Positions 1-64,000 of a stretch of 64,000 nucleotides of DNA are shown here, in pieces. The position numbers were made by a program, and so were the translations under genes. The stretch is from Longibaculum muris (lineage in GTDB: Bacteria > Bacillota_I > Bacilli_A > Erysipelotrichales > Coprobacillaceae). The notes under the pieces are model-generated. The model saw nothing but the letters and a program-made list of their open reading frames with translations. It made no database searches and was not told where the DNA came from. The stretch's first letter is position 1, and each line of letters starts with the position of its first letter. The DNA lies in NCBI RefSeq assembly GCF_004343035.1, contig NZ_SMCQ01000010.1:1-64000 (forward strand). The letters run 5' to 3'.

Positions 1-26
1 ATGAGGTTATATCATAACATGAAGTT

Positions 27-58
27 TTGAATATGTCCTGCATGCAGGACATATTCAA
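27..58. repeat. 32-bp perfect palindrome
   Basis: The two 16-nt halves are exact reverse complements with no spacer (left arm ends CCTGCA, right arm begins TGCAGG). No T-run follows on the + strand, so it is not a typical + terminator. It could be a dyad operator for a dimeric regulator, or the terminator of a gene outside the left edge. It lies about 65 bp upstream of the predicted -35 box of the first gene. Confidence 0.6.
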
Positions 59-122
59 CTTTGATACATTGAGACAATATCATATTTGAATCAGATTGAA
101 TCAGAAAAAAAGTCGGATAAGA

Positions 123-151
123 TTGAATGATATCAAAAAATAATGTATAAT
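123..151 (+). promoter_or_regulatory. sigma-A-type promoter of the GH73-dockerin gene
   Basis: TTGAAT (123-128), a 17-nt spacer and a perfect TATAAT (146-151) precede the first gene. The ribosome binding site AGGAGGT follows at 184-190, six bases before the ATG at 197. Confidence 0.7.
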
Positions 152-196
152 AAAAAATGATATAACTTTAAATAAGTTGTATAAGGAGGTGCATTT

Positions 197-2038
197 ATGC
201 AAATGGAAAAAGTTGGAAAAGTTGTACTTTCTTTAGGGATGATTTTATCATTATTAGCAGCCTATAATGTTAAAAATAATATTAAAGCTGAAGAAAGTGA
301 TACAAATACAATTGAAGAAAACAAGAACGGTCCTCAACAGAACCGTTATTATACAATCATTGATGAAAATGGACAGGTTATTGTTGAAGAATATGAAAGT
401 GAAGATGATGAACCAAAAACTTTAGAATCCAATGATTATAAAGTTGTTAAGACAAGAGGTAATGATACTTATGAAGAAGCTAAAAAAAATGTAGATAAAT
501 TAAAAATGTATCGTAGTCCTGGTGAATATGATATTGAAGCAATTGCTGATACAAAAGATATTCAATATGGTGTCGCAAGAATTGTCGGTTACGTCAAGTA
601 TAAAGAATATGATGGTACTGGTAAAGGACGTAGTGGTTATACTCATGGAACATCAGCAAATGATGCAGCTTATATTTCTACAAGCAGTGATGGAAAAACA
701 GTGAGAGTTAAACAAGCTGGAGTTTATATGGATATTCCTGCTTCAAGTGTCAAAGTGAGTGAATATACGAGTAACTCACAAGTAAGTTATTATTATGGGA
801 AAGATGGCAATTTTTATCATTATTATTATACAGGAAGCTATGGGAGTAAATCAAAATTATCTGGAACTAGAGTAGGATATACGCCAAGTTATTTAAAGAA
901 TCAAACAAAATATTATAGTTATGATGGACATTATTTTTATAGTGATTACATATCAATGTTGAAAGATTATCAAACAGGTGTTAATTATCATAATCGTGCA
1001 ATTAATGCATCCCAACCATATTATAACTATTATCAATATTTATCTTTTAGAGCAACAACACATTTTAGTGCTGCGAACTTTAATCAATTGATTGATAATG
1101 CAATTAAGAATTATGATAATGTAGATGATACTACAAAACTAAAAAATCAAGGACAAGCTTTATTAAATGCTCAAACTAAAAATGGAATCAATGCATCATT
1201 AATGCTAGGTGTAACGATTAATGAAAGTGCTTGGGGAATGAGTTATTATGCAAAAGATAGAAATAATTTATTTGGAATAGGGGCAGTTGATTCTGATCCA
1301 GATAAAGCCATACGTTTTGATTCAGTGGAAGAATGTTTTAAATATTTTTCATATAATACAATTTCATCTGGTTATTTGAATGGTATGGATTGGCGATATA
1401 GAGGCCCTCATTTAGGAGATAAGCTAAGTGGAATAAACGTACAATATGCTTCTGATCCATACTGGGGAGAGAAAGCTGCTTCTTTTAGTTATACTTTAAA
1501 TGATAATAACAGCAATAAGGATTATCAAAAATATGATATAGCTATTTCTAAAAAAGGAGAATTAGATTTCTATAAAGACGAAGCTACAAAAACAAAGATT
1601 TATGATTCAACATCTACAAGTACTGTTAATTATTATGTTTATGAGGGACCAGCAACGATTATTGGAACTTCATCAAATAGTTATAAAGTTTTATCTGATA
1701 CTGTTCTAAATGCTAAGAGAACTGGTCAAAATGCAAAAGGTTATTTTGATATAGATAGAGACTATGTTTACATAAAGAAAGCTGATGTCAATTTAAGAGG
1801 TGCAATTCATTCAAATTCACCTGATCCAACACCTACTTATAAAAAAGGTGATGTAAATATGGATGGAAAAATTACTACAAGTGACTTATTAAAACTCGAA
1901 AAAAGTATTGTATATCCAAATACTAATAAATTAAATAATACACAAATAGTTTTGGCAGATGTGAATAATGATGGAAAAGTAGATTCTAGAGATTTGTTAA
2001 AATTGGAAAAACATTTATTATATGGTACGGCATTATAA
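197..2038 (+). CDS. secreted GH73-type endo-beta-N-acetylglucosaminidase with C-terminal dockerin
   Basis: A 613-residue exported protein, probably a cell-wall hydrolase that cuts the glycan strands of peptidoglycan. Residues 1-31 form a signal peptide (basic start, hydrophobic core, cut near NIKA-EE). A Tyr-rich region of unknown role follows. A glucosaminidase domain covers about 320-435; E343 in the NESAWG context is the likely catalytic acid, and RNNLFGIGA is typical of the family. A beta-rich segment covers about 440-540. The last 63 residues are a type I dockerin with two EF-hand-like loops (DVNMDGKITTSD and DVNNDGKVDSRD), each followed by LLKLEK. The start is set by AGGAGGT six bases upstream. 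The next gene, 16 bp on, encodes a membrane-anchored protein with a cohesin-like domain and is a natural partner candidate. Fold assignment is by motif only. Confidence 0.85.
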   Translation: MQMEKVGKVVLSLGMILSLLAAYNVKNNIKAEESDTNTIEENKNGPQQNRYYTIIDENGQVIVEEYESEDDEPKTLESNDYKVVKTRGNDTYEEAKKNVDKLKMYRSPGEYDIEAIADTKDIQYGVARIVGYVKYKEYDGTGKGRSGYTHGTSANDAAYISTSSDGKTVRVKQAGVYMDIPASSVKVSEYTSNSQVSYYYGKDGNFYHYYYTGSYGSKSKLSGTRVGYTPSYLKNQTKYYSYDGHYFYSDYISMLKDYQTGVNYHNRAINASQPYYNYYQYLSFRATTHFSAANFNQLIDNAIKNYDNVDDTTKLKNQGQALLNAQTKNGINASLMLGVTINESAWGMSYYAKDRNNLFGIGAVDSDPDKAIRFDSVEECFKYFSYNTISSGYLNGMDWRYRGPHLGDKLSGINVQYASDPYWGEKAASFSYTLNDNNSNKDYQKYDIAISKKGELDFYKDEATKTKIYDSTSTSTVNYYVYEGPATIIGTSSNSYKVLSDTVLNAKRTGQNAKGYFDIDRDYVYIKKADVNLRGAIHSNSPDPTPTYKKGDVNMDGKITTSDLLKLEKSIVYPNTNKLNNTQIVLADVNNDGKVDSRDLLKLEKHLLYGTAL

Positions 2039-2054
2039 GAATAAAGGAGATTTT

Positions 2055-3467
2055 ATGAAAAAAATTATATATATATTTATTTTAACTGCGTCATTTCTTC
2101 TTAATACAACGAATATAATGGCTGCTTCGTTAACAGCGAGTCTTTCTAGTAATAAATCTACTGTTACAGTAGGAAGTAGTGTTAAAATAACTGCAAAAGT
2201 TTCAGGAAGTAAGATTTATATAGTACAAGGAAATGTATCATCAAATAATCCATCTGTCTTATCTGGTGGGGGAACAATTTATAGAAAAGCTGATTTAGGA
2301 AGTGAGCCTAATGGTTTTTCGAGTACCAGTAAAACTTTTACATTTACTGCACAAAAAGTTGGGACAGCAACTATATCTATTTCAGATACAGGAATCGGGC
2401 TAACAGTAAATGATAGTCCATTAAGTTTTAGTGGTAAATCAATTGTGATTAATGTTGTTGAAAAAAATGATAGCTCTACAACAAATAATCAGAATTCAAA
2501 CAGTAATACAAATACTAATAACAATAACAATTCAAATTCTTCTAATAGTGATTCATCAAAAAAAGAAGAAAATAAATCAAATGATAACAAGTTATCATCT
2601 TTGACGATTTCTAAAGGAACATTATCTCCTAAGTTTTCAGCAAATACAACTTCATATAAAGTTGATTTGACAAGTGATATAGAAACTGTTGATATTGCTG
2701 CTAAAGCGAATGATAGCAAAGCAAAAGTAACTGGTACAGGAAAAAAAGATCTTGTGATTGGCAGTCAAACTTATTCTGTGACTGTTGTTTCAGAAAGTGG
2801 TATAAAAAAAGTTTATTCTATTACTTTTAATGTAACAGAAAAACCAACAGTGTTTACTCAATTTGGTGATCAGAAATTAGGAATTTTAAAAGATGTAGCA
2901 AAAATTGAAGTGCCAGAGGGTTATAAGGAAACAACAGTAACTCTTGAAGGCGAAGAAATTCGTGGATGGAAAAATGATAAAACAGGATTAACTTTAGTTT
3001 ATTTAGCAGATGAAAGTGGTCATAAAAGTTTTTATATTTATAGTGATGGAAAAGTTGCTAATAAATATGAATTGATAACTATAGCTGGTAAAAAATATAC
3101 CCTTTTAGATATTCCATCAGATATGAAGGAACAAGAAGGATTGAAAGCTGATAAAGTAAAGATTGGTGATATGGAATTAGATGGCTGGTCTTATGAAGAT
3201 AAAAATCATGCAAATTATGCGGTTGTTTATTTGATGAATGAGGCAGGAGAAAAGAATTTATATTCATACGAAAAAACTGAAGGAACATTACAAAAATATG
3301 TTGTAAGTGAAGAAAAGAAAGCAAATAATACTTTAACTTATGTTTTAGCTGGAACGACTGCTCTCTTTGCTTTGTCTACTTTAGGTGTATATATGATGTA
3401 TACGAATTTTAAAAAGAAATCTATTGCGACAATTAAAGATTATTATGATAGAAAAAATCAAGGCTAA
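2055..3467 (+). CDS. membrane-anchored surface protein with cohesin-like and cadherin-like beta-sandwich domains
   Basis: A 470-residue surface protein. The ATG at 2055 is chosen because AAGGAGA sits four bases upstream and the signal peptide (MKKIIYIFILTASFLL, cut near MA-AS) starts there; an in-frame ATG at 2022 lies inside the previous gene. Residues about 23-135 form an Ig/cohesin-like beta domain (NKSTVTVGSSVKITAKVSG and a KVGTATISISD strand). An Asn/Ser-rich linker (about 140-175) follows, then a cadherin-like beta-sandwich (LSSLTISKGTLSPKFSANT). Next come two imperfect copies of a module containing GW...VVYL..E.G.K..Y. A transmembrane helix near 430-450 leaves a short basic cytoplasmic tail. 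It probably forms an operon with the dockerin enzyme and may hold it at the surface. The cohesin assignment is inference. Confidence 0.75.
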   Translation: MKKIIYIFILTASFLLNTTNIMAASLTASLSSNKSTVTVGSSVKITAKVSGSKIYIVQGNVSSNNPSVLSGGGTIYRKADLGSEPNGFSSTSKTFTFTAQKVGTATISISDTGIGLTVNDSPLSFSGKSIVINVVEKNDSSTTNNQNSNSNTNTNNNNNSNSSNSDSSKKEENKSNDNKLSSLTISKGTLSPKFSANTTSYKVDLTSDIETVDIAAKANDSKAKVTGTGKKDLVIGSQTYSVTVVSESGIKKVYSITFNVTEKPTVFTQFGDQKLGILKDVAKIEVPEGYKETTVTLEGEEIRGWKNDKTGLTLVYLADESGHKSFYIYSDGKVANKYELITIAGKKYTLLDIPSDMKEQEGLKADKVKIGDMELDGWSYEDKNHANYAVVYLMNEAGEKNLYSYEKTEGTLQKYVVSEEKKANNTLTYVLAGTTALFALSTLGVYMMYTNFKKKSIATIKDYYDRKNQG

Positions 3468-3484
3468 TAAACCTTGATTTTTTA
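3452..3484 (+). terminator. intrinsic terminator after the surface-protein operon
   Basis: AAATCAAGG (3455-3463) pairs with CCTTGATTT (3472-3480) across an 8-nt loop that holds the stop codon. A T-run follows. The A-rich 5' side lets it also act for the opposing Nudix gene. Confidence 0.8.
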
Positions 3485-3511
3485 ATACATTATGAAGTAG
3501 CATTTTTTTAA

Positions 3512-3946
3512 TTAAAAAGTTTCATCTTCTTCAATATGCATCAGTTCATATTCTTTAAGAGTTAAAATGATATCATCATATATTTTTTTATCTAAATAGT
3601 TTTGTAAATCATCGATACTGACAAATTGATAGTCAGTATGTTCATGAGAAATTGTGACATGATCATTTGTTGGAATTGTTAAAAAACCAATGCCAACAGT
3701 TTGATAATCAGGACGAATAGCTGTAAATGTATAAACTGGCTTAATGATTTTAATATCAAGGTTTGTTTCTTCTTTTAATTCTCTAATTAATGCTTCGTGT
3801 GGTGTTTCTCCATATTCTAAACCACCACCAGGTAATTCCCAATACCCCAAACCATCACTAGAAGGGCGAATTCTTTTTAAGATAAGTATTTTGTGATGAT
3901 AAACGACAATTGCTTTCACAGTAATATGAAATCTGATATTTTCCAT
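3512..3946 (-). CDS. Nudix hydrolase
   Basis: A 144-residue Nudix-fold pyrophosphohydrolase; the substrate is unknown. The Nudix box is clear: GGLEYGE, seven residues, then RELKEETNL. It matches GX5EX7REUXEE, with Asn at the usual Gly near the end. The metal-binding EE pair is intact. ATG at 3946 is preferred over an in-frame ATG 30 nt upstream (3976), because GGAGG lies ten bases before it. It is a single gene, convergent with the surface-protein operon and divergent from the dipeptidase. Small stand-alone Nudix proteins often clean up nucleoside di- or triphosphate derivatives, but nothing here fixes the substrate. Confidence 0.85.
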   Translation of the reverse strand: MENIRFHITVKAIVVYHHKILILKRIRPSSDGLGYWELPGGGLEYGETPHEALIRELKEETNLDIKIIKPVYTFTAIRPDYQTVGIGFLTIPTNDHVTISHEHTDYQFVSIDDLQNYLDKKIYDDIILTLKEYELMHIEEDETF

Positions 3947-4043
3947 TATAATTAATCCTCCATTTAATTTAATCATAGCACTTTTTTATAAAAAAGTATC
4001 GTTTTATTAAAATTTTTGATATAATAGTTTACGGGGTGATTTT

Positions 4044-5414
4044 ATGATCGATTTTTTAGAAGAAGTTTATAAAAGAAAAGACGATATCATTGCTGATATT
4101 GAGAAGCTTTGTCGCATACCTTCAGTTTTAGATGAAGCAACTGCGAATGAAGGACAACCATTTGGTGCAGCGTGTAAAGAAGCATTAGATGCAATGTTGG
4201 AAATTGGTGAAAGAGATGGCTTTGTCTGCGAAAATGTTGACGGATATGCTGGTCATATTGATATTGGTGATGAAGAAGCTGCTTTTGGGATACTAGGTCA
4301 TTTGGATGTAGTGCCATGTAATAAAGAGGGGTGGAATACTGATCCTTATGAAGTGACAATAAAAAATGGAAAACTCTATGGTCGTGGAGTTGCAGATGAT
4401 AAAGGTCCTTTAATTGCGGGATATTATGCTGCTAAAATTATTCATGAACTAGATTTACCAGTGAAAATGAAAACAAGAATTATTTTTGGATGTAATGAAG
4501 AAAATGGTTCTAAGTGTATGAAATATTATTTTGCTAAGAAACCTTATCCAGCTATGGGATTTACCCCTGATGCTGAGTTCCCAGTTGTTTATGGTGAAAA
4601 AGCTGGGGTCAATTTTCAAATAACTGGGGAAATTGAAAGAGGTAATATTATAGGAATTTATTCTGGTACAAGATCAAATATTGTTCCAGAAGTTTGTGAA
4701 GTTTATATTGAAGGAAATTATAAGCAATATAAAGATTCTTTCCATCAATATTTAGCTACACATCATTTAAAAGGTTCTGTTGAAGAAGAAGGAAACCATA
4801 CTAAATTAACTTTAGTCGGTAAGTCTGCACATGCTTCAACACCTGAACAAGGAATAAATGCTACAACAGCAATGTGTCATTATTTAATCACAGTAAGTGA
4901 AAATAAACTTGTTCAATTTATTGATGAATGTTTCTATCAAGATCATTATGGTGAAAAGTTAGGAATTGCTTATACTGGTTTGATGGGGCCTTTAACTGTG
5001 AATTTAGGTGTTTTAAATTATAAAAATGGTCATGTTTCAATGATTGTAGATATGCGTGTTCCTCATGAAGTCAATGATGAACAATTAACAAAACCAATTC
5101 AAGCACATCTTGATGGATATGGTTTATTAGAATCACATGAATTAGGAAAGGCATTATATATTGATCCACAAAGTGATTTGGTTCAATCATTACATAGTGC
5201 TTATGTTGAATTTACTGGAGATCATACGCATCAACCACAAGCTATTGGTGGTGGAACTTATGCCAAATCAATGCCAAACTGTGTTGCTTTTGGAGTGGAA
5301 TTTCCAGGTACTGACAACAAAATTCATCAAAACAATGAAGAAATCGCAATTGAAGATTTATTAAAAGCTACTGCAATTTATGCGAAAGCTATTTATAATT
5401 TAATAAAGAAATAG
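4044..5414 (+). CDS. pepV: M20-family dipeptidase, PepV/Sapep-like
   Basis: A 456-residue cytoplasmic zinc dipeptidase that splits dipeptides taken up or released by other peptidases. M20 metal-site motifs are visible: LGHLDVVP (His86), GVADDKGP (Asp118/119) and GCNEENGS (the Glu-Glu pair, about residue 151). The lid-domain segment VGKSAHASTPEQGINA and the late metal-ligand region AIGGGTYAKSMPN are typical of PepV rather than of short M20 deacylases, and the length fits. The start follows GGGGTGA, with TATAAT at 4020-4025 as a likely -10 box. The gene is monocistronic and ends in a strong terminator. Confidence 0.9.
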   Translation: MIDFLEEVYKRKDDIIADIEKLCRIPSVLDEATANEGQPFGAACKEALDAMLEIGERDGFVCENVDGYAGHIDIGDEEAAFGILGHLDVVPCNKEGWNTDPYEVTIKNGKLYGRGVADDKGPLIAGYYAAKIIHELDLPVKMKTRIIFGCNEENGSKCMKYYFAKKPYPAMGFTPDAEFPVVYGEKAGVNFQITGEIERGNIIGIYSGTRSNIVPEVCEVYIEGNYKQYKDSFHQYLATHHLKGSVEEEGNHTKLTLVGKSAHASTPEQGINATTAMCHYLITVSENKLVQFIDECFYQDHYGEKLGIAYTGLMGPLTVNLGVLNYKNGHVSMIVDMRVPHEVNDEQLTKPIQAHLDGYGLLESHELGKALYIDPQSDLVQSLHSAYVEFTGDHTHQPQAIGGGTYAKSMPNCVAFGVEFPGTDNKIHQNNEEIAIEDLLKATAIYAKAIYNLIKK

Positions 5415-5436
5415 GGAAACTCCCTATTTCTTTATT
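5402..5436 (+). terminator. strong intrinsic terminator after pepV
   Basis: A 16-bp perfect stem (5402-5417 with 5421-5436) closes on an AAC loop and spans the pepV stop codon. Its 3' end runs straight into the -35 box of the tRNA-Leu promoter. Confidence 0.85.
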
Positions 5437-5464
5437 GCCTAATGAAATTATTTTGTGCTATAAT
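5435..5464 (+). promoter_or_regulatory. promoter of tRNA-Leu(GAG)
   Basis: TTGCCT (5435-5440), 18 nt, TATAAT (5459-5464). The tRNA begins 14 nt after the -10 box, so the transcript has almost no leader. Confidence 0.7.
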
Positions 5465-5477
5465 ATAAAAGCAATAT

Positions 5478-5563
5478 GCGGACGTGGTGGAATGGTAGAC
5501 ACGCCATCTTGAGGGGGTGGTAGACGTATGTCTGTGTGAGTTCAAATCTCATCGTCCGCACCA
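5478..5563 (+). tRNA. tRNA-Leu (anticodon GAG)
   Basis: An 86-nt class II tRNA with a long variable arm and an encoded CCA end. The acceptor stem pairs GCGGACG with CGTCCGC, and the discriminator base is A. The anticodon stem CCATC/GGTGG encloses the loop TTGAGGG, which gives anticodon GAG at 5511-5513 (reads CUC/CUU). The T arm holds GTTCAAATC. The T-rich stretch after CCA may end transcription, but I see no strong hairpin. Confidence 0.95.
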
Positions 5564-5922
5564 TTTTTTATTAAAATGAAAATTATATTGATTTAATCAG
5601 AATAAAATGTGATTTTATGAACTGTTTTTGAGTGGTTCGTATATAAATTTATGATTAAAGTGACATCAGAGTGATTGTAATATTGATTATGATCATTTTT
5701 TATTTAGAAGATATTTGTTGAATATTTAAAAAAGATGAAATACTTTATGGTTATTAAAATTTATTTTTGAAAGAATATACATTTTGTGTGAAGGCATTAT
5801 CATCTCAATTATTGATTATTTTACTTTTTTATGCTATACTTTTAACGAAAATAAATGGTATCCAATTAAAACAAGATGTAATTTGGTAAAAAGTAATTGT
5901 TGGGACTATTTATATAAATGAT
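5564..5922 (+). other. 359-bp AT-rich gap between the two tRNA-Leu genes
   Basis: I find no credible coding sequence here: short frames only, without ribosome binding sites. The first bases are a T-run after the upstream tRNA. The right part holds the promoter of the second tRNA (5812-5840) and its roughly 75-nt leader, in which CCAATTA and TAATTTGG could form a weak hairpin. Nothing else is supported. Confidence 0.5.
5812..5840 (+). promoter_or_regulatory. promoter of tRNA-Leu(CAG)
   Basis: TTGATT (5812-5817), 17 nt, TATACT (5835-5840), with TG one base before the -10 box (extended -10). It starts a transcript with a leader of about 75 nt before the tRNA. Confidence 0.65.
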
Positions 5923-6007
5923 GCAGCTGTGGTGGAACTGGTAGACACGCTATCTTCAGGCGGTAGTGGATTTATCCATGTGAGTTCGAGTCTCATCAGC
6001 TGTACCA
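5923..6007 (+). tRNA. tRNA-Leu (anticodon CAG)
   Basis: An 85-nt class II tRNA with encoded CCA. The acceptor stem pairs GCAGCTG with CAGCTGT (one G-U). The anticodon stem CTATC/GGTAG encloses TTCAGGC, giving anticodon CAG at 5957-5959, which reads CUG. The T arm contains GTTCGAGTC. Only about 15 nt separate it from the tex coding region, and a terminator fills the gap. Confidence 0.95.
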
Positions 6008-6016
6008 AATGAATGC

Positions 6017-6042
6017 AACATTGTGAAACAATGTTTTTTTTT
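6017..6042 (+). terminator. terminator between tRNA-Leu(CAG) and tex
   Basis: AACATTGT (6017-6024), loop GAA, ACAATGTT (6028-6035), then T residues to 6042. The tex ribosome binding site GGAGG starts at 6043, directly after the T-run. Confidence 0.8.
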
Positions 6043-6052
6043 GGAGGAAAAT

Positions 6053-8203
6053 ATGAATACTGAAATTATTAAAACAATGGCTAATGAATTAGCTATTAGT
6101 GAAAAACAAATTGAAAATGTATTATCTTTATTAGAAGAAGGTGCAACTGTTCCTTTTATTGCTCGTTATCGTAAAGAGAAAACTGGTGGATTGAATGAAG
6201 ATCAAATTCGTGAAATTTCTAAGGTTTATGAATATCAGGTGAATCTTCAACAAAGAAAAGAAGATGTTATTCGTTTAATTGATGAAAAAGGTTTATTAAC
6301 AGAAGAATTAAAGAATAATATTTTAAAGGCACAAAAATTAAGTGAAGTGGAAGATTATTATCGTCCATTTAAAGAAAAGAAGAAAACCAAAGCTTCTATT
6401 GCTAAGGCAAAAGGCTTAGAACCATTTGCCTTAAGTATCTTAAAATTACCAAGAGAATTTCATTTAGAATTAGAAGCTCAAAAATATTTGACAGAAGAAG
6501 TTTTAACAATAGAAGATGCTATTCAAGGAGCCAAAGATATTATTGCTGAACAAATCAGTGATGAAGCACGTTATCGTAAATATACCAAAGATATGATTTA
6601 TAAAACTGGTTTAATGACAACGCATGTGAAAAAGAAAAATCCTGATGAAGATGGAGTTTATCAAATGTATTATGAGTATCAGGAAAAAGTTCAATATATA
6701 GCTTCACATCGTATCTTAGCTATTAATCGTGCAGAAAAAGAAAAAGTATTAACAGTTGCTATTGAAATTGATCAAGAGCGTTTTATGACATATATTTATA
6801 ATGGTGTTATGCGTAAAAGAGAATCAACATTAAGTGAATTGATTATGGAATGTGTAAAAGATGCATTTAAGCGTTTGATTTTTCCTTCAGTTGAAAGAGA
6901 AGTGAGAAGTGAATTAACTGAAAAAGCTCAAGAACAAGCTTTAAAAGTCTTTTCTATTAACTTAGAAAAACTCTTATTACAAGCACCACTTAAAGATCGT
7001 TATGTTTTAGGTGTGGATCCTGCATTTAGAACAGGTTGTAAACTAGCAGCTATTGATCCAACTGGTAAAGTCTTAGATATTAATAAAGTTTTTATTACTT
7101 TACCAAAAGCTGATTATAGTAAAGATGAAAAGGTTCTTTTATCAATGATTCAAAAGTATAAAATTGAAATCATTGCGATTGGAAATGGAACAGCAAGTCG
7201 TGAAACAGAAAGCTTTATTGCTGAGTTTATTAAGAAATATCAATTAAATGTTCAATATGTGATTGTTTCAGAAGCAGGAGCAAGTGTTTATTCAGCAAGT
7301 GGGATCGCAAAAGAAGAATTCCCAACATATCAAGTAGAAGAAAGATCAGCAGTTTCGATTGCTCGTCGTTTACAAGATCCGTTAGCAGAACTTGTTAAAA
7401 TTGAACCTAAGGCGATTTCTGTAGGACAATATCAACATGATATGAATCAAAAGAAATTAACCGAACAATTAGACTTCGTAGTAGAAAAAGTAGTCAATCA
7501 AGTCGGGGTTAATATCAATACTGCTTCTCCATCACTTCTGCAATATGTTTCTGGTTTATCAATGTCATTAGCAAAAAATATTGTTAAATATCGTGAAGAA
7601 AATGGAAAATTTACATCAAGAGAACAAATTAAAAATGTTAGTAAACTTGGTGATAAGACATATGAATTATCAGTTGGGTTCTTAAGAATCTTAGCTGGTC
7701 AAGAAAAATTTGACGAAACAAGCATTCACCCAGATAATTATCAAGATGCTTCACGTTTACTTCAATATCTTCATTTAACTAAAGAAGATATTGGAACATC
7801 ATCGGCAAAAGAACAAATTAAAAAATTAAATCGTGAACAAGCGCAAATTGAATTAGGTTTAGACGAATATCTTTTCAATGATTTATTAGATGCTTTTGTC
7901 TCACCACATCGTTCACCACGTGATGAATATAATGCCCCAATTTTAAGACAAGATGTTTTAAAGATTGATGATTTAAAAGTTGGTATGAAATTACAAGGGG
8001 TTGTTAGAAATGTTGTTGATTTTGGAGCCTTTGTTGATATTGGTTTAAAGAATGATGGTTTGGTCCATATCTCTAAAATGGCTCATCATAAAGTACAACA
8101 TGCTTTAGATGTTTGTAATGTTGGAGATATTGTGGATGTTTATGTTTATGAAATTGATCTAAAGCGAAAAAGAGTTGCTTTATCAATGATTGAAAATGCT
8201 TAA
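6053..8203 (+). CDS. tex: Tex family RNA-binding transcription accessory protein
   Basis: A 716-residue cytoplasmic nucleic-acid-binding protein of the Tex/YhgF family, linked to transcription and RNA handling. The domain order is typical: N-terminal helical/HTH part (TVPFIARYRKEKTGGLNE, the family hallmark), a YqgF-like RNase H fold from about residue 320 (VLGVDPAFRTGCKLAAID), helix-hairpin-helix elements (NINTASPSLLQYVSGL), and a C-terminal S1 domain (GVVRNVVDFGAFVDIG...GLVHISKM). The start is set at 6053, where GGAGG lies five bases upstream; an in-frame ATG at 6023 falls inside the terminator hairpin and is rejected. Length is normal for the family. Confidence 0.93.
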   Translation: MNTEIIKTMANELAISEKQIENVLSLLEEGATVPFIARYRKEKTGGLNEDQIREISKVYEYQVNLQQRKEDVIRLIDEKGLLTEELKNNILKAQKLSEVEDYYRPFKEKKKTKASIAKAKGLEPFALSILKLPREFHLELEAQKYLTEEVLTIEDAIQGAKDIIAEQISDEARYRKYTKDMIYKTGLMTTHVKKKNPDEDGVYQMYYEYQEKVQYIASHRILAINRAEKEKVLTVAIEIDQERFMTYIYNGVMRKRESTLSELIMECVKDAFKRLIFPSVEREVRSELTEKAQEQALKVFSINLEKLLLQAPLKDRYVLGVDPAFRTGCKLAAIDPTGKVLDINKVFITLPKADYSKDEKVLLSMIQKYKIEIIAIGNGTASRETESFIAEFIKKYQLNVQYVIVSEAGASVYSASGIAKEEFPTYQVEERSAVSIARRLQDPLAELVKIEPKAISVGQYQHDMNQKKLTEQLDFVVEKVVNQVGVNINTASPSLLQYVSGLSMSLAKNIVKYREENGKFTSREQIKNVSKLGDKTYELSVGFLRILAGQEKFDETSIHPDNYQDASRLLQYLHLTKEDIGTSSAKEQIKKLNREQAQIELGLDEYLFNDLLDAFVSPHRSPRDEYNAPILRQDVLKIDDLKVGMKLQGVVRNVVDFGAFVDIGLKNDGLVHISKMAHHKVQHALDVCNVGDIVDVYVYEIDLKRKRVALSMIENA

Positions 8204-8214
8204 GGAGAATCGTT

Positions 8215-8559
8215 ATGGAATTGATCTATTATCCAAAATGTAGTACATGTATGAAAGCTTTAAAACATTTAGAATCAAAGAACTTATCATTTGAAAAACG
8301 TCATATTGTTGAACAAACTCCAACTGCTCAAGAATTTCAACATTGGATTGAACAATATGGACAGGGAATAAAACCTTTCTTTAATACTTCAGGTCAAGTT
8401 TATCGGGCAATGAATCTTAAAGATAAAATAAATGATCTATCAGTAGAAGAAGCTAGTCAGCTGCTCTCATCCAATGGAATGTTAGTGAAAAGACCATTAC
8501 TGATTTTAGATGATCAAATTATTATTGGTTATAAACAAGAACTCTATGAGAAATTATAG
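8215..8559 (+). CDS. Spx/ArsC/MgsR-family thioredoxin-fold protein
   Basis: A 114-residue protein with the N-terminal redox motif CSTC (YYPKCSTCMKALKHLE) and the late KRPLLI segment of the ArsC/Spx family. In relatives this fold either reduces arsenate or, in Spx and MgsR, contacts RNA polymerase as a redox-sensing regulator. I cannot choose between enzyme and regulator. No ars genes are nearby, which argues weakly against arsenic detoxification. It follows tex by 11 bp, probably in the same transcript, with AAGGAG before the ATG. Confidence 0.8.
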   Translation: MELIYYPKCSTCMKALKHLESKNLSFEKRHIVEQTPTAQEFQHWIEQYGQGIKPFFNTSGQVYRAMNLKDKINDLSVEEASQLLSSNGMLVKRPLLILDDQIIIGYKQELYEKL

Positions 8560-8570
8560 AGTTCTTTTGT
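8537..8570 (+). terminator. terminator of the tex operon
   Basis: AAGAACTCTAT (8537-8547) pairs with ATAGAGTTCTT (8556-8566) and a TTTTG tail follows. The stop codon lies in the stem. Confidence 0.8.
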
Positions 8571-8658
8571 ATTTCATAGGGAGAATAATGCAACTAAACG
8601 ATATTCGATAGTAAAAAATATAAGATATGTTATACTGCAAAAAGAGGGGTGGGAAATT

Positions 8659-9099
8659 ATGAAAATTATTATTGAAGAATCTGATGATTATCAAGAAAAT
8701 GAAATCCTGATTAAATGTCAAAATCAAAATGATGAAGAAATTCAAAGAATCATACAAAATATCCAATCTTTACAAACATCACTTATTTGTAAAAAAGAAA
8801 AAGCTTATCTACGTATTTATTTAGAAAACATTTTATATATTGAATCCATTGATGAAAAAACATTTCTTTATACAATAGATGATGTCTATGAAGCTTCACA
8901 AAAGCTCTATGAATTAGAACAAAATCTTCAATCACAAGGATTTTTAAGAATTAGTAAATCATGTATTTTAAATCTTGAATATTTACAACATGTACGAGCT
9001 TTATTTAATGGAAAGTATGAAGCAACATTAACTAACAATGAAAAATTAACTATTAATAGAAGTTATGTACCAGCTTTTAAGAAAGCTTTTGGCTTATAG
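8659..9099 (+). CDS. LytTR-domain DNA-binding regulator
   Basis: A 146-residue protein with a short N-terminal segment (1-45) and a LytTR DNA-binding domain (about 50-146: YLRIYLENILYIESIDEKTF, FLRISKSCILNLEYL, NRSYVPAFKKAFGL). It has no receiver domain, so it belongs to the small stand-alone LytTR regulators usually paired with a DUF3021 membrane protein. That partner lies 9 bp downstream, followed by an ABC exporter. The likely role is autoregulation and control of the exporter, with DUF3021 acting as antagonist or sensor. A TATACT with extended TG lies at 8631-8636, and CTAAACGAT at 8594-8602 resembles a LytTR half-site on the minus strand. Confidence 0.85.
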   Translation: MKIIIEESDDYQENEILIKCQNQNDEEIQRIIQNIQSLQTSLICKKEKAYLRIYLENILYIESIDEKTFLYTIDDVYEASQKLYELEQNLQSQGFLRISKSCILNLEYLQHVRALFNGKYEATLTNNEKLTINRSYVPAFKKAFGL

Positions 9100-9108
9100 G
9101 AGGGTTTT

Positions 9109-9516
9109 ATGAAAATATTAAAATATATTCTTTTAGTGACATGCTTTTCTTTTACATTGGTTACTCTTTGCAATGCAGGTTTGATAGGTTTATCAATGAG
9201 TCATCTCTCGTTTACACCAATCTATATTTTTGAAATCTTTATTGTCTGTTTGATTATTGCTATTTTCATTGTCATTGGAGCACAATGGAAGATAGTGAGA
9301 AAGTATTCATTTCTTTATAATTATTTTGTTGTTTTGTTGGTTGCTTTATTTGGGGTATGGATAAGTTTTGATAATATTTATTGGATGAATTTGCTTGTTG
9401 AAGTTGTTTTTTTAACAATTATTTATCTAGGCGTTTGTGGCATGATTTATGTGATTGATTATAAAGATGCTAAGACAATTAATAAAATCATTGAAGAACG
9501 AAAGAAAAGAAAGTAA
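9109..9516 (+). CDS. DUF3021 family membrane protein
   Basis: A 135-residue protein with four predicted transmembrane helices (about 5-28, 38-60, 70-88 and 94-115) and a basic cytoplasmic tail (EERKKRK). Size, topology and position directly after a LytTR regulator match DUF3021. In characterised LytTR regulatory systems of Gram-positive bacteria the membrane partner inhibits the regulator; that role is inferred here from context. AGGAGGG precedes the ATG. Confidence 0.8.
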   Translation: MKILKYILLVTCFSFTLVTLCNAGLIGLSMSHLSFTPIYIFEIFIVCLIIAIFIVIGAQWKIVRKYSFLYNYFVVLLVALFGVWISFDNIYWMNLLVEVVFLTIIYLGVCGMIYVIDYKDAKTINKIIEERKKRK

Positions 9517-9536
9517 AAGTTGCTGGTTTGCAACTT
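9517..9536 (+). other. hairpin without T-tail between DUF3021 and ABC genes
   Basis: AAGTTGC (9517-9523), six-base loop, GCAACTT (9530-9536). No T-run follows, so it is more likely an mRNA-processing or stability element separating the regulatory pair from the exporter genes than a terminator. Confidence 0.4.
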
Positions 9537-9593
9537 GAAGGTGGTAGTAGGAAACTTGATGGAAGGATATGATAAAGATGAGGAGGAAGTCTT

Positions 9594-10532
9594 ATGAAAA
9601 ATGTAATTGAAATTAATCATTTAACGAAATGTTATGGGGATGTAAAAGCTTTAGATGATTTTCATTTAGAAGTGAAAGAAGGAGAAATATTAGGTTTGTT
9701 AGGGCCTAATGGAAGTGGGAAATCAACGTGTATTCATACGATTTTATCGTTGTTGTCATTTGATGAAGGGGATATTCGTATTTTTAATCAAGAAATGTCA
9801 CCCTCGGCTTATTCGATTAAAGCAAAGATTGGGGTGGTTTTTCAAGATGTTGCAGTTTTTGATGAACTTAATGTTGTGGAAAATATTGATTATTTTTGTG
9901 GGTTATATATCAAAGATAAAAAAATTAGACAACAATATATCAAAGAAGCAATTGAATTGGTAGGATTAGAGGAATTTAAAAAGTTCAAACCAAAACAATT
10001 AAGTGGGGGTTTGTTAAGACGATTAAATATTGCTTGTGGGATTGCTCATAAACCATCTTTAATATTTTTAGATGAACCTACTGTTGCAGTTGATCCCCAA
10101 AGTCGTAATCATATCTTAGAAGGTATTAAAAAATTAAATGAGCAGGGGGCAACGATTGTTTATACAACACATTATATGGAAGAAGTTGAACAGCTTTGTC
10201 ATGAAATAGTGATTATGGATAAGGGACGTGTCATTGCAAGAGGGACGAATGATGAATTGAAAAATAAGATAAGTCTAGGTGAAAAGATTACCATCGTCTT
10301 AAATCAAAAAGAGGAAGAACTCATTTCACTTTTAAAAGCAGATCAACAGGTGATAAGTATTCAAAAAGAAAATCTTACTTTGCATATTGCTTATCAAGGA
10401 AAAGGAAATCATTTAGCTGATTTGATAGATGTTTTAAGGGAAAGCAACATTCAATATCAGACTTTGTTTAGTGAAAGACCAACTTTAAATGATGTCTTTT
10501 TAGAATTGACAGGAAAGCAGTTAAGAGATTAG
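9594..10532 (+). CDS. ABC-2 type exporter, ATP-binding protein
   Basis: A 312-residue nucleotide-binding subunit. Walker A is GPNGSGKST (about residue 38), the signature is LSGGLLRRL (a variant of LSGGQ) and Walker B is LIFLDEPTVAVDP. The switch histidine appears in VYTTHYMEE. The extra C-terminal 80 residues are typical of DrrA/CcmA-like subunits of ABC-2 exporters. It is encoded two bases before the first of two permease genes, so the transporter is probably a heterodimeric permease with this ATPase. The substrate is unknown; relatives export drugs, peptides or polysaccharides. GAGGAGG precedes the ATG. Confidence 0.9.
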   Translation: MKNVIEINHLTKCYGDVKALDDFHLEVKEGEILGLLGPNGSGKSTCIHTILSLLSFDEGDIRIFNQEMSPSAYSIKAKIGVVFQDVAVFDELNVVENIDYFCGLYIKDKKIRQQYIKEAIELVGLEEFKKFKPKQLSGGLLRRLNIACGIAHKPSLIFLDEPTVAVDPQSRNHILEGIKKLNEQGATIVYTTHYMEEVEQLCHEIVIMDKGRVIARGTNDELKNKISLGEKITIVLNQKEEELISLLKADQQVISIQKENLTLHIAYQGKGNHLADLIDVLRESNIQYQTLFSERPTLNDVFLELTGKQLRD

Positions 10533-10533
10533 T

Positions 10534-11643
10534 ATGCAGATTTTTAAGTATCAGTTAAAACTTCTCGTTAGAGATCGCTCCATGCTTTTTTGGACAATTT
10601 TATTTCCCTTAATTTTAGCAACATTTTTTAATTTAGCTTTTGCTAAATTAAGTCGTACAGAAAGTTTTGAAGTCAGTCATGTTGCAATTGTTGAAGAAAA
10701 AGTTAATCTTAGCTTCAAAACTGTATTGAATGCTTTATCCCAAGGGGATGAGCCTATTTTATCAGTACAATATACATCTATTCAACAGGCTAAAGACCTT
10801 TTAAAAAATAATGATATTGATGGTTATATTCTTGTAAATGATGAACTTAAGTTAATCATTCGGGATAATGGAATTTCACAGACCATTCTTCAAAGTGTTA
10901 TGGATAATTACCAACATAAAGAAAAAACTATGCAGTCAATTTCATTACTTAAACCACAAGCTATTAAAGATATTGTTGTTCAACAAAATCAAGATTATTT
11001 TAAAAGTCAAAAGCTTTCTTCATTAGATGTAACAGTGATTTATTTTTATACTTTGATTGGAATGACTTGCTTATATGGTGGTTTTTGGGGATTAAAAATA
11101 ACCAATTTCACAGAAGCTAATTTATCACGTCAGGCAACACGTTTACAAATTGCTCCTACATCAAAATTAAAAGCAAGTTTAACAGGTGATTTGGCAGCTT
11201 TTATTTGTCAATATATTGCGATTGTGATTCTCTTGCTGTATTTGTATTTTGGCTTAGGGATAGGCTTTGGGAAACAAATTGGATATATTTTATTGATGAG
11301 TGCAATTGGTAGTTATGTAGGAATTGTTATAGGTCATTTGATTGGACGTTTATTTCATTGTCAAGAAAACACCAAAACAACAATATTAAGTTCATTTTCA
11401 TTATTTTGTTCTTTCTTATCAGGAATGATGGTTGTTGATTTAAAATATCTTATTCAAGAATATGTTCCTATCTTAGCTTATATCAATCCAGTCAATTTAA
11501 TAACTGATGGTTTATATGCTTTATATTATTATCCAACATATGAACGCTTTTTCTTGAATCTAACAATCCTTTGCTTCATTGGCTTTATTTTAACGGTTTT
11601 CAATATTCTTATTGCAAGGAGGAAAGTTTATGACAGTCTTTAA
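10534..11643 (+). CDS. ABC-2 type exporter permease, subunit 1
   Basis: A 369-residue membrane protein with one N-terminal helix (about 20-40), a roughly 120-residue extracytoplasmic segment, and five helices in the C-terminal half (about 160-365). This is the ABC2_membrane_3 layout. It starts one base after the ATPase stop codon and its end overlaps the second permease by 14 bp, indicating translational coupling. Confidence 0.87.
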   Translation: MQIFKYQLKLLVRDRSMLFWTILFPLILATFFNLAFAKLSRTESFEVSHVAIVEEKVNLSFKTVLNALSQGDEPILSVQYTSIQQAKDLLKNNDIDGYILVNDELKLIIRDNGISQTILQSVMDNYQHKEKTMQSISLLKPQAIKDIVVQQNQDYFKSQKLSSLDVTVIYFYTLIGMTCLYGGFWGLKITNFTEANLSRQATRLQIAPTSKLKASLTGDLAAFICQYIAIVILLLYLYFGLGIGFGKQIGYILLMSAIGSYVGIVIGHLIGRLFHCQENTKTTILSSFSLFCSFLSGMMVVDLKYLIQEYVPILAYINPVNLITDGLYALYYYPTYERFFLNLTILCFIGFILTVFNILIARRKVYDSL

Positions 11644-12778
11644 AAACTATTTTAAAATTGCAAAATCTTTCCTTCCAACAATTTTAATTTATACACTTAT
11701 TTTTATGAGCATTACAACAATTACTTCCACCAGTGGTGCTAACCAGCAAGACTATCAGGCAAGTCGCAGTAAAGTAGCTTTCATTAATCATGATTGCTCA
11801 TCGCCATTGTTAGACAGTTTTCAAAATTATCTTGAAGATCATGCTGATTTCGTCAAATTAAACGATACACAAGATGAACTTTTAGATGCACTGTTTTTTA
11901 GAAAAGTTGATTTTATTATGATTGTCCCAGCACATTTTACAGTAGATTTTTTAAAAGGCAAAGATGTTCATATTGAAACCATGGATGTTCCAGATTCCTA
12001 TTCATCCATCTATGCTAAAAACCTATTTAACGAATTTTTCAATACTGCCCATTTATATTTACAAGCCGATATTGATGAAAAAGTTATGTTACAACAGATT
12101 GAAAGTGATTTACAAAGTCATGTTGATGTAGAACTGACAAATCAATCCTCTAATCATCAATTATCCCAGGTAAAACAATTTTACAATTTTGCAAATTACA
12201 CATTACTAGCCATTATCATTTCAGTCATGTCAATGATTATGCTTTCCTTTCACAATGAAAACATTCAATTACGTCATTTATCTTCAGCTTTATCTTATCG
12301 ACAAATCAATATTCAATTACTTTTAGGCAATATTGTTTTTACTCTAGCAATTTGGCTATTATATGTCATGATTAGTTTTATACTTTATCATCAAACAATG
12401 TTTTCAATCACTGGCTTACTCTTTATGGTTAATTCTCTAATCTTTTCAATCTTTATTCTCATTTTTGCTTTCTTTATTACAACCTTAACAAATAATCGGG
12501 AAATCGTTGGGATGGTTTCTACAGTCTTTAGTTTAGGAAGCAGTTTTATTGCAGGCGCTTTTGTTCCTCAAGAATTATTATCGTCTTTTGTTTTATCAAT
12601 AGCTCAATTCACACCATCTTATTGGTTTATTTCAAATAACAATTTGATTGCTCAAATAAGTGAATACAATTTATCTTCATTACAACCAATATTCTTACAA
12701 ATGGGCGTTATTCTAGCTTTTGCTTTCTTATTTTATATTTTATTACAAATTGTTTTTTATCTGAAATTAAAACGTTAA
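11630..12778 (+). CDS. ABC-2 type exporter permease, subunit 2
   Basis: A 382-residue permease with the same topology as the preceding gene (helix near 14-34, external domain, five C-terminal helices). The ATG at 11630 is chosen because AAGGAGG (11616-11622) lies seven bases upstream; the signal sits inside the end of the preceding gene. It completes the exporter controlled by the LytTR/DUF3021 pair. Sequence similarity to subunit 1 is low by eye, which supports a heterodimer. Confidence 0.87.
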   Translation: MTVFKNYFKIAKSFLPTILIYTLIFMSITTITSTSGANQQDYQASRSKVAFINHDCSSPLLDSFQNYLEDHADFVKLNDTQDELLDALFFRKVDFIMIVPAHFTVDFLKGKDVHIETMDVPDSYSSIYAKNLFNEFFNTAHLYLQADIDEKVMLQQIESDLQSHVDVELTNQSSNHQLSQVKQFYNFANYTLLAIIISVMSMIMLSFHNENIQLRHLSSALSYRQINIQLLLGNIVFTLAIWLLYVMISFILYHQTMFSITGLLFMVNSLIFSIFILIFAFFITTLTNNREIVGMVSTVFSLGSSFIAGAFVPQELLSSFVLSIAQFTPSYWFISNNNLIAQISEYNLSSLQPIFLQMGVILAFAFLFYILLQIVFYLKLKR

Positions 12779-12806
12779 AGTTCAAGAGTTATCTTTTGAA
12801 CTTTTT
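12777..12806 (+). terminator. terminator of the LytTR/ABC operon
   Basis: AAAGTTCAA (12777-12785) pairs with TTGAACTTT (12796-12804); T residues follow. Confidence 0.75.
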
Positions 12807-12823
12807 GATTATGTAAATAAATA

Positions 12824-12852
12824 TTTCCAATTTGTTTTTTTTCGGTTATACT
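12824..12852 (+). promoter_or_regulatory. promoter of the moxR operon
   Basis: TTTCCA (12824-12829, 4/6 to consensus), 17 nt, TATACT (12847-12852). The moxR ATG is 28 nt downstream. Confidence 0.5.
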
Positions 12853-12880
12853 TAAGATAAGATGTAAAGGAGTTGGAAAG

Positions 12881-13810
12881 ATGAAGGATATAGAAAACGT
12901 TATCGGGGAAATCAAAAAAGCGGTCATTGGGAAGGATGAAGTGATTGAAAAAATAATGATGACTTTATTAGCGAGAGGTCATGTTTTATTAGAGGATATT
13001 CCTGGAGTTGGGAAAACAAATTTAGCTTTGGCTTTATCTAAAAGTATGAGCTTGGATTATCATCGTATTCAATTGACAACGGATGTGTTACCTAGCGATA
13101 TTGTTGGTTTTACAATGTATAATCCACAAAAAAATTGCTTTGAATACAAAGAAGGTATTGCTTTTTGTCATTTGTTATTGGCTGATGAAATCAATCGTAC
13201 TTCAAGTAAAACCCAAGCTGCTTTATTAGAGCTAATGGAAGAAGGAAGAATGAGTGTTGATGGCACAACTTATGAATTACCTCAACCTTTTTTTGTCATA
13301 GCGACCCAAAACCCATTTGGTTCAGCAGGAACCCAATTGTTACCAGATTCACAATTAGATCGGTTTATGGTTCGTTTAAGTTTAGGTTATCCTAGCATTG
13401 TTGATGAAGTTGAAATTATGAAAACCCGTCAATTAAATAATCCATTAGAAAGTATTGAAGCAATCTTATCACCAGAAACAATGTGTGAATATCAAAAACA
13501 AGTGGATCAAGTTTTTATGAGTGATGAAATTTATTATTATATTGTAGCAATTGTTGATGCTTCTCGTCATCATGAATTGGTTGAACAAGGAGCAAGTCCT
13601 CGTGGTTCTTTAGCTTTAATGAAATTAGCTAAGGCATGTGCTTTTATGCATGGTAGAGATTATGTGATTCCTGGTGATGTTAAAGAGGTGGCACCAATGA
13701 CATTGGCGCATCGTTTGATTTTAAATTATGATGCCAAAATGAAAGAAATGAATGCTTTGTCAATTGTTGAGGATATTCTTTTAAAGCTTAAAGAACCAGG
13801 AATACAATGA
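12881..13810 (+). CDS. MoxR-family AAA+ ATPase
   Basis: A 309-residue AAA+ ATPase. Walker A is GVGKTNLA in EDIPGVGKTN, Walker B is LLLADEIN, and sensor 1 is the ATQNP motif. MoxR proteins act as chaperones that mature partner complexes, often with a VWA or DUF58 protein. Here the partners are a DUF58 protein and a membrane transglutaminase, both translationally coupled. The operon probably works at the cell envelope, but the client is not known. Confidence 0.92.
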   Translation: MKDIENVIGEIKKAVIGKDEVIEKIMMTLLARGHVLLEDIPGVGKTNLALALSKSMSLDYHRIQLTTDVLPSDIVGFTMYNPQKNCFEYKEGIAFCHLLLADEINRTSSKTQAALLELMEEGRMSVDGTTYELPQPFFVIATQNPFGSAGTQLLPDSQLDRFMVRLSLGYPSIVDEVEIMKTRQLNNPLESIEAILSPETMCEYQKQVDQVFMSDEIYYYIVAIVDASRHHELVEQGASPRGSLALMKLAKACAFMHGRDYVIPGDVKEVAPMTLAHRLILNYDAKMKEMNALSIVEDILLKLKEPGIQ

Positions 13811-14787
13811 TGTATAAGGGATTAATTCGATACATATTGATTGTTGTTTTTCTTTATGTTTTATGGAGTATTGTTTTAGGTTATTTTTCATTTCTTTTGT
13901 TTATTTTAGCGTTATTGTTATTTGTGTTTTCATGGCTTGTCAGTTTAACAAGTATGAAACATACAACTGTATCTATTGATATTGAACATCATATTTTAGA
14001 ACGTCAACAATCATTTTATTTATCTTTTTTAAGACAAGATCAAAGTCGTTTTCGTTGTGGTCAGATTATTATTGATTATCATATTGAAGATTGTTTAGGA
14101 CAAAGTGTTTATCAATCACGACTAACTCTATATGATGACATTTCTATGGATCGAATTGATTTTAAACATAGTGGCTGTTATTGGGTGATGATTGATAAAA
14201 TCTATTGTTTTGATATTTTACAATGTTTATTTAAGAAAAATATTTGTTCATGTCATGAACAAATCTATGTTTTTCCTAAGATGATCCCTTTACAGATTAA
14301 TTTATCTCAAATTGCTAGTTTTCATCAAGAATCACAAGAATACTCACCTTATCATAAAGGGGATGATTATTCTGAATTATTTGATTTACGTAGTTATCAT
14401 GAAGGGGATTCATTGAAACATATTCATTGGAAAGCATCATTAAAGAAAAATGAATTGTTTGTTAAAGAAGGAAGTCAACCGATAATTAAAAAACTTCTTT
14501 TAACTGTTGATTTAAATCAAAATGCTTCCTACAATGATAAAAGTTTAGATACATTTTATTCATTATGTTTAAATTTATTACATAGACAAACACCATTTGA
14601 AATCATTTGTCCACAAACCTATCATCAGCCAGCAAAAGAATTAATAAGCAATGTTTCTCATCTTCAAACATGTTTAAAAAGGATTCTTAAAACACCAAAC
14701 TTTTCTTATCAAGATGTTTATCAAAAAATGAATGGGATGAGTCTTTATGTGGTTAAGGGTGATAAGATTGAGGTGATTGAGCAATGA
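13807..14787 (+). CDS. DUF58 domain protein
   Basis: A 326-residue protein with two N-terminal transmembrane helices (about 8-50) and a cytoplasmic C-terminal region. The DUF58 core is the segment DLRSYHEGDSLKHIHWKASL (about 198-217), with the conserved HWKAS motif. DUF58 proteins regularly accompany MoxR ATPases. The reading frame overlaps moxR by four bases (ATGA), and an adjacent second ATG at 13810 is equally possible. It also overlaps the next gene by four bases. Confidence 0.88.
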   Translation: MMYKGLIRYILIVVFLYVLWSIVLGYFSFLLFILALLLFVFSWLVSLTSMKHTTVSIDIEHHILERQQSFYLSFLRQDQSRFRCGQIIIDYHIEDCLGQSVYQSRLTLYDDISMDRIDFKHSGCYWVMIDKIYCFDILQCLFKKNICSCHEQIYVFPKMIPLQINLSQIASFHQESQEYSPYHKGDDYSELFDLRSYHEGDSLKHIHWKASLKKNELFVKEGSQPIIKKLLLTVDLNQNASYNDKSLDTFYSLCLNLLHRQTPFEIICPQTYHQPAKELISNVSHLQTCLKRILKTPNFSYQDVYQKMNGMSLYVVKGDKIEVIEQ

Positions 14788-16931
14788 GATTATTAAAAGA
14801 AAAATTAAATATTGGTTTTGATTTTTTAGCTTTGATATTAGGAATCATAGGTCTTGTTGGTGGATTATTTCATGCGCTTTATTTTCCTTATCGGGTTATA
14901 GGTATTCTTTTGTTTTGTATTTATGGTTGCGGATTACTTTATTTTTCTCAAAATAATAATATTCATTATCGAAGATTAATGAGTATTGTATGTATTAGTG
15001 GGGTTGTTTTTATATTCATTCTATTTTCTAATGAAAGTCAAAATATTTTAAGATTACTTAAAGATGTTATTAGGTATGATTATTTTTTGAAATTTGATGA
15101 ATTATTTAAGCAAGGAAAGATTGATAATGTCTTATTATCACTTGCTTTCATGTCTATTATTGGCATTCCATTGACTCATTTGATAGTTTCATTTTTTTAT
15201 CAAATAAGAGGAAAGATTTTGAAAATGATTTTCTTTATTATATGTTTTGTATTTCCAATTCTTATCCATCATCAATTAGAAATCTATACAAGTTATTGTT
15301 TTTTAGTGTTTTTGATTTATATTTTTATATTTCATTATTGTTTAAAATATCAAAAACAAGTCTTTTCTTTAAAATGCCTTGTTTTATCTTTAGTGACAAT
15401 CTTTTTAGTTGGTTCTCATTATTTCTTAGAGCCTAATCCAATTTTTAAACAGGGAACATCAACCGTTTTAACGAATATTACTAACTGGTTTGATCATCCT
15501 TATTTAGATGATGTCTTTGGTAATCATAATATCACAGGTATGAGTTCTTCGATTAGTGGTAGTCTACCAAATAATGATATTACTTTAGATAAAAGTATTG
15601 CCTTAACAGTTGAATCAAAGGCCTCCTTTACAGGTTATTTACGGGGGTATTCTCTTGCCCATTATCAAAATAATAAATGGCATGCTGTTAATGAGAATTA
15701 TGATGATTTTGATTCTGGAAGTCTTGTAGGAAAAGCTTTAGATGAATATCATGTGATTTCTTCACTTGAAGTTTCAATTGAAACAATGAAACCGACCAGA
15801 TATCAATTTGTCCCTTATTTCTCTTATAAAACATTAGATATGAAAGATGACTCTTATTATCCTAGTGATAATCAAAAGATATCTATAGCCAATATCGATA
15901 TTGAAAATTGGGATATTTATGATGGTTTAAATAGTCCTATAGGTTTACAAAAATACAATGAATATGTCAAAGATGAATATTTAGATGTTCCAGATAATTT
16001 GAAAGATGAATTAACTCATTTGATTGAAGAAAAAACTTCAACAATGGGATTGAATATTAATGAATTACAAAATTATTATACACCTATTCAAAGAGCAAAC
16101 ATTATTAAAAAAATTTTAGATAAACAAGCTGTTTATAGCTTAAAAACTGGAAAATTACCAAATGATAAAGATTTTATTGAATATTTTCTTTTTGAAAATA
16201 AAAAAGGAAGCTGTACCCACTTTGCTTCTTCAGGAGCAATGTTGTTAAGATGTTTGGATGTGCCAACACGTTATGTGAGTGGGTATATTATTAAATCGTC
16301 AGATTTTGAAAATGGGAAAGCAGAAGTTTCGAATACGCGTTCACATGCTTGGATTGAAATATATGTTGAAGATTTGGGTTGGATTCCTGTTGAAATGACA
16401 CCAGCTTCTTCAATTCGTTCACAAGGAACAATCCTTGATAATCTGGTGGAAAATAATCAGCCAGCTACGGATAACCAACCAACTCAGAATCCTCAAACCA
16501 ATCAACCGACAAATCAAGATCAAAATAATGATATACAAGACAGCCAACAAGTTGTAGAAAAAGAAAATCCATTGATTGAATTTTTCAATGAAAATAGTCA
16601 AATCATCTATACTGTTGGAATTGTAGTCATTTTACTTGCTGGTTATCGATTAATAACAACACATCTATTGAAACTGAGATTAAAACGTCGTCATAACAAT
16701 GAAAAGATTATTCTTTATTACAAACAGATGAAGAAGTTTAAACATTCATATGTGAAAGTGTATGATGATGCACTCTCTTTAGCAAATAAAGCAAAATTCT
16801 CACAACATCAAATAGATGATTTAGAAGTTGAAAAAATGGCAGAACTCTATCAAAGATATGTAAAAGAAACATATCAAAGTTTACCATTCTATTTAAAATT
16901 CTTATATAAATATATTTATGGGTATATTTAA
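14784..16931 (+). CDS. transglutaminase-like membrane protein
   Basis: A 715-residue envelope protein: six or seven N-terminal transmembrane helices (to about 220), an extracytoplasmic region with a transglutaminase/protease core, a Gln/Asn/Pro-rich linker (about 560-590), one more helix (about 613-630) and a basic cytoplasmic tail. The catalytic residues appear as Cys477 (GSCTHFAS), His521 (SHAWIEI) and an acidic position filled by Glu537 (WIPVEMTP) where many family members have Asp. This is the TgpA/DUF3488-like layout that co-occurs with MoxR and DUF58. The substrate is unknown. The start overlaps the previous stop (ATGA). Confidence 0.88.
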   Translation: MRLLKEKLNIGFDFLALILGIIGLVGGLFHALYFPYRVIGILLFCIYGCGLLYFSQNNNIHYRRLMSIVCISGVVFIFILFSNESQNILRLLKDVIRYDYFLKFDELFKQGKIDNVLLSLAFMSIIGIPLTHLIVSFFYQIRGKILKMIFFIICFVFPILIHHQLEIYTSYCFLVFLIYIFIFHYCLKYQKQVFSLKCLVLSLVTIFLVGSHYFLEPNPIFKQGTSTVLTNITNWFDHPYLDDVFGNHNITGMSSSISGSLPNNDITLDKSIALTVESKASFTGYLRGYSLAHYQNNKWHAVNENYDDFDSGSLVGKALDEYHVISSLEVSIETMKPTRYQFVPYFSYKTLDMKDDSYYPSDNQKISIANIDIENWDIYDGLNSPIGLQKYNEYVKDEYLDVPDNLKDELTHLIEEKTSTMGLNINELQNYYTPIQRANIIKKILDKQAVYSLKTGKLPNDKDFIEYFLFENKKGSCTHFASSGAMLLRCLDVPTRYVSGYIIKSSDFENGKAEVSNTRSHAWIEIYVEDLGWIPVEMTPASSIRSQGTILDNLVENNQPATDNQPTQNPQTNQPTNQDQNNDIQDSQQVVEKENPLIEFFNENSQIIYTVGIVVILLAGYRLITTHLLKLRLKRRHNNEKIILYYKQMKKFKHSYVKVYDDALSLANKAKFSQHQIDDLEVEKMAELYQRYVKETYQSLPFYLKFLYKYIYGYI

Positions 16932-17015
16932 GAATCAATTGTTTTTATAACTCTTTAAAATTCGATATTATCTGATTTTTTAAGGCATGAGTTATAGCAC
17001 CAATAAAGCTAATTT

Positions 17016-17060
17016 AAAAAGGAAAAATCAATTCGTGATGAAAAGATTTTTCCTTTTTGT
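17016..17060 (+). terminator. terminator of the moxR operon
   Basis: AAAAAGGAAAAATC (17016-17029) pairs with GATTTTTCCTTTTT (17045-17058). Confidence 0.75.
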
Positions 17061-17075
17061 TATTGAGAATATTAT

Positions 17076-17124
17076 AAGCTGTAATAAGTTACTCTTGAAA
17101 GTTAACTCATTACAGCTTTTTTTA
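17076..17124. terminator. second hairpin between convergent operons, probably bidirectional
   Basis: AAGCTGTAAT and AGTTA on the left pair with TAACT and ATTACAGCTT on the right, around one A-C mismatch. The + side ends in seven T residues that overlap the phosphofructokinase stop codon. The minus side ends in a weaker TATAATATT tail. Confidence 0.65.
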
Positions 17125-18363
17125 GTCATTCTTTAAATGATTGATATTGGCATATTGAGGAATACCATTTTCATAAGAAATTGTGACTTCACCTTGAATA
17201 AGTGGGAATAAATAATCATAAAGTTCTTGAGTGATGTCATTATGTGCTTCATTAATCCAATGAATTGGAATACGCTGTTCAAGATTAGCAATTGAAGATA
17301 CATCTTTGCTATCACAGCTAATTTCATAAGGGTAATTGTTAACACGGTTAAAGACCATCATAACTCCTGTTTTACCAGCCATTGATGTTTCAACTGCACA
17401 ACGTCCAATTTCAAATGATTCATCTAAGTCAACTTGTGAAGCAATATGCATAGCACATCTTTGTAAAACATTTAATTCAATACTTCTTACTTTACATTTA
17501 AATTCTTGATAAACCATTGTTTCTAAGACTTTCCCTGTCCCTGAGTGAAGAATATGTCCAAAGGCATCACGTTTTGCATATTTAGAATCTGAGTCAAGGA
17601 ATTCTCCGTTTTCATCTCTGATTCCTTCACTTACAGCAATAATGACACTTCTTTTTTTCTTAAATACTTCACGGATATCATTTAAGAAGCTTTCTTTGTT
17701 GAAAGGAACTTCTGGTAAATAAATCAAATCAGGGGCTTCGTTATATTGAGTTCTTGCAAGGGCACTAGCGGCTGTTAACCAACCAGCATTTCTTCCCATG
17801 ATTTCAACAATTGTAACGGCATTTAATTTATAGATAGAACTATCATAGGCGATTTCTAACATGGATGTCGCAACATATTTTGCTGCAGAACCAAATCCTG
17901 GCGTATGGTCAGTTCCCATTAAGTCATTATCAATTGTTTTAGGAATTCCAATGAAACGAATAGGGGATTGAATTGTTGCAGCATAAGTTGATAATTTAGC
18001 AACGGTATCCATAGAATCATTTCCCCCAATATAATAAAAGTCAGTGATTTCTAATTCTTCAAAAGTACGGAATAATGATTCGTAGCTTTGTGGATCTTCT
18101 TGATATGTAGGTAATTTATAACGACAAGATCCTAAATACATCGCAGGTGAATGTTTGAGATGATTAATGTTTTCTTCAGTTTTAAAGATATCTAATAAAT
18201 CCATATATTTATGTTCAATAAGACCTTTAATACCATTAATCATTCCATAGACATGTTCAAATTCTTGAGTTTCTATACACTTGGCAATAATCCCAGCTAA
18301 TGAGGCATTAATAGCTGTTGTAGGACCACCAGATTGTCCAATAAAACAATTTCTTTTTTTCAT
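17122..18363 (-). CDS. pfp: 6-phosphofructokinase, pyrophosphate-type active site
   Basis: A 413-residue phosphofructokinase of the PFK-A fold that makes fructose 1,6-bisphosphate in glycolysis. The catalytic motif is PKTIDND (Asp145). Two positions decide the phosphoryl donor: the loop is GGNDS, with Asp116 where ATP enzymes have Gly, and PKT, with Lys142 where ATP enzymes have Gly. Both changes are the established signature of pyrophosphate-dependent enzymes. Length also exceeds the roughly 320 residues of ATP-PFK and fits the longer PPi group. AAGGAG precedes the ATG. A PPi-linked, reversible reaction saves ATP in fermenters; that this enzyme uses PPi is inferred from residues only. Confidence 0.9.
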   Translation of the reverse strand: MKKRNCFIGQSGGPTTAINASLAGIIAKCIETQEFEHVYGMINGIKGLIEHKYMDLLDIFKTEENINHLKHSPAMYLGSCRYKLPTYQEDPQSYESLFRTFEELEITDFYYIGGNDSMDTVAKLSTYAATIQSPIRFIGIPKTIDNDLMGTDHTPGFGSAAKYVATSMLEIAYDSSIYKLNAVTIVEIMGRNAGWLTAASALARTQYNEAPDLIYLPEVPFNKESFLNDIREVFKKKRSVIIAVSEGIRDENGEFLDSDSKYAKRDAFGHILHSGTGKVLETMVYQEFKCKVRSIELNVLQRCAMHIASQVDLDESFEIGRCAVETSMAGKTGVMMVFNRVNNYPYEISCDSKDVSSIANLEQRIPIHWINEAHNDITQELYDYLFPLIQGEVTISYENGIPQYANINHLKND

Positions 18364-18503
18364 GATTCGACTCCTTCTTTTCTATTCCACCATATTCTAT
18401 CATCTTTTGCAGCATAAAAAAAGATGAATTTTTTTGAATTTGCACGATTCTATACAATTTTGAAAATGATGTTGAATTGTCATAGAAAAATCAAGAATAG
18501 ATA

Positions 18504-18532
18504 TGGAAATTTAGCTTAAAGAAGTGTATACT
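18504..18532 (+). promoter_or_regulatory. promoter of the pyruvate:ferredoxin oxidoreductase gene
   Basis: TGGAAA (18504-18509, 4/6), 17 nt, TATACT (18527-18532). The gene's AGGAGGA lies 10 nt downstream of the -10 box, so the leader is very short. Confidence 0.5.
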
Positions 18533-18557
18533 ATACAATATAGGAGGAAAGAAAATT

Positions 18558-21500
18558 ATGTCTAAAAAGTATTTATCTATGGATGGGAATACTGCTGCTG
18601 CACACGTAGCGTACGCTTTTAGTGAAGTTGCAAGTATTTATCCAATTACCCCATCTTCTCCAATGGCAGAAAATGCTGAAACTTGGGCTGCACAAGGGAA
18701 GAAGAATATTTTTGGGTCTGCTGTAAATGTTATTGAAATGCAATCAGAAGCTGGAGCAGCTGGGGCTGTTCACGGAGCTTTACAAGGTGGTGCCTTAGCA
18801 ACTACATTTACTGCTTCACAAGGTTTATTATTAATGATTCCAAACCTTTATAAAATTCAAGGTGAATTATTACCTGGTGTATTCCATGTGGCTGCAAGAG
18901 CACTTGCAACACGTTCATTAAATATTTTTGGTGATCATCAAGATATCTATGCATGTCGCCAAATCGGAGCACCTATGATTTGTTCTCATAGTGTTCAAGA
19001 AGTTATGGATTTAGGTGGAATTGCTCACTTAACTGCAATTAAAGCAAGTGTACCAGTTATCCATTTCTTTGATGGATTCAGAACTTCTCACGAAATTCAA
19101 AAAGTAGAAGTTATGGATTATGATGTATTAGCTAAATTATTAGATAGAGATGCATTAAAGAAATTTAAACAAAATGCTTTAAATCCACATACAAATCCAG
19201 TTGAACGTGGTGGCGCTGAAAATGATGATATCTACTTCCAAGGTAGAGAAGCACAAAATAAACATTATGAAGCTGTTGTTGAAATCGTTGCTGATTACAT
19301 GAAGAAAATTTCTGAAATCACTGGTAGAGAATATGCTCCATTTACATATTATGGTGCTGAAGATGCTGATAGAGTTATTATTGCCATGGGATCAGTTACT
19401 GAAACAGTAAAAGAAACAATTGATGAATTATTAAAACGTGGAGAAAAAGTTGGTTTAGTAAAAGTTCATTTATATCGACCATTCTCACCAAAATATCTAT
19501 TAGATGTATTACCTGAAACAGTGAAGAAAGTAGCTGTCTTAGATCGTACAAAAGAAATGGGTGCAACTGGTGAACCATTATACTTAGATGTTGTCTCTGT
19601 ATTAAAAGATAAAGACATCACAGTTGTTGGTGGACGTTATGGTATGGGTTCTAAAGATACAACTCCTCGTCAAATCAAGGCTGTTTATGATCATTTATTA
19701 GAAGAAAATCCATTTACTTCATTTACAATTGGTATCAATGATGATGTAACTCATTTATCATTAAAAGAAGATGCTGATTTCACTGTAGAAGCTGATTACA
19801 CTTCATGCTTATTCTATGGTTTAGGATCTGATGGTACTGTATCTGCTAATAAATCATCTATTAAGATTATTGGTGACCACACTGATTTATATTCACAAGC
19901 ATATTTTGCTTATGATAGTAAAAAAGCAGGTGGAGCAACTCGTTCTAACTTAAGATTTGGTCATTCACCAATTCGTGCAACTTACTATGTAAATAATGCT
20001 GATTTCATTTCATGTTCATTAGATAACTATGTATTAAAATATGATATGTTAAAGAACCTTAAAAAAGGTGGAACATTCTTATTAAATACAGAATTTAATG
20101 AAACTGAAATTATTGATTATTTACCAAATAAGTTAAAGAAACAATTAGCTGATAAAAACGCTAAATTCTATATCATTAATGCAACTAAATTAGCTGCTGA
20201 AATTGGTATGGGAAGAAGAACAAATACAATTCTTCAATCTGCATTCTTTGCTTTAAACCCACAAATTTTACCAATTGAAAAAGCTGTTGAATATATGAAA
20301 GCAATGGCTAAGAAAACATATGGTAAAAAAGGTGATGCAGTTGTTGAATTAAACTATAAAGCAATTGATGCTGGAAAAGATGCAATTGTTGAAGTTAAAG
20401 TTGATTCTGCTTGGTCTGAATTAACAGTTAATGAAACACGTCAACGTACTGGTGATGATCATTTTGATAACTTCGTATCTGTTATTAATTCATTAGATGG
20501 ATATGATTTACCAGTATCTGCTTTCATGGATAAACTTGATGGTTCTATGCAATCAGGTGTTGCAATTAAAGAGAAACGGGCAATTGCGATTGAAGTTCCT
20601 CGTTGGGAAAAAGAAAACTGTATTCAATGTAATAACTGTGTAATGGTTTGTCCTCATGCAACAATACGTGCATTCTTACTTGATGATGAAGAAATGAAAG
20701 CTTTACCAGAAGATATTTCTAATGATGTATTAAAACCAATCGGTAAAAATGTTGATGGTTTAGTATATCGTATTCAAGTTTCACCTGATAACTGTGTTGG
20801 ATGTGGTTTATGTGTAACTGAATGTCCTGGTAAGGGTGGAAAGAAAGCTTTAACTATGGTTCCTGTTAAAGAAGAATTAGAACATGCTCCTTTAGCTGAC
20901 TATATGTATTCTAAAGTATCTTATAAAGCTGATCGTTATCCAACAACAACTGTTAAAGGTGTTGGATTCATGAGACCATACTTTGAAGTATCTGGTGCTT
21001 GTGGTGGATGTGGTGAAACTCCATATTATCGTTTAGCATCACAATTATTTGGTAAAGACATGAGAATTGCTAATGCAACTGGATGTAGTTCAATTTATAC
21101 AGGATCAACTCCATCAACTCCATGTACTGTTGATGAAAATGGAGAAGGACCTGCATGGGCTAACTCATTATTCGAAGACAATGCTGAATATGGATTTGGT
21201 ATGAAATTAGCTGAAAATTATATGTCTAAACGTATTTTAGAAATTATTGAAGCTCATAAAGCTGATTGTGAAGCTGAACTTCAAGAAGTTTTAAATGAAT
21301 ATGTTGCTGTGAAAGGTCAAAGAGTTGAAGAAAGAAAATTATATGATCGTTTAGTATCATTAGTAGAAGCTTCAGCTAATGAAGGTATTAAAGAATTATT
21401 AGATATGAAAGGTGAATTAGTCACTAAATCTCAATGGATCGTTGGTGGAGATGGTTGGGCTTATGACATCGGATACGGTGGAGTTGACCATGTTTTAGCA

Positions 21501-22076
21501 AATGATCAAAATGTTAATATCTTAGTTCTTGATACAGAAGTTTACTCTAATACGGGTGGACAATCTTCTAAATCTTCTCAAGCTGGTTCTATCGCTAAGT
21601 TTACAGCTGGTGGTAAAGCAGTTGCTAAGAAAGATTTAGCTCAAATTGCAATGGCATATGGACATGTTTATGTTGCTCAAGTAGCAATGGGAGCTAATCC
21701 AATGCAAACAATTAAAGCCTTTAAAGAAGCAGAAGCTTATGATGGACCATCATTAATTATTGCTTACTCTCCATGTATGGAACATGGTATTAAAGGTGGT
21801 TTAGCAAATCATCAACAACAACAAAAACGTGCTATTGAATGTGGATATTTCAACTTATTAAGATATGATCCTCGTTTAGAAGATGCAGGAAAGAACCCAT
21901 TACAAGTGGATTCTAAAGAACCTGATTTCACTAAATTCAGAGAATTCTTATTAAGCGAAAATAGATTTGCCCAATTATCAAAAGTTAATCCAGAACATGC
22001 TGAAGCATTGATGGAAAAATGTGAAAAAGATGCTAAGAAACGTCGTGCTCGTCTTGACACAATGGCAGCTGAATAA
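18558..22076 (+). CDS. nifJ: pyruvate:ferredoxin (flavodoxin) oxidoreductase
   Basis: A 1172-residue single-chain enzyme that oxidises pyruvate to acetyl-CoA and CO2 and reduces ferredoxin, a core step of anaerobic fermentation. All domains are present in order: N-terminal pyrimidine-binding domain (YPITPSSPMAE), the gamma domain (about 420-610), two 4Fe-4S motifs (CIQCNNCVMVCP from Cys688 and CVGCGLCVTECP from Cys746), further cysteines near residue 815 (CGGCGETP), and the thiamine-diphosphate site (GGDGWAYDIGYGG from about 963, ending in LDTEVYSNTGGQ). Length is normal. It is monocistronic, divergent from the phosphofructokinase, with AGGAGGA before the ATG. Confidence 0.96.
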   Translation: MSKKYLSMDGNTAAAHVAYAFSEVASIYPITPSSPMAENAETWAAQGKKNIFGSAVNVIEMQSEAGAAGAVHGALQGGALATTFTASQGLLLMIPNLYKIQGELLPGVFHVAARALATRSLNIFGDHQDIYACRQIGAPMICSHSVQEVMDLGGIAHLTAIKASVPVIHFFDGFRTSHEIQKVEVMDYDVLAKLLDRDALKKFKQNALNPHTNPVERGGAENDDIYFQGREAQNKHYEAVVEIVADYMKKISEITGREYAPFTYYGAEDADRVIIAMGSVTETVKETIDELLKRGEKVGLVKVHLYRPFSPKYLLDVLPETVKKVAVLDRTKEMGATGEPLYLDVVSVLKDKDITVVGGRYGMGSKDTTPRQIKAVYDHLLEENPFTSFTIGINDDVTHLSLKEDADFTVEADYTSCLFYGLGSDGTVSANKSSIKIIGDHTDLYSQAYFAYDSKKAGGATRSNLRFGHSPIRATYYVNNADFISCSLDNYVLKYDMLKNLKKGGTFLLNTEFNETEIIDYLPNKLKKQLADKNAKFYIINATKLAAEIGMGRRTNTILQSAFFALNPQILPIEKAVEYMKAMAKKTYGKKGDAVVELNYKAIDAGKDAIVEVKVDSAWSELTVNETRQRTGDDHFDNFVSVINSLDGYDLPVSAFMDKLDGSMQSGVAIKEKRAIAIEVPRWEKENCIQCNNCVMVCPHATIRAFLLDDEEMKALPEDISNDVLKPIGKNVDGLVYRIQVSPDNCVGCGLCVTECPGKGGKKALTMVPVKEELEHAPLADYMYSKVSYKADRYPTTTVKGVGFMRPYFEVSGACGGCGETPYYRLASQLFGKDMRIANATGCSSIYTGSTPSTPCTVDENGEGPAWANSLFEDNAEYGFGMKLAENYMSKRILEIIEAHKADCEAELQEVLNEYVAVKGQRVEERKLYDRLVSLVEASANEGIKELLDMKGELVTKSQWIVGGDGWAYDIGYGGVDHVLANDQNVNILVLDTEVYSNTGGQSSKSSQAGSIAKFTAGGKAVAKKDLAQIAMAYGHVYVAQVAMGANPMQTIKAFKEAEAYDGPSLIIAYSPCMEHGIKGGLANHQQQQKRAIECGYFNLLRYDPRLEDAGKNPLQVDSKEPDFTKFREFLLSENRFAQLSKVNPEHAEALMEKCEKDAKKRRARLDTMAAE

Positions 22077-22086
22077 CAAATCAATG

Positions 22087-22115
22087 AAGAACAGTCGAAA
22101 GACTGTTCTTTTCTT
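22087..22115 (+). terminator. terminator of nifJ
   Basis: AAGAACAGTC (22087-22096), GAAA tetraloop, GACTGTTCTT (22101-22110), then TTCTT. Confidence 0.88.
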
Positions 22116-22144
22116 ATACAACCCAATCATAACAAAAACAGATA

Positions 22145-22174
22145 GGTGAGATTTCATGAATCTCATCTTTTTCT
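22145..22174 (+). terminator. second terminator upstream of spoIIGA
   Basis: GGTGAGATT (22145-22153) pairs with AATCTCATC (22159-22167, one G-U), followed by TTTTTCTT. Its tail abuts the -35 element of the spoIIGA promoter. Two tandem terminators shield the sporulation genes from nifJ read-through. Confidence 0.65.
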
Positions 22175-22207
22175 TTGACAATTTTTTTGACCATTTTTTT
22201 CTATAAT
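22174..22207 (+). promoter_or_regulatory. spoIIG-type promoter with long spacer and Spo0A-box-like motifs
   Basis: A perfect TTGACA (22175-22180) and a perfect TATAAT (22202-22207) are separated by 21 nt, too far for ordinary sigma-A use. B. subtilis spoIIG has the same peculiarity (22-nt spacing) and needs Spo0A. TTTGACA (22174-22180) differs by one base from the reverse Spo0A box TTCGACA, and TTTGACC (22186-22192) matches five of seven. Regulation by phosphorylated Spo0A is inferred. Confidence 0.6.
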
Positions 22208-22224
22208 AGAGAAGGGGTGAAATC

Positions 22225-22947
22225 ATGGAGGTCTATTTAGAAGTGACTTATTTAATTAATGCATTAATGATTTTATTAACATTTGAATTATTATGTTATT
22301 TATTAAATATACAGATGAGTCAAAAAGAATTATTGAAATATGTGCTTACCTATAACCTTTCAGTTCTTTTTCTTTATATAGATTTCTTTGATGGGTTCCT
22401 CTTATTGTATGACTTACTCTTGAGTATTTTTTATTTTAAAAAGCTTACTTACATTTATTATCCTTTGTATCTTTTTATTTATATCTCATTGCTTTCTTTT
22501 TTGAGCTGGATTCTTCCTTCAGCAGTTATCTTTCAATCTGTTTTAATTGTTGAAGGAATCCATTTTATATCTTTACTAATCATTGGTATATTATGTCTTT
22601 TGATTTTTTATTTTTATATTTCTTTTTGTCAGCATAAGATTCATTCAGATGAATATGTAGATGTCAAAATTGAAAATCATCAATGTTTAGGTTTTATTGA
22701 TAATGGTAATAAAGTTTTTTATAAGGGATATCCAGTTATTTTTATATCAAAGGAATTCTTAGGAGAATATCAAAAGATTGATAGAATTCTCATTGAAACA
22801 GCAAATCAAAAAGAATGGATAGATTTGATTATGATTGATGATATTGAAATTAATCATCAGCTTTTGCATCATGTTTATGTTGGAGTGATGTCATCTCATG
22901 AGTATGATTGTATTTTAAATTCGCAGTTATTAGGAGGCTTATTATGA
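22225..22947 (+). CDS. spoIIGA: SpoIIGA-like sigma-E-processing membrane protease
   Basis: A 240-residue protein with five N-terminal hydrophobic helices (to about 135) and a C-terminal cytoplasmic domain, the layout of SpoIIGA, the aspartic protease that removes the pro-sequence of SigE. The presumed active site is [19 protein letters not shown], with Asp159. The usual SpoIIGA motif is DTGN; here Thr is replaced by Asn (DNGN) while Asp, Gly and Asn are kept. It is shorter than the roughly 300-residue Bacillus protein. Identity rests on topology, the motif and the four-base overlap with sigE. GGGGTGA precedes the ATG. Confidence 0.85.
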
Positions 22948-23636
22948 TTTTACAGAAATTAAAGGAATTGTTTTATCGTAGAAAGACACTTTTTTATATT
23001 GGCAGACATGATGTTTTAAAAGCACCTTTAAAAGGGAAAGAGGAAGAAGATGCTTTAACACGTTTGAAAAATGGGGATGAACAGGCGAGAGATTTGTTGA
23101 TTGAACATAATTTGAGATTGGTTGTTTATGTGGCTAAGAAATATGATTCTTTGCAAAATGGGAGTATTGAGGATTTGATTAGTATTGGGACAATTGGATT
23201 GGTAAAAGCTGTTAATACATTTAAAATGGATAAAAATATAAAACTAGCGACTTATGCATCACGTTGTATAGAAAATGAGATTTTAATGTTTTTAAGGAAG
23301 AATAATAAATTAAGGCAGGAGATTTCTTTGGATGAACCATTGAATGTTGATTATGATGGAAATGAGCTGTTATTATCAGATATCATTGGTACTGATAAAG
23401 ATATTGTTCAAGATGAAATAGAACATAATGATCAAAAGGAAAAGTTTTATAAAGCTTTACATCATTTAAATAAACGAGAACAACAAATTTTAATGATGCG
23501 TTATGGTTTAATTGGACATGAAGAATTAACTCAGAAGGATGTTGCGGATATTTTAGGAATTTCTCAGTCTTACATTTCGAGATTAGAGAAAAAAATTATC
23601 AAAAAATTAAGAATGAAATTAAATGATGATGAATAA
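22944..23636 (+). CDS. sigE: RNA polymerase sporulation sigma factor SigE
   Basis: A 230-residue sigma-70-family factor for early mother-cell transcription. Region 2 carries [19 protein letters not shown] and [18 protein letters not shown], with [18 protein letters not shown]; region 4 is [20 protein letters not shown]. These are near-identical to Bacillus SigE. ATG 22944 (AGGAGG upstream, overlapping spoIIGA by four bases) is preferred to an upstream in-frame ATG at 22908. The N-terminal pro-sequence ([17 protein letters not shown] before YIG) is about 10 residues shorter than in B. subtilis, where about 27 residues are removed. Confidence 0.93.
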
Positions 23637-23679
23637 TGTCAAATAAAATGGTGAGACTTTATCTAAAGGAGTCGAAACT

Positions 23680-24459
23680 ATGTCAAAGTACAAAGTTGAA
23701 ATGAATGGATTTCAGATTCAGGATTGTGAAAAATTATCTCATCAACAAACAATGCAATTATTAGATGATTATCATCAAAGTCATGATGAAAAAATAAAAG
23801 AACGATTGGTTCTTGCAAATTTAAAATTAGTGTTATCATTAGTCCAAAAATATCATCAAAGAGTCTCTAATTTAGATGATTTATTTCAAGTAGGCGTTAT
23901 TGGACTTATTAAAGCAATAGAGAATTTTGATACATCTTTAGATGTTCGCTTTTCTACTTATGCTGTTCCATTGATTATTGGAGAAATAAAACGTTATATT
24001 CGTGATAATTCATCGATGCGTATTCCGCGTTCGATGCGTGATATTGCTTATAAGGCTTTAATGGCAAATGAAGAATTTATGAAGAAAAATCAGCGTGAAG
24101 CTTCTACAAAAGAATTATCAAAACTTTTAAAGATTGATGAATATTTGTTAGTAGAAGCTCTCTCATCGACAAATAGTGTAACATCTTTATCACAGGAAGT
24201 GCAAAATGATGGCAATGGTCAAATTGACTTAGAAAGTCAGATTCCTGATCGTAAAAATCAGATGGAAGATATGCAAAATCGTATTGATTTACATTCTGCG
24301 ATGAATCATTTAGATGAAAAAGAATTACAAATTATTTTAGAAAGATATTTTCTTGACCATACGCAAAGCGAAATTGCCAAAGAATTATTTATTTCTCAAG
24401 CCCAAGTTTCACGCTTAGAAAAACAAGCATTATCTCATTTAAAGAAATATATGAGCTAG
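23680..24459 (+). CDS. sigG: RNA polymerase sporulation sigma factor SigG
   Basis: A 259-residue sigma factor for late forespore transcription. Diagnostic segments are the N-terminal SKYKVEMNGFQI (SigG starts SRNKVEICGV in Bacillus), LVLANLKLVLSLVQKYHQR, DDLFQVGVIGLIKAIENFD, FSTYAVPLIIGEIKRYIRDN, RSMRDIAYKAL and the region 4 end ISQAQVSRLEKQAL. It lies 43 bp after sigE, as in Bacillus. AAAGGAG precedes the ATG. No clear separate promoter is visible in the 43-bp gap, so read-through from spoIIGA is likely; a forespore promoter cannot be excluded. Confidence 0.93.
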   Translation: MSKYKVEMNGFQIQDCEKLSHQQTMQLLDDYHQSHDEKIKERLVLANLKLVLSLVQKYHQRVSNLDDLFQVGVIGLIKAIENFDTSLDVRFSTYAVPLIIGEIKRYIRDNSSMRIPRSMRDIAYKALMANEEFMKKNQREASTKELSKLLKIDEYLLVEALSSTNSVTSLSQEVQNDGNGQIDLESQIPDRKNQMEDMQNRIDLHSAMNHLDEKELQIILERYFLDHTQSEIAKELFISQAQVSRLEKQALSHLKKYMS

Positions 24460-24484
24460 TTTTTGCATATATTATAGGGGTGAT

Positions 24485-24733
24485 ATGATGCGATTTGTAA
24501 CAATTCAAAGTAAAGATGTCATTAATGCGGCAACAGGATCGAAAATAGGCTATGTGTCAGATATAGAAATTGATCCGTTTTGTCGGACAATTCAAGCAAT
24601 CATTGTTGAACGTTTTAATGCATTTAAGTTAGTTTGTGTATTCAAAGGTCCGCCGTGTTTAGTGATTCCAATTGAAAATATTATAACCATCGGGGAAGAT
24701 GTGATTTTAGTAAATGTAGATTGTGATATTTAA
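24485..24733 (+). CDS. ylmC: YlmC/YmxH family sporulation protein (PRC-barrel)
   Basis: An 82-residue protein of the YlmC/YmxH family, a small PRC-barrel-like fold found beside sigG in spore formers. Recognisable are SKDVINAATGSKIGYVSDIEIDP, VPIENIITIGEDVILV and a G-PPCLVIP segment. The function is not established. It lies 25 bp after sigG, as in Bacillus. GGGGTGA precedes two adjacent ATGs (24485, 24488); the second has the better spacing. Confidence 0.85.
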   Translation: MMRFVTIQSKDVINAATGSKIGYVSDIEIDPFCRTIQAIIVERFNAFKLVCVFKGPPCLVIPIENIITIGEDVILVNVDCDI

Positions 24734-24772
24734 AAAGAGTTTGATGAAGGAGGACAATTTCCTCTTTTTTTC
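24732..24772 (+). terminator. probable terminator of the sigG-ylmC transcript
   Basis: AAAAAGAG at the end of ylmC can pair with CTCTTTTTT; an inner GAGGA/TCCTC stem is an alternative fold. A T-run follows. It separates sporulation genes from sepF, which has its own -10 box. Confidence 0.55.
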
Positions 24773-24784
24773 ATAGTTATGTTA

Positions 24785-24793
24785 TGGTATAAT
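24785..24793 (+). promoter_or_regulatory. extended -10 promoter of sepF
   Basis: TGGTATAAT (TG at 24785-24786, TATAAT at 24788-24793) forms an extended -10 element. No good -35 box is seen; the region there is a T-run. Confidence 0.5.
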
Positions 24794-24821
24794 AATAGAA
24801 GAAATATAAGGAGGTTACCTC

Positions 24822-25265
24822 ATGGGATACGGACAAAAAGTAAAAAAATGGTTTTTTGAAGAAGAAGACGATGAAGATGACGTTTATGAAGATGTACAAA
24901 TAGATAACGAAGAAGAAGCTGTGAAATCAACAAGTATGTTTGAAAAAGCTAAATCTACAAAAACAAGTGATGCAGTTAAGGCTTTAAGTGCCAATAAAGA
25001 TAGTCATTTGGTTTTATTTGAACCAAGAGCTTATAGTGAAACACAGGAAATTGCTATTTATTTGAAACAAAAAAGAGCTGCTGTTGTAAATTTACATCGT
25101 TTACAAAAAGAACAATCTAAGCGTGTTATTGATTTCTTAAGTGGGGTCATCTTTGCGATTGAAGGAGATATTCAACAAATTGGACCTAAGATTTTCTTAT
25201 GTACACCTAAAAATATTGGTGTTTCTGGAAATATCACAATGGATCCTACAGAATCAGAAGAATAA
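24822..25265 (+). CDS. sepF: cell division protein SepF
   Basis: A 147-residue cytoplasmic protein that bundles FtsZ filaments and tethers them to the membrane. The N-terminal GQKVKKWFF is the amphipathic membrane-binding helix, an acidic linker follows (EEEDDEDDVYED), and the C-terminal SepF domain carries LVLFEPRAYSETQEIAIYLK, RAAVVNLHRL and RVIDFLSGVIFAIEG. Context (between ylmC and ylmH) matches Bacillus. AAGGAGG lies before the ATG. Confidence 0.93.
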   Translation: MGYGQKVKKWFFEEEDDEDDVYEDVQIDNEEEAVKSTSMFEKAKSTKTSDAVKALSANKDSHLVLFEPRAYSETQEIAIYLKQKRAAVVNLHRLQKEQSKRVIDFLSGVIFAIEGDIQQIGPKIFLCTPKNIGVSGNITMDPTESEE

Positions 25266-25269
25266 TATG

Positions 25270-25299
25270 AGTATTAGCAATTGCTAATACTTTCTTTTT
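25270..25299 (+). terminator. terminator hairpin between sepF and ylmH
   Basis: A 20-bp perfect palindrome (25271-25290, GTATTAGCAA with TTGCTAATAC) is followed by TTTCTTTTT. The T-run ends five bases before the ylmH ATG, leaving no room for a ribosome binding site. Confidence 0.75.
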
Positions 25300-25303
25300 G
25301 GTT

Positions 25304-26053
25304 ATGTTAGAACACTTTAAGGGTGATGAAATCTTTGTTAAAAAGATTTTAGATTACCAATTTCAAGCCCTCAATCATCAAAGAATGATTTTAACCCCTT
25401 TTTATAATCCACATGAACAAGAGATTGTTAGAAAAGTTATTGGTCATGAATTACAAGTTTTATCTGATGGCGGATTGATTCATGCAGAGAATCAAAGGAT
25501 GATTATTTGTCCAGATTTTTATGAAGTTGTGCCAGATGATTTTGAAATATGTACTGTTGAAGTTGTTTATAATGCACAATTTGGTCGTTTACAACATAAA
25601 GACTTATTAGGAGCCTTAATGAATCTAGGCATCAAAAGAGAATGCATTGGAGATATTTATGATGGTTCATCTTTATATTTTGCTTGTACAAAGCAGACTT
25701 TTCCTTATATTAGAGATCATTTAACCCAAGTGAAAAAATCTAAGGTTAAGTTACGAGAATCGACGCAAAACGTGGAAATTATACATCAGTACACAACAAA
25801 AACATTTATTTTATCAAGTTTACGTTTAGATAAAGTTGTTTCAACAATTTTTAAAGTTTCTCGACAAACAGCATGTGATGCGATTCGGGCAGGAAATGTC
25901 AAAGTCAATCATAAAGAGGTTGAAGAAGTCAGCTTTTTGTGTCATAATAATGATATGATATCTTTTAAACGTCATGGACGTGTTAAAATTATTGATGAAC
26001 AGCGTCAAACACGTCAAGGGAATTTTGTTGTAACAGGTTATTTTTATAAGTGA
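25304..26053 (+). CDS. ylmH: YlmH-like S4-domain RNA-binding protein
   Basis: A 249-residue RNA-binding protein. The C-terminal S4 domain is LSSLRLDKVVSTIFKVSRQT...RAGNVKVNHKEVEEVS; the N-terminal part (ILTPFYNPHEQEIV, GRLQHKDLLGALMNLGIKRE) is typical of YlmH, which has been linked to ribosome quality control in Bacillus. The start is uncertain: ATG at 25304 has no Shine-Dalgarno sequence and follows a terminator T-run by five bases; TTG at 25298 lies inside that T-run, and a stop codon at 25268-25270 closes the frame upstream. Translation may depend on coupling or on the U-rich leader. Confidence 0.9.
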   Translation: MLEHFKGDEIFVKKILDYQFQALNHQRMILTPFYNPHEQEIVRKVIGHELQVLSDGGLIHAENQRMIICPDFYEVVPDDFEICTVEVVYNAQFGRLQHKDLLGALMNLGIKRECIGDIYDGSSLYFACTKQTFPYIRDHLTQVKKSKVKLRESTQNVEIIHQYTTKTFILSSLRLDKVVSTIFKVSRQTACDAIRAGNVKVNHKEVEEVSFLCHNNDMISFKRHGRVKIIDEQRQTRQGNFVVTGYFYK

Positions 26054-26063
26054 GGTGGAAGTT

Positions 26064-26516
26064 TTGGAAGAATTTGATAAACAATTTCGTGGCTACAATA
26101 TTATTGAAGTTAATGATCGTATTGCCGAATTAAAGGAACAATTGTCTCAACAAAAAGAAACAATACAAACTCTTGAAAAAGAAATAAAAACCTTAAAAGA
26201 AGAAAAGACTTTACTTACGAAACAAATAACTGTACAAGAAAAGACAAATGAAGAAATTGCACGTTTGGCTTTAAAAGAAGCAAGTGAATTGATTGAAAAA
26301 GCCAAAAGAAATGCCAATATGATTTTAAAAGAATCAATGGAATATGTTCGCGGATTATCGAAAGATATGGATACATTTAAGCAAGAAGCTATAGATTTTA
26401 GAAAAAATGTTGTAAAAATGAGCGAAGATATGCTAGAAACTATTGACAAATCTGAAATTTTTAGTTTAATAAGAGAAGAAAAAGAAAATAAATACAATGA
26501 CGGAGACAGTTTATAA
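26064..26516 (+). CDS. divIVA: DivIVA-domain coiled-coil protein
   Basis: A 150-residue protein of the DivIVA family, which binds curved membrane at division sites and poles. The N-terminal FRGYNIIEVNDRIAELKEQL is the membrane-binding/DivIVA core, followed by two long coiled-coil stretches (about 20-75 and 85-140). The start is probably TTG at 26064, which has GAGGTGG six bases upstream; GTG at 26055 is in frame but falls on that signal. The last 75 bp hold a promoter for the downstream T-box/ileS unit and the 3' end overlaps the T-box leader. Confidence 0.82.
   Translation: MEEFDKQFRGYNIIEVNDRIAELKEQLSQQKETIQTLEKEIKTLKEEKTLLTKQITVQEKTNEEIARLALKEASELIEKAKRNANMILKESMEYVRGLSKDMDTFKQEAIDFRKNVVKMSEDMLETIDKSEIFSLIREEKENKYNDGDSL
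26443..26470 (+). promoter_or_regulatory. promoter of ileS inside divIVA
   Basis: A perfect TTGACA (26443-26448), 16 nt and TTTAAT (26465-26470, 5/6) lie within the divIVA coding sequence. Transcription would start near 26477, about 20 nt before the T-box stem I. Confidence 0.65.
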
Positions 26517-26709
26517 AGAAAACTTCTAGAGAGCTTGTGGTTGGTGGAAACAAGTAAGTGGAATTTATAATGGATCACTCCCCAGTAGCAATCCTGAAAT
26601 CATAGTAGGGTGCGCCGTGAATCGCGTTAAGATGTTAAGAGCATATCGCAAGATATGAATAAAGGTGGTACCGCGTTAACACGTCCTTTAATTAAGGACG
26701 TTTTTTTAT
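26497..26709 (+). promoter_or_regulatory. T-box riboswitch, isoleucine-specific
   Basis: The canonical T-box sequence AAAGGTGGTACCGCG occurs at 26661-26675, followed by a terminator stem (26681-26701, ACGTCC/GGACGT) and seven T residues. Upstream lies a long stem I region (about 26500-26595). An ATC followed by A at 26574-26576 is the likely specifier codon, agreeing with the isoleucyl-tRNA synthetase gene downstream. Uncharged tRNA-Ile should favour the antiterminator and switch on ileS. The 5' boundary is approximate and overlaps the end of divIVA. Confidence 0.93.
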
Positions 26710-26728
26710 TTCAGAAAGGAAGGATAAA

Positions 26729-29461
26729 ATGAACTATAAAGATACGCTATTGATGCCAAAAACTGAATTTGAAATGAGAGGGAATCTTCCTAAAAAAGAA
26801 CCAGGATATGTTGCAAGATGGCAAGATGCACATATGTATGAAAAAGTTATTCAACAAAATGAAGGTAAAGATGACTTTGTTTTCCATGATGGTCCACCAT
26901 ATGCTAATGGAAATATGCATGTTGGACATATGTTAAACAAAATCATTAAAGATGTTATCTGTCGTTATAAGAACATGGAAGGATATTATACACCTTTCAT
27001 TCCAGGATGGGATACACATGGTTTACCAATTGAAAATGCTATTCAAAAATTAGGTGTCAATCGTAAAGAATTAAGCACAGCTGAATTTAGAAAAAAATGT
27101 TATGAATATGCTTTAGAACAAGTCGCAAAACAAAAAGAACAATGTATTCGTGTAGGAACATTTGCTGATTATGCGCATCCTTACTTAACATTGTTACCAG
27201 AATTTGAAGCCAATCAAATTGATGTCTTTGCGAAAATGGCAATGGATGGATTAATCTATAAAGGATTAAAACCAGTTTATTGGTCACCATCAAGTGAATC
27301 TGCTTTAGCTGAAGCTGAAGTTGAATACCATGATGTTAAATCACCAACAATCTTTGTTAAATTTGCTGTTAAAGATGGAAAAGGAATCTTAGATACAGAT
27401 ACAAGCTTTGTTATTTGGACAACAACACCTTGGACAATTCCAGCAAATCTTGCTATTTGTTTAAATCCTGATTACACTTATGCGTTAGTTCAAAGTGAAA
27501 AAGGAAAATTATTAGTCTTAGAAGAATTGGTTGATTCTTTATGGGAAAAATTCGGTTTACAACAAAAAGAAATCTTACAAAGATTCAGTGGTAAAGAATT
27601 AGAAATGATTACATGTCAACATCCATTATATGATCGTGAATCATTAGTTATCTTAGGAGACCATGTTACTGCTGATGCCGGAACTGGATGCGTTCATACA
27701 GCTCCTGGATTTGGTATGGATGACTTTATTGTTGGTCAAAAATATGGTTTAGATATTTATTGTAATGTTGATGAACATGGAAATATGATGGAAGATTGTG
27801 GTGAATGGTTAGCTGGTCAATATGTTGATGATGCAAATAAAACAGTCACAATGAAATTAGATGAATTAGGTGTTTTATTAAAACTTGAATTCATTACCCA
27901 TAGTTATCCTCATGATTGGCGTACAAAGAAACCAATTATCTTTAGAGCAACTGATCAATGGTTCTGCTCAATTGATAAAATTAGAGAAAAATTATTAAGT
28001 GAAATTGATAAAGTCAATTGGTTAAATGAATGGGGACATATTAGAATCTACAACATGATTAAAGATCGTGGAGACTGGTGTATTTCTCGTCAAAGAAGCT
28101 GGGGTGTACCAATTCCTATTATCTATTGTGAAGATGGAACTCCGATTATGGAAGAAGCTGTTTTTGCTCATATTTCTAAGTTATTTAGAGAATATGGTTC
28201 AAATATTTGGTTTGAAAAAGATGAAAAATTCTTATTACCAGAAGGATATACAAATGAACATTCACCAAATGGTATCTTTAGAAAAGAAAAAGATATTATG
28301 GATGTTTGGTTTGATTCAGGTTCTTCACATACAGGATGTATGAGAGAACGTGGATATCGTTATCCAGTTGATTTATATTTTGAAGGTAGTGACCAATATC
28401 GTGGATGGTTTAACTCATCATTAATCATTGGTACTGCTGCTCATGGAGAAGCTCCATATAAAACAGTCTTATCACATGGATTTGTTTTAGATGGTAAAGG
28501 AAATAAGATGTCTAAATCTTTAGGAAATACTGTTGATCCAATTAAGCTGGTTAATCAATATGGTGCGGATATCTTAAGATTATGGGCAACTTCAGTCGCT
28601 TATCAATCAGATGTTCGTATTTCTGATGAAATTATGAAACAAATAGCTGAAAATTATCGTAAGATTAGAAATACAATGCGTTTTGTTCTTGGAAATTTAA
28701 GTGATTTTAATGCAACTGATATTGTTGATACAAAAGACTTAAAAGGTGTTGATCAATATATGTTAGTTGAATTAAATAACTTAATGAAAGGTTATCATGA
28801 GGCTTTAGATAACTATGATTTTGCTGAAGCAAATCAATTGATCTTAAATTGCTTTACAAATACATTAAGTGCTTTCTATATGGATTTTACAAAAGATATC
28901 TTATATATTGAAAAAGCTGATAGTTTAAGAAGAAGACAAGTTCAAACTGTTTTATATCATTATGCAAAAACAATGATGAAATTATTATCACCAATCTTAG
29001 TCTTTACAGCTGAAGAATTACATGATCATTTCCATTGTGATGAAAATAAAGCAGAATCAATTTTCTTAGAAGCAAAACCAGAAATGATTGAAGTTGAAAA
29101 TGCTGATAGTATAAAAGAATATTATGATCGTTTCTTAACCCTTAGAAAAGATGCTATGAAAGCTTTAGAAGAATTAAGAAATGAAAAAGTGATTAAATCT
29201 AATATGGAAGCAAAATTAACTGTATGCTTAAAAGATGAATATCAAGATATGGCAAAATTAGCTGATGATTTAAAACAATTATTCATTGTTGCAAAAGTCA
29301 ATTTAGTAACAGATACAACAGATTTAACTGAATATGAAACAGCTTATATCAAAGCTGAAAAATTCAATGGGGTACAATGCCCAAGATGTTGGAACTATTT
29401 TGAAGAATCAGAAATGGAAGGGGAATTATGTCCTCGTTGCCATGAAGTTATTAATGGTTAA
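26729..29461 (+). CDS. ileS: isoleucyl-tRNA synthetase
   Basis: A 910-residue class I aminoacyl-tRNA synthetase that charges tRNA-Ile. The HIGH motif is HVGH (residues 64-67 in ANGNMHVGHML), the KMSKS loop is GNKMSKSLGN (about 593), and the editing domain includes FVIWTTTPWTIPANLA and GTGCVHTAPGFGMDD. The anticodon-binding region and a C-terminal zinc-binding element (CPRCWNYF...LCPRC) complete the bacterial IleS1 form. It is preceded by an isoleucine T-box. GAAAGGAAGG lies before the ATG. The gene stands next to divIVA as in Bacillus. Confidence 0.97.
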   Translation: MNYKDTLLMPKTEFEMRGNLPKKEPGYVARWQDAHMYEKVIQQNEGKDDFVFHDGPPYANGNMHVGHMLNKIIKDVICRYKNMEGYYTPFIPGWDTHGLPIENAIQKLGVNRKELSTAEFRKKCYEYALEQVAKQKEQCIRVGTFADYAHPYLTLLPEFEANQIDVFAKMAMDGLIYKGLKPVYWSPSSESALAEAEVEYHDVKSPTIFVKFAVKDGKGILDTDTSFVIWTTTPWTIPANLAICLNPDYTYALVQSEKGKLLVLEELVDSLWEKFGLQQKEILQRFSGKELEMITCQHPLYDRESLVILGDHVTADAGTGCVHTAPGFGMDDFIVGQKYGLDIYCNVDEHGNMMEDCGEWLAGQYVDDANKTVTMKLDELGVLLKLEFITHSYPHDWRTKKPIIFRATDQWFCSIDKIREKLLSEIDKVNWLNEWGHIRIYNMIKDRGDWCISRQRSWGVPIPIIYCEDGTPIMEEAVFAHISKLFREYGSNIWFEKDEKFLLPEGYTNEHSPNGIFRKEKDIMDVWFDSGSSHTGCMRERGYRYPVDLYFEGSDQYRGWFNSSLIIGTAAHGEAPYKTVLSHGFVLDGKGNKMSKSLGNTVDPIKLVNQYGADILRLWATSVAYQSDVRISDEIMKQIAENYRKIRNTMRFVLGNLSDFNATDIVDTKDLKGVDQYMLVELNNLMKGYHEALDNYDFAEANQLILNCFTNTLSAFYMDFTKDILYIEKADSLRRRQVQTVLYHYAKTMMKLLSPILVFTAEELHDHFHCDENKAESIFLEAKPEMIEVENADSIKEYYDRFLTLRKDAMKALEELRNEKVIKSNMEAKLTVCLKDEYQDMAKLADDLKQLFIVAKVNLVTDTTDLTEYETAYIKAEKFNGVQCPRCWNYFEESEMEGELCPRCHEVING

Positions 29462-29497
29462 AAAAGAAAATGGTACATATGTACCTTTTCTTTTTAG
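29460..29497 (+). terminator. terminator of ileS
   Basis: AAAAAGAAAA and GGTACAT on the left pair with ATGTACC and TTTTCTTTTT on the right around one bulged T; the stem is A/T-rich at its base. Confidence 0.8.
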
Positions 29498-29509
29498 AAA
29501 GGGGAAGTT

Positions 29510-30406
29510 ATGAGTCAAAAAGTGAGAGGTGGCTTGTTATTATTAACGGCAGCTTTAATATGGGGAAGTTCTTTTATTGTAATGAAAAGTGCAGTTGATT
29601 TTCTAACTCCAGCAGTCTTGTTGTTTGTCAGATTTACACTTGCTGCCATCTTTTTATCAATCTTATTTTTTAAACAATTAAAGAATTATCCTAAAGATAA
29701 AATTGTTGGTGGTCTGATAACGGGTTGTTGTTTATTTTGCGCATATTATGTACAAACATGGGGACTTAATTTTACAACTCCAGGAAAAAATGCATTTTTA
29801 ACAGCAGTCTATTGTGCCATTGTTCCTTTCTTAGTATGGTTGTTTTATCATAAACGTCCTGATATCTATAATTTTATTGCTGCCTTTATTTGTGTTTTAG
29901 GGATTGGTTGTGTTTCATTAGATGGGAACTTATCAATGAATATTGGTGATTTTTTAACATTGTGTGGAGGCTTTTTATATGCTGTTCACATCTTGATGAT
30001 TAAGAAGTTTTCTAAAGATGTAGATGGTGGGGCTTTTACAACATTTCAATTTATTGGTGGAGCTTTTGTAGCTTTGTTTATGGCCTTGTGTTTTGAAGAT
30101 ATATCAGTTGTGACACAGATTCGCTCATCAATTTTCTTACAAATATTTTATTTAGCATTCTTTGCTACAGCGGTTACTATGGTTTGTCAAACAATTGGTC
30201 AAAATTATACAAGTGAATGTAATGCTTCATTAATCTTGTCATTAGAATCAGTATTTGGAGTTGCTTTTTCAGTAATTTTTTATGGTGAAGTTTTAACTTT
30301 AAAGGTGATTTTAGGCTTTGTATTGATTTTTGTAGCAGTGATTATTTCTGAAACGAAGTTAGCCTTTTTAAAGAAAGGTGGAATGATTGATGAAGAAAAT
30401 TGCTAG
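29510..30406 (+). CDS. EamA/DMT-family transporter
   Basis: A 298-residue membrane protein with ten predicted helices in two five-helix halves, the drug/metabolite transporter (EamA) layout. The N-terminal LLLLTAALIWGSSFIVMKSA is typical of the family. It probably exports small metabolites or amino acids; the substrate is unknown. AAAGGGGAAG precedes the ATG. Its end overlaps the D,D-carboxypeptidase gene by 17 bp, suggesting coupled translation. Confidence 0.88.
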   Translation: MSQKVRGGLLLLTAALIWGSSFIVMKSAVDFLTPAVLLFVRFTLAAIFLSILFFKQLKNYPKDKIVGGLITGCCLFCAYYVQTWGLNFTTPGKNAFLTAVYCAIVPFLVWLFYHKRPDIYNFIAAFICVLGIGCVSLDGNLSMNIGDFLTLCGGFLYAVHILMIKKFSKDVDGGAFTTFQFIGGAFVALFMALCFEDISVVTQIRSSIFLQIFYLAFFATAVTMVCQTIGQNYTSECNASLILSLESVFGVAFSVIFYGEVLTLKVILGFVLIFVAVIISETKLAFLKKGGMIDEENC

Positions 30407-31592
30407 TTTATTATGCTTGTTCATTCTTTTTGTAACGATTCAACCAGTTCAGGCAAAAGAAATACAACTTTTCTCAAAATATTATTATCTTTATGATCGT
30501 AGTAATGAAATGGTTTATCTTGATGAAAAAAGTGATGAAAAAATTTATCCGGCGAGTATGACAAAAATTTTAACAGTCAGTTTAGCTTTGGATAAAATCC
30601 CAGATATCCATCAAAAAGTGACAATCACAAGTCAAGATATTGATGGCTTATTAGCCTTACAAGCAACAACTGCTGGGTTTTATGTAGGAGAACAAGTGAC
30701 CTATGAAGATTTGCTTTATGGAGCTTTATTGCCTTCTGGAGCAGATGCATGCCTAGCGTTATCACGATTAACATATGGTTCAACCAAACAAATGGTTGCA
30801 GCTATGAATCAAAAGGTAAAATCTTTAGGTTTAACCCATAGTCATTTTCAAAATGTAACAGGATTACATGATGAAAATCATTATACAACAGTCAAAGATA
30901 TGGCTCAGATTTTAAATCATGCTTTATCAAATAAAGAGTTTGTTAAAGTTTTTAATGCAAGGGAATATACAAGTTCCTCAAACCATCATTGGATTTCATC
31001 TTTACAAAGAGGAAAAGAATATAAAGGAATTGATATCTCTCATATTGATGGTGGTAAGAGTGGGTTTACTGATGAAGCCCAATTGACATTTGCAAGTACC
31101 ATGACGATTGATCATCATCAATTGATTTTGGTTACAGCTTATGCTAAAGGGCAACATAGTCAAAATCATGTCAAGGATGCTGTTCACGTTTGTGATTATA
31201 TGACTAAGAATTTTCATGAAATTGTTTTATATAAAAAAGATGAAACGATTCAAGATTATTGGATTTTTCCTTCTTTTCAATTCCAATATCATTATCCAGC
31301 CTATCAGCATATAAGTTTATTAGTATCTCGAGATATTTCAAAAAAAGATTTAAAATTTGAAGTTGAAGGGAAAAACTATTTACTATTACCTCAACATAAA
31401 AATCAACAAATTGGAAAGTTAAAAGTTCAATATCAACAAAAGACGATCTATGAGTATCCATTGATTCTTACTCATGATATTCAATCATCAATGATGGATA
31501 CAATTGGAATTTATGGGATTCTCATTTGTATACCAGTTGCCTTAGTTGGAATAATTGTCATTATTAAAAGAAAAAAAGATAAACACGATTAA
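30390..31592 (+). CDS. D-alanyl-D-alanine carboxypeptidase (PBP5/DacF type)
   Basis: A 400-residue secreted, membrane-anchored peptidase that trims the terminal D-Ala of peptidoglycan stem peptides. It has a signal peptide (1-22, cut near VQA-KE) and the S11 motifs: PASMTK with the catalytic Ser (about residue 55), SGA in LLPSGADACLAL where many members have SxN, and KSG in DGGKSGFTDEA for KTG. A C-terminal transmembrane helix (about 372-392) with a KRKKDK tail anchors it. ATG 30390 has AAAGGTGG eight bases upstream; a TTG directly before it is in frame. It is coupled to the EamA gene. Confidence 0.9.
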   Translation: MKKIASLLCLFILFVTIQPVQAKEIQLFSKYYYLYDRSNEMVYLDEKSDEKIYPASMTKILTVSLALDKIPDIHQKVTITSQDIDGLLALQATTAGFYVGEQVTYEDLLYGALLPSGADACLALSRLTYGSTKQMVAAMNQKVKSLGLTHSHFQNVTGLHDENHYTTVKDMAQILNHALSNKEFVKVFNAREYTSSSNHHWISSLQRGKEYKGIDISHIDGGKSGFTDEAQLTFASTMTIDHHQLILVTAYAKGQHSQNHVKDAVHVCDYMTKNFHEIVLYKKDETIQDYWIFPSFQFQYHYPAYQHISLLVSRDISKKDLKFEVEGKNYLLLPQHKNQQIGKLKVQYQQKTIYEYPLILTHDIQSSMMDTIGIYGILICIPVALVGIIVIIKRKKDKHD

Positions 31593-31613
31593 TTCGTTGT
31601 TTATCCTTTTTTT
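31570..31613. terminator. bidirectional terminator between convergent genes
   Basis: GATAAACA and CGA pair with TCG and TGTTTATC around a TTAAT loop, with an A-run on the left and a T-run on the right, so it can stop transcription from both sides. Confidence 0.8.
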
Positions 31614-31804
31614 TCTTGTTTTAATTCTATAATACGATCAATTCCATAACCAATTGTACGACCTAGGAAAATTATAATGACACCAATGAATGGTAATGCA
31701 GCATTCTTTTGTGTAAGAATATAATAAAAAATCAATCCAAATCCTAGAACATATCCAATATTTGTACAAATGTACATATATTTTGTAGTTTTTAATTTAT
31801 TCAT
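31601..31804 (-). CDS. small membrane protein of unknown function
   Basis: A 67-residue protein with two hydrophobic helices (about 10-30 and 36-54) separated by a short Gln/Lys turn, and a charged C-terminal tail (DRIIELKQEKKG). GAGGTGG precedes the ATG at good spacing, which supports translation. I do not recognise the family. It stands alone, convergent with the carboxypeptidase and divergent from the HAD phosphatase. Confidence 0.65.
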   Translation of the reverse strand: MNKLKTTKYMYICTNIGYVLGFGLIFYYILTQKNAALPFIGVIIIFLGRTIGYGIDRIIELKQEKKG

Positions 31805-31862
31805 TTTTCCACCTCATTTTAGACATATTTTATTATAACATCTTTCATTATTTTTTCAATAC

Positions 31863-31871
31863 TGTTATAAT
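31863..31871 (+). promoter_or_regulatory. extended -10 promoter of the HAD-tudS-manA operon
   Basis: TGTTATAAT (TG at 31863-31864, TATAAT at 31866-31871) precedes the gene by 21 nt. The -35 region is poor. Confidence 0.5.
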
Positions 31872-31892
31872 GTTAGTTGTTAAGGAGGGCTT

Positions 31893-32546
31893 ATGAAAAA
31901 AGGATGTCTTTTTGATTTAGATGGGACATTGGTTGATTCATTGACTGATTTAGCCTTATCTACAAATCGTGTATTAGAGCTTCATCATCTACCTACACAT
32001 GAATTATCTTGTTATAATCAATTTGTAGGAAATGGAGTAAAAAAGCTTATGGAACGAGCGTTAGGAAGTGAGCATTTAGATATTTTAGATGAGTGTTTAG
32101 CTGATTTTCATAAAATTTATGAGGAACATTGTCTTGACCATACATTACCTTATCCAGGGATTGTTGATTTATTAGAAACATTAAAAGCTCATGATATCGC
32201 TTTGGCAGTTGTGACCAATAAACCTCATCATTTAGCTATTAAGATTGTTGAACATTTATTTCCCGATACTTTTGTAACAATTTTAGGACAACAGGATTTA
32301 TATCCGATTAAACCACATCCGCAAATTGTACATATTGCTTTAATGACCCTTAAAAAGGGACGTCAAGAATGTTATTTTATCGGTGATAGTAATGTTGATA
32401 TAGATACAGGATATCAAGCTGATATGGAGACAATTGGCGTGACGTGGGGATTTAGAGGAAGAAAAGAATTAGAAGATGCAGGAGCGGATTTTGTTGTGGA
32501 TGAACCTTTTGAGATTGGAGAAATCGTATTAAATGATAGGAGTTAG
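31893..32546 (+). CDS. HAD-superfamily phosphatase, phosphoglycolate phosphatase-like
   Basis: A 217-residue HAD hydrolase. Motif I is FDLDGTLVDS (nucleophile Asp10), motif II lies in VVTNKP, and motifs III/IV are IKPHPQ and GDSNVDIDTGYQADM. The helical cap after motif I (subclass IA) resembles phosphoglycolate phosphatase Gph, and WGFRGRKELEDAGADFVVDEP is the typical ending. The substrate is unproven; PpaX-type pyrophosphatase activity is possible. AAGGAGGG precedes the ATG, and the end overlaps the next gene by 14 bp. Confidence 0.88.
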   Translation: MKKGCLFDLDGTLVDSLTDLALSTNRVLELHHLPTHELSCYNQFVGNGVKKLMERALGSEHLDILDECLADFHKIYEEHCLDHTLPYPGIVDLLETLKAHDIALAVVTNKPHHLAIKIVEHLFPDTFVTILGQQDLYPIKPHPQIVHIALMTLKKGRQECYFIGDSNVDIDTGYQADMETIGVTWGFRGRKELEDAGADFVVDEPFEIGEIVLNDRS

Positions 32547-33024
32547 TGCTTGTTTGATTGGTGAAAATTGTACTTATAGTGGAAAAAATAATCTGGTTTT
32601 AGGACTCAAACGGCTATATGAATTAGGAGAAGTTGTTTGTGTCTGTCCAGAGGTCATGGGCGGATTATCAACACCGCGAAATCCTGCTGAAATCCAAAGT
32701 GTTGAACCACTTTTGATTACAACTAACCAACAAGTCGATGTTACAAAAGAATATCTTGAAGGAGCAAAAAAAGCAATGAGCATTTTTATAGCTCATGATG
32801 TCAAGGTTGCTATTTTAAAATTTAGAAGTCCAAGTTGTGGGTGTGATGGAATTTATGATGGAACTTTCAGCCATACACTTATTGATGGACAAGGCGTTTT
32901 TGCAAAGATGTGTGAAGAACATGGAATTAAGGTTTTTCATGAGAAACAAATAGAGGAATTCTTAAAATATATAGGAAAGGAAGATGAATATGGGACATAT
33001 TTTAAAGATTCAACCAGTATTTAA
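32533..33024 (+). CDS. DUF523 family protein (TudS-like)
   Basis: A 163-residue protein of DUF523. Conserved features are the N-terminal VSACLIGENCTYSGKNN, VCPEVMGGLSTPRNPAE and SPSCGCDGIYDGTF. One DUF523 member, TudS, was shown to be a thiouracil desulfurase with a [4Fe-4S] cluster held by three cysteines; Cys residues at comparable places exist here. That this protein has the same activity is inference. It overlaps the HAD gene by 14 bp and manA by 35 bp, so the three are co-transcribed. Confidence 0.85.
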   Translation: MIGVSACLIGENCTYSGKNNLVLGLKRLYELGEVVCVCPEVMGGLSTPRNPAEIQSVEPLLITTNQQVDVTKEYLEGAKKAMSIFIAHDVKVAILKFRSPSCGCDGIYDGTFSHTLIDGQGVFAKMCEEHGIKVFHEKQIEEFLKYIGKEDEYGTYFKDSTSI

Positions 33025-33925
33025 AGAAATGATTTGGGGAGGACATAAACTTAGAGATATCTATGGTTATGATATTCCTAGTGATCAAACAGGAGAATGT
33101 TGGGCCATTTCTGGTCATAAAAATGGTGACTGTGTGATTGCAGATGGAGAATTTGCTGGAAAAACAGTGTCTTGGCTTTGGGAAAATCATAGAGAATTAT
33201 TTGGAAATGTAGAAGGTGATCAATTCCCATTATTAGCAAAAATTATTGATGCGAAAAATGATTTATCAGTTCAAGTTCATCCAAATGATGAATATGCTGC
33301 AAAACATGAAAATTCATTAGGAAAAACAGAATGTTGGTATGTATTACAAGCTGATGAAGGAACAAAGATGGTCATGGGTCATCATGCCAAAACAAAAGAA
33401 GAATTTGTAAAAGCTATTGAAAATGATGATTATGATAACTTATTAAATTCATTTGAAATTAATAAAGGTGATTTCTTCTATATTCCTTCAGGAACATTAC
33501 ATGCAATTTGTAGTGGTTCTTTGATTTATGAAGCACAGCAATCATCAGATATTACATATCGTGTTTACGATTATCATCGTAAAGATAAAGATGGAAAAGA
33601 AAGACAATTACATGTTCAACAATCTATTGATGTGACAACTGTTCCATCAAATAATGATTCGAATAAATTATTTACAAATACTCATTTAGATCATGGCTCT
33701 AAAACACGTTATGTTGAAAGTGAATTCTTTACTGTGGATTGTTATCGTATGGAAGGTGAAAATATTGTTGTGAATGATAAACCTTTCCAAATGGTAAGTA
33801 TCTTAGAAGGTGAAGGAACACTTGATGGACAAGCAGTTAAAAAAGGTGATCACTTTATTGTATGTAGTGATCAAAAAGAAGTCGTATATGATGGTGTGAT
33901 GACTTTAATGATAACAACACTATAA
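32990..33925 (+). CDS. manA: mannose-6-phosphate isomerase, class I
   Basis: A 311-residue zinc enzyme that interconverts mannose 6-phosphate and fructose 6-phosphate. Typical segments are MIWGGHKLRDIYG, GECWAISGH, FPLLAKIIDAKNDLSVQVHPND (zinc-binding Gln/His), GKTECWYVL and FFYIPSGTLHAICSGSLIYEAQQSSD. Length fits the short Firmicute ManA form. The start is put at ATG 32990, where AAAGGAAG lies six bases upstream; an ATG at 32984 is in frame but too close. It is the last gene of the operon. Confidence 0.92.
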   Translation: MGHILKIQPVFKEMIWGGHKLRDIYGYDIPSDQTGECWAISGHKNGDCVIADGEFAGKTVSWLWENHRELFGNVEGDQFPLLAKIIDAKNDLSVQVHPNDEYAAKHENSLGKTECWYVLQADEGTKMVMGHHAKTKEEFVKAIENDDYDNLLNSFEINKGDFFYIPSGTLHAICSGSLIYEAQQSSDITYRVYDYHRKDKDGKERQLHVQQSIDVTTVPSNNDSNKLFTNTHLDHGSKTRYVESEFFTVDCYRMEGENIVVNDKPFQMVSILEGEGTLDGQAVKKGDHFIVCSDQKEVVYDGVMTLMITTL

Positions 33926-33952
33926 GCAAAGCAGATTTTATCTGCTTTTTTT
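33925..33952 (+). terminator. terminator of manA
   Basis: AAAGCAGAT (33928-33936), TTT loop, ATCTGCTTT (33940-33948), T-run. Confidence 0.85.
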
Positions 33953-33966
33953 CAAAGGAGAAAATA

Positions 33967-35052
33967 ATGGAACAAAAAGATTATGCTCTTTCATGTATGA
34001 AAGAATGGCTTTCACATGAAAATGAATTAGGGAAAGAACCTTATCAAATAGAAATGGCTGGAGAATTTGATTTACATGATTTACATTATTATATCTTTAA
34101 ATTTAAAAAATCAATGCTTTCCCCTTGGCAAGTTGGTGTCTGTGGAGGATATCAGGGAGATGAGCTAGGACATTGTGGACATATTTTTAGTCAGTATGAA
34201 AAATATGATGAAAAAACTGCTCAACAAAAATGTATTGATATGGTAGAAATGATTCGAGAATATTGGATGAATGAAGCTAAAAAACAAGAAAAACCAGAAC
34301 CTCGAACAACTTATGTACATTTTGTATTATTAGAAAATGATCAAATTGATTTTCAAAAGATTTTTGAATATTTAAAAAATCATTGGCAAATTGAGATTAA
34401 AGACATCAATGAAAATGAAGATGCCATATATGTTGGAAATGTGAAAGATTCAATGGTTTCTTTATCATTGATGAATGTACCCGTACCAGAAGGAGAAGCA
34501 GAATACTATGCACAGGGATGTTATATGTGGGAAGATGCTGTGAATCATGTTAAAAAGCACCAAGCACATCTCATTGTTTCAACAATGGGAAAGAATTTAA
34601 CAGATCGTGAAGCATTGCTTTTACAAAGTCAGCTGATTGATGCATGTTTGCAAGCACCTCAGGCAATCGCTGTTTATGGTGATGAAATGGTCTGGCCAAA
34701 ACATATTTATACAGATATTATGAATGATTATTATCAAAATCAAATTTATCCAGTTGCAATTTGGGTGTATTTAGGATTTGTTACAAATAGTGATGGTCAT
34801 CATATTTATACAATTGGATTAAAGAATTTTGGACATTATGAAATTGAAACATTACCATCATCATTACCACTTAGTCAACTTCATGAATTTATGTTTAATG
34901 TTGTTTGTTATATTGTTGAACAAGGGGCAATCTTACATGATGGGGAAACAATTGGAATGAGTGAAACACAAAAGTGTCAAATTTCTTTAAGTCAAGGGAT
35001 GTTTTTAGATGAACAAACTTTAAAAATAGAAATTGTTGATGATTTGAACTAA
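33967..35052 (+). CDS. DUF4261 domain protein
   Basis: A 361-residue cytoplasmic protein with no signal or membrane segment. The C-terminal half (about 115-350) looks like DUF4261: SLSLMNVPVPEGEAE, HQAHLIVSTMG, EALLLQSQLIDACL, AVYGDEMVWP and DGHHIYTIGLKNFG. The first 100 residues form a separate, Trp/Tyr/His-containing part. DUF4261 has no known function and is often found near stress or toxin-immunity genes; no such neighbour is seen here. AAAGGAG precedes the ATG. Confidence 0.75.
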   Translation: MEQKDYALSCMKEWLSHENELGKEPYQIEMAGEFDLHDLHYYIFKFKKSMLSPWQVGVCGGYQGDELGHCGHIFSQYEKYDEKTAQQKCIDMVEMIREYWMNEAKKQEKPEPRTTYVHFVLLENDQIDFQKIFEYLKNHWQIEIKDINENEDAIYVGNVKDSMVSLSLMNVPVPEGEAEYYAQGCYMWEDAVNHVKKHQAHLIVSTMGKNLTDREALLLQSQLIDACLQAPQAIAVYGDEMVWPKHIYTDIMNDYYQNQIYPVAIWVYLGFVTNSDGHHIYTIGLKNFGHYEIETLPSSLPLSQLHEFMFNVVCYIVEQGAILHDGETIGMSETQKCQISLSQGMFLDEQTLKIEIVDDLN

Positions 35053-35057
35053 ATTAT

Positions 35058-35086
35058 TTGAATTATTTATATTATTAATCTATAAT
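35058..35086 (+). promoter_or_regulatory. sigma-A-type promoter of the 35107 gene
   Basis: TTGAAT (35058-35063), 17 nt, TATAAT (35081-35086). The start codon lies 20 nt downstream. Confidence 0.7.
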
Positions 35087-35106
35087 TGAATTAGAGGAGG
35101 GATAGT

Positions 35107-35535
35107 ATGAATAGAAAAATGATTGGATCTCATAAACATGGATGGCTTGTTGATAATGAAAAAAGGGAATTTGTTTATTTTGATTTGTTGAGTTTATTTG
35201 AAAAAATGCAAGGGAAACCATCAAAGCATGTCATTTCTTATGCGGATATAGATTATATTCGTATTGATTATAGCTTGGTTGATCCAGTTAAGGGGATGGG
35301 TTCTACAACGCTTATTTTAGAAGTTCATAAAAATAATGGCGAGATTGAATCAGTTCCTATTTTTACTTTTGCGGTTGAAAGAAAGGATTATAATGAGTTT
35401 ATCCAAGTCTTAAAGGATTCACAATTAAGAATCGTTGATCCTCAAAAATGTCTTGATCTCATTTTAGAAAGTCAAGAACTGATTGGAACAATTATTAGTC
35501 AATTGATAAAAAAGGCTAGGGAAGTCACTCCTTAG
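35107..35535 (+). CDS. hypothetical protein, 142 residues
   Basis: I do not recognise this protein. It is soluble, with a mixed alpha/beta pattern: a beta-rich first 100 residues (HVISYADIDYIRIDYSLVD, STTLILEVHKNNGEIESVPI) reminiscent of PH-like or bacterial membrane-flanked folds, and two C-terminal amphipathic helices (KCLDLILESQELIGTIISQL). GAGGAGG before the ATG and its own strong promoter support expression. It stands between the DUF4261 gene and malic enzyme. Confidence 0.75.
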   Translation: MNRKMIGSHKHGWLVDNEKREFVYFDLLSLFEKMQGKPSKHVISYADIDYIRIDYSLVDPVKGMGSTTLILEVHKNNGEIESVPIFTFAVERKDYNEFIQVLKDSQLRIVDPQKCLDLILESQELIGTIISQLIKKAREVTP

Positions 35536-35543
35536 CCCTTTTC
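35508..35543 (+). terminator. terminator of the 35107 gene
   Basis: An imperfect stem, AAAAGGCTAGG with CCTTAGCCCTTTT, spans the stop codon and ends in TTTTC. Confidence 0.65.
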
Positions 35544-35593
35544 AATATAAGAAATTTATGGCATAATAGAAACGATGAAAAGAGGGAAAAAAT

Positions 35594-36772
35594 ATGTCAG
35601 ATATATATCAAGATGCTTTAAAACTACATGCAGAAGCTAAAGGAAAATTAGAAGTTCAATTAAAAGTACCACTTAATGAAAGTCATGATCTTTCATTAGC
35701 TTATACCCCTGGAGTTGCTCAACCATGTCGTGAAATTGCGCAAAATAAAGACAATGTTTATAAATATACATGGAAGCAAAACAGTGTAGCAGTTGTAAGT
35801 GATGGAACAGCTGTTTTAGGATTAGGTGATATTGGACCAGAGGCTGCTATGCCTGTAATGGAAGGAAAAGCTATTCTATTTAAGAAATTTGGAAACATTG
35901 ATGCGGTACCTATTTGCTTAGATACCAAAGATCCAAAAGAAATTATTCAAATTGTTAAAGCAATGGCTCCAACATTTGGCGGAATTAATTTAGAAGATAT
36001 TAGTGCACCACGTTGTGTTGAAATTGAAAGAACTTTAATTCAAGAATTAGATATTCCAGTTTTTCATGATGACCAACATGGAACAGCTATAGTTGTTACA
36101 GCTGGACTTTTAAATGCCTTGAAAGTTGTTGGGAAAAAAGTTGAAGATATTACCGTTGTTGTAAGTGGAACTGGTGCAGCAGGAAGTTCAATTATTAAAA
36201 TGATTCATACACTAGGTGTTAAAGAAATTTATGGTTTTAATATCAATGGAATTGTTACAAAAGAAGATTATGATCAATATGATTTCTTAACTCAAGAATT
36301 AACACAAATTACAAATCGTCAAGGAAAACGTATGACAATGGCAGAAGCAATGTGTGAAGCTGATGTCTTTATTGGGGTTTCTGCTCCAGGATTATTAACT
36401 CAAGATATGGTTAAAAGCATGAAAGCAAAACCAATTGTTTTTGCAATGGCAAATCCTGAACCAGAAATTAAATATGATGATGCAATTGCTGCCGGGGTAA
36501 CAGTTATGGGAACAGGACGTTCAGATTTTCCTAATCAAATTAATAATGTCTTAGCTTTCCCAGGATTGTTTAGAGGTGCGTTAGATGTTCGTGCAAAAAA
36601 GATTAGTGAAGGAATGAAATTAGCAGCAGCAAAAGGGTTGGCATCACTCGTTAGTGATGAAGAATTATCACCTACATATGTGATTCCTAATGCTTTAGAT
36701 CCTCGAGTTGCAAAAGTTGTAGCAGCTGCAGTTGCAAAAGAAGCTAGGGATGAAGGATTAGCAAGAATTTAA
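35594..36772 (+). CDS. malic enzyme (NAD(P)-dependent malate dehydrogenase, decarboxylating)
   Basis: A 392-residue enzyme converting malate to pyruvate and CO2. Conserved segments are [56 protein letters not shown] (metal and catalytic region), the Rossmann loop [13 protein letters not shown] and [12 protein letters not shown]. Its length matches the short bacterial malic enzymes without the phosphotransacetylase tail. Cofactor preference cannot be read by eye. The product feeds the pyruvate:ferredoxin oxidoreductase encoded earlier in the window. Confidence 0.93.
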
Positions 36773-36794
36773 GACACGATTGTGTCTTTTTTTC
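36771..36794 (+). terminator. terminator of the malic enzyme gene
   Basis: AAGACAC, GATT loop, GTGTCTT (36782-36788), T-run. Confidence 0.85.
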
Positions 36795-36799
36795 TTTAA

Positions 36800-36808
36800 T
36801 GTTATAAT
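36800..36808 (+). promoter_or_regulatory. extended -10 promoter of the yjdF leader
   Basis: TGTTATAAT spans the junction (TATAAT at 36803-36808). TTGTGT 17 nt upstream (36780-36785) sits inside the malic enzyme terminator and may serve as -35. The transcript would start near 36815, at the first leader stem. Confidence 0.55.
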
Positions 36809-36814
36809 AGTGGG

Positions 36815-36930
36815 GCAAAGATAAAAACACAATGTATAATTTTATACAGATACGGTTGGTAGTCCGTACGTGAGTCTGACTCATAAGTAACCTTCCTCCT
36901 TAGGTCGTCCATTCTTTGTTTATACTTTTT
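36815..36930 (+). promoter_or_regulatory. probable yjdF-motif riboswitch
   Basis: A structured leader of about 115 nt precedes a yjdF gene. CAAAGA (36817-36822) can close with TCTTTG (36914-36919). Inside lie the hairpin TGTATAA/TTATACA (36834-36847) and the hairpin TGAGT/ACTCA. AACGG-like and TAAGTAACC segments plus a purine/pyrimidine stretch (CCTTCCTCC) could mask the ribosome binding site AAGGAGG at 36932-36938. The yjdF RNA class is known upstream of yjdF and binds azaaromatic compounds. Assignment rests on gene context and foldability; I could not run a covariance model. Confidence 0.7.
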
Positions 36931-36942
36931 TAAGGAGGACAT

Positions 36943-37362
36943 ATGATGGACAAAGTATCAATGACATTGACAATTTATTTTGAAAATCCTTTCTGGGTTG
37001 GAATTTTTGAAAGGGTAGTAGATGCAAATTTAATGGTGGCTAGAATTGTTTTTGGTAGTGAACCTAAAGATTATGAAATCTATAACTATATTTTAAAATA
37101 TGATTGTCAATTACAATGGAGTCCGAGTGTTTCATTGGATGACAAAACAAAACATGTAAATCCCAAAAGATTACAACGTCTTGTGAAACAACAAACTCAA
37201 AATGTTGGCATTTCTACAAAATCTCAATTGGCTTTACAAAAACAACAAGAGTTAAAAAAGCAAATACATCAACAACTCAAACATCAAAACAAAGAGATGA
37301 ATGCTAAAAAACGTTTTGAAATGAAACAACAAAAGAAAAAAATGAAACATAGAGGAAAATAA
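36943..37362 (+). CDS. yjdF: YjdF family protein (DUF2992)
   Basis: A 139-residue protein matching B. subtilis YjdF along its length: TLTIYFENPFWVGIFERVVD at the start, VFGSEPKDYEIYNYI, VNPKRLQRLVKQQ in the middle and a very basic, Gln/Lys-rich C-terminal coil ending KMKHRGK. The biochemical role is unknown; the controlling RNA senses azaaromatics, which suggests detoxification or handling of heteroaromatic compounds. AAGGAGG serves two adjacent ATGs (36943, 36946). Confidence 0.92.
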   Translation: MMDKVSMTLTIYFENPFWVGIFERVVDANLMVARIVFGSEPKDYEIYNYILKYDCQLQWSPSVSLDDKTKHVNPKRLQRLVKQQTQNVGISTKSQLALQKQQELKKQIHQQLKHQNKEMNAKKRFEMKQQKKKMKHRGK

Positions 37363-37382
37363 TTTTCTCTATGTTTTATTTT
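37345..37382 (+). terminator. terminator of yjdF
   Basis: AAACATAGAG and AAAAT pair with ATTTT and CTCTATGTTT around one bulged G; TTATTTT follows. Confidence 0.75.
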
Positions 37383-37383
37383 A

Positions 37384-37412
37384 TTGACAAATATATACTA
37401 CAGATGTAGTAT
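37384..37412 (+). promoter_or_regulatory. promoter of the blaI-like operon
   Basis: A perfect TTGACA (37384-37389), 17 nt and TAGTAT (37407-37412). The first operator covers the spacer and the -10 box. Confidence 0.6.
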
Positions 37413-37436
37413 GATAATAGAGACTACAGTTGTAGG
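37396..37436 (+). promoter_or_regulatory. two BlaI/MecI-type operators
   Basis: TACTACA-GA-TGTAGTA (37396-37411) is a perfect 7-bp dyad of the BlaI/MecI type (core TACA/TGTA). A second dyad, CTACA-GT-TGTAG (37424-37435), lies between the transcription start and the ribosome binding site. They imply autorepression by the encoded BlaI homologue. Confidence 0.8.
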
Positions 37437-37446
37437 AGGTGGAAGA

Positions 37447-37812
37447 ATGCAAAAATTATCAGATGCAGAATTAGCAGTTATGGAAGTTTTGTGGAGTGGT
37501 CATGAGTTTGTGTTAGGAGAACTTGTTGAGGCTTTAAAACATAAGAAAAAATGGAGTCGTAATACGGTTCATACTTATTTGACAAGAATGGAAAAGAAAG
37601 CGTTAGTTAAAATTAATCGTAGTCAGGAGCCACATTTATATTCTTATGTTTTAACAAAGGATGAATATCTTAAGGAGGAACGTAATCATTTGTTAAATCG
37701 AGCATATCAAGGCTCTGTAAGTGATTTGATTAGTGCATTTTTAAAAGATTCAAAAATAACACCTGAAGAAAAAGAAGAATTAAATAAAATTCTTGATGAA
37801 ATGGAGGTCTAA
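37447..37812 (+). CDS. BlaI/MecI/CopY family repressor
   Basis: A 121-residue winged-helix repressor: LSDAELAVMEVLWSGHEFVLGELV, SRNTVHTYLTRMEKKALVK and a C-terminal dimerisation helix pair. In BlaI/MecI systems the repressor is cleaved after a membrane M56 peptidase senses a signal; that peptidase is encoded next. ATG 37447 with GGAGGTGG upstream is chosen; longer frames start inside the promoter. Operators lie directly upstream. Confidence 0.92.
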   Translation: MQKLSDAELAVMEVLWSGHEFVLGELVEALKHKKKWSRNTVHTYLTRMEKKALVKINRSQEPHLYSYVLTKDEYLKEERNHLLNRAYQGSVSDLISAFLKDSKITPEEKEELNKILDEMEV

Positions 37813-37814
37813 TG

Positions 37815-39797
37815 ATGACAAGTATATGGGGATGGCTGATTCAAACGATAGAAGTATCAGTTGTTGCAGTTATGATCTTATTTTTAAAAAAATTGTTTCA
37901 AGATAAACTTCCTCCAAAATGGCAATATGGAATCTGGATTATTTTATTATTGAGTCTTTTATTACCTGCAGGGATGTTTGGCACATCGATTGTACCAACT
38001 TGTCGAACTTATATCGAAGCGATTAAAACAATCGTAGAAACATCCCTTCAATCAGCTTATGTTGATGTCTATTTGCCAATTAAGAATAGTTTTTTCTTTC
38101 TATTCATTATAGCTTTGCCTAAAAGCCTTACTGATTATCTTTTTATTGTTTATATAAGTGGTGGTTTATTTTATCTAGGAAGATATTGTTATCAATATTA
38201 TCGTTTACGTACTTTATTGACATATGGACAAAAACCTCAGCCAGAAATTATCAGCCAACTCAATAGAATTTGTGAAACATATCATTTTCATCCATGTCAA
38301 GTCATTGTTATGCCAGAAATTCCATCAGCATTCGTTTGTGGAATTATGAAACCAATATTGGTTTTACCAACTCAAGAATTAATTGATGATAAGATAATTC
38401 TTCATGAAATGTTTCATTTAAAGTACAAAGATTCCCTTCAATGTGTGATTTGGTCATGTTTAAAATGTATTCACTGGTGTAATCCTTTTTTACATTATGT
38501 TTTTCATTATATCAGCAATGATATGGAAGCTTTATGTGATCAAAGAGTTTTAGAGGTATTAGAAGGAGAACAAAGACGTGATTATGGGAGAATCTTGCTT
38601 TCGATGACAAATCATCAATATCCTCATGCTTTTGCAACAACATCGCTATCAAATGGTACTAAGAATATAAAAAAACGAATTGAGGCAATCGCAAGATTTA
38701 AAAAATATCCACAAGGAATGTCAATTGTTTCTGTCTGTATTTATTTTTTACTTATTCCTGTTGTTATGGGAAGTGTGAGTTCTTATACATTACTTCACCA
38801 TTCATTTTTACCTCATTCTTTTGCTTATCAGCTATCTATGGCATCAGCTCGTCTAAGTCAATGTGAAAGTGTAGAAGGGGCAATTGATACTTATGCAAAA
38901 GGATTACTCACATATAATGAGCAATACTTATTATCCGTTTTACCAAGGCGTTATTATTCATCATATCAGCAAGCTATGAAACAATTACCAACAAATATAA
39001 CATCAACAGGAGTACCTTACTTATATGAAGTGAATTGTCTAAAAAAGATCAATGAAAATGAATATCATGCCTATCTATGTTTTAACAATTGTGAATTTCA
39101 AGAAGATCAACCAGCAAAATCTCATTATATGGTGATGCCTATTCAAGTGATTAAAGAAAATGGTTGGAAAGTTAAACAAACAAAAAAGATTTATGAAGAA
39201 GATGTTGAGTGTATAGATAATCTTATGGGAAGTGAGGTTTTTCAAACATCACTCTATAAAAAAATAATAAAGAAGTGCAAGAGCGGTCAATTAGAATTGA
39301 CTATTAGAAATGCTAATAGCATCATAGATTCGCAAAATCAGACGAATTCTTTCTTAATGAATACACCATCTCATTCATTGAATTATCAACCACGAGCCCA
39401 TTTTAATGCTGCTTATCAAAGTGTTGAAATTGATTATATCAATACACAACCAAAAGCTATACAAGATAAAATCAAAAATATATATATTGAAATTAAAAAT
39501 CTTGATAATATTAATGATGAAGTTGAATTTGAAAAACATGACAATCCTAATCAATATGGTTCAAGTGGTGGAGCATCAGATACCGATGCTCATCATTTAC
39601 AACATTTAGATAGTGATTGGAATCATTTAATCCATTTGACTCATTGTACATTTTACTATGAACATGGAGGTTTTCCAATTCCTCAAGCTTATGCTTTACA
39701 GATTGTAATCAATGGAGAAGATGAAGAAATCTTGAAAATAGATGTGAAAGATGGTGAATGGCATGTCCCAGAAGAATTATATCAGGGCGATTTATAA
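37815..39797 (+). CDS. M56-family membrane peptidase (BlaR1/MecR1-like sensor)
   Basis: A 660-residue protein. The N-terminal part has four transmembrane helices with the cytoplasmic zinc-peptidase motif HEMFH (around residue 198), as in BlaR1/MecR1. In place of a penicillin-binding sensor domain, the roughly 330-residue extracytoplasmic part is unfamiliar: it has an NTF2-like looking segment (TYAKGLLTYNEQYLLSVLPR) and a Gly/Asp/His-rich end (GSSGGASDTDAHHLQHLD), and no SxxK motif. The signal is therefore probably not a beta-lactam. TAATG overlaps the repressor stop; ATG 37815 has the better GGAGG spacing, with 37812 also in frame. Confidence 0.88.
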   Translation: MTSIWGWLIQTIEVSVVAVMILFLKKLFQDKLPPKWQYGIWIILLLSLLLPAGMFGTSIVPTCRTYIEAIKTIVETSLQSAYVDVYLPIKNSFFFLFIIALPKSLTDYLFIVYISGGLFYLGRYCYQYYRLRTLLTYGQKPQPEIISQLNRICETYHFHPCQVIVMPEIPSAFVCGIMKPILVLPTQELIDDKIILHEMFHLKYKDSLQCVIWSCLKCIHWCNPFLHYVFHYISNDMEALCDQRVLEVLEGEQRRDYGRILLSMTNHQYPHAFATTSLSNGTKNIKKRIEAIARFKKYPQGMSIVSVCIYFLLIPVVMGSVSSYTLLHHSFLPHSFAYQLSMASARLSQCESVEGAIDTYAKGLLTYNEQYLLSVLPRRYYSSYQQAMKQLPTNITSTGVPYLYEVNCLKKINENEYHAYLCFNNCEFQEDQPAKSHYMVMPIQVIKENGWKVKQTKKIYEEDVECIDNLMGSEVFQTSLYKKIIKKCKSGQLELTIRNANSIIDSQNQTNSFLMNTPSHSLNYQPRAHFNAAYQSVEIDYINTQPKAIQDKIKNIYIEIKNLDNINDEVEFEKHDNPNQYGSSGGASDTDAHHLQHLDSDWNHLIHLTHCTFYYEHGGFPIPQAYALQIVINGEDEEILKIDVKDGEWHVPEELYQGDL

Positions 39798-40311
39798 AAT
39801 AGCTATTGCTAATGTTCTTATAATTTTTAACTTAAATATAGGGACAGTCAATCTTATACCAAATTGGTTGGGCTATCTCTTGTTTTATGATGCTGTTCAT
39901 GTCATTGTTCAATATGAAGAAAGTACTCAACTTTTAAAACCTTTTGTGAAAATATTAGGAATCTATGAATTGATTGCTTGGGTCTTGGCATGCTTGGCAA
40001 TTTCTACTGATTCTTATTCAATCATATATATTTTGATGCATATTATCGAAGTCTATTTCTATTTTCAATTATTAACGAATATTTCTCATATTGCCTTTAT
40101 GCATCATTATGATCAACTTGCTAATCAGCTTAAAACATTAAGAACGCTTAAATTAATATCAATTACTTTATTTGCTTTATCATGGAATGAATATTTTAAA
40201 ATTGGAATAAATATATTAAACATTATATTAATGCTTTGGGTTTGTGTTGTTTTGTTTCAATATGCTTATCTTGAAAAAAGCGAAGATCAAAAAAAAGAAC
40301 TGGCAGATTAA
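39763..40311 (+). CDS. membrane protein of unknown function in the BlaI/M56 operon
   Basis: A protein of about 182 residues with five predicted transmembrane helices (starting AIYKIAIANVLIIF and IPNWLGYLLFYDAVHVIV) and a charged C-terminal tail (EKSEDQKKELAD). I do not recognise the family. It overlaps the peptidase gene by 35 bp, so it belongs to the operon and may be the output or a co-sensor. The start is uncertain: ATG 39763 is used, with ATG 39751 also in frame; neither has a strong ribosome binding site, which suits translational coupling. Confidence 0.7.
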   Translation: MSQKNYIRAIYKIAIANVLIIFNLNIGTVNLIPNWLGYLLFYDAVHVIVQYEESTQLLKPFVKILGIYELIAWVLACLAISTDSYSIIYILMHIIEVYFYFQLLTNISHIAFMHHYDQLANQLKTLRTLKLISITLFALSWNEYFKIGINILNIILMLWVCVVLFQYAYLEKSEDQKKELAD

Positions 40312-40325
40312 TGCCAGTTTTCTTC

Positions 40326-40327
<2 letters not shown>
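40290..40327. terminator. bidirectional terminator between the M56 operon and groEL
   Basis: AACTGGCA and TGCCAGTT enclose GATTAA. The + tail is TTCTTCTT; the minus tail is a long T-run (complement of 40288-40296), so it is strongest for groEL. Confidence 0.75.
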
Positions 40328-41957
<1,630 letters not shown>

Positions 41958-42218
41958 CTATTCAATAATAGCCAAAATATCTTCTTCTTTTAAAATCATA
42001 TATTCAGTTTCATCTTCTTTAAATTTAGTTCCTGAATATTCCTTAAAAATAACATTCATTCCTTCTTTTAAATTTTCATCACATTGAGCTCCTACTGCAA
42101 CTACTGTTGCTTGATTGCTCGCTTGTTCTAATTGAGTCGTTAAAATAATTCCACTAGCAGTCTGACTTTCTGCTTTTTCTTTTTTTAAAATCACATAATC
42201 ATGTAATGGTTTTAACAT
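41958..42218 (-). CDS. groES: co-chaperonin GroES (10 kDa)
   Basis: An 86-residue lid of the GroEL chamber. It begins MLKPLHDYVILKKEKAESQTASGIIL and has the mobile loop and the roof segment. ATG 42218, with AAGGAGG upstream, is the standard GroES start; the frame stays open upstream through the CIRCE region, but that extension is not expected to be translated. Promoter -10 box TATAAT (minus strand) lies at 42274-42279, between two CIRCE elements. Confidence 0.96.
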   Translation of the reverse strand: MLKPLHDYVILKKEKAESQTASGIILTTQLEQASNQATVVAVGAQCDENLKEGMNVIFKEYSGTKFKEDETEYMILKEEDILAIIE

Positions 42219-42238
42219 TTTTGAATCCTCCTTTATAC

Positions 42239-42265
42239 TTAGCACTCGCAATCTTTGATTGCTAA
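42239..42265. promoter_or_regulatory. CIRCE element 1 (HrcA operator)
   Basis: TTAGCACTC, nine bases, GATTGCTAA: one mismatch to the CIRCE consensus TTAGCACTC-N9-GAGTGCTAA. It lies between the groES -10 box and the groES start. Confidence 0.93.
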
Positions 42266-42307
42266 CACTGTTAATTATAATCTCATATGTGAACTGAATA
42301 TGAACAT

Positions 42308-42334
42308 TTAGCACTTCGTAAAAGAAAGTGCTAA
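42308..42334. promoter_or_regulatory. CIRCE element 2
   Basis: TTAGCACTT, nine bases, AAGTGCTAA: a perfect dyad with compensating changes from the consensus. It lies upstream of the groES -10 box and 29 bp from the -10 box of the divergent YjbR-family gene, so it could affect both. Confidence 0.9.
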
Positions 42335-42362
42335 ATAGCTTTATTTTGAATTGAAGATTTAG

Positions 42363-42368
42363 TATAAT
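42363..42368 (+). promoter_or_regulatory. -10 box of the YjbR-family gene
   Basis: A perfect TATAAT 20 nt before the ATG; no convincing -35 box at the right distance (TTTATT at 17 nt). Confidence 0.4.
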
Positions 42369-42388
42369 AAGAAAAAGTGGGTGATAAA

Positions 42389-42733
42389 ATGCAAAAAAGA
42401 CAAGAAGTGATTGATTATTGTTTAAGATATAAAAATGTTTATGAAGATTATCCTTTTAGTGATCCTAATTGGACATGTATGCGGCATTTAGAAAATAAGA
42501 GAGTCTTTGCCTGGATTTATGAAAGACAAGGACATATTTGGGTTAATGTGAAAGGAAGTAGGGGATGGCTAGATTTTTTTAGAGAAAAGTATGAATCAGT
42601 TGTTCCTGGTTATCATTTAAGTAAAGAACATTGGAATTCTATGATTTTAGATGGAACGATTGCTTTAGAAGATATTTATGCAATGATTCAAGAAAGCTAT
42701 GATTTAACCCTTCCTAAAAAATATCGTCAGTAA
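42389..42733 (+). CDS. MmcQ/YjbR family protein
   Basis: A 114-residue protein of the MmcQ/YjbR fold (CyaY-like). Visible family features are the N-terminal EVIDYCLRYKNVYEDYPF, RVFAWIYERQGHIWVNVKGS, VVPGYHLSKEHWNSMILDG and a final YDLTLPKKYR. Often annotated as DNA-binding, but the function is not established. ATG 42389 with GTGGGTGAT upstream is preferred to an in-frame GTG at 42377. Confidence 0.88.
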   Translation: MQKRQEVIDYCLRYKNVYEDYPFSDPNWTCMRHLENKRVFAWIYERQGHIWVNVKGSRGWLDFFREKYESVVPGYHLSKEHWNSMILDGTIALEDIYAMIQESYDLTLPKKYRQ

Positions 42734-42762
42734 TTGTTTTATTCATCGATTATCGCTATAAT
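42734..42762 (+). promoter_or_regulatory. promoter of the DUF6440 gene
   Basis: TTGTTT (42734-42739), 17 nt, TATAAT (42757-42762). The -35 box begins right at the end of the preceding gene. Confidence 0.6.
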
Positions 42763-42783
42763 AGATGTGGGAGGAATCAATCT

Positions 42784-42978
42784 ATGGCTAAAAAAGAAAA
42801 TCGATTTGTAACGGTTTATGAACAGAAGTATTTTACTTCAGGTACAGAAATTCTTGTAGATAAAAAAACAGGAGTCAATTATTTGTTTCATCAAAGTGGT
42901 AATGGTGGAGGATTAACGGTTTTAGTAGATCGTGAAGGTCATCCCATCGTTACAACTATTTATCCAGATGAAGAATAA
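42784..42978 (+). CDS. small DUF6440-like protein
   Basis: A 64-residue protein (EQKYFTSGTEILVDKKTGVN, FHQSGNGGGLTVLVDREG) that matches the compact beta-rich DUF6440 pattern common in gut Firmicutes. The function is unknown. GGGAGG precedes the ATG. It is followed after 14 bp by the VOC protein gene, probably in the same transcript. Confidence 0.8.
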   Translation: MAKKENRFVTVYEQKYFTSGTEILVDKKTGVNYLFHQSGNGGGLTVLVDREGHPIVTTIYPDEE

Positions 42979-42992
42979 AGAAAGGAGATTTT

Positions 42993-43361
42993 ATGAAAGC
43001 TATTTTTAATCATTGTAATATTAATGTTACAGATTTGAAAAAGAGTATTGCTTTTTATAAAGAAGCATTAGGTTTAGAAGTTGTTAAAGAAAAGGAAGCC
43101 AGTGATGGAAGTTTTAAACTCGTTTATTTAAGTGATGGGGTTTCACCATTTTCTTTAGAATTAACTTGGTTAAAAGATCATTCTCAAGCTTATGAATTAG
43201 GGGAAAATGAAAGTCATATTTGTTTGACTGTTGATGACTATAAAAAAGCTCATCAATTACATCAAGAAATGGGATGTATTTGTTTTGAAAATGAAGCAAT
43301 GGGCTTATATTTTATTCATGATCCCGATGATTATTGGTTTGAAATCATTCCTAGCAAGTAA
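42993..43361 (+). CDS. VOC-family protein, glyoxalase I-like
   Basis: A 122-residue vicinal-oxygen-chelate protein with two beta-alpha-beta-beta-beta modules. Candidate metal ligands are at the expected places: His7 (NHCNINVTD), Glu in FSLELTW, His in ESHICLTVDD and Glu in YWFEIIP. The pattern resembles lactoylglutathione lyase, which detoxifies methylglyoxal, but many VOC proteins differ in substrate. AAAGGAG precedes the ATG. Confidence 0.87.
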   Translation: MKAIFNHCNINVTDLKKSIAFYKEALGLEVVKEKEASDGSFKLVYLSDGVSPFSLELTWLKDHSQAYELGENESHICLTVDDYKKAHQLHQEMGCICFENEAMGLYFIHDPDDYWFEIIPSK

Positions 43362-43391
43362 TACATTTATTGTATTACTTCTTTTTTTATT
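43355..43391 (+). terminator. terminator of the VOC gene
   Basis: AAGTAATAC (43356-43364) pairs with GTATTACTT (43372-43380); CTTTTTTTAT follows and runs into the next promoter's -35 box. Confidence 0.85.
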
Positions 43392-43418
43392 GACAATATC
43401 GTTTAACGATAATATACT
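43390..43418 (+). promoter_or_regulatory. promoter of the padR operon
   Basis: A perfect TTGACA (43390-43395), 17 nt, TATACT (43413-43418): a near-consensus strong promoter. Confidence 0.8.
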
Positions 43419-43448
43419 GAAATTGAAGGTAATATCGTTATACGATAT
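43397..43448 (+). promoter_or_regulatory. two PadR-type palindromic operators
   Basis: TATCGTT-T-AACGATA (43397-43411) fills the spacer between -35 and -10. ATATCGT-TAT-ACGATAT (43432-43448) lies just before the ribosome binding site. Both share the half-site ATCGT and suggest autorepression. Confidence 0.7.
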
Positions 43449-43463
43449 AAGGAAGGTGAAAGA

Positions 43464-43775
43464 ATGCCAAGAGTTCAATTGAAAACATTAACAGAACAAA
43501 TGTACTATGTTTTATTAGCCCTTCAAGATGTTCGTTATGGTTCAGAAATCTCACAGTATGTTAAAGAATTAACCAACCAACGTATTCAACTTGGACCAGG
43601 AACCCTTTATGCCATTCTTTCTAAGTTTGAAGAAGAACAATTGATTGAAGAAGTCAATTGTGAAGGACGTAAACGTAGTTATGTGATGACAAACAAAGGG
43701 GTTGAAATGTTTTGTCATGAGTATCAAAGGTTACAATGGATGATAGAAGATACCAAGAGGGAATATCATCAATGA
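43464..43775 (+). CDS. PadR-family transcriptional regulator
   Basis: A 103-residue winged-helix protein: LTEQMYYVLLALQDVRYGSEI, LGPGTLYAILSKFEEEQLIEE and GRKRSYVMTNKGVEMF are classic PadR. PadR repressors usually control a neighbouring membrane or export gene and lose DNA binding on contact with a small ligand. The neighbour is a DUF2812 membrane protein, a recurrent pair. AAGGAAGGTG precedes the ATG. Confidence 0.92.
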   Translation: MPRVQLKTLTEQMYYVLLALQDVRYGSEISQYVKELTNQRIQLGPGTLYAILSKFEEEQLIEEVNCEGRKRSYVMTNKGVEMFCHEYQRLQWMIEDTKREYHQ

Positions 43776-43793
43776 TAGAAAAGAGGGATTCTT

Positions 43794-44930
43794 ATGAAAA
43801 AGTATTTTAATTTAACTGGGTTTTATCCGTTTGAAAGAAAACAATTTGAAGATTTCTTAAATGATATGGCTAAAAAAGGATATCATTTAAAAAGCTTTAA
43901 TAGTTTTTTTAGTGAATATGAAGAAAATAATGATGAAATTTATTATCATGTTGCAATTAAGGAAAAGAAAAACATGATTTTTAATGAACCATGTGATGAA
44001 TCTTATATGACTTTTTTTGAAGATAATGGTTATCACTTTATTGATAAACAAGGAATCTTTTATGTTTTTGCTACGGATAAACCTTGTGAAATGTATACTG
44101 ATGAACAAATTGATGAAGAAGTTATCAAAAAACAAAGTATTAATGGCTTTAAGAATTATATCATTAGTTTGGTTATTTTTCTTTTATTAGGGGGATTTTT
44201 TGGTTTTTTAACTTTATCTTTTGATGATTTATTATCAACAGAAAATATTCTTGATTTTTATTTTCTAAGAATAAATATTATATTTATAGGATGTTGTAGA
44301 TTGTTTTTTATCTATTATTTTATGAAAAAAGAGGTTCATTATTCTTATCATCTTAGTCTTATCAGAGATTATTGTTTAACATTTGTAGTAATGTTGTTGA
44401 TTGTGGGAAATGAGTTCTTTACCAGAAACTTTATTTATCTTCCGCTATTTTTATTGATATTGAGTTTAATACTTGCTATTGTTATTTGTATTTACGGATA
44501 TAAAAAAAGCAATCCTATCTTATTACAAAAATATGCTCTTTTTCTTTTCATCATGTTTGTGGGTTTAGGAATCTGTGGACAAATGAAAAAAATCAATAAC
44601 AAATCATCTTATATCAAACCAGCTTTTTCTTTGATTCAAGATTATCAAATAAGCAATGATAGTCATTCTATAGTTATAGATTATTATGAATATCAAAAAG
44701 AAAATAAAACAATCAAATATGTTAATATACTTGATCATCAAAAGAGTTTAGATATTTTAAATCTTTATCTTCAAGACCATTATACAAAATATCAAAAGCA
44801 TCAAATCGATGGATATCTTATTTATCAAACACCGATTTCTACAATTATTTATAAGAATCATCAATTTATTGAAATGAAAAAAATAGAGAATCAACAATTC
44901 AAACAATTCTTAATCTATTTAAATTGGTAA
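43794..44930 (+). CDS. DUF2812 domain membrane protein
   Basis: A 378-residue protein. The first 105 residues form the cytoplasmic DUF2812 domain (FERKQFEDFLNDMAKKGYHLKSFN, FFEDNGYHFIDKQGIFYVFATD). Six hydrophobic helices follow (about 118-265), then a C-terminal soluble part of about 115 residues. DUF2812 proteins with a PadR regulator are common in Firmicutes; the function is unknown. It is 18 bp after padR and shares its promoter. Confidence 0.85.
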   Translation: MKKYFNLTGFYPFERKQFEDFLNDMAKKGYHLKSFNSFFSEYEENNDEIYYHVAIKEKKNMIFNEPCDESYMTFFEDNGYHFIDKQGIFYVFATDKPCEMYTDEQIDEEVIKKQSINGFKNYIISLVIFLLLGGFFGFLTLSFDDLLSTENILDFYFLRINIIFIGCCRLFFIYYFMKKEVHYSYHLSLIRDYCLTFVVMLLIVGNEFFTRNFIYLPLFLLILSLILAIVICIYGYKKSNPILLQKYALFLFIMFVGLGICGQMKKINNKSSYIKPAFSLIQDYQISNDSHSIVIDYYEYQKENKTIKYVNILDHQKSLDILNLYLQDHYTKYQKHQIDGYLIYQTPISTIIYKNHQFIEMKKIENQQFKQFLIYLNW

Positions 44931-44952
44931 AAAAAGAGATCTAAAAGATCTC
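44929..44952 (-). terminator. terminator of the metallo-hydrolase gene
   Basis: GAGATCT-AAA-AGATCTC (44936-44952), followed on the minus strand by a T-run. The gene's stop codon lies in the loop and stem. No T-run on the + side. Confidence 0.75.
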
Positions 44953-45606
44953 AAAGGTTTCATCTCTATGATGAACAGGAATGATATGAGCTTGATAGGG
45001 ATTATCAAGCTTTTCATTTTGTAATTGTTGAGTGATTGTATAATCACCAAAATAGTGAATAGGCATAATATATCTTGTTTTGACATGCTTTAAGAAATAT
45101 TGTAAACCAAGTAAATAGCTTTCTTCTTGTCTTTTATCTACAATGACAAAAGCCAAATCAATAGGTTGTTGAATAGAATTGATTTCTTGCTGATAAATTT
45201 CTTTTTGCCAAAGGTTGTCTTTTTCTGGTTCACCTTCCCAATGCCACCAGTTTAAATCCCCGGCAAAGTAAATGGTTTGCTTTTCGGTTTCTACTAAGAA
45301 AGCACAGCCTTCATCAGTAGATAGTAAAGTTTTGACTTTGATATCATCAAAAATATATTCTTGATGAATATCAACATAATTGGCTTCATACTTATGACGT
45401 AAAGTATCAGAAAGAATATAAGTCTTGTGAGGATGATCGAGTTTGAAAATTTCTGGATTATAATGATCATAGTGACGATGAGAAACAAAGATATAAAGTG
45501 GTTTTTCTTTGTTGAGATTAAGCTTACCTTGATAGTAATCAAATAATAATAGATGATTATCAAGTTCAATCAAGACACCACTATGGAATAAATGTGTAAC
45601 TAGCAT
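44941..45606 (-). CDS. MBL-fold metallo-hydrolase
   Basis: A 221-residue metallo-beta-lactamase-fold hydrolase. The metal motif is SHRHYDHYN (HxHxDH); further ligands are likely Asp in YFAGDLNWWHW and His in MPIHYFGDY. The compact form resembles UlaG/YycJ-like stand-alone hydrolases; the substrate is unknown. The ATG lies two bases after the U-tract of the yebC terminator on this strand and has no Shine-Dalgarno sequence; no other start is available nearby. Expression may rely on read-through from yebC. Confidence 0.85.
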   Translation of the reverse strand: MLVTHLFHSGVLIELDNHLLLFDYYQGKLNLNKEKPLYIFVSHRHYDHYNPEIFKLDHPHKTYILSDTLRHKYEANYVDIHQEYIFDDIKVKTLLSTDEGCAFLVETEKQTIYFAGDLNWWHWEGEPEKDNLWQKEIYQQEINSIQQPIDLAFVIVDKRQEESYLLGLQYFLKHVKTRYIMPIHYFGDYTITQQLQNEKLDNPYQAHIIPVHHRDETFEIF

Positions 45607-45607
45607 A

Positions 45608-45637
45608 TAAAAAAAGATAACATGAAAATCATGTTAT
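45608..45637 (-). terminator. terminator of yebC
   Basis: ATAACATGA (45617-45625), AAA, TCATGTTAT (45629-45637), with a T-run on the minus strand. It overlaps the yebC stop codon and ends two bases before the metallo-hydrolase ATG. Confidence 0.75.
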
Positions 45638-46374
45638 TCTTCTTCTCCATCATCATAGTTAGAAACATTATGGAAAATTTGATCGACATCATCACAATCA
45701 TTTAATAAATCCATTAATCTTTCAAATAACATCATATCATCACCTTCAAGTTCTACATATTCTTGAGGTGTTGTTGTAATGTCGTCAACATCAAACTCAA
45801 CATCAGATTTTGCTGCTTCAATTGCAGTTTTAATTTTATTTAAATCAGTAGGTTCACCAGTAACTTTAATACGTCCATCTTCTAAAGTTGTAATATCCTT
45901 AGCATCAACTTCACCCATGATTAAAGCATCTAATGCTTCTTCTTCACTCATACCACCGAAAACAACTGTACTTTCTACGTCATATAAATAAGATACAGAA
46001 CCTTCAGCTCCTAATTTAGATTTAGATTTTGTAAATGCTGGACGCACTTGAGAAATTGTACGGTTGATATTATCAGTTAAACATTTGACGATAAGTGTTG
46101 AATTGTTTGGTCCAAAACCTTCAAATTGAATTGGATCATAGTTTTCAGTGGCACCACTTTTAACCTTATCAATAGCACGTTTAATAACGTCAGCAGGAAC
46201 TTGATCTTTCTTTGCTTTTTCAATTAAACGTCTTAATGTTAAGTTTCCATCTGGTTCAGGCCCACCAGCTTTCGCTGCTAAATAAATTTCTTTTCCATAG
46301 CGAGAATAAACTTTGGCTTTTTTTGCTGCAGTTTTGGCCATAGCGACCTTACGCACTTCGTGTGCTCTACCCAT
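45634..46374 (-). CDS. yebC: YebC/PmpR family protein
   Basis: A 246-residue YebC-family protein. Hallmarks are MGRAHEVRKVAMAKTAAKKAKVYSR-like start, KEIYLAAKAGGPEPDGN and YDPIQFEGFGPNNSTLIV. The family was first described as transcription regulators; more recent work assigns members a role in relieving ribosome stalls at proline stretches. Which applies here is open. AAGGAGG precedes the ATG. Confidence 0.95.
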   Translation of the reverse strand: MGRAHEVRKVAMAKTAAKKAKVYSRYGKEIYLAAKAGGPEPDGNLTLRRLIEKAKKDQVPADVIKRAIDKVKSGATENYDPIQFEGFGPNNSTLIVKCLTDNINRTISQVRPAFTKSKSKLGAEGSVSYLYDVESTVVFGGMSEEEALDALIMGEVDAKDITTLEDGRIKVTGEPTDLNKIKTAIEAAKSDVEFDVDDITTTPQEYVELEGDDMMLFERLMDLLNDCDDVDQIFHNVSNYDDGEEE

Positions 46375-46441
46375 TTGTAATTCCTCCTTTTAAAATTCCT
46401 TCTGTATTATAAACATTTTTAGATGATTTTTCAATAAAAAA

Positions 46442-46450
46442 TGGTATAAT
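46442..46450 (+). promoter_or_regulatory. extended -10 promoter of the flavoprotein/Ktr operon
   Basis: TGGTATAAT (TATAAT at 46445-46450), the same extended form as before sepF; the -35 region is weak. Confidence 0.5.
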
Positions 46451-46491
46451 CGTTGTATTTCGTATAAAATAGTTGTAGAGGTGTATTGAAA

Positions 46492-47658
46492 ATGCAAAAA
46501 ATATTGATTGTAGGGGCTGGAGCTTCTGGGGTTTATCTGTCGGTTTTGTTAAAACAGAAATTATATGATTGTGATGTGATTGTTTTAGAACAAAATACAG
46601 CACCTTTAAAAAAGGTTCTTGCTACTGGAAATGGGAGATGTAACTTATCAAATAAAGATATGTCAATTGATTATTATCAAAGTGATAATAATCAATTGGT
46701 TGAAGAAATTATTTCTTCTTTTGATATGGTTCAAGCAATGAATGATTTAGGATTGTATTGTATATATCAAGGAAATTTATTATATCCTAAAAGTGAGCAA
46801 GCTTTATCTGTAAAACAGATTTTAATGCAAAGAGCAGAGGAATTAGGGGTTTTATTTTTATATGAACAAGAGGTTTTAAAGATTGAAAAAGGGTATCCTT
46901 ATATTGTTAAAACAAATCAACAACAATTAAAGGCTGATTATGTTATTTTTGCAATGGGAAGCGAAGCAGGTCGTTTATCTGGAACACAGTTATCACGATA
47001 TCAAATCTTAAGAAAATTACATTTAAATGTTGTTGAACCAAGACCAGCTTTAACACAATTTTTTACTCAACCTGTTTTAAAGTCACTAAAAGGGGTAAGA
47101 GTGAAAGGAACATTTACTTTATTAGAAAAAGGTAAATGTGTTCATCAGGAAAAGGGCGAATTGTTGTTTACTGATTATGGGGTCAGTGGGATTGCGATTA
47201 TGCAGCTTTCGGCATTTTGCAAGCCACTGCATGATTATGAATTGTCAATTGACTTTTTTGATGAAGAAGATGCAAAGAAATTGTATGAATATATTGAACT
47301 TCGTCGCAAGAAGGGCTATAATCATTTCTACGATGGCTTACTCAATAGTAAAATATCGCTTTATTTTGAAAAACAGGCATTGAATTCAACCCAAGAAATT
47401 GTTTCAATGCTTAAAGATTTTCGTTTACATATTACAGGGCTAAGATCTTATGAAAGTGCTCAGGTGATGAAGGGTGGATTGTCACTGAATGAACTTGATC
47501 ATAACTTAGAACTTAAAAAATATCCACATATCTATGCCATTGGGGAAATATTAAATGTGATAGGTTTATGTGGAGGTTATAATTTACATTTTGCTTTTGC
47601 AAGTGCAAGTCATGTCGCAAAAGCGTTAGAGAGGGAATGGAATGTTACGAATTCATAA
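46492..47658 (+). CDS. HI0933/BaiN-family flavoprotein
   Basis: A 388-residue FAD-dependent oxidoreductase of the HI0933 (YhiN/BaiN) family. The FAD-binding motif is ILIVGAGASGVYLSVLL, followed by the family signature KKVLATGNGRCNLSN, and the C-terminal IYAIGEILNVIGLCGGYNLHFAFASA. Relatives include bile-acid dehydrogenation-pathway reductases in gut bacteria, but most members have no assigned substrate. ATG 46492 with AGAGGTG upstream is preferred to TTG 46486. It overlaps the next gene by 17 bp. Confidence 0.9.
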   Translation: MQKILIVGAGASGVYLSVLLKQKLYDCDVIVLEQNTAPLKKVLATGNGRCNLSNKDMSIDYYQSDNNQLVEEIISSFDMVQAMNDLGLYCIYQGNLLYPKSEQALSVKQILMQRAEELGVLFLYEQEVLKIEKGYPYIVKTNQQQLKADYVIFAMGSEAGRLSGTQLSRYQILRKLHLNVVEPRPALTQFFTQPVLKSLKGVRVKGTFTLLEKGKCVHQEKGELLFTDYGVSGIAIMQLSAFCKPLHDYELSIDFFDEEDAKKLYEYIELRRKKGYNHFYDGLLNSKISLYFEKQALNSTQEIVSMLKDFRLHITGLRSYESAQVMKGGLSLNELDHNLELKKYPHIYAIGEILNVIGLCGGYNLHFAFASASHVAKALEREWNVTNS

Positions 47659-49216
47659 CGTGAAAGTAAAATTAGGTAAGATGGATGAACGTAAAATTGT
47701 TTCACAAGTCTTAAATGTTCGTGAAAAAGCAATTAGAAATGTTCAATTGTCTAAACAATCTATTGATGCAAGGCGACAAAATGTTCATTGGATATGTAGT
47801 TTTGATTTTGAAGTTGATGATGAAGATGCGTTTATAAAAACTCATCCTCAAGTTCAAAAAGTTAAACCATATCAGTATGTTTATAAACAAGCAAATGATA
47901 AAAAAGTTGTCGTTGTTGGAAGTGGACCAGCGGGCTTGTTTTGTGCTTATACGCTTGCTTGTGCAGGGCAGGATGTTACAGTCATAGAAAGAGGAAAAAA
48001 GGTTGAGGAAAGGGTTAAAGATGTTGATGCATTGATGCATGAGGGCATCTTGAATCCGATGAGTAATATTGCTTTTGGTGAAGGTGGAGCAGGAACATTC
48101 TCTGATGGGAAATTGACAACAGGAATTAAAAATCATCGCTTAAGATATATTTTAGAAACTTTTGTAAAACATGGTGCACCCAAAGATATTTTATATGCAT
48201 CAAAACCACATATTGGGACTGATTATTTAAGAAAAGTATTGATTGATATGCGTCATTTTATGGAAGAAAAAGGGGTGTGTTTCATGTTTGAAACACAAAT
48301 GATTGATTATTCTTCTAAGGCCCAAGGATATCAAGTGAAAGTGAAAAAAGATCAGCAAATTCAAACGATTGATACGGATGTCCTTGTTTTAGCAATTGGT
48401 CATAGTGCTAGAGATACCTATGAATTGCTTTATCAAAAAGGCTTGTCAATGGAAGCCAAAGCTTTTGCCATAGGATTACGTATTGAACAATCACAAGAAA
48501 AAATCAATCAGATACAATACAAGAAAAGTGCTCATTCACCATATCTAAAGGCTGCGCCTTATAAATTAGCAGTCCAAACAAGTGAAAAAAGAGGGGTCTA
48601 TACATTTTGTATGTGCCCAGGTGGTTATGTTGTACCTTCACATCATGAAGCAGGAACTTTATGTGTGAATGGAATGAGTTATTATAGCAGAAATGCTAAA
48701 AATGCTAATAGTGCGATTTTGGTTAATGTCATGCCTAGTGATTTTGAAAGTGATCATCCTTTAGCAGGAATTGCTTTTCAACGTCAATTAGAAGAAAAGG
48801 CTTTTAAGCTAGGGGGAGAAAATTATCATGCTCCTGTGCAACTTGCGATGAATTATATCAATGGAACGAATTATCCATTAGGCAAGATTGAGCCAAGTTA
48901 TTTACCAGGGTATACATTAACTGATTTAAATCAATTATTTCCTGCATTCATTAATCGTAATTTAAAAGAAGGCTTGATGTTAATGAATCAGAAAATGCCT
49001 GGTTTTATTGATGAAGATACATTATTAACTGGGGTAGAAGCGAGAAGTAGTGCTCCTGTTCGTATTTTACGTAATGAATATTTAGAATCTTCAAGTCAAG
49101 GAATTTATCCAATTGGCGAAGGAGCTGGATATGCTGGTGGAATTATGTCAGCAGCAGTTGATGGGATGGTTTGTGCAGAAATGATTTTGAGGGAGGATAA
49201 AAATGGAAGCTGTTGA
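47642..49216 (+). CDS. FAD-dependent dehydrogenase, COG2509 type
   Basis: A 524-residue flavoprotein. A roughly 90-residue N-terminal domain precedes the dinucleotide fold KVVVVGSGPAGLFCAYTL; FGEGGAGTFSDGKLTTGIK and FCMCPGGYVVPSHHEAG are typical of this uncharacterised dehydrogenase group, and YPIGEGAGYAGGIMSAAVDG closes the FAD site. Its substrate is unknown. It is translationally coupled to the preceding flavoprotein and overlaps ktrB by 14 bp. Confidence 0.9.
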   Translation: MLRIHNVKVKLGKMDERKIVSQVLNVREKAIRNVQLSKQSIDARRQNVHWICSFDFEVDDEDAFIKTHPQVQKVKPYQYVYKQANDKKVVVVGSGPAGLFCAYTLACAGQDVTVIERGKKVEERVKDVDALMHEGILNPMSNIAFGEGGAGTFSDGKLTTGIKNHRLRYILETFVKHGAPKDILYASKPHIGTDYLRKVLIDMRHFMEEKGVCFMFETQMIDYSSKAQGYQVKVKKDQQIQTIDTDVLVLAIGHSARDTYELLYQKGLSMEAKAFAIGLRIEQSQEKINQIQYKKSAHSPYLKAAPYKLAVQTSEKRGVYTFCMCPGGYVVPSHHEAGTLCVNGMSYYSRNAKNANSAILVNVMPSDFESDHPLAGIAFQRQLEEKAFKLGGENYHAPVQLAMNYINGTNYPLGKIEPSYLPGYTLTDLNQLFPAFINRNLKEGLMLMNQKMPGFIDEDTLLTGVEARSSAPVRILRNEYLESSSQGIYPIGEGAGYAGGIMSAAVDGMVCAEMILREDKNGSC

Positions 49217-50603
49217 TTTTCATAAAGGAAAAAAGAAAAAAGTTTTTTCACCAACAAGGCGAATTGCTTTTAGTTTCTTTATGGTCATTTTTATAGGATC
49301 ATTGTTGTTATCGTTATCAATTTCTAATAAAGGAGCAGTCATTCCTTATTTAGATCATTTATTTATTGCCACTTCGGCAACTTGTGTAACAGGACTTGTA
49401 CCCATTGTTGTTGCTGATCAATATACACTTTTTGGTCAATTGGTGATTCTTGCATTGATTCAAATTGGTGGATTAGGTTTTTTAACACTTTTAAATATGA
49501 TGTTAGTTGCCTTTAAAAAGAAACTTTCTTATACCAATAAGATTATTATGCAAGAGGCCTTAAATCAAAGCTCAATGCGAGCAATGGGAATATATATTAA
49601 AAGGGTTATCAAATATACAGCAATCTTTGAATTGACTGGATCAGTGTTATTAAGTTTTGTCTTTGTTCCGGAATTTGGTTTGATAAAAGGAATATATTAT
49701 GCTTGTTTCCATTCTATTTCAGCTTTTTGTAATGCCGGATTTGATGTTTTAGGTTCTAATTCTTTGATTAACTATCAGACAAATCTGTTAGTGAATTTAG
49801 TAGTAGCTGGTTTGATTATTGCTGGAGGACTTGGATTTATTGTATGGGTTGATTTAAGGATGGCTTGGAAAAATTATAAAGATAATTTTAAAGTCTTTAA
49901 ATTACGTAAATTTATGGCTTCATTGTCATTACATACTAAGATTGTTTTATGGATTACAAGTATTTTACTCGCTTTAGGAACAATCATTATTTTAGCCTTA
50001 GAGTTTACAAATATGAAAACTCTTGGAGCTTTACCTTTACCAGATAAAATTTTAGCCAGTTTCTTCCAATCAACAACCTTGAGAACTGCTGGTTTTGCCA
50101 CTGTTGATATTGGTGCATTACATGTTTCTACAAAATTAATTATGTCAATGTTTATGTTTATTGGTGGGTCACCTGCTGGAACAGCTGGGGGAATTAAAAC
50201 AGTCACTTTCGTCATGATGCTTTTATATGTGCATGCGCTTGTTCAAGGGAGTGATCGTATTAAAATCATGAAGCGTTCTATTTCTGATCAAGTTGTTAAA
50301 CGTGCTTTAACTATTGCTATGGTGAGTTTCTTTATTTGTGTCACAGGTTTATTTGTTTTAGCAATTAGTGAGAAGTTAAATTTTATAGATTTGGTTTTTG
50401 AAGTATTTTCAGCCTTTGCGACAGTTGGATTAACGGCTGGAGTGACACCAATGTTGACAAGTGTCGGAAAAGTTGTCATTATTATATTGATGTATATTGG
50501 TCGTATTGGTCCAATAACAATGATTTTAATTTTTGCAAAACGATATAATCAAATGAAAGGGAAAGACATCGTCTATCCACAAGCTGATGTCTTAATAGGT
50601 TAG
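49203..50603 (+). CDS. ktrB: potassium uptake protein KtrB/TrkH family
   Basis: A 466-residue membrane channel subunit for potassium uptake. Four repeated membrane-pore-membrane units carry the filter glycines: SATCVTGL, SISAFCNAGFD, TTLRTAGFATVD and FSAFATVGLTAG. The length fits KtrB rather than the longer TrkH. It overlaps the preceding dehydrogenase gene by 14 bp, and the regulatory subunit gene follows after four bases. Confidence 0.93.
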   Translation: MEAVDFHKGKKKKVFSPTRRIAFSFFMVIFIGSLLLSLSISNKGAVIPYLDHLFIATSATCVTGLVPIVVADQYTLFGQLVILALIQIGGLGFLTLLNMMLVAFKKKLSYTNKIIMQEALNQSSMRAMGIYIKRVIKYTAIFELTGSVLLSFVFVPEFGLIKGIYYACFHSISAFCNAGFDVLGSNSLINYQTNLLVNLVVAGLIIAGGLGFIVWVDLRMAWKNYKDNFKVFKLRKFMASLSLHTKIVLWITSILLALGTIIILALEFTNMKTLGALPLPDKILASFFQSTTLRTAGFATVDIGALHVSTKLIMSMFMFIGGSPAGTAGGIKTVTFVMMLLYVHALVQGSDRIKIMKRSISDQVVKRALTIAMVSFFICVTGLFVLAISEKLNFIDLVFEVFSAFATVGLTAGVTPMLTSVGKVVIIILMYIGRIGPITMILIFAKRYNQMKGKDIVYPQADVLIG

Positions 50604-50607
50604 AAGT

Positions 50608-51276
50608 ATGAAAAATAGACAATATGTTGTTTTAGGTTTAGGAGTCTTTGGGTCAACCATTACCAAAACATTATCACAATTTGGTTGTGAAGTTTTAGCT
50701 ATTGATAAAGATCCTGAATGTGTTCAAAGGGTTTCTGAATTTGCAACCAAAGCAGTTATTGGTGACATTACTGATCAACAATTCTTAATTGATTTAGGGG
50801 TTGAAGAATTTGATGTTGGAATTGTAGCGATTGGGAATCACTTAGAAGAAAGTTTATTAGGAGTTTTAAATTTAAAGGAAATTGGTGTTCCTTATATTAT
50901 CGCTAAAGCTAAAAACAAACGTTTTAAAGTTGTCTTAGAAAAAATTGGTGCTGATCGTGTTTGTCGTCCGGAAAAGGAAATGGGAGAAAGAGTTGCACGT
51001 TCATTACTTAGAAAGAATATTACTGACTTAATTGAATTGGATGATAATTATAGTGTTGTTGAAATGAAAGTTCCACAAGCTTGGGTTGGACATTCATTAC
51101 AAGGATTAAATCTAAGAAAAAATTATGGAATTAATATCTTAGGTATTCGTGATGAAAAGACACATAAACTTGAATTATCAGTTGATCCTCAATATTCAAT
51201 TCGTATGGATGATCATTTCTTGATGATTGCTGAAACTGAAACAATTGAAAAATTTGATTACTTAGTTGAAGTATAA
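50608..51276 (+). CDS. ktrA: potassium uptake regulatory protein KtrA (RCK)
   Basis: A 222-residue cytoplasmic RCK protein with an N-terminal nucleotide-binding Rossmann fold (YVVLGLGVFGSTITKTL, AIDKDPE) and a C-terminal RCK_C domain (ELDDNYSVVEMKVPQAWVG). It gates KtrB in response to ATP/ADP and, in relatives, cyclic di-AMP. It lies directly behind ktrB, so the two form one complex. Confidence 0.94.
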   Translation: MKNRQYVVLGLGVFGSTITKTLSQFGCEVLAIDKDPECVQRVSEFATKAVIGDITDQQFLIDLGVEEFDVGIVAIGNHLEESLLGVLNLKEIGVPYIIAKAKNKRFKVVLEKIGADRVCRPEKEMGERVARSLLRKNITDLIELDDNYSVVEMKVPQAWVGHSLQGLNLRKNYGINILGIRDEKTHKLELSVDPQYSIRMDDHFLMIAETETIEKFDYLVEV

Positions 51277-51316
51277 AAAATAGGAGAGTTCATAGAGAGC
51301 TCTCCTATTTTTTCCC
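51274..51316. terminator. bidirectional terminator between ktrA and yfcE
   Basis: AAAAAATAGGAGAG pairs with CTCTCCTATTTTTT. It covers the ends of both convergent genes, including the last codons of yfcE. Confidence 0.88.
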
Positions 51317-51826
51317 TTTGGTTGGTTGTGGGACAACGATTTCTTCTAATGTTGGATAATCATAAAAATGAGTTTGACGAGTTACTGTATCATAAATAGC
51401 GTAGGTTCTATGTCTTGGGTAATTTCTTGGTAAGGCAAGACTACCAGGATTGATAAGGGTCACATCATCGACTTCATTAAAGTAAGGAATATGGGTATGA
51501 CCAAAACAAAAAACATTGGCAGGATAATCTTTACGTAAGTTTAAAAACTCTAATGGTTCATAAGAAAGATGATTGATATGTCCATGAGTAATATAAAATA
51601 AGGTTCCATCAATTTCAAATTGAAGGGTTTGTTCAAGATTGGCAAAATCATTATTACCACGACAAATATAAAGTGGTTTAGGAGCATGAAATGTTTTGGG
51701 ATCAAAGCCTAAAAATATATCTCCACAATGAATAATTGCATCATATCCTTTAACTGTATTAAAAAATTCTTCAAGGTCATGCTCACGTAGAAAATGAGTA
51801 TCAGAAATGATTAATATTTGACTCAT
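51305..51826 (-). CDS. YfcE/MJ0936-type metallophosphoesterase
   Basis: A 173-residue calcineurin-like phosphodiesterase. The metal motifs are ISDTHFLREHD, HCGDIF, CRGNND, ITHGH and FCFGHTHIPY. YfcE-like enzymes cleave small phosphodiesters; the natural substrate is unknown. AAGGAGG precedes the ATG. The 3' end of the gene is part of the shared terminator. Confidence 0.92.
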   Translation of the reverse strand: MSQILIISDTHFLREHDLEEFFNTVKGYDAIIHCGDIFLGFDPKTFHAPKPLYICRGNNDFANLEQTLQFEIDGTLFYITHGHINHLSYEPLEFLNLRKDYPANVFCFGHTHIPYFNEVDDVTLINPGSLALPRNYPRHRTYAIYDTVTRQTHFYDYPTLEEIVVPQPTKGKK

Positions 51827-51907
51827 ATTGAACCTCCTTATGTTCTTTTTTATGAATTTGTGTTACTATTATTATAATAACAGATAAAACAAAGGATGGT
51901 AAGAGAA

Positions 51908-52612
51908 ATGTGTGCTTTGATAGAATTTAAAAATATCATTAAAAGTTATACAATGGGGGATATTACAATTCATGCTAGTGATGGTGTGAATTTTGAAGTG
52001 AATAAAGGGGAATTTGTTGTGATTGTAGGAGCTTCTGGAGCTGGTAAGACAACCATCTTAAATTTACTTGGAGGGATGGATTCTCCAACCAGCGGAACGA
52101 TTTTAGTAGATGGACAAAATATTGCCTTATATGATGAGAAACAATTAACAGAATATCGTCGTGATGATATTGGGTTTGTTTTTCAGTTTTATAATTTAAT
52201 TCAAAATCTAACAGCTTTAGAAAATGTTGAATTGGCTTCTCAAATATCTAAAAATCCATTAGATGCAAGACATGTTTTAGAAAGAGTTGGTTTATCTGAG
52301 CGTATGGCTAACTTTCCTGCTCAAATGTCAGGCGGTGAACAGCAACGTGTAGCAATTGCTCGAGCCATTGCTAAAAATCCTAAGCTTTTATTATGTGATG
52401 AGCCAACTGGCGCATTGGATTATCAAACGGGGAAATCAATTTTAGGTTTACTTCGTGAGATGTGCGAAACATATCAGATGACGGTTATTGTGATTACACA
52501 TAACTCTGCATTGGCACCTATGGCAGATCGTGTTATCCATTTAAGAAACGGGAAAGTTTATGGCGTAGAACTTAATGAAAATCCTAAACCAATCGAGGAA
52601 ATTGAATGGTAA
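51908..52612 (+). CDS. ABC transporter ATP-binding protein, MacB/LolD type
   Basis: A 234-residue ATPase with Walker [10 protein letters not shown], signature [14 protein letters not shown], Walker [13 protein letters not shown] and the switch His in [19 protein letters not shown] is typical of the MacB/LolD family that works with FtsX-like permeases. ATG 51908 is chosen because AAAGGA lies upstream at usable distance; the in-frame ATG 51896 overlaps it. A TATAAT at 51873-51878 is the likely -10 box. It overlaps the permease gene by seven bases. Confidence 0.92.
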
Positions 52613-55600
52613 AGCAAAAGAAATCAATGTATTGGAGAAATTTATGGAAATCTATTTTTGCTTCTAAAGCACGATTTTTATCAATTTTTTCAATTGTTTT
52701 TCTCGGTGCTGCTTTTTTTGCCGGATTAAGAAATACGCCAGGAACAATGACCAAAACAATGGATGCCTATTTGGATAAACATAATTATTCTGATTTAACT
52801 TATATTGCCTCATTAGGTTTTTCGCAGGATGATATTGCTGCGATTAAAGATATTGAAGGAATTGATAAGATTGAATATGGTTATCAGTTTGATGCTTTGA
52901 AAAAGACTCATGATCAATTAGAAGGGGTTAAGGTCTATACGAGTCAAACATTTGATACAAAGATGATTAATCATCCTGATTTAATAGAAGGACGTTTCCC
53001 TAAACAAAGTGATGAATGTGTTATTGATAATGAACTTGCAAAATCAGGGACAAAGATTGGTCAAAAAATTGATATTTCTAATAAACAAGGAGAAAAATCT
53101 TTTACTGTTGTAGGAATTATTAATGATGTGAGATATATTGCTAAAACTAATCGGGGAACCAATTCATTAGGGGATGGAACCAATTCTGGTTTTATTGAAA
53201 TTTTAAATACAGATAATGCTTTTTTAGCAATGCCTGATGAACTTTATGATTTAAGAGATGAAGGTGTTTTATACAATCAAATCTCAATTACTGTTAAGGG
53301 GGCAAAGAAGGAAAATGTCTTTACGCAAGCTTATGATGATTTTATTGAAACATTAAATACGAAAGTCAAAAGTACATTATCTTTACGTATGAGTAATCTT
53401 TATGAAAAGCTTACACGTGATGCACAAAAGAAGCTAGATGATGCAAAAAAAGAATATGATAAAGGTTATAAAACTTATACAGAGTCGAAGAATACTTTTG
53501 ATAGTAAAATTTTAGAAGCAAAAATTCAATTAATTAATGCAAAAATTACTTTAGCAGATAAAGAAATGGAATATATCAAAGCTCAATCAATGGCTTCATC
53601 ACAAGCTCAGGATATGCTTGATACCATGAAAAAAACAAGTGATGAATTAAAGAAGAACTTAGAAGATTTGAAAAAACAATTAGAAGGATATCAAGAAAAT
53701 CCTCCTGAAAAAATTCCTCATGAAGTTATTGATGAAGTGAATAAAACAATTAAAGAAATACAAGATGTTCAAACATCATTAAAAACAGCTACTTCATCAA
53801 TTGATGGAATGTTTCAATTAAATGAAGCATCTATTCAAATCCAAAAAGCAAAACTTCAAATTCAACAAAATGAAAACAAATTAGCTTTAGAAGAATTAAA
53901 AACCAATCAACAATTAACTCAAGCAAAAGATAAATTAGATAAAGCTCATAGTCAAATTAGTGAAGCTCAAGATAAAGTCAATGAAATTCCTAAAGGAAAA
54001 CTTTATACTTTAACAAATCATCAAAATGCAGGATTAGTGAATTACGAATCAAATAAAGATTCAATCTCATCAATTGCTGATATCTTTCCTTTAATGTTCT
54101 TTTTGGTCTCAGCCCTTGTCTCATTAACAACAATGACAAGAATGGTAGAAGAACAAAGAAGCCAAAGTGGAACATTAAGAGCTTTAGGTTATTCAAAATG
54201 GGATGTGATTAAGCAATATATTGTCTATGTTATTTTTGCAACATTTTTTGCCTGTGCTTTAGGAATTGTTTTAGGAACACAATTCTTTCCACGCATTATT
54301 TATTATTTATATAATTTAATGTTATTCCAAGTCGATGCTAAGACATTGATTTATTCAAGTCAGGCTGTTGCCTTTCAAACTTTCTTTATTTCTGTCTTTG
54401 TCACAATGGCAGCAACATTGTTTGTTTGCATGAGTGAACTGAATTTAATGCCAGCAGTTCTGATGCGACCAAAGGCACCAAAATTAGGAAAAAGAATTGT
54501 TTTAGAAAGAATAACATTTATTTGGAAACGTTTATCTTTTAATCAAAAAGTGACAATGCGTAATATCTTTAGATATAAAAAACGTTTCTTTATGTCAATT
54601 ATTGGGATTGCTGGATGTACTGCTTTGATTATTACTGGTTTTGGTGTTAAGCATTCAGTTTCAGCAGTTGTTGATAAACAGTATCATGATGTTTTAAAAT
54701 ATGATGCTTTGGTTCGTTTAGATGACTCTATTTCAACTAGTGAAGCTAAAAAATATCAAAAGAATCTTTTACAAAGAGACGCTGTCAATAATGTTGAATA
54801 TGTCTTGAATCAAAGTATTGATATTTTAAAGAATAAAGAGGATTTATATGGAACATTGGTGGTTTATCAATCAATGGAAAATATTTCTAATTTTGTAAAC
54901 TTTAAAGACTATAAAACAGGGAAAAAACTTGTTTTGGATGATGATGGGGTTATCCTATCAGCAAAAACAGCGGAATTATTAGATGTTGAAGTCAATGATA
55001 CGATGGATATAGAGTTATCAGGAACAAAGTATAATGTAAAGATTTCTGGTATCATGGAAAATTATTTCATGAATTATGTCTATATGTCACAAAATCTTTA
55101 TGAGAGTGTAACAGCACAAGATTTAAAGGTAAATAATGCTTTTTTAACAATGAAGAAAATGGATCAATCTTATAAAACAAGTTTAGAAAAATATATGAAA
55201 GAAAAGAACTATGGAAATCTTTCTTATATCAATAACATTGGTGAAGAATTTGATAATCAAGTTCAAAGTGTTGATTTGGTCATTATTATCTTAATCGTAT
55301 GTGCAGGAGCCTTGAACTTTATTGTCTTATACAATTTAACCAATATTAATATTCAAGAGCGTAAAAGCGAAATAGCAACGATTAAGGTCTTAGGCTTTAG
55401 GCGTAAAGAAGTCTATGATTATATCTTTAGAGAAAATGTTATTTTATCGATTATTGGCTCATTGCTAGGAACAGTTTTTGGTTATTTATTGCATCGTTTT
55501 ATTATTCGTACAGTTGAACTGGATGTGACAATGTTTGTTCGTTCATTGAACTTTACAAGTTATATTTTTGCAATTATTATTACATTAGGATTTACTTTAT

Positions 55601-55671
55601 TTATTGATTTTGTAATGCGTAGAGTTTTAAATCGTGTCAATATGGTCGAATCTTTAAAGAGTATTGAATAG
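52606..55671 (+). CDS. FtsX-family ABC permease with coiled-coil ectodomain
   Basis: A 1021-residue permease. A helix at about 22-42 is followed by a large extracytoplasmic region with a MacB-type beta domain (about 60-230) and a long Lys/Glu/Gln-rich coiled coil (about 260-465). Three helices (about 490-620) form the first FtsX domain; a second helix, ectodomain and three-helix FtsX unit fill 670-1010. This is the two-FtsX-domain, single-chain type. Such transporters move or extract lipids, lipoproteins or peptides, or transmit signals to wall hydrolases; the substrate is unknown. Confidence 0.88.
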   Translation: MVKQKKSMYWRNLWKSIFASKARFLSIFSIVFLGAAFFAGLRNTPGTMTKTMDAYLDKHNYSDLTYIASLGFSQDDIAAIKDIEGIDKIEYGYQFDALKKTHDQLEGVKVYTSQTFDTKMINHPDLIEGRFPKQSDECVIDNELAKSGTKIGQKIDISNKQGEKSFTVVGIINDVRYIAKTNRGTNSLGDGTNSGFIEILNTDNAFLAMPDELYDLRDEGVLYNQISITVKGAKKENVFTQAYDDFIETLNTKVKSTLSLRMSNLYEKLTRDAQKKLDDAKKEYDKGYKTYTESKNTFDSKILEAKIQLINAKITLADKEMEYIKAQSMASSQAQDMLDTMKKTSDELKKNLEDLKKQLEGYQENPPEKIPHEVIDEVNKTIKEIQDVQTSLKTATSSIDGMFQLNEASIQIQKAKLQIQQNENKLALEELKTNQQLTQAKDKLDKAHSQISEAQDKVNEIPKGKLYTLTNHQNAGLVNYESNKDSISSIADIFPLMFFLVSALVSLTTMTRMVEEQRSQSGTLRALGYSKWDVIKQYIVYVIFATFFACALGIVLGTQFFPRIIYYLYNLMLFQVDAKTLIYSSQAVAFQTFFISVFVTMAATLFVCMSELNLMPAVLMRPKAPKLGKRIVLERITFIWKRLSFNQKVTMRNIFRYKKRFFMSIIGIAGCTALIITGFGVKHSVSAVVDKQYHDVLKYDALVRLDDSISTSEAKKYQKNLLQRDAVNNVEYVLNQSIDILKNKEDLYGTLVVYQSMENISNFVNFKDYKTGKKLVLDDDGVILSAKTAELLDVEVNDTMDIELSGTKYNVKISGIMENYFMNYVYMSQNLYESVTAQDLKVNNAFLTMKKMDQSYKTSLEKYMKEKNYGNLSYINNIGEEFDNQVQSVDLVIIILIVCAGALNFIVLYNLTNINIQERKSEIATIKVLGFRRKEVYDYIFRENVILSIIGSLLGTVFGYLLHRFIIRTVELDVTMFVRSLNFTSYIFAIIITLGFTLFIDFVMRRVLNRVNMVESLKSIE

Positions 55672-55718
55672 AAAAGATGGTCTTGATTAGTGAATATCAA
55701 GACCATCTATTTTTTTGA
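55671..55718. terminator. bidirectional terminator overlapping the CmpB-family gene
   Basis: AGATGGTCTTGAT (55675-55687) pairs perfectly with ATCAAGACCATCT (55696-55708); T-runs on both sides. The stop codon of the minus-strand gene lies in the loop. Confidence 0.88.
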
Positions 55719-56187
55719 TTTGAAGGCAATCAATATAGGCTTTTAATAAAAATGATAGATAAATTAAAGCAATTAGACAATTGGTATCATTAATCAAATG
55801 TAAAGAAACAAAGAAGGGATGAATATATTGAATAAAGCATAGACTTAAAAAACACCACATTAGAAAATAAAACAAACAAATACGTCCTTGGTAATGAAAA
55901 TGATGTTTTGAATAATCCCAGCATTTTGTTTGAAAGCTTTTTTCAATATAATGACTTGCAAGATATTCTAACAAAGTCATAGCTATACCACCAATGAAAA
56001 AAGAAAGTAAGAAGGAATTTTTAAGATAAGGGGATAAAACAATAAGTAAACATGCACCAAAACCATAAAGTGGAATAAAAGGACCTTTGAATAGTCCTGA
56101 AGAAATGACACGACGAGATAAAAGCGAGACATAGATAGATTCCATCAGATAACCTAAAAAACAATAAATCGAAAAATAAATAATCAT
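55687..56187 (-). CDS. CmpB-family membrane protein (putative ABC-transporter type IV)
   Basis: A 166-residue membrane protein with about five helices. The start MIIYFSIYCFLGYLMESIYV and LFKGPFIPLYGFGACLLIV match the ABC_trans_CmpB family (PF06541), whose function is poorly defined. The ATG at 56187 has AAGGAG seven bases upstream; an in-frame ATG 21 nt earlier is unlikely. It stands alone, divergent from the NlpC/P60 gene. Confidence 0.82.
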   Translation of the reverse strand: MIIYFSIYCFLGYLMESIYVSLLSRRVISSGLFKGPFIPLYGFGACLLIVLSPYLKNSFLLSFFIGGIAMTLLEYLASHYIEKSFQTKCWDYSKHHFHYQGRICLFYFLMWCFLSLCFIQYIHPFFVSLHLINDTNCLIALIYLSFLLKAYIDCLQIKKIDGLDIH

Positions 56188-56214
56188 ATGATTCTCCTTT
56201 TTGTACACTCTATG

Positions 56215-56364
56215 AATTTCTTAAGAAATTATGACTAAATTTGACAAATTTGGCTATAATACAGCTATAAAATAATATTTATGAAAAAATATACAAAAAA
56301 AGTTAAATAAAAAAGTATTGATATAATCAATGTAATTTGAATTTCTTAAGAATTTCTTAAGAAA
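56215..56364 (+). promoter_or_regulatory. repeat-rich regulatory region of the NlpC/P60 gene
   Basis: The 11-bp unit AATTTCTTAAG occurs three times: at 56215-56225 (extended to a 16-bp palindrome) and in tandem at 56340-56350 and 56351-56361. The tandem pair places CTTAAG-N5-CTTAAG on one helix face, the arrangement used by OmpR/PhoB-type response regulators (CiaR and WalR among them). A separate dyad AAATTTG-A-CAAATTT lies at 56237-56251, with a TATAAT at 56255-56260. Confidence 0.6.
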
Positions 56365-56368
56365 GTTG

Positions 56369-56397
56369 TGGACTTTTTGTGAACGTTGTCTTATAAT
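56369..56397 (+). promoter_or_regulatory. proximal promoter of the NlpC/P60 gene
   Basis: TGGACT (56369-56374, 4/6), 17 nt, TATAAT (56392-56397). The tandem repeats end eight bases upstream of the -35 box. Confidence 0.6.
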
Positions 56398-56431
56398 ACT
56401 AAGTGGGTATATTATTGAAAGGAGGAAACGA

Positions 56432-57892
56432 ATGGATAGTAATATTAAGGCGAACTTATTAGAAAATTTGCAAGAACATGTTATTAATCGTAAAGCCATG
56501 TTTATTCCAATGTTGTTTGTTTCAACATTTGGTTTAGTTGGTTATGCCGCTGTTGATAAAGAAGCTCCTGTTATTGATTCTAATAAAGTAGAGGTTCTTT
56601 ATGGAACAAAACTTGATAAAAGTATGTTTGCTATTTCTGATAATCGTGATACCCTAGACAGTATTGATGTCAAAATCAATGATAAGTCATATGATCCTTA
56701 TCAGTTGGGTATATATAACGTTGAAGTAAGTGCAACTGACATGTTCTCTAATACGCAATCAAAGGTTGTTCAAGTTGAAGTTGTTGATAAAACTGCTCCA
56801 GAATTGAAGCCTGTCGGAAAGAGTAATGGATATGTTGTAAATGTTGAAGTTAATGGCAGCAAAGATATTACAAAATACATTAAAGCAACAGATAATGTTG
56901 ATGGTGATGTTACTCCGTTCATCGAAACAAACAAGAAGCTTGATACGTCTCGTTTAGGGACTCAAACAATTCAATTGAATGTTTCTGATGCAGCTGGAAA
57001 TCAAACCCAAAAGACATTTGAGTTCTATGTATCTGATACAATTGCACCAAAGATTCAACATAAAAAAGGGTCAACAGTAACTGTTGACTATGGTTCAAAG
57101 TTTAGCTATTCAGATTATGTTGGTATTACTGATAACTTTGATAAGAAGGTAACATCTATTAAAGTAGATGGTAAAGTCGATACAAAGAAAATTGGTAAGA
57201 CAACATTGAATATCACTGCTGTGGATTCATCTGGTAATGAATCTAAGGCAAAATTAAATGTAGAGGTTAAAGATATTAGTGCTCCAAAATTAAGCTTATC
57301 TAAGAGCTCAGTTACAATTACAAAAGGTAAGAGTTTCTCAGCTAAGAAATATTTGGAAAGTGCCATTGATAACAAAGATGGAAATTTAACTTCAAAAGTA
57401 AAAATTAGTAGTTCTGTCAATACAGACAAAGCTGGTAAGTATACAGTCAAATATACCGTCGCTGATGCTGCTGGCAACAAAACAACTAAGACATTAAGTG
57501 TCAAAGTAGAAAATCCAATTCCTACTCATGCAGGTGTTGCATCTAGTGCATTAAGCCGAGTTGGAAGTAGATATGTAACTGGTGGTAATGGACCAAGAGC
57601 ATTCGATTGTTCTGGCTTAACACAATGGGCTTATAGACAAAATGGAATTTCTATTCCAAGAACAGCTGCTGCTCAATATGGAGCAACATCTCGTGTGTCT
57701 AAGTCAAGTTTAAAAGCAGGAGACTTAGTTTTCTTTAGAGGAACAACAGGTCGTGGTGGAATTACTCACGTAGGTATCTATGTTGGAGGTGGACGTTTCG
57801 TTCATGCTGGAACATCTCGTACAGGTGTTACAACTGCTAATTTAAATAGTTCTTACTGGTCAAGCCATTGGGCTGGCGGTGGAAGAAAATAG
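56432..57892 (+). CDS. secreted NlpC/P60 peptidoglycan hydrolase with bacterial Ig-like repeats
   Basis: A 486-residue exported wall hydrolase. A hydrophobic segment (about 24-42, MFIPMLFVSTFGLVGYAA) acts as signal or anchor. Four or so DUF5011/Ig-like repeats of about 80 residues follow, each with motifs such as KVVQVEVVDKTAPELK and DAAGNQT/DSSGNES. The C-terminal NlpC/P60 domain (about 368-486) has Cys393 (FDCSGL), His446 (THVGIY) and a third polar His in RFVHAG. It cuts D-Glu-diamino-acid bonds in stem peptides. ATG 56432 with AAAGGAGGA is chosen. Expression is probably controlled through the repeats upstream. Confidence 0.92.
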   Translation: MDSNIKANLLENLQEHVINRKAMFIPMLFVSTFGLVGYAAVDKEAPVIDSNKVEVLYGTKLDKSMFAISDNRDTLDSIDVKINDKSYDPYQLGIYNVEVSATDMFSNTQSKVVQVEVVDKTAPELKPVGKSNGYVVNVEVNGSKDITKYIKATDNVDGDVTPFIETNKKLDTSRLGTQTIQLNVSDAAGNQTQKTFEFYVSDTIAPKIQHKKGSTVTVDYGSKFSYSDYVGITDNFDKKVTSIKVDGKVDTKKIGKTTLNITAVDSSGNESKAKLNVEVKDISAPKLSLSKSSVTITKGKSFSAKKYLESAIDNKDGNLTSKVKISSSVNTDKAGKYTVKYTVADAAGNKTTKTLSVKVENPIPTHAGVASSALSRVGSRYVTGGNGPRAFDCSGLTQWAYRQNGISIPRTAAAQYGATSRVSKSSLKAGDLVFFRGTTGRGGITHVGIYVGGGRFVHAGTSRTGVTTANLNSSYWSSHWAGGGRK

Positions 57893-57899
57893 CAAACCA

Positions 57900-57936
57900 C
57901 TAAACGGATAGATGAATTTCTATCCGTTTTCTTTTG
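57900..57936 (+). terminator. terminator of the NlpC/P60 gene
   Basis: AAACGGATAG (57902-57911) pairs with CTATCCGTTT (57920-57929); TTCTTTT follows. Confidence 0.87.
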
Positions 57937-57952
57937 CTTATTGATAGAATGA

Positions 57953-57981
57953 TTGAAAAAAGCAGGGGATGACGATATAAT
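57953..57981 (+). promoter_or_regulatory. promoter of nnr
   Basis: TTGAAA (57953-57958), 17 nt, TATAAT (57976-57981). Confidence 0.75.
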
Positions 57982-58002
57982 GAAGAAAAAGAGGTGGAGA
58001 TA

Positions 58003-59490
58003 ATGAAAATTGGAAGTAGTCAATTTATGAAACAATATGATGAATATCTCTTAAATCATGGTTATCAAATTAATGAATTGGTTGATAAAGCAAGTGATTG
58101 TTTAATTAAACATATGCATGGACAACGTTATTGTCTATTATGTGGTCCAGGTAATAATGGGGCTGATGGATTATCTTTAGCTATTAAATTATTTTTACAG
58201 GGGAAACAAGTGACTGTTTATATTTTTGAAGATCAAAATCATCTCTCACAAGCAAATCGTTATTATTTAGATCAATGTTATGCTTTGAATTTAGAAGTCA
58301 TTTTATTAAATGAAGATATCCTAGATGAAGTGATATTGCATATGAAAGATTGTGATATTATAGTGGATGCCATGTTTGGGAATGGATTGAATAGTTCACC
58401 ACGTGGTTTATATCAGATGGTTATTGAACAAATCAATCAATTATATGACCAAGAAATTATTGCTGTTGATATTCCTACAGGATTAAATTGTGATAATGGA
58501 AAACCTTATCAAAGTGTTGTCTGTGCGACACAGACAATTACTTTAACAGCCTTAAAAAATGGTTTCTTAAATCCTGATAGTACATCCTTTACTGGTCAGG
58601 TGATTGTTGAAGAATTGGATGTTGAGGATGTGAGTGAAGAAGTTGGTCTATATCAATTAGCTGATCAAAAAATGATGTGTTCATTATTAAAAGAAAGACG
58701 TTTTGATGGACATAAAGGTGATTATGGACGAACATTATTGATAACGGGATGTCATGAATATAAAGGGGCTTCTTTATTGAGTGCCAAAAGCTGTGTCTAT
58801 AGTGGAAGTGGGGTTGTTACAGTTATGAGTGAACAAGCTGTGATTGATGCTTTAACTGTCTATTGTCCTGAAGTGACAACGCAATTAAGACCAGCTGTTA
58901 TGCGTAAAGAAGATTTCTTAAAATATCAAGCTATTCTTATTGGCTGTGGACTTGGTCAAAGCATTGATAGTTATCGTCATGTGATTGATGTTTTTTCTAT
59001 GTCACATCAACCACTGGTTGTTGATGCAGATGCTTTAACTATTTTATCAAGTAATTTAGATTTATTAAAAAATCAGGAACGGGATATTATTTTAACCCCT
59101 CATATGGGAGAATTTAGACGTTTATGTGAATTTGATGAACATTCTGATATGTTGTTTGTGGCTAGAAATTTTGCATTAAAGCATCATGTTATTTTGGTTT
59201 TAAAAGGTCCTTATACGATTGTTACTGATGGTCAAGAATCTTATCGTATTTTTGCTGGGAATAAAGCGATGGCAAGTGGGGGCATGGGGGATACTTTAGC
59301 GGGTATTATTACCAGTCTCTTAGGACAAGGCTATGGTGGTTTACAGGCGGCTATGTTAGGGGTTTATATTCATGGTCGTGCAGGTGATTGTTTAGCTAAT
59401 GATGCTTATACAATCATTCCTTCCAAGCTTATTGATGTGATTCCTCAAACAATGTTACAAATGATCTATGAAAAAAATGACTTATCTTAA
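58003..59490 (+). CDS. nnr: bifunctional NAD(P)HX epimerase/dehydratase
   Basis: A 495-residue metabolite-repair enzyme that restores damaged, hydrated NADH/NADPH. The N-terminal domain (to about 210) is the epimerase (CGPGNNGADGLSLAIKL, VDAMFGNGLNSSPRG, IPTGLNCDNG). The C-terminal domain is the ADP/ATP-dependent dehydratase (HKGDYGRTLLITG, DADALTIL, LTPHMGEFRRL, GNKAMASGGMGDTLAGII). ATG 58003 with GAGGTGG upstream is used; a GTG nine bases earlier is in frame but overlaps the binding site. Confidence 0.94.
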   Translation: MKIGSSQFMKQYDEYLLNHGYQINELVDKASDCLIKHMHGQRYCLLCGPGNNGADGLSLAIKLFLQGKQVTVYIFEDQNHLSQANRYYLDQCYALNLEVILLNEDILDEVILHMKDCDIIVDAMFGNGLNSSPRGLYQMVIEQINQLYDQEIIAVDIPTGLNCDNGKPYQSVVCATQTITLTALKNGFLNPDSTSFTGQVIVEELDVEDVSEEVGLYQLADQKMMCSLLKERRFDGHKGDYGRTLLITGCHEYKGASLLSAKSCVYSGSGVVTVMSEQAVIDALTVYCPEVTTQLRPAVMRKEDFLKYQAILIGCGLGQSIDSYRHVIDVFSMSHQPLVVDADALTILSSNLDLLKNQERDIILTPHMGEFRRLCEFDEHSDMLFVARNFALKHHVILVLKGPYTIVTDGQESYRIFAGNKAMASGGMGDTLAGIITSLLGQGYGGLQAAMLGVYIHGRAGDCLANDAYTIIPSKLIDVIPQTMLQMIYEKNDLS

Positions 59491-59510
59491 AGATAGTCAT
59501 TTTTTTTGAT
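59472..59510. terminator. bidirectional terminator between nnr and the GGDEF gene
   Basis: AAAATGAC and ATCTT pair with AAGAT and GTCATTTT around one bulged T, with A/T runs on both sides. It overlaps the stop codons of both convergent genes. Confidence 0.78.
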
Positions 59511-61083
59511 AACTTTCAAATGCTCCATTGTGGGTCTTTTTAGCCATGTATAAAGCTTGATCAGCCTTTTTCGCGAGCTCACTATAATTATCACCATGCT
59601 TAACAACAATGGCTCCAGATGAAATAGAAATAACTGGCATATTTCTTCTTTTGGCTTCTTTTTCAATTGAATCATTGATATCCTGAATAATCTTTTTAGC
59701 AACATGATAATCATCAATGTTGGCAATAAATATAGCAAATTCATCACCATGTAAACGAGATGCCAAGTCAATTGTACGAATACGGCCAATAATCATTTGC
59801 GCACAAAGCTTTATCACTTCATCACCAATCATATGTCCATAAGTATCATTAACATATTTAAAACGATCACCATCAATCATTATTAAAATCCCACAATCCT
59901 CATCACTCATCGTATGAATTTGATTAATTACTGATTTACGGAACGATTTTTCATTCATCATTCCTGTGAGTTCATCAATCGCAGCCGCTTTTTGAGCGGC
60001 ACTTAAAGCAATCTCTAAACGCTTTTGCGTTTGCCCTAATTCAACATAGGCTGCCTTTAATTCACGATTCTTTGCTTCTTTACTTATTCTATTTAAAATA
60101 TAAATACAAACAAATTCTAATATCAGCATCGGAATTAACCAGATTGACATTGTTTCTTGTAACAATGTCAATAGGGGAATAGACATTAAAATATGATAAT
60201 CGTCACCCTTTAATAAGTAATTATAATAATAAGTATGATTGAATTTGTAAAGCTGTGCTTGTTGAGGTTTTTTTGTTAAATGCTGATAATCTTCATGAAA
60301 CTCTTGTTGGAAGTTATAAAAAGATTGAGCTGAATCCATCTGTTCCTTTAATTTTTCAATCTCCTCATCAACAGTTGTTTTCGCTAATGTTTCTTTTACA
60401 TCATCAATCACTTGTTTATCCTCTTGTAATGAGGCATTTAAATTTCCCCCTAAATATTTTTCTTCACTACTTCCAATAATTGTTCCAGCTTTATCAAAAA
60501 TCATGATTTGTTCATTATCATAACGACTTAAAGTATGAACAATCTTTTGAATATTTCCCATTTTAATATCATAGGCAAAGACGGTTTTTCCATCACTTTG
60601 AAGTTGTGAAATGGTAGAAAGCACATAATGATTGGCATAACTCATATAAGGAGGGGTAAAAACAATCTTACCTTTTTCTTTTATTGCATTCTTATACCAA
60701 GGACGTTCTTTAGCATTATAACCTGTATTAACGTATTGTTCATAAGGCGTATCCCAGCTATAAAGATAACGATCTTGATAGTACATGTATAAACCATCAA
60801 AGGTCTCTCCTTCAATTTGTAACATTTTTTTATCAATGCTTTTTAAATACTTCCAAATCTCATCGGGGCGAGGATGATCTTGGATTTCATTTGTTAACAT
60901 TTGAGAAAACAATTGAAATGAATGTGTATAATGACTCATGGTATCTTTAACCTCATCTTGATACTCTTGACTATGCACATCAAAAATCTTTTGTATTGCT
61001 TGTGTTTCTTGATGGTATACAAATATCATTGCAATGATATTAACAATGATAAAGATGCTAATATACCAACGCTTGTTCTTCAT
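59497..61083 (-). CDS. membrane sensor protein with GGDEF (diguanylate cyclase) domain
   Basis: A 528-residue protein: helix at about 7-25, an extracytoplasmic dCache-like sensor (about 30-300, with RPWYKNAIKEKGKIVFTPPY), a second helix (about 312-335), a short coiled coil and a C-terminal GGDEF domain (about 365-528, DELTGMMNEKSF). The active-site signature reads HGDEF (His445-Phe449), with His in place of the first Gly. The inhibitory site RTID is present five residues upstream, in register. Activity as a cyclic di-GMP synthase is therefore likely but not certain. GGAGG precedes the ATG. Confidence 0.9.
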   Translation of the reverse strand: MKNKRWYISIFIIVNIIAMIFVYHQETQAIQKIFDVHSQEYQDEVKDTMSHYTHSFQLFSQMLTNEIQDHPRPDEIWKYLKSIDKKMLQIEGETFDGLYMYYQDRYLYSWDTPYEQYVNTGYNAKERPWYKNAIKEKGKIVFTPPYMSYANHYVLSTISQLQSDGKTVFAYDIKMGNIQKIVHTLSRYDNEQIMIFDKAGTIIGSSEEKYLGGNLNASLQEDKQVIDDVKETLAKTTVDEEIEKLKEQMDSAQSFYNFQQEFHEDYQHLTKKPQQAQLYKFNHTYYYNYLLKGDDYHILMSIPLLTLLQETMSIWLIPMLILEFVCIYILNRISKEAKNRELKAAYVELGQTQKRLEIALSAAQKAAAIDELTGMMNEKSFRKSVINQIHTMSDEDCGILIMIDGDRFKYVNDTYGHMIGDEVIKLCAQMIIGRIRTIDLASRLHGDEFAIFIANIDDYHVAKKIIQDINDSIEKEAKRRNMPVISISSGAIVVKHGDNYSELAKKADQALYMAKKTHNGAFESYQKK

Positions 61084-61162
61084 AATCTTTTCCTCCAGAC
61101 TCTATATCTATCATTATATTATCACAAAAATATCACATAATGTAGAAAATGTATATAACCAA

Positions 61163-61188
61163 ATAAAAAAAGTAAGCGAACTTACTTT
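61163..61188 (-). terminator. terminator of pgeF
   Basis: AAGTAAG, CGAA loop, CTTACTT (61170-61187), with a T-run on the minus strand. It contains the pgeF stop codon. Confidence 0.82.
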
Positions 61189-61952
61189 TGTGGTTGTTTT
61201 AATTTGATTAAGGTAATATTACGATGATTTGTTTTTTCTTTTCGATATGAAAAGAATAAATCATTGTTTTCAATTGTACAGTATGGAGAAATCGTTATAT
61301 TTGTCTGAGGAACGCCTAATAATTCCAGTTGTTTTTTAATCAAACCTTTACTATTAAGCAAATAAGCACCATCTTCTTTTTTGGTATAAAAAGAAGATGT
61401 ATCAAAAGACATTTGCTTAACCAAATCAATAATATCATCTTTGGCTTCAAAATTTCTTTGATCTATGGAAGGACCAATATAAGCATAAATGTGTTGACAA
61501 TCACAATGCTCATTTTCAATCAAATGTTTTGTCACTTTCCCAACAATTTCACCAACCGTTCCTTTCCATCCTGAATGAATTGCAGCGACGATTTTTTGAT
61601 CACGACAATAAAGGAGAACTGGACAACAATCTGCATGAAAAGTCCATAACCATAACTCAGGATCTCTGGTATACATGGCATCATAATTATCAAAGGCATC
61701 TTCCCTTGATAACATTCCTCTACCACCATCATTTGCTGTTACTTCTATAAAATTTGTTGTATGCTTTTGAAAAGTAGCGACCATATGATTTAAATCAGTA
61801 TTTAATAATTGAGCCAGTGCTTGACGATTTTTAAGAACCAAAGCATCATCATCCCCATGATAACTCATATTCATAGGTTGATGATTTTCATCATAAGCAC
61901 ATGTTGTATAGGCTTCGATTTCATCGAAGCAGCTCCAAGGTATTAATTTCAT
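61182..61952 (-). CDS. pgeF: PgeF/YfiH/YlmD multicopper-oxidase-like (laccase-domain) protein
   Basis: A 256-residue laccase-domain protein. The metal-site motifs TFHADCCPVLLY, AAIHSGWKGT and YIGPSI are present. Members act on purine nucleosides in vitro, and E. coli YfiH (PgeF) was described as a peptidoglycan-editing factor. In B. subtilis the homologue ylmD sits between ylmC and sepF; here it lies 36 kb away from that cluster, beside a coat-like gene. AAAGGAG precedes the ATG. Confidence 0.92.
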   Translation of the reverse strand: MKLIPWSCFDEIEAYTTCAYDENHQPMNMSYHGDDDALVLKNRQALAQLLNTDLNHMVATFQKHTTNFIEVTANDGGRGMLSREDAFDNYDAMYTRDPELWLWTFHADCCPVLLYCRDQKIVAAIHSGWKGTVGEIVGKVTKHLIENEHCDCQHIYAYIGPSIDQRNFEAKDDIIDLVKQMSFDTSSFYTKKEDGAYLLNSKGLIKKQLELLGVPQTNITISPYCTIENNDLFFSYRKEKTNHRNITLIKLKQPQK

Positions 61953-61974
61953 AAAACTCCTTTCATTTGCCCTT

Positions 61975-62001
61975 ACACTTCTTAGATTGTTTCATACTAT
62001 A
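61975..62001 (+). promoter_or_regulatory. SigK-like (late mother-cell) promoter of the coat-like gene
   Basis: AC (61975-61976), 16 nt, CATACTATA (61993-62001) matches the SigK consensus AC-N16/17-CATANNNTA. It is also close to the SigE -10 CATACAnT. No sigma-A elements are seen in the 68-bp gap to pgeF. Confidence 0.55.
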
Positions 62002-62020
62002 TATCGAAGGAGGGAAAAAT

Positions 62021-62314
62021 ATGTTTAATCAATCTTGTGGAAATCAACAAGGATGTTCATGTCAGATGAATTCAATGATGTCTGATTGTGGTATGGATAA
62101 TGCCCAAATGGCCGGTGGCTTTAATGGTTGCCCTAGACCACAACCATTAGTTGCACCAAGACGTGTTTGTGTTTCAAACCAAGTTACACGTGTTCCTCAA
62201 CCAGTTATTTGTCCAATTGAATGTCGTCGTGTGAACCATTGTATGTATTTTCCAGTATTCATTCCTCAATATGAACACACATTTGTGAATGCAGCTAACA
62301 ATCAACTTTATTAA
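62021..62314 (+). CDS. small Cys-rich protein, probable spore coat protein (CotD-like)
   Basis: A 97-residue protein with ten Cys and many Met, Asn, Gln and Pro. The N-terminal half (CGNQQGCSCQMNSMMSDCG) is Cys/Gly/Met-rich; the C-terminal half (CPIECRRVNHCMYFPVFIPQ) resembles CotD-type coat proteins. No enzyme or transport motif is present. The SigK-like promoter and AAGGAGG (62007-62013) support expression in the mother cell. ATG 62021 is used; an upstream in-frame ATG at 61967 precedes that promoter. The last 20 bp overlap the end of rqcH on the other strand. Confidence 0.72.
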   Translation: MFNQSCGNQQGCSCQMNSMMSDCGMDNAQMAGGFNGCPRPQPLVAPRRVCVSNQVTRVPQPVICPIECRRVNHCMYFPVFIPQYEHTFVNAANNQLY

Positions 62315-63935
62315 CTTCTTGTAAAAAGCTCTCATCAGGATCAATGTAAATTGTTGAATAATGAGAGAGTATGACTTTCCCTGGTTTTGTTCCTTGAGGT
62401 TTTTTCAAAGTTCTAATCTTTGTATAATTCACAGGAACGGATGAGCTGTGCTTACCTTTAGAAAAGTAAGCTGCCATTTGACTCGCAAGACGAATTGTAT
62501 ATTCATCTAAATCTTCGCTATGCACAACGACATGGCTTCCTGGCATATCTTTGACATGGAACCACATATCATTTTTTGAAGCCATTTTAAAGGTAAGATA
62601 ATCATTTTGCAGATTATTCTTGCCTACATAAATTGAAATATTATCTTTTGTAAGATATGTTTCAATATGTAATTTCTTAGGACGATGAACTTGTTTGTTT
62701 TTCTTCTTTTTTAAATATCCTAGATTTTCTAATTCTTCTTTCATTTCTAAGGCATCATAATAAGATGCATTGTCCATTAAAGTAATTAAAGTATCAAAAT
62801 AATGAATTTCTTCTTTCGTTAAAGCAATCTGTTCTTCAAGATGAACTCGAGCATTTTTTGCCTTTTGGTATTTTGCATAATACTTATTTGCATTCGTTTT
62901 TCCATCATAGCGTTCATCAAGTTCAATTGTCATCATTGTTCCATCATAATAATTTTCAACTGTGACTTCTTTTTGACCTTTTTGAATACAATGAAGATTA
63001 GCAAATAATAAATCACCTTTAATACGATATTCATCACTATTTTGTGAATCAAACAAAGTCTTTTCTAATTTATTCAACTTATTAATATTTCTTTGATATT
63101 CATTTTGAATAAATCTTGCTAAATCAGATGTTTGTTGTTTAATACGATCCTTTTGATCAATCAAATGATAATGTTCATCCAATCCTTCAAATAAAGGATA
63201 AGCTTGATATTCACATTGTAAATGAGTTAATGGAATAATATGAAAATATTCCTTTTGATCAAGTTTATGAATATATAAAGTATTTGATTGACGTATTTCA
63301 TTTAAAACAGCTTGAAAATCTTGACCATGATCAAGACGATAGAGAACTTCACGAGATAATTCAGGGGAAAAACCTTGATAAATCTTTGTGAGGTTATCTG
63401 TTGGTTGAAATTCACTTTCAAATGGATTGCGTTTATCTAACAAAGGAGGAAGCTGATAGGTTGCTCCTGGCTGTAAGATACGAGCACTCATTGCGGGAGA
63501 AACGCGTTTTAAGCAATCAATGATTTTTAAATCATCATAAGTTAAAATCACATTAGAATGTTTTCCCATGATTTCAATATATAAATGAAGTTTGACTGTA
63601 TCTTTAAATTCATTTGTTGAAATCAATGAGAAATGAATAATACGATCTAATCCAACTTGTTCAATAGATTCAATGAAGGCTCCTTCTAAATGTTTTCTAA
63701 AAAGCATAGTTAAAGCATTAGGAGAAGGTGGCGTTGGATAAGAAAGTGATGTCAATTGGAGTCTTGCATAAACTGGATGTATTGACATCAAAAGTTTTGA
63801 ATTTGTGCCTTGAGCACGAATATGAAACAAAAGTTCATATTGAGATATCTGATATATCTTGTTAATTTTACCTCTCGTTAGTTGTGATTGTAGATTTTCA
63901 ACAACTCGAGAAAGCATTATTCCGTCATTTGCCAT
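62295..63935 (-). CDS. rqcH: RqcH (NFACT-family ribosome quality control factor)
   Basis: A 546-residue NFACT protein, long annotated as fibronectin-binding protein A. RqcH binds stalled 50S subunits and recruits tRNA-Ala to add alanine tails that mark unfinished proteins for degradation. The NFACT-N domain has MLSRVVENLQSQLTRGKINKIYQ, LYIEIMGKHSNVIL and RILQPGATYQLPP; coiled coils fill 270-400; the NFACT-R domain has GKNNLQNDYLTFK and DMWFHVKDMPGSHVVV. A minus-strand TGTTATACT (about 63957-63965) is the likely extended -10 box. Confidence 0.94.
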   Translation of the reverse strand: MANDGIMLSRVVENLQSQLTRGKINKIYQISQYELLFHIRAQGTNSKLLMSIHPVYARLQLTSLSYPTPPSPNALTMLFRKHLEGAFIESIEQVGLDRIIHFSLISTNEFKDTVKLHLYIEIMGKHSNVILTYDDLKIIDCLKRVSPAMSARILQPGATYQLPPLLDKRNPFESEFQPTDNLTKIYQGFSPELSREVLYRLDHGQDFQAVLNEIRQSNTLYIHKLDQKEYFHIIPLTHLQCEYQAYPLFEGLDEHYHLIDQKDRIKQQTSDLARFIQNEYQRNINKLNKLEKTLFDSQNSDEYRIKGDLLFANLHCIQKGQKEVTVENYYDGTMMTIELDERYDGKTNANKYYAKYQKAKNARVHLEEQIALTKEEIHYFDTLITLMDNASYYDALEMKEELENLGYLKKKKNKQVHRPKKLHIETYLTKDNISIYVGKNNLQNDYLTFKMASKNDMWFHVKDMPGSHVVVHSEDLDEYTIRLASQMAAYFSKGKHSSSVPVNYTKIRTLKKPQGTKPGKVILSHYSTIYIDPDESFLQEVNKVDC

Positions 63936-64000
63936 AATTTATCACCGATAAATAGTATAACATATTTCAAAAAGAATTGACATTAAAGTTGTGTTCATGT

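Follow-up and report, generated by a model that had tools for sequence, protein, structure and literature searches.

The spoIIGA-sigE operon of Longibaculum muris is very probably transcribed from a promoter that depends on both sigma-A and Spo0A, in which a putative Spo0A (0A) box stands where a -35 element would be expected. Comparison across relatives makes this promoter convincing, far beyond chance, and the same arrangement recurs upstream of spoIIE.

The promoter and its locus

The stretch of DNA analyzed, hereafter the window, comprises the first 64,000 nt of contig NZ_SMCQ01000010.1 from the 3.17-Mb genome assembly of L. muris. Its features around the promoter are as follows.

18558-22076, pyruvate:ferredoxin-oxidoreductase-like gene, upstream of the promoter (name assigned from its sequence)
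22144-22168, terminator-like hairpin whose T-tract runs on to 22176, into the 0A box (all within 22144..22176, + strand)
22174..22180, - strand, putative 0A box, TTTGACA on the + strand and TGTCAAA on the bottom strand (from conservation, drift, and the spoIIE module)
22175-22180, -35-like hexamer TTGACA, coinciding with the putative 0A box
22181..22201, + strand, spacer of 21 nt, with a conserved T-rich first part and an unconserved middle
22186..22192, - strand, a further 0A-like motif, TTTGACC, rejected as fortuitous
22202..22207, + strand, -10 element TATAAT (read directly)
22212..22219, + strand, ribosome-binding site AAGGGGTG (from the sequence)
22225..22947, + strand, spoIIGA, 240 aa, diverged, with the motif D159-N-G-N
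22944..23636, + strand, sigE, encoding pro-sigma-E (NF006158 SigE, E 6.6e-101)
23680..24459, + strand, sigG, downstream in the conserved cluster (PRK08215 SigG, E 6.4e-79)

spoIIGA lies directly upstream of sigE, which is followed by sigG in the classical gene order, and the sigE ATG at 22944 overlaps the spoIIGA stop codon (ATGA). A preliminary description of this DNA had reported perfect -35 and -10 hexamers 21 nt apart, and direct reading bears this out (22175-22180 and 22202-22207), with a further 17 nt between TATAAT and the spoIIGA ATG. We regarded a spacer as long when a -35-like hexamer lay >19 nt from a sigma-A-type -10, as it does here at 21 nt from TATAAT; an ordinary sigma-70 scan with a 16-18 nt spacer found no promoter on the + strand of the region. 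TTGACA-N21-TATAAT occurs exactly five times in the 3.17-Mb genome, so the window site taken alone is weak evidence. The transcript is predicted to start at about 22213-22215, within or at the edge of the ribosome-binding site, leaving an extremely short leader of about 11 nt (window 22207-22225). The distance from the -10 to the ATG is 16-19 nt in 26 of the 27 family members counted.

Two 7-mers resemble the 0A box TGTCGAA on the bottom strand, one at 22174-22180 (TGTCAAA, a 6/7 match) and the other at 22186-22192 (GGTCAAA, 5/7). Both had been described earlier as 0A-box-like, but the second is absent in relatives and lies 12 bp from the first, out of the tandem 10-bp register, and we rejected it as a chance match. 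No tandem 0A partner 10 bp from the 22174-22180 box was found in the window; such a partner is a usual, not a defining, feature.

When the upstream regions of relatives were folded, hairpins similar to that at 22144-22168 were seen directly next to the box in about half of the window's family. The T-tract that runs straight into the putative Spo0A box in the window (22144-22176) occupies the same place at loci L005, L006, L016, and L026.

Conservation of the spacing before spoIIGA

Upstream regions of spoIIGA were gathered at the family, order, and class levels, and 112 of them entered the distance count. In each, the strongest -10 candidate ahead of the start codon was chosen first, blind to GACA, and every GACA was then placed by its distance from that -10. 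The preliminary description had proposed such an alignment as its check, and the spacing proved to be kept: GACA lies exactly 21 nt upstream of the -10 in 28/28 regions of the window's family and in 77/112 regions of one class. Other distances among the 112 were rare (20 nt in 6, 22 nt in 3, 31 nt in 7, and any other in 0-3), and 200 dinucleotide-preserving shuffles of the same regions placed GACA at 21 nt 0.3 times on average and never more than 3 times. The -10 itself is TATAAT or TATGAT in 27 of the 28 family members. Mean pairwise identity within the family is 0.34 in the upstream flank, 0.33 in the mid-spacer, and 0.71 in the first 8 nt of the spacer. Because flank and mid-spacer share about one-third of their bases pairwise, the constant spacing does not come from recent descent.

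These figures bear on the idea that the -10 is real while GACA has been kept for terminator function or through shared descent and not for regulation. Two things speak for that idea: a terminator T-tract directly adjoins the box in many relatives, and in group f12 the box often falls within an inverted repeat. The flanks, however, are unconserved, terminators vary in sequence and position, the constant feature is the distance to the -10 and not to the hairpin, and spoIIE, a different locus, has the same distance. We consider this explanation extremely improbable.

Group f12 is probably RF39-like. At its loci L161-L164, L169, L174, L175, L184, and L218 the 0A box makes up the 5' arm of an inverted repeat, and a run of Ts after the repeat extends to the -10 or close to it, giving the spacer of the promoter a terminator-like element. 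This inverted repeat could explain part of the box conservation in f12. In family f9, GACA lies at 31 nt in five of seven regions (L181, L182, L190, L215, and L216), exactly 10 bp farther upstream than the 21-nt position. A shift of the whole f9 site by 10 bp was considered and dropped, since copies in tandem at exactly -10 bp in spoIIE make the loss of the proximal half-site simpler; f9 may retain no more than the upstream half of a tandem site. Five Clostridia MAG loci (L058-L062) inspected by eye had no obvious 21-nt module. In genus g2, spoIIGA is broken by frameshifts or stops at L013 (genome G001) and L014 (G004), with the L013 promoter intact, and either sporulation loss or sequencing error is a possible cause.

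The hexamer as a probable Spo0A box

Sites were collected from spoIIGA and spoIIE, 134 in all, each chosen for having GACA. The two bases before GACA are TT in 30, AT in 27, TC in 23, AC in 17, GT in 14, CT in 13, and others in 10, and the base directly before it is a pyrimidine in 131 of these 134 GACA-selected sites. The hexamer thus drifts to TCGACA, ACGACA, ATGACA, and GTGACA, whereas a sigma-A -35 is expected to hold its TTG. Spo0A contacts G2, C4, and G5 of the 0A box (PMC3485338), and the part that is kept, a pyrimidine plus GACA, is the complement of TGTC(R), the contacted part of the box. It is because the first two bases drift while GACA stays that the hexamer reads as a 0A box, and judged from this sequence variation it behaves as a Spo0A box (bottom strand TGTCRAA) and not as a sigma-A -35. 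The earlier proposal of a 0A box lying over the -35 is therefore modified: the 6/7 box is conserved, but the hexamer itself appears to be that box and not a -35 beneath it. Sites reading TGACAAA, mainly spoIIE of the window's family, also fit a + strand 0A box (TGNCRAA), and TCGACA or ACGACA sites fit only the bottom-strand reading. A second GACA occurs exactly 10 bp upstream in 8/134 sites, against none or one at each of the remaining upstream offsets, and five of these eight are spoIIE sites of the sister family; 10 bp is the known tandem 0A register.

The same observations weigh on another reading of the window, a sigma-A promoter of the usual kind that has an unfavorable 21-nt spacer and lacks a regulator, in which TTGACA is a plain -35. 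The window hexamers are perfect consensus and TTGACA is found in 20/28 family members, as that reading would have it, but across the class TTGACA makes up only 30/134 sites while GACA persists. A freely evolving sigma-A promoter should, moreover, regain 17 nt, and 21 nt is fixed throughout the family; spoIIE has the same geometry as well. We regard an unregulated promoter as very unlikely.

The same module at spoIIE and a different arrangement at spoIIA

Upstream of spoIIE, an NNGACA-21-TATAAT-like module is present in nearly all window-family members examined, with 20 nt in two close relatives, and the 21-nt module is also found in most members of the order's other family, the sister family. 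Perfect, forward-oriented TGTCGAA boxes stand upstream of spoIIA in many members of the window's family, which makes it very likely that Spo0A there recognizes the standard site, and the forward orientation is as expected if spoIIA uses a different promoter class. Among the spoIIAA upstream regions of the family (L093-L121), a TTCTAGTTTTGTCGAA element recurs, with a perfect 0A box inside it in many members; sometimes there are two tandem copies of it, spaced by about 20 bp and weaker in form.

Genome-wide searches of L. muris and two Stoquefichus-like genomes gave no convincing new 21-nt target. Besides spoIIGA and spoIIE, the 21-nt matches in those three genomes were mostly coding-looking or came from a CRISPR-like repeat array; one such array, L124 on contig 1 of the L. 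muris genome near 298690, has a repeat ending in ATATAATCTAACCAGAAATTGGAATGTAAAT.

Spo0A and SpoIIGA in the family

Absence of spo0A would have spoken against a Spo0A-controlled promoter, and one Spo0A_C gene was found in the genome; the DNA-binding domain that it encodes is conserved and aligns over its full length with structures 1FC3 and 1LQ1 (1LQ1 being a B. subtilis-type Spo0A). In the window's family, spo0A was detected in 31/43 genomes and spoIIGA in 32/43, in nearly the same set. The promoter is present and spo0A was not detected in MAG G009 (92% complete), and spo0A is present and spoIIGA absent in G021; the genomes G008 and G015 are incomplete. In genus g20, which is Thomasclavelia-like (e.g., G036, G037, and G038), the DNA-binding domain of Spo0A is encoded two to four times per genome, in genes or in fragments, and one of these usually adjoins spo0A on the opposite strand.

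A regulator other than Spo0A could in principle read GACA at these promoters, given that GACA alone is a short core and that one MAG has no detected spo0A. Against this stand the drift to TCGACA, which yields the perfect 0A core TGTCGA, and the 10-bp tandem register, the conservation of the Spo0A domain, and the C. difficile data considered below, all of which favor Spo0A. We judge a different regulator to be decidedly unlikely.

The window SpoIIGA protein has no direct Pfam or NCBIfam model match, but PF03419 (SpoIIGA) matches 15 of 25 aligned family members, and the family profile aligns over its length with TIGR02854-matching SpoIIGA of other lineages (E 3.5e-20, probability 99.3). Of the protease motif D-(S/T)-G-N, the Asp, taken as catalytic, the Gly, and the Asn are invariant in 25/25 aligned sequences. 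D-N-G-N replaces D-S/T-G-N in the window (22696-22710, residues 158-162) and in most of its nearest relatives. By SpoIIGA, the nearest named relatives are Candidatus Stoquefichus and Massilimicrobiota, followed by Faecalibacillus and Thomasclavelia, and a taxonomy look-up placed two of the nearest in Erysipelotrichales. One survey listed spoIIGA as additionally present in RF39 relative to an Erysipelotrichales reference (PMC10868615). A tailored profile search recovered it in 55/209 Erysipelotrichales genomes, which indicates that SpoIIGA occurs in many Erysipelotrichales, where its sequences are probably too diverged for standard models and annotation.

Proposed mechanism

In the mechanism we propose, Spo0A~P would bind the box at 22174-22180 (bottom strand TGTCAAA), which would replace the -35 element, with its GACA core 21 nt from a strong -10. 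Over that distance sigma-A should be unable to engage TTGACA and TATAAT at once, and the promoter would stay silent as long as polymerase lacks a contact with Spo0A~P, presumably made at sigma region 4 as in B. subtilis. With that contact, polymerase would take up a position downstream of the box and open the DNA at the -10. Because spoIIE has the same module, SpoIIE and SpoIIGA/pro-sigma-E would switch on together at high Spo0A~P, SpoIIE serving sigma-F activation and SpoIIGA with pro-sigma-E supplying the second component for compartment-specific sigma activation. Spo0A binding, activation, polymerase repositioning, and timing at this promoter are all inferred by analogy.

The pattern across relatives may amount to one strict rule for direct Spo0A-sigma-A promoters throughout the class to which Erysipelotrichales and its relatives belong, in which a 0A-box GACA stands 21 nt from the -10, before spoIIGA and spoIIE alike, and in which f9 has lost the 21-nt box and activates from 31 nt; we consider the chances of this to be about even. 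Spo0A in f9 would then activate from one helical turn farther upstream, at the remaining GACA at 31 nt, which is the upstream tandem position. If strict, such a rule could be an aid in predicting which genes Spo0A controls directly in spore formers that are uncultured or genetically intractable. Conservation of the geometry across an entire class of gut bacteria appears to mean that an old control circuit of the Bacillus type has survived far from Bacillus. This suggests that gut commensals, which have lost a large part of the sporulation genes of Bacillus, run the compartment-specific sporulation switch from the same promoter geometry.

Comparison with known systems

In B. subtilis spoIIG, a 0A box lies at the -35-like hexamer, and the spacing is 22 nt. 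The window promoter resembles it in serving the same operon with the same neighbors and in having a -35-like hexamer too far away for sigma-A alone, but it differs in its spacing of 21 nt and in having a single recognizable box; a distal 0A site like that of spoIIG was not identified at the window promoter. The B. subtilis spoIIE promoter is likewise sigma-A-dependent and Spo0A-activated, and its spacing is reportedly 21 nt, as here, although in the window's family one geometry serves both spoIIE and spoIIGA. The preliminary description had likened the site to spoIIG: a Spo0A-controlled promoter with a long spacer is indeed favored, but its length is that reported for spoIIE, one nucleotide short of spoIIG. 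The wider claim, that the switch to compartment-specific sporulation is wired as in B. subtilis, is in keeping with the constant spacing, the presence of spo0A, and the spoIIE module, and its activation step is extended from spoIIG, where Spo0A acts with sigma-A (PMC12090719 and references therein).

Evidence from C. difficile points the same way. Its spoIIGA has an RNA-seq-mapped sigma-A promoter, GTGACA/TATAAT, and sigE expression falls 240-fold without spo0A (PMC3789822). Spo0A binds the spoIIGA, spoIIE, and spoIIAA promoters of C. difficile, the binding at spoIIGA being direct and weak (PMC3485338). Although C. difficile belongs to the Clostridia, its spoIIGA promoter is like the one described here in combining a GACA-bearing hexamer with TATAAT.
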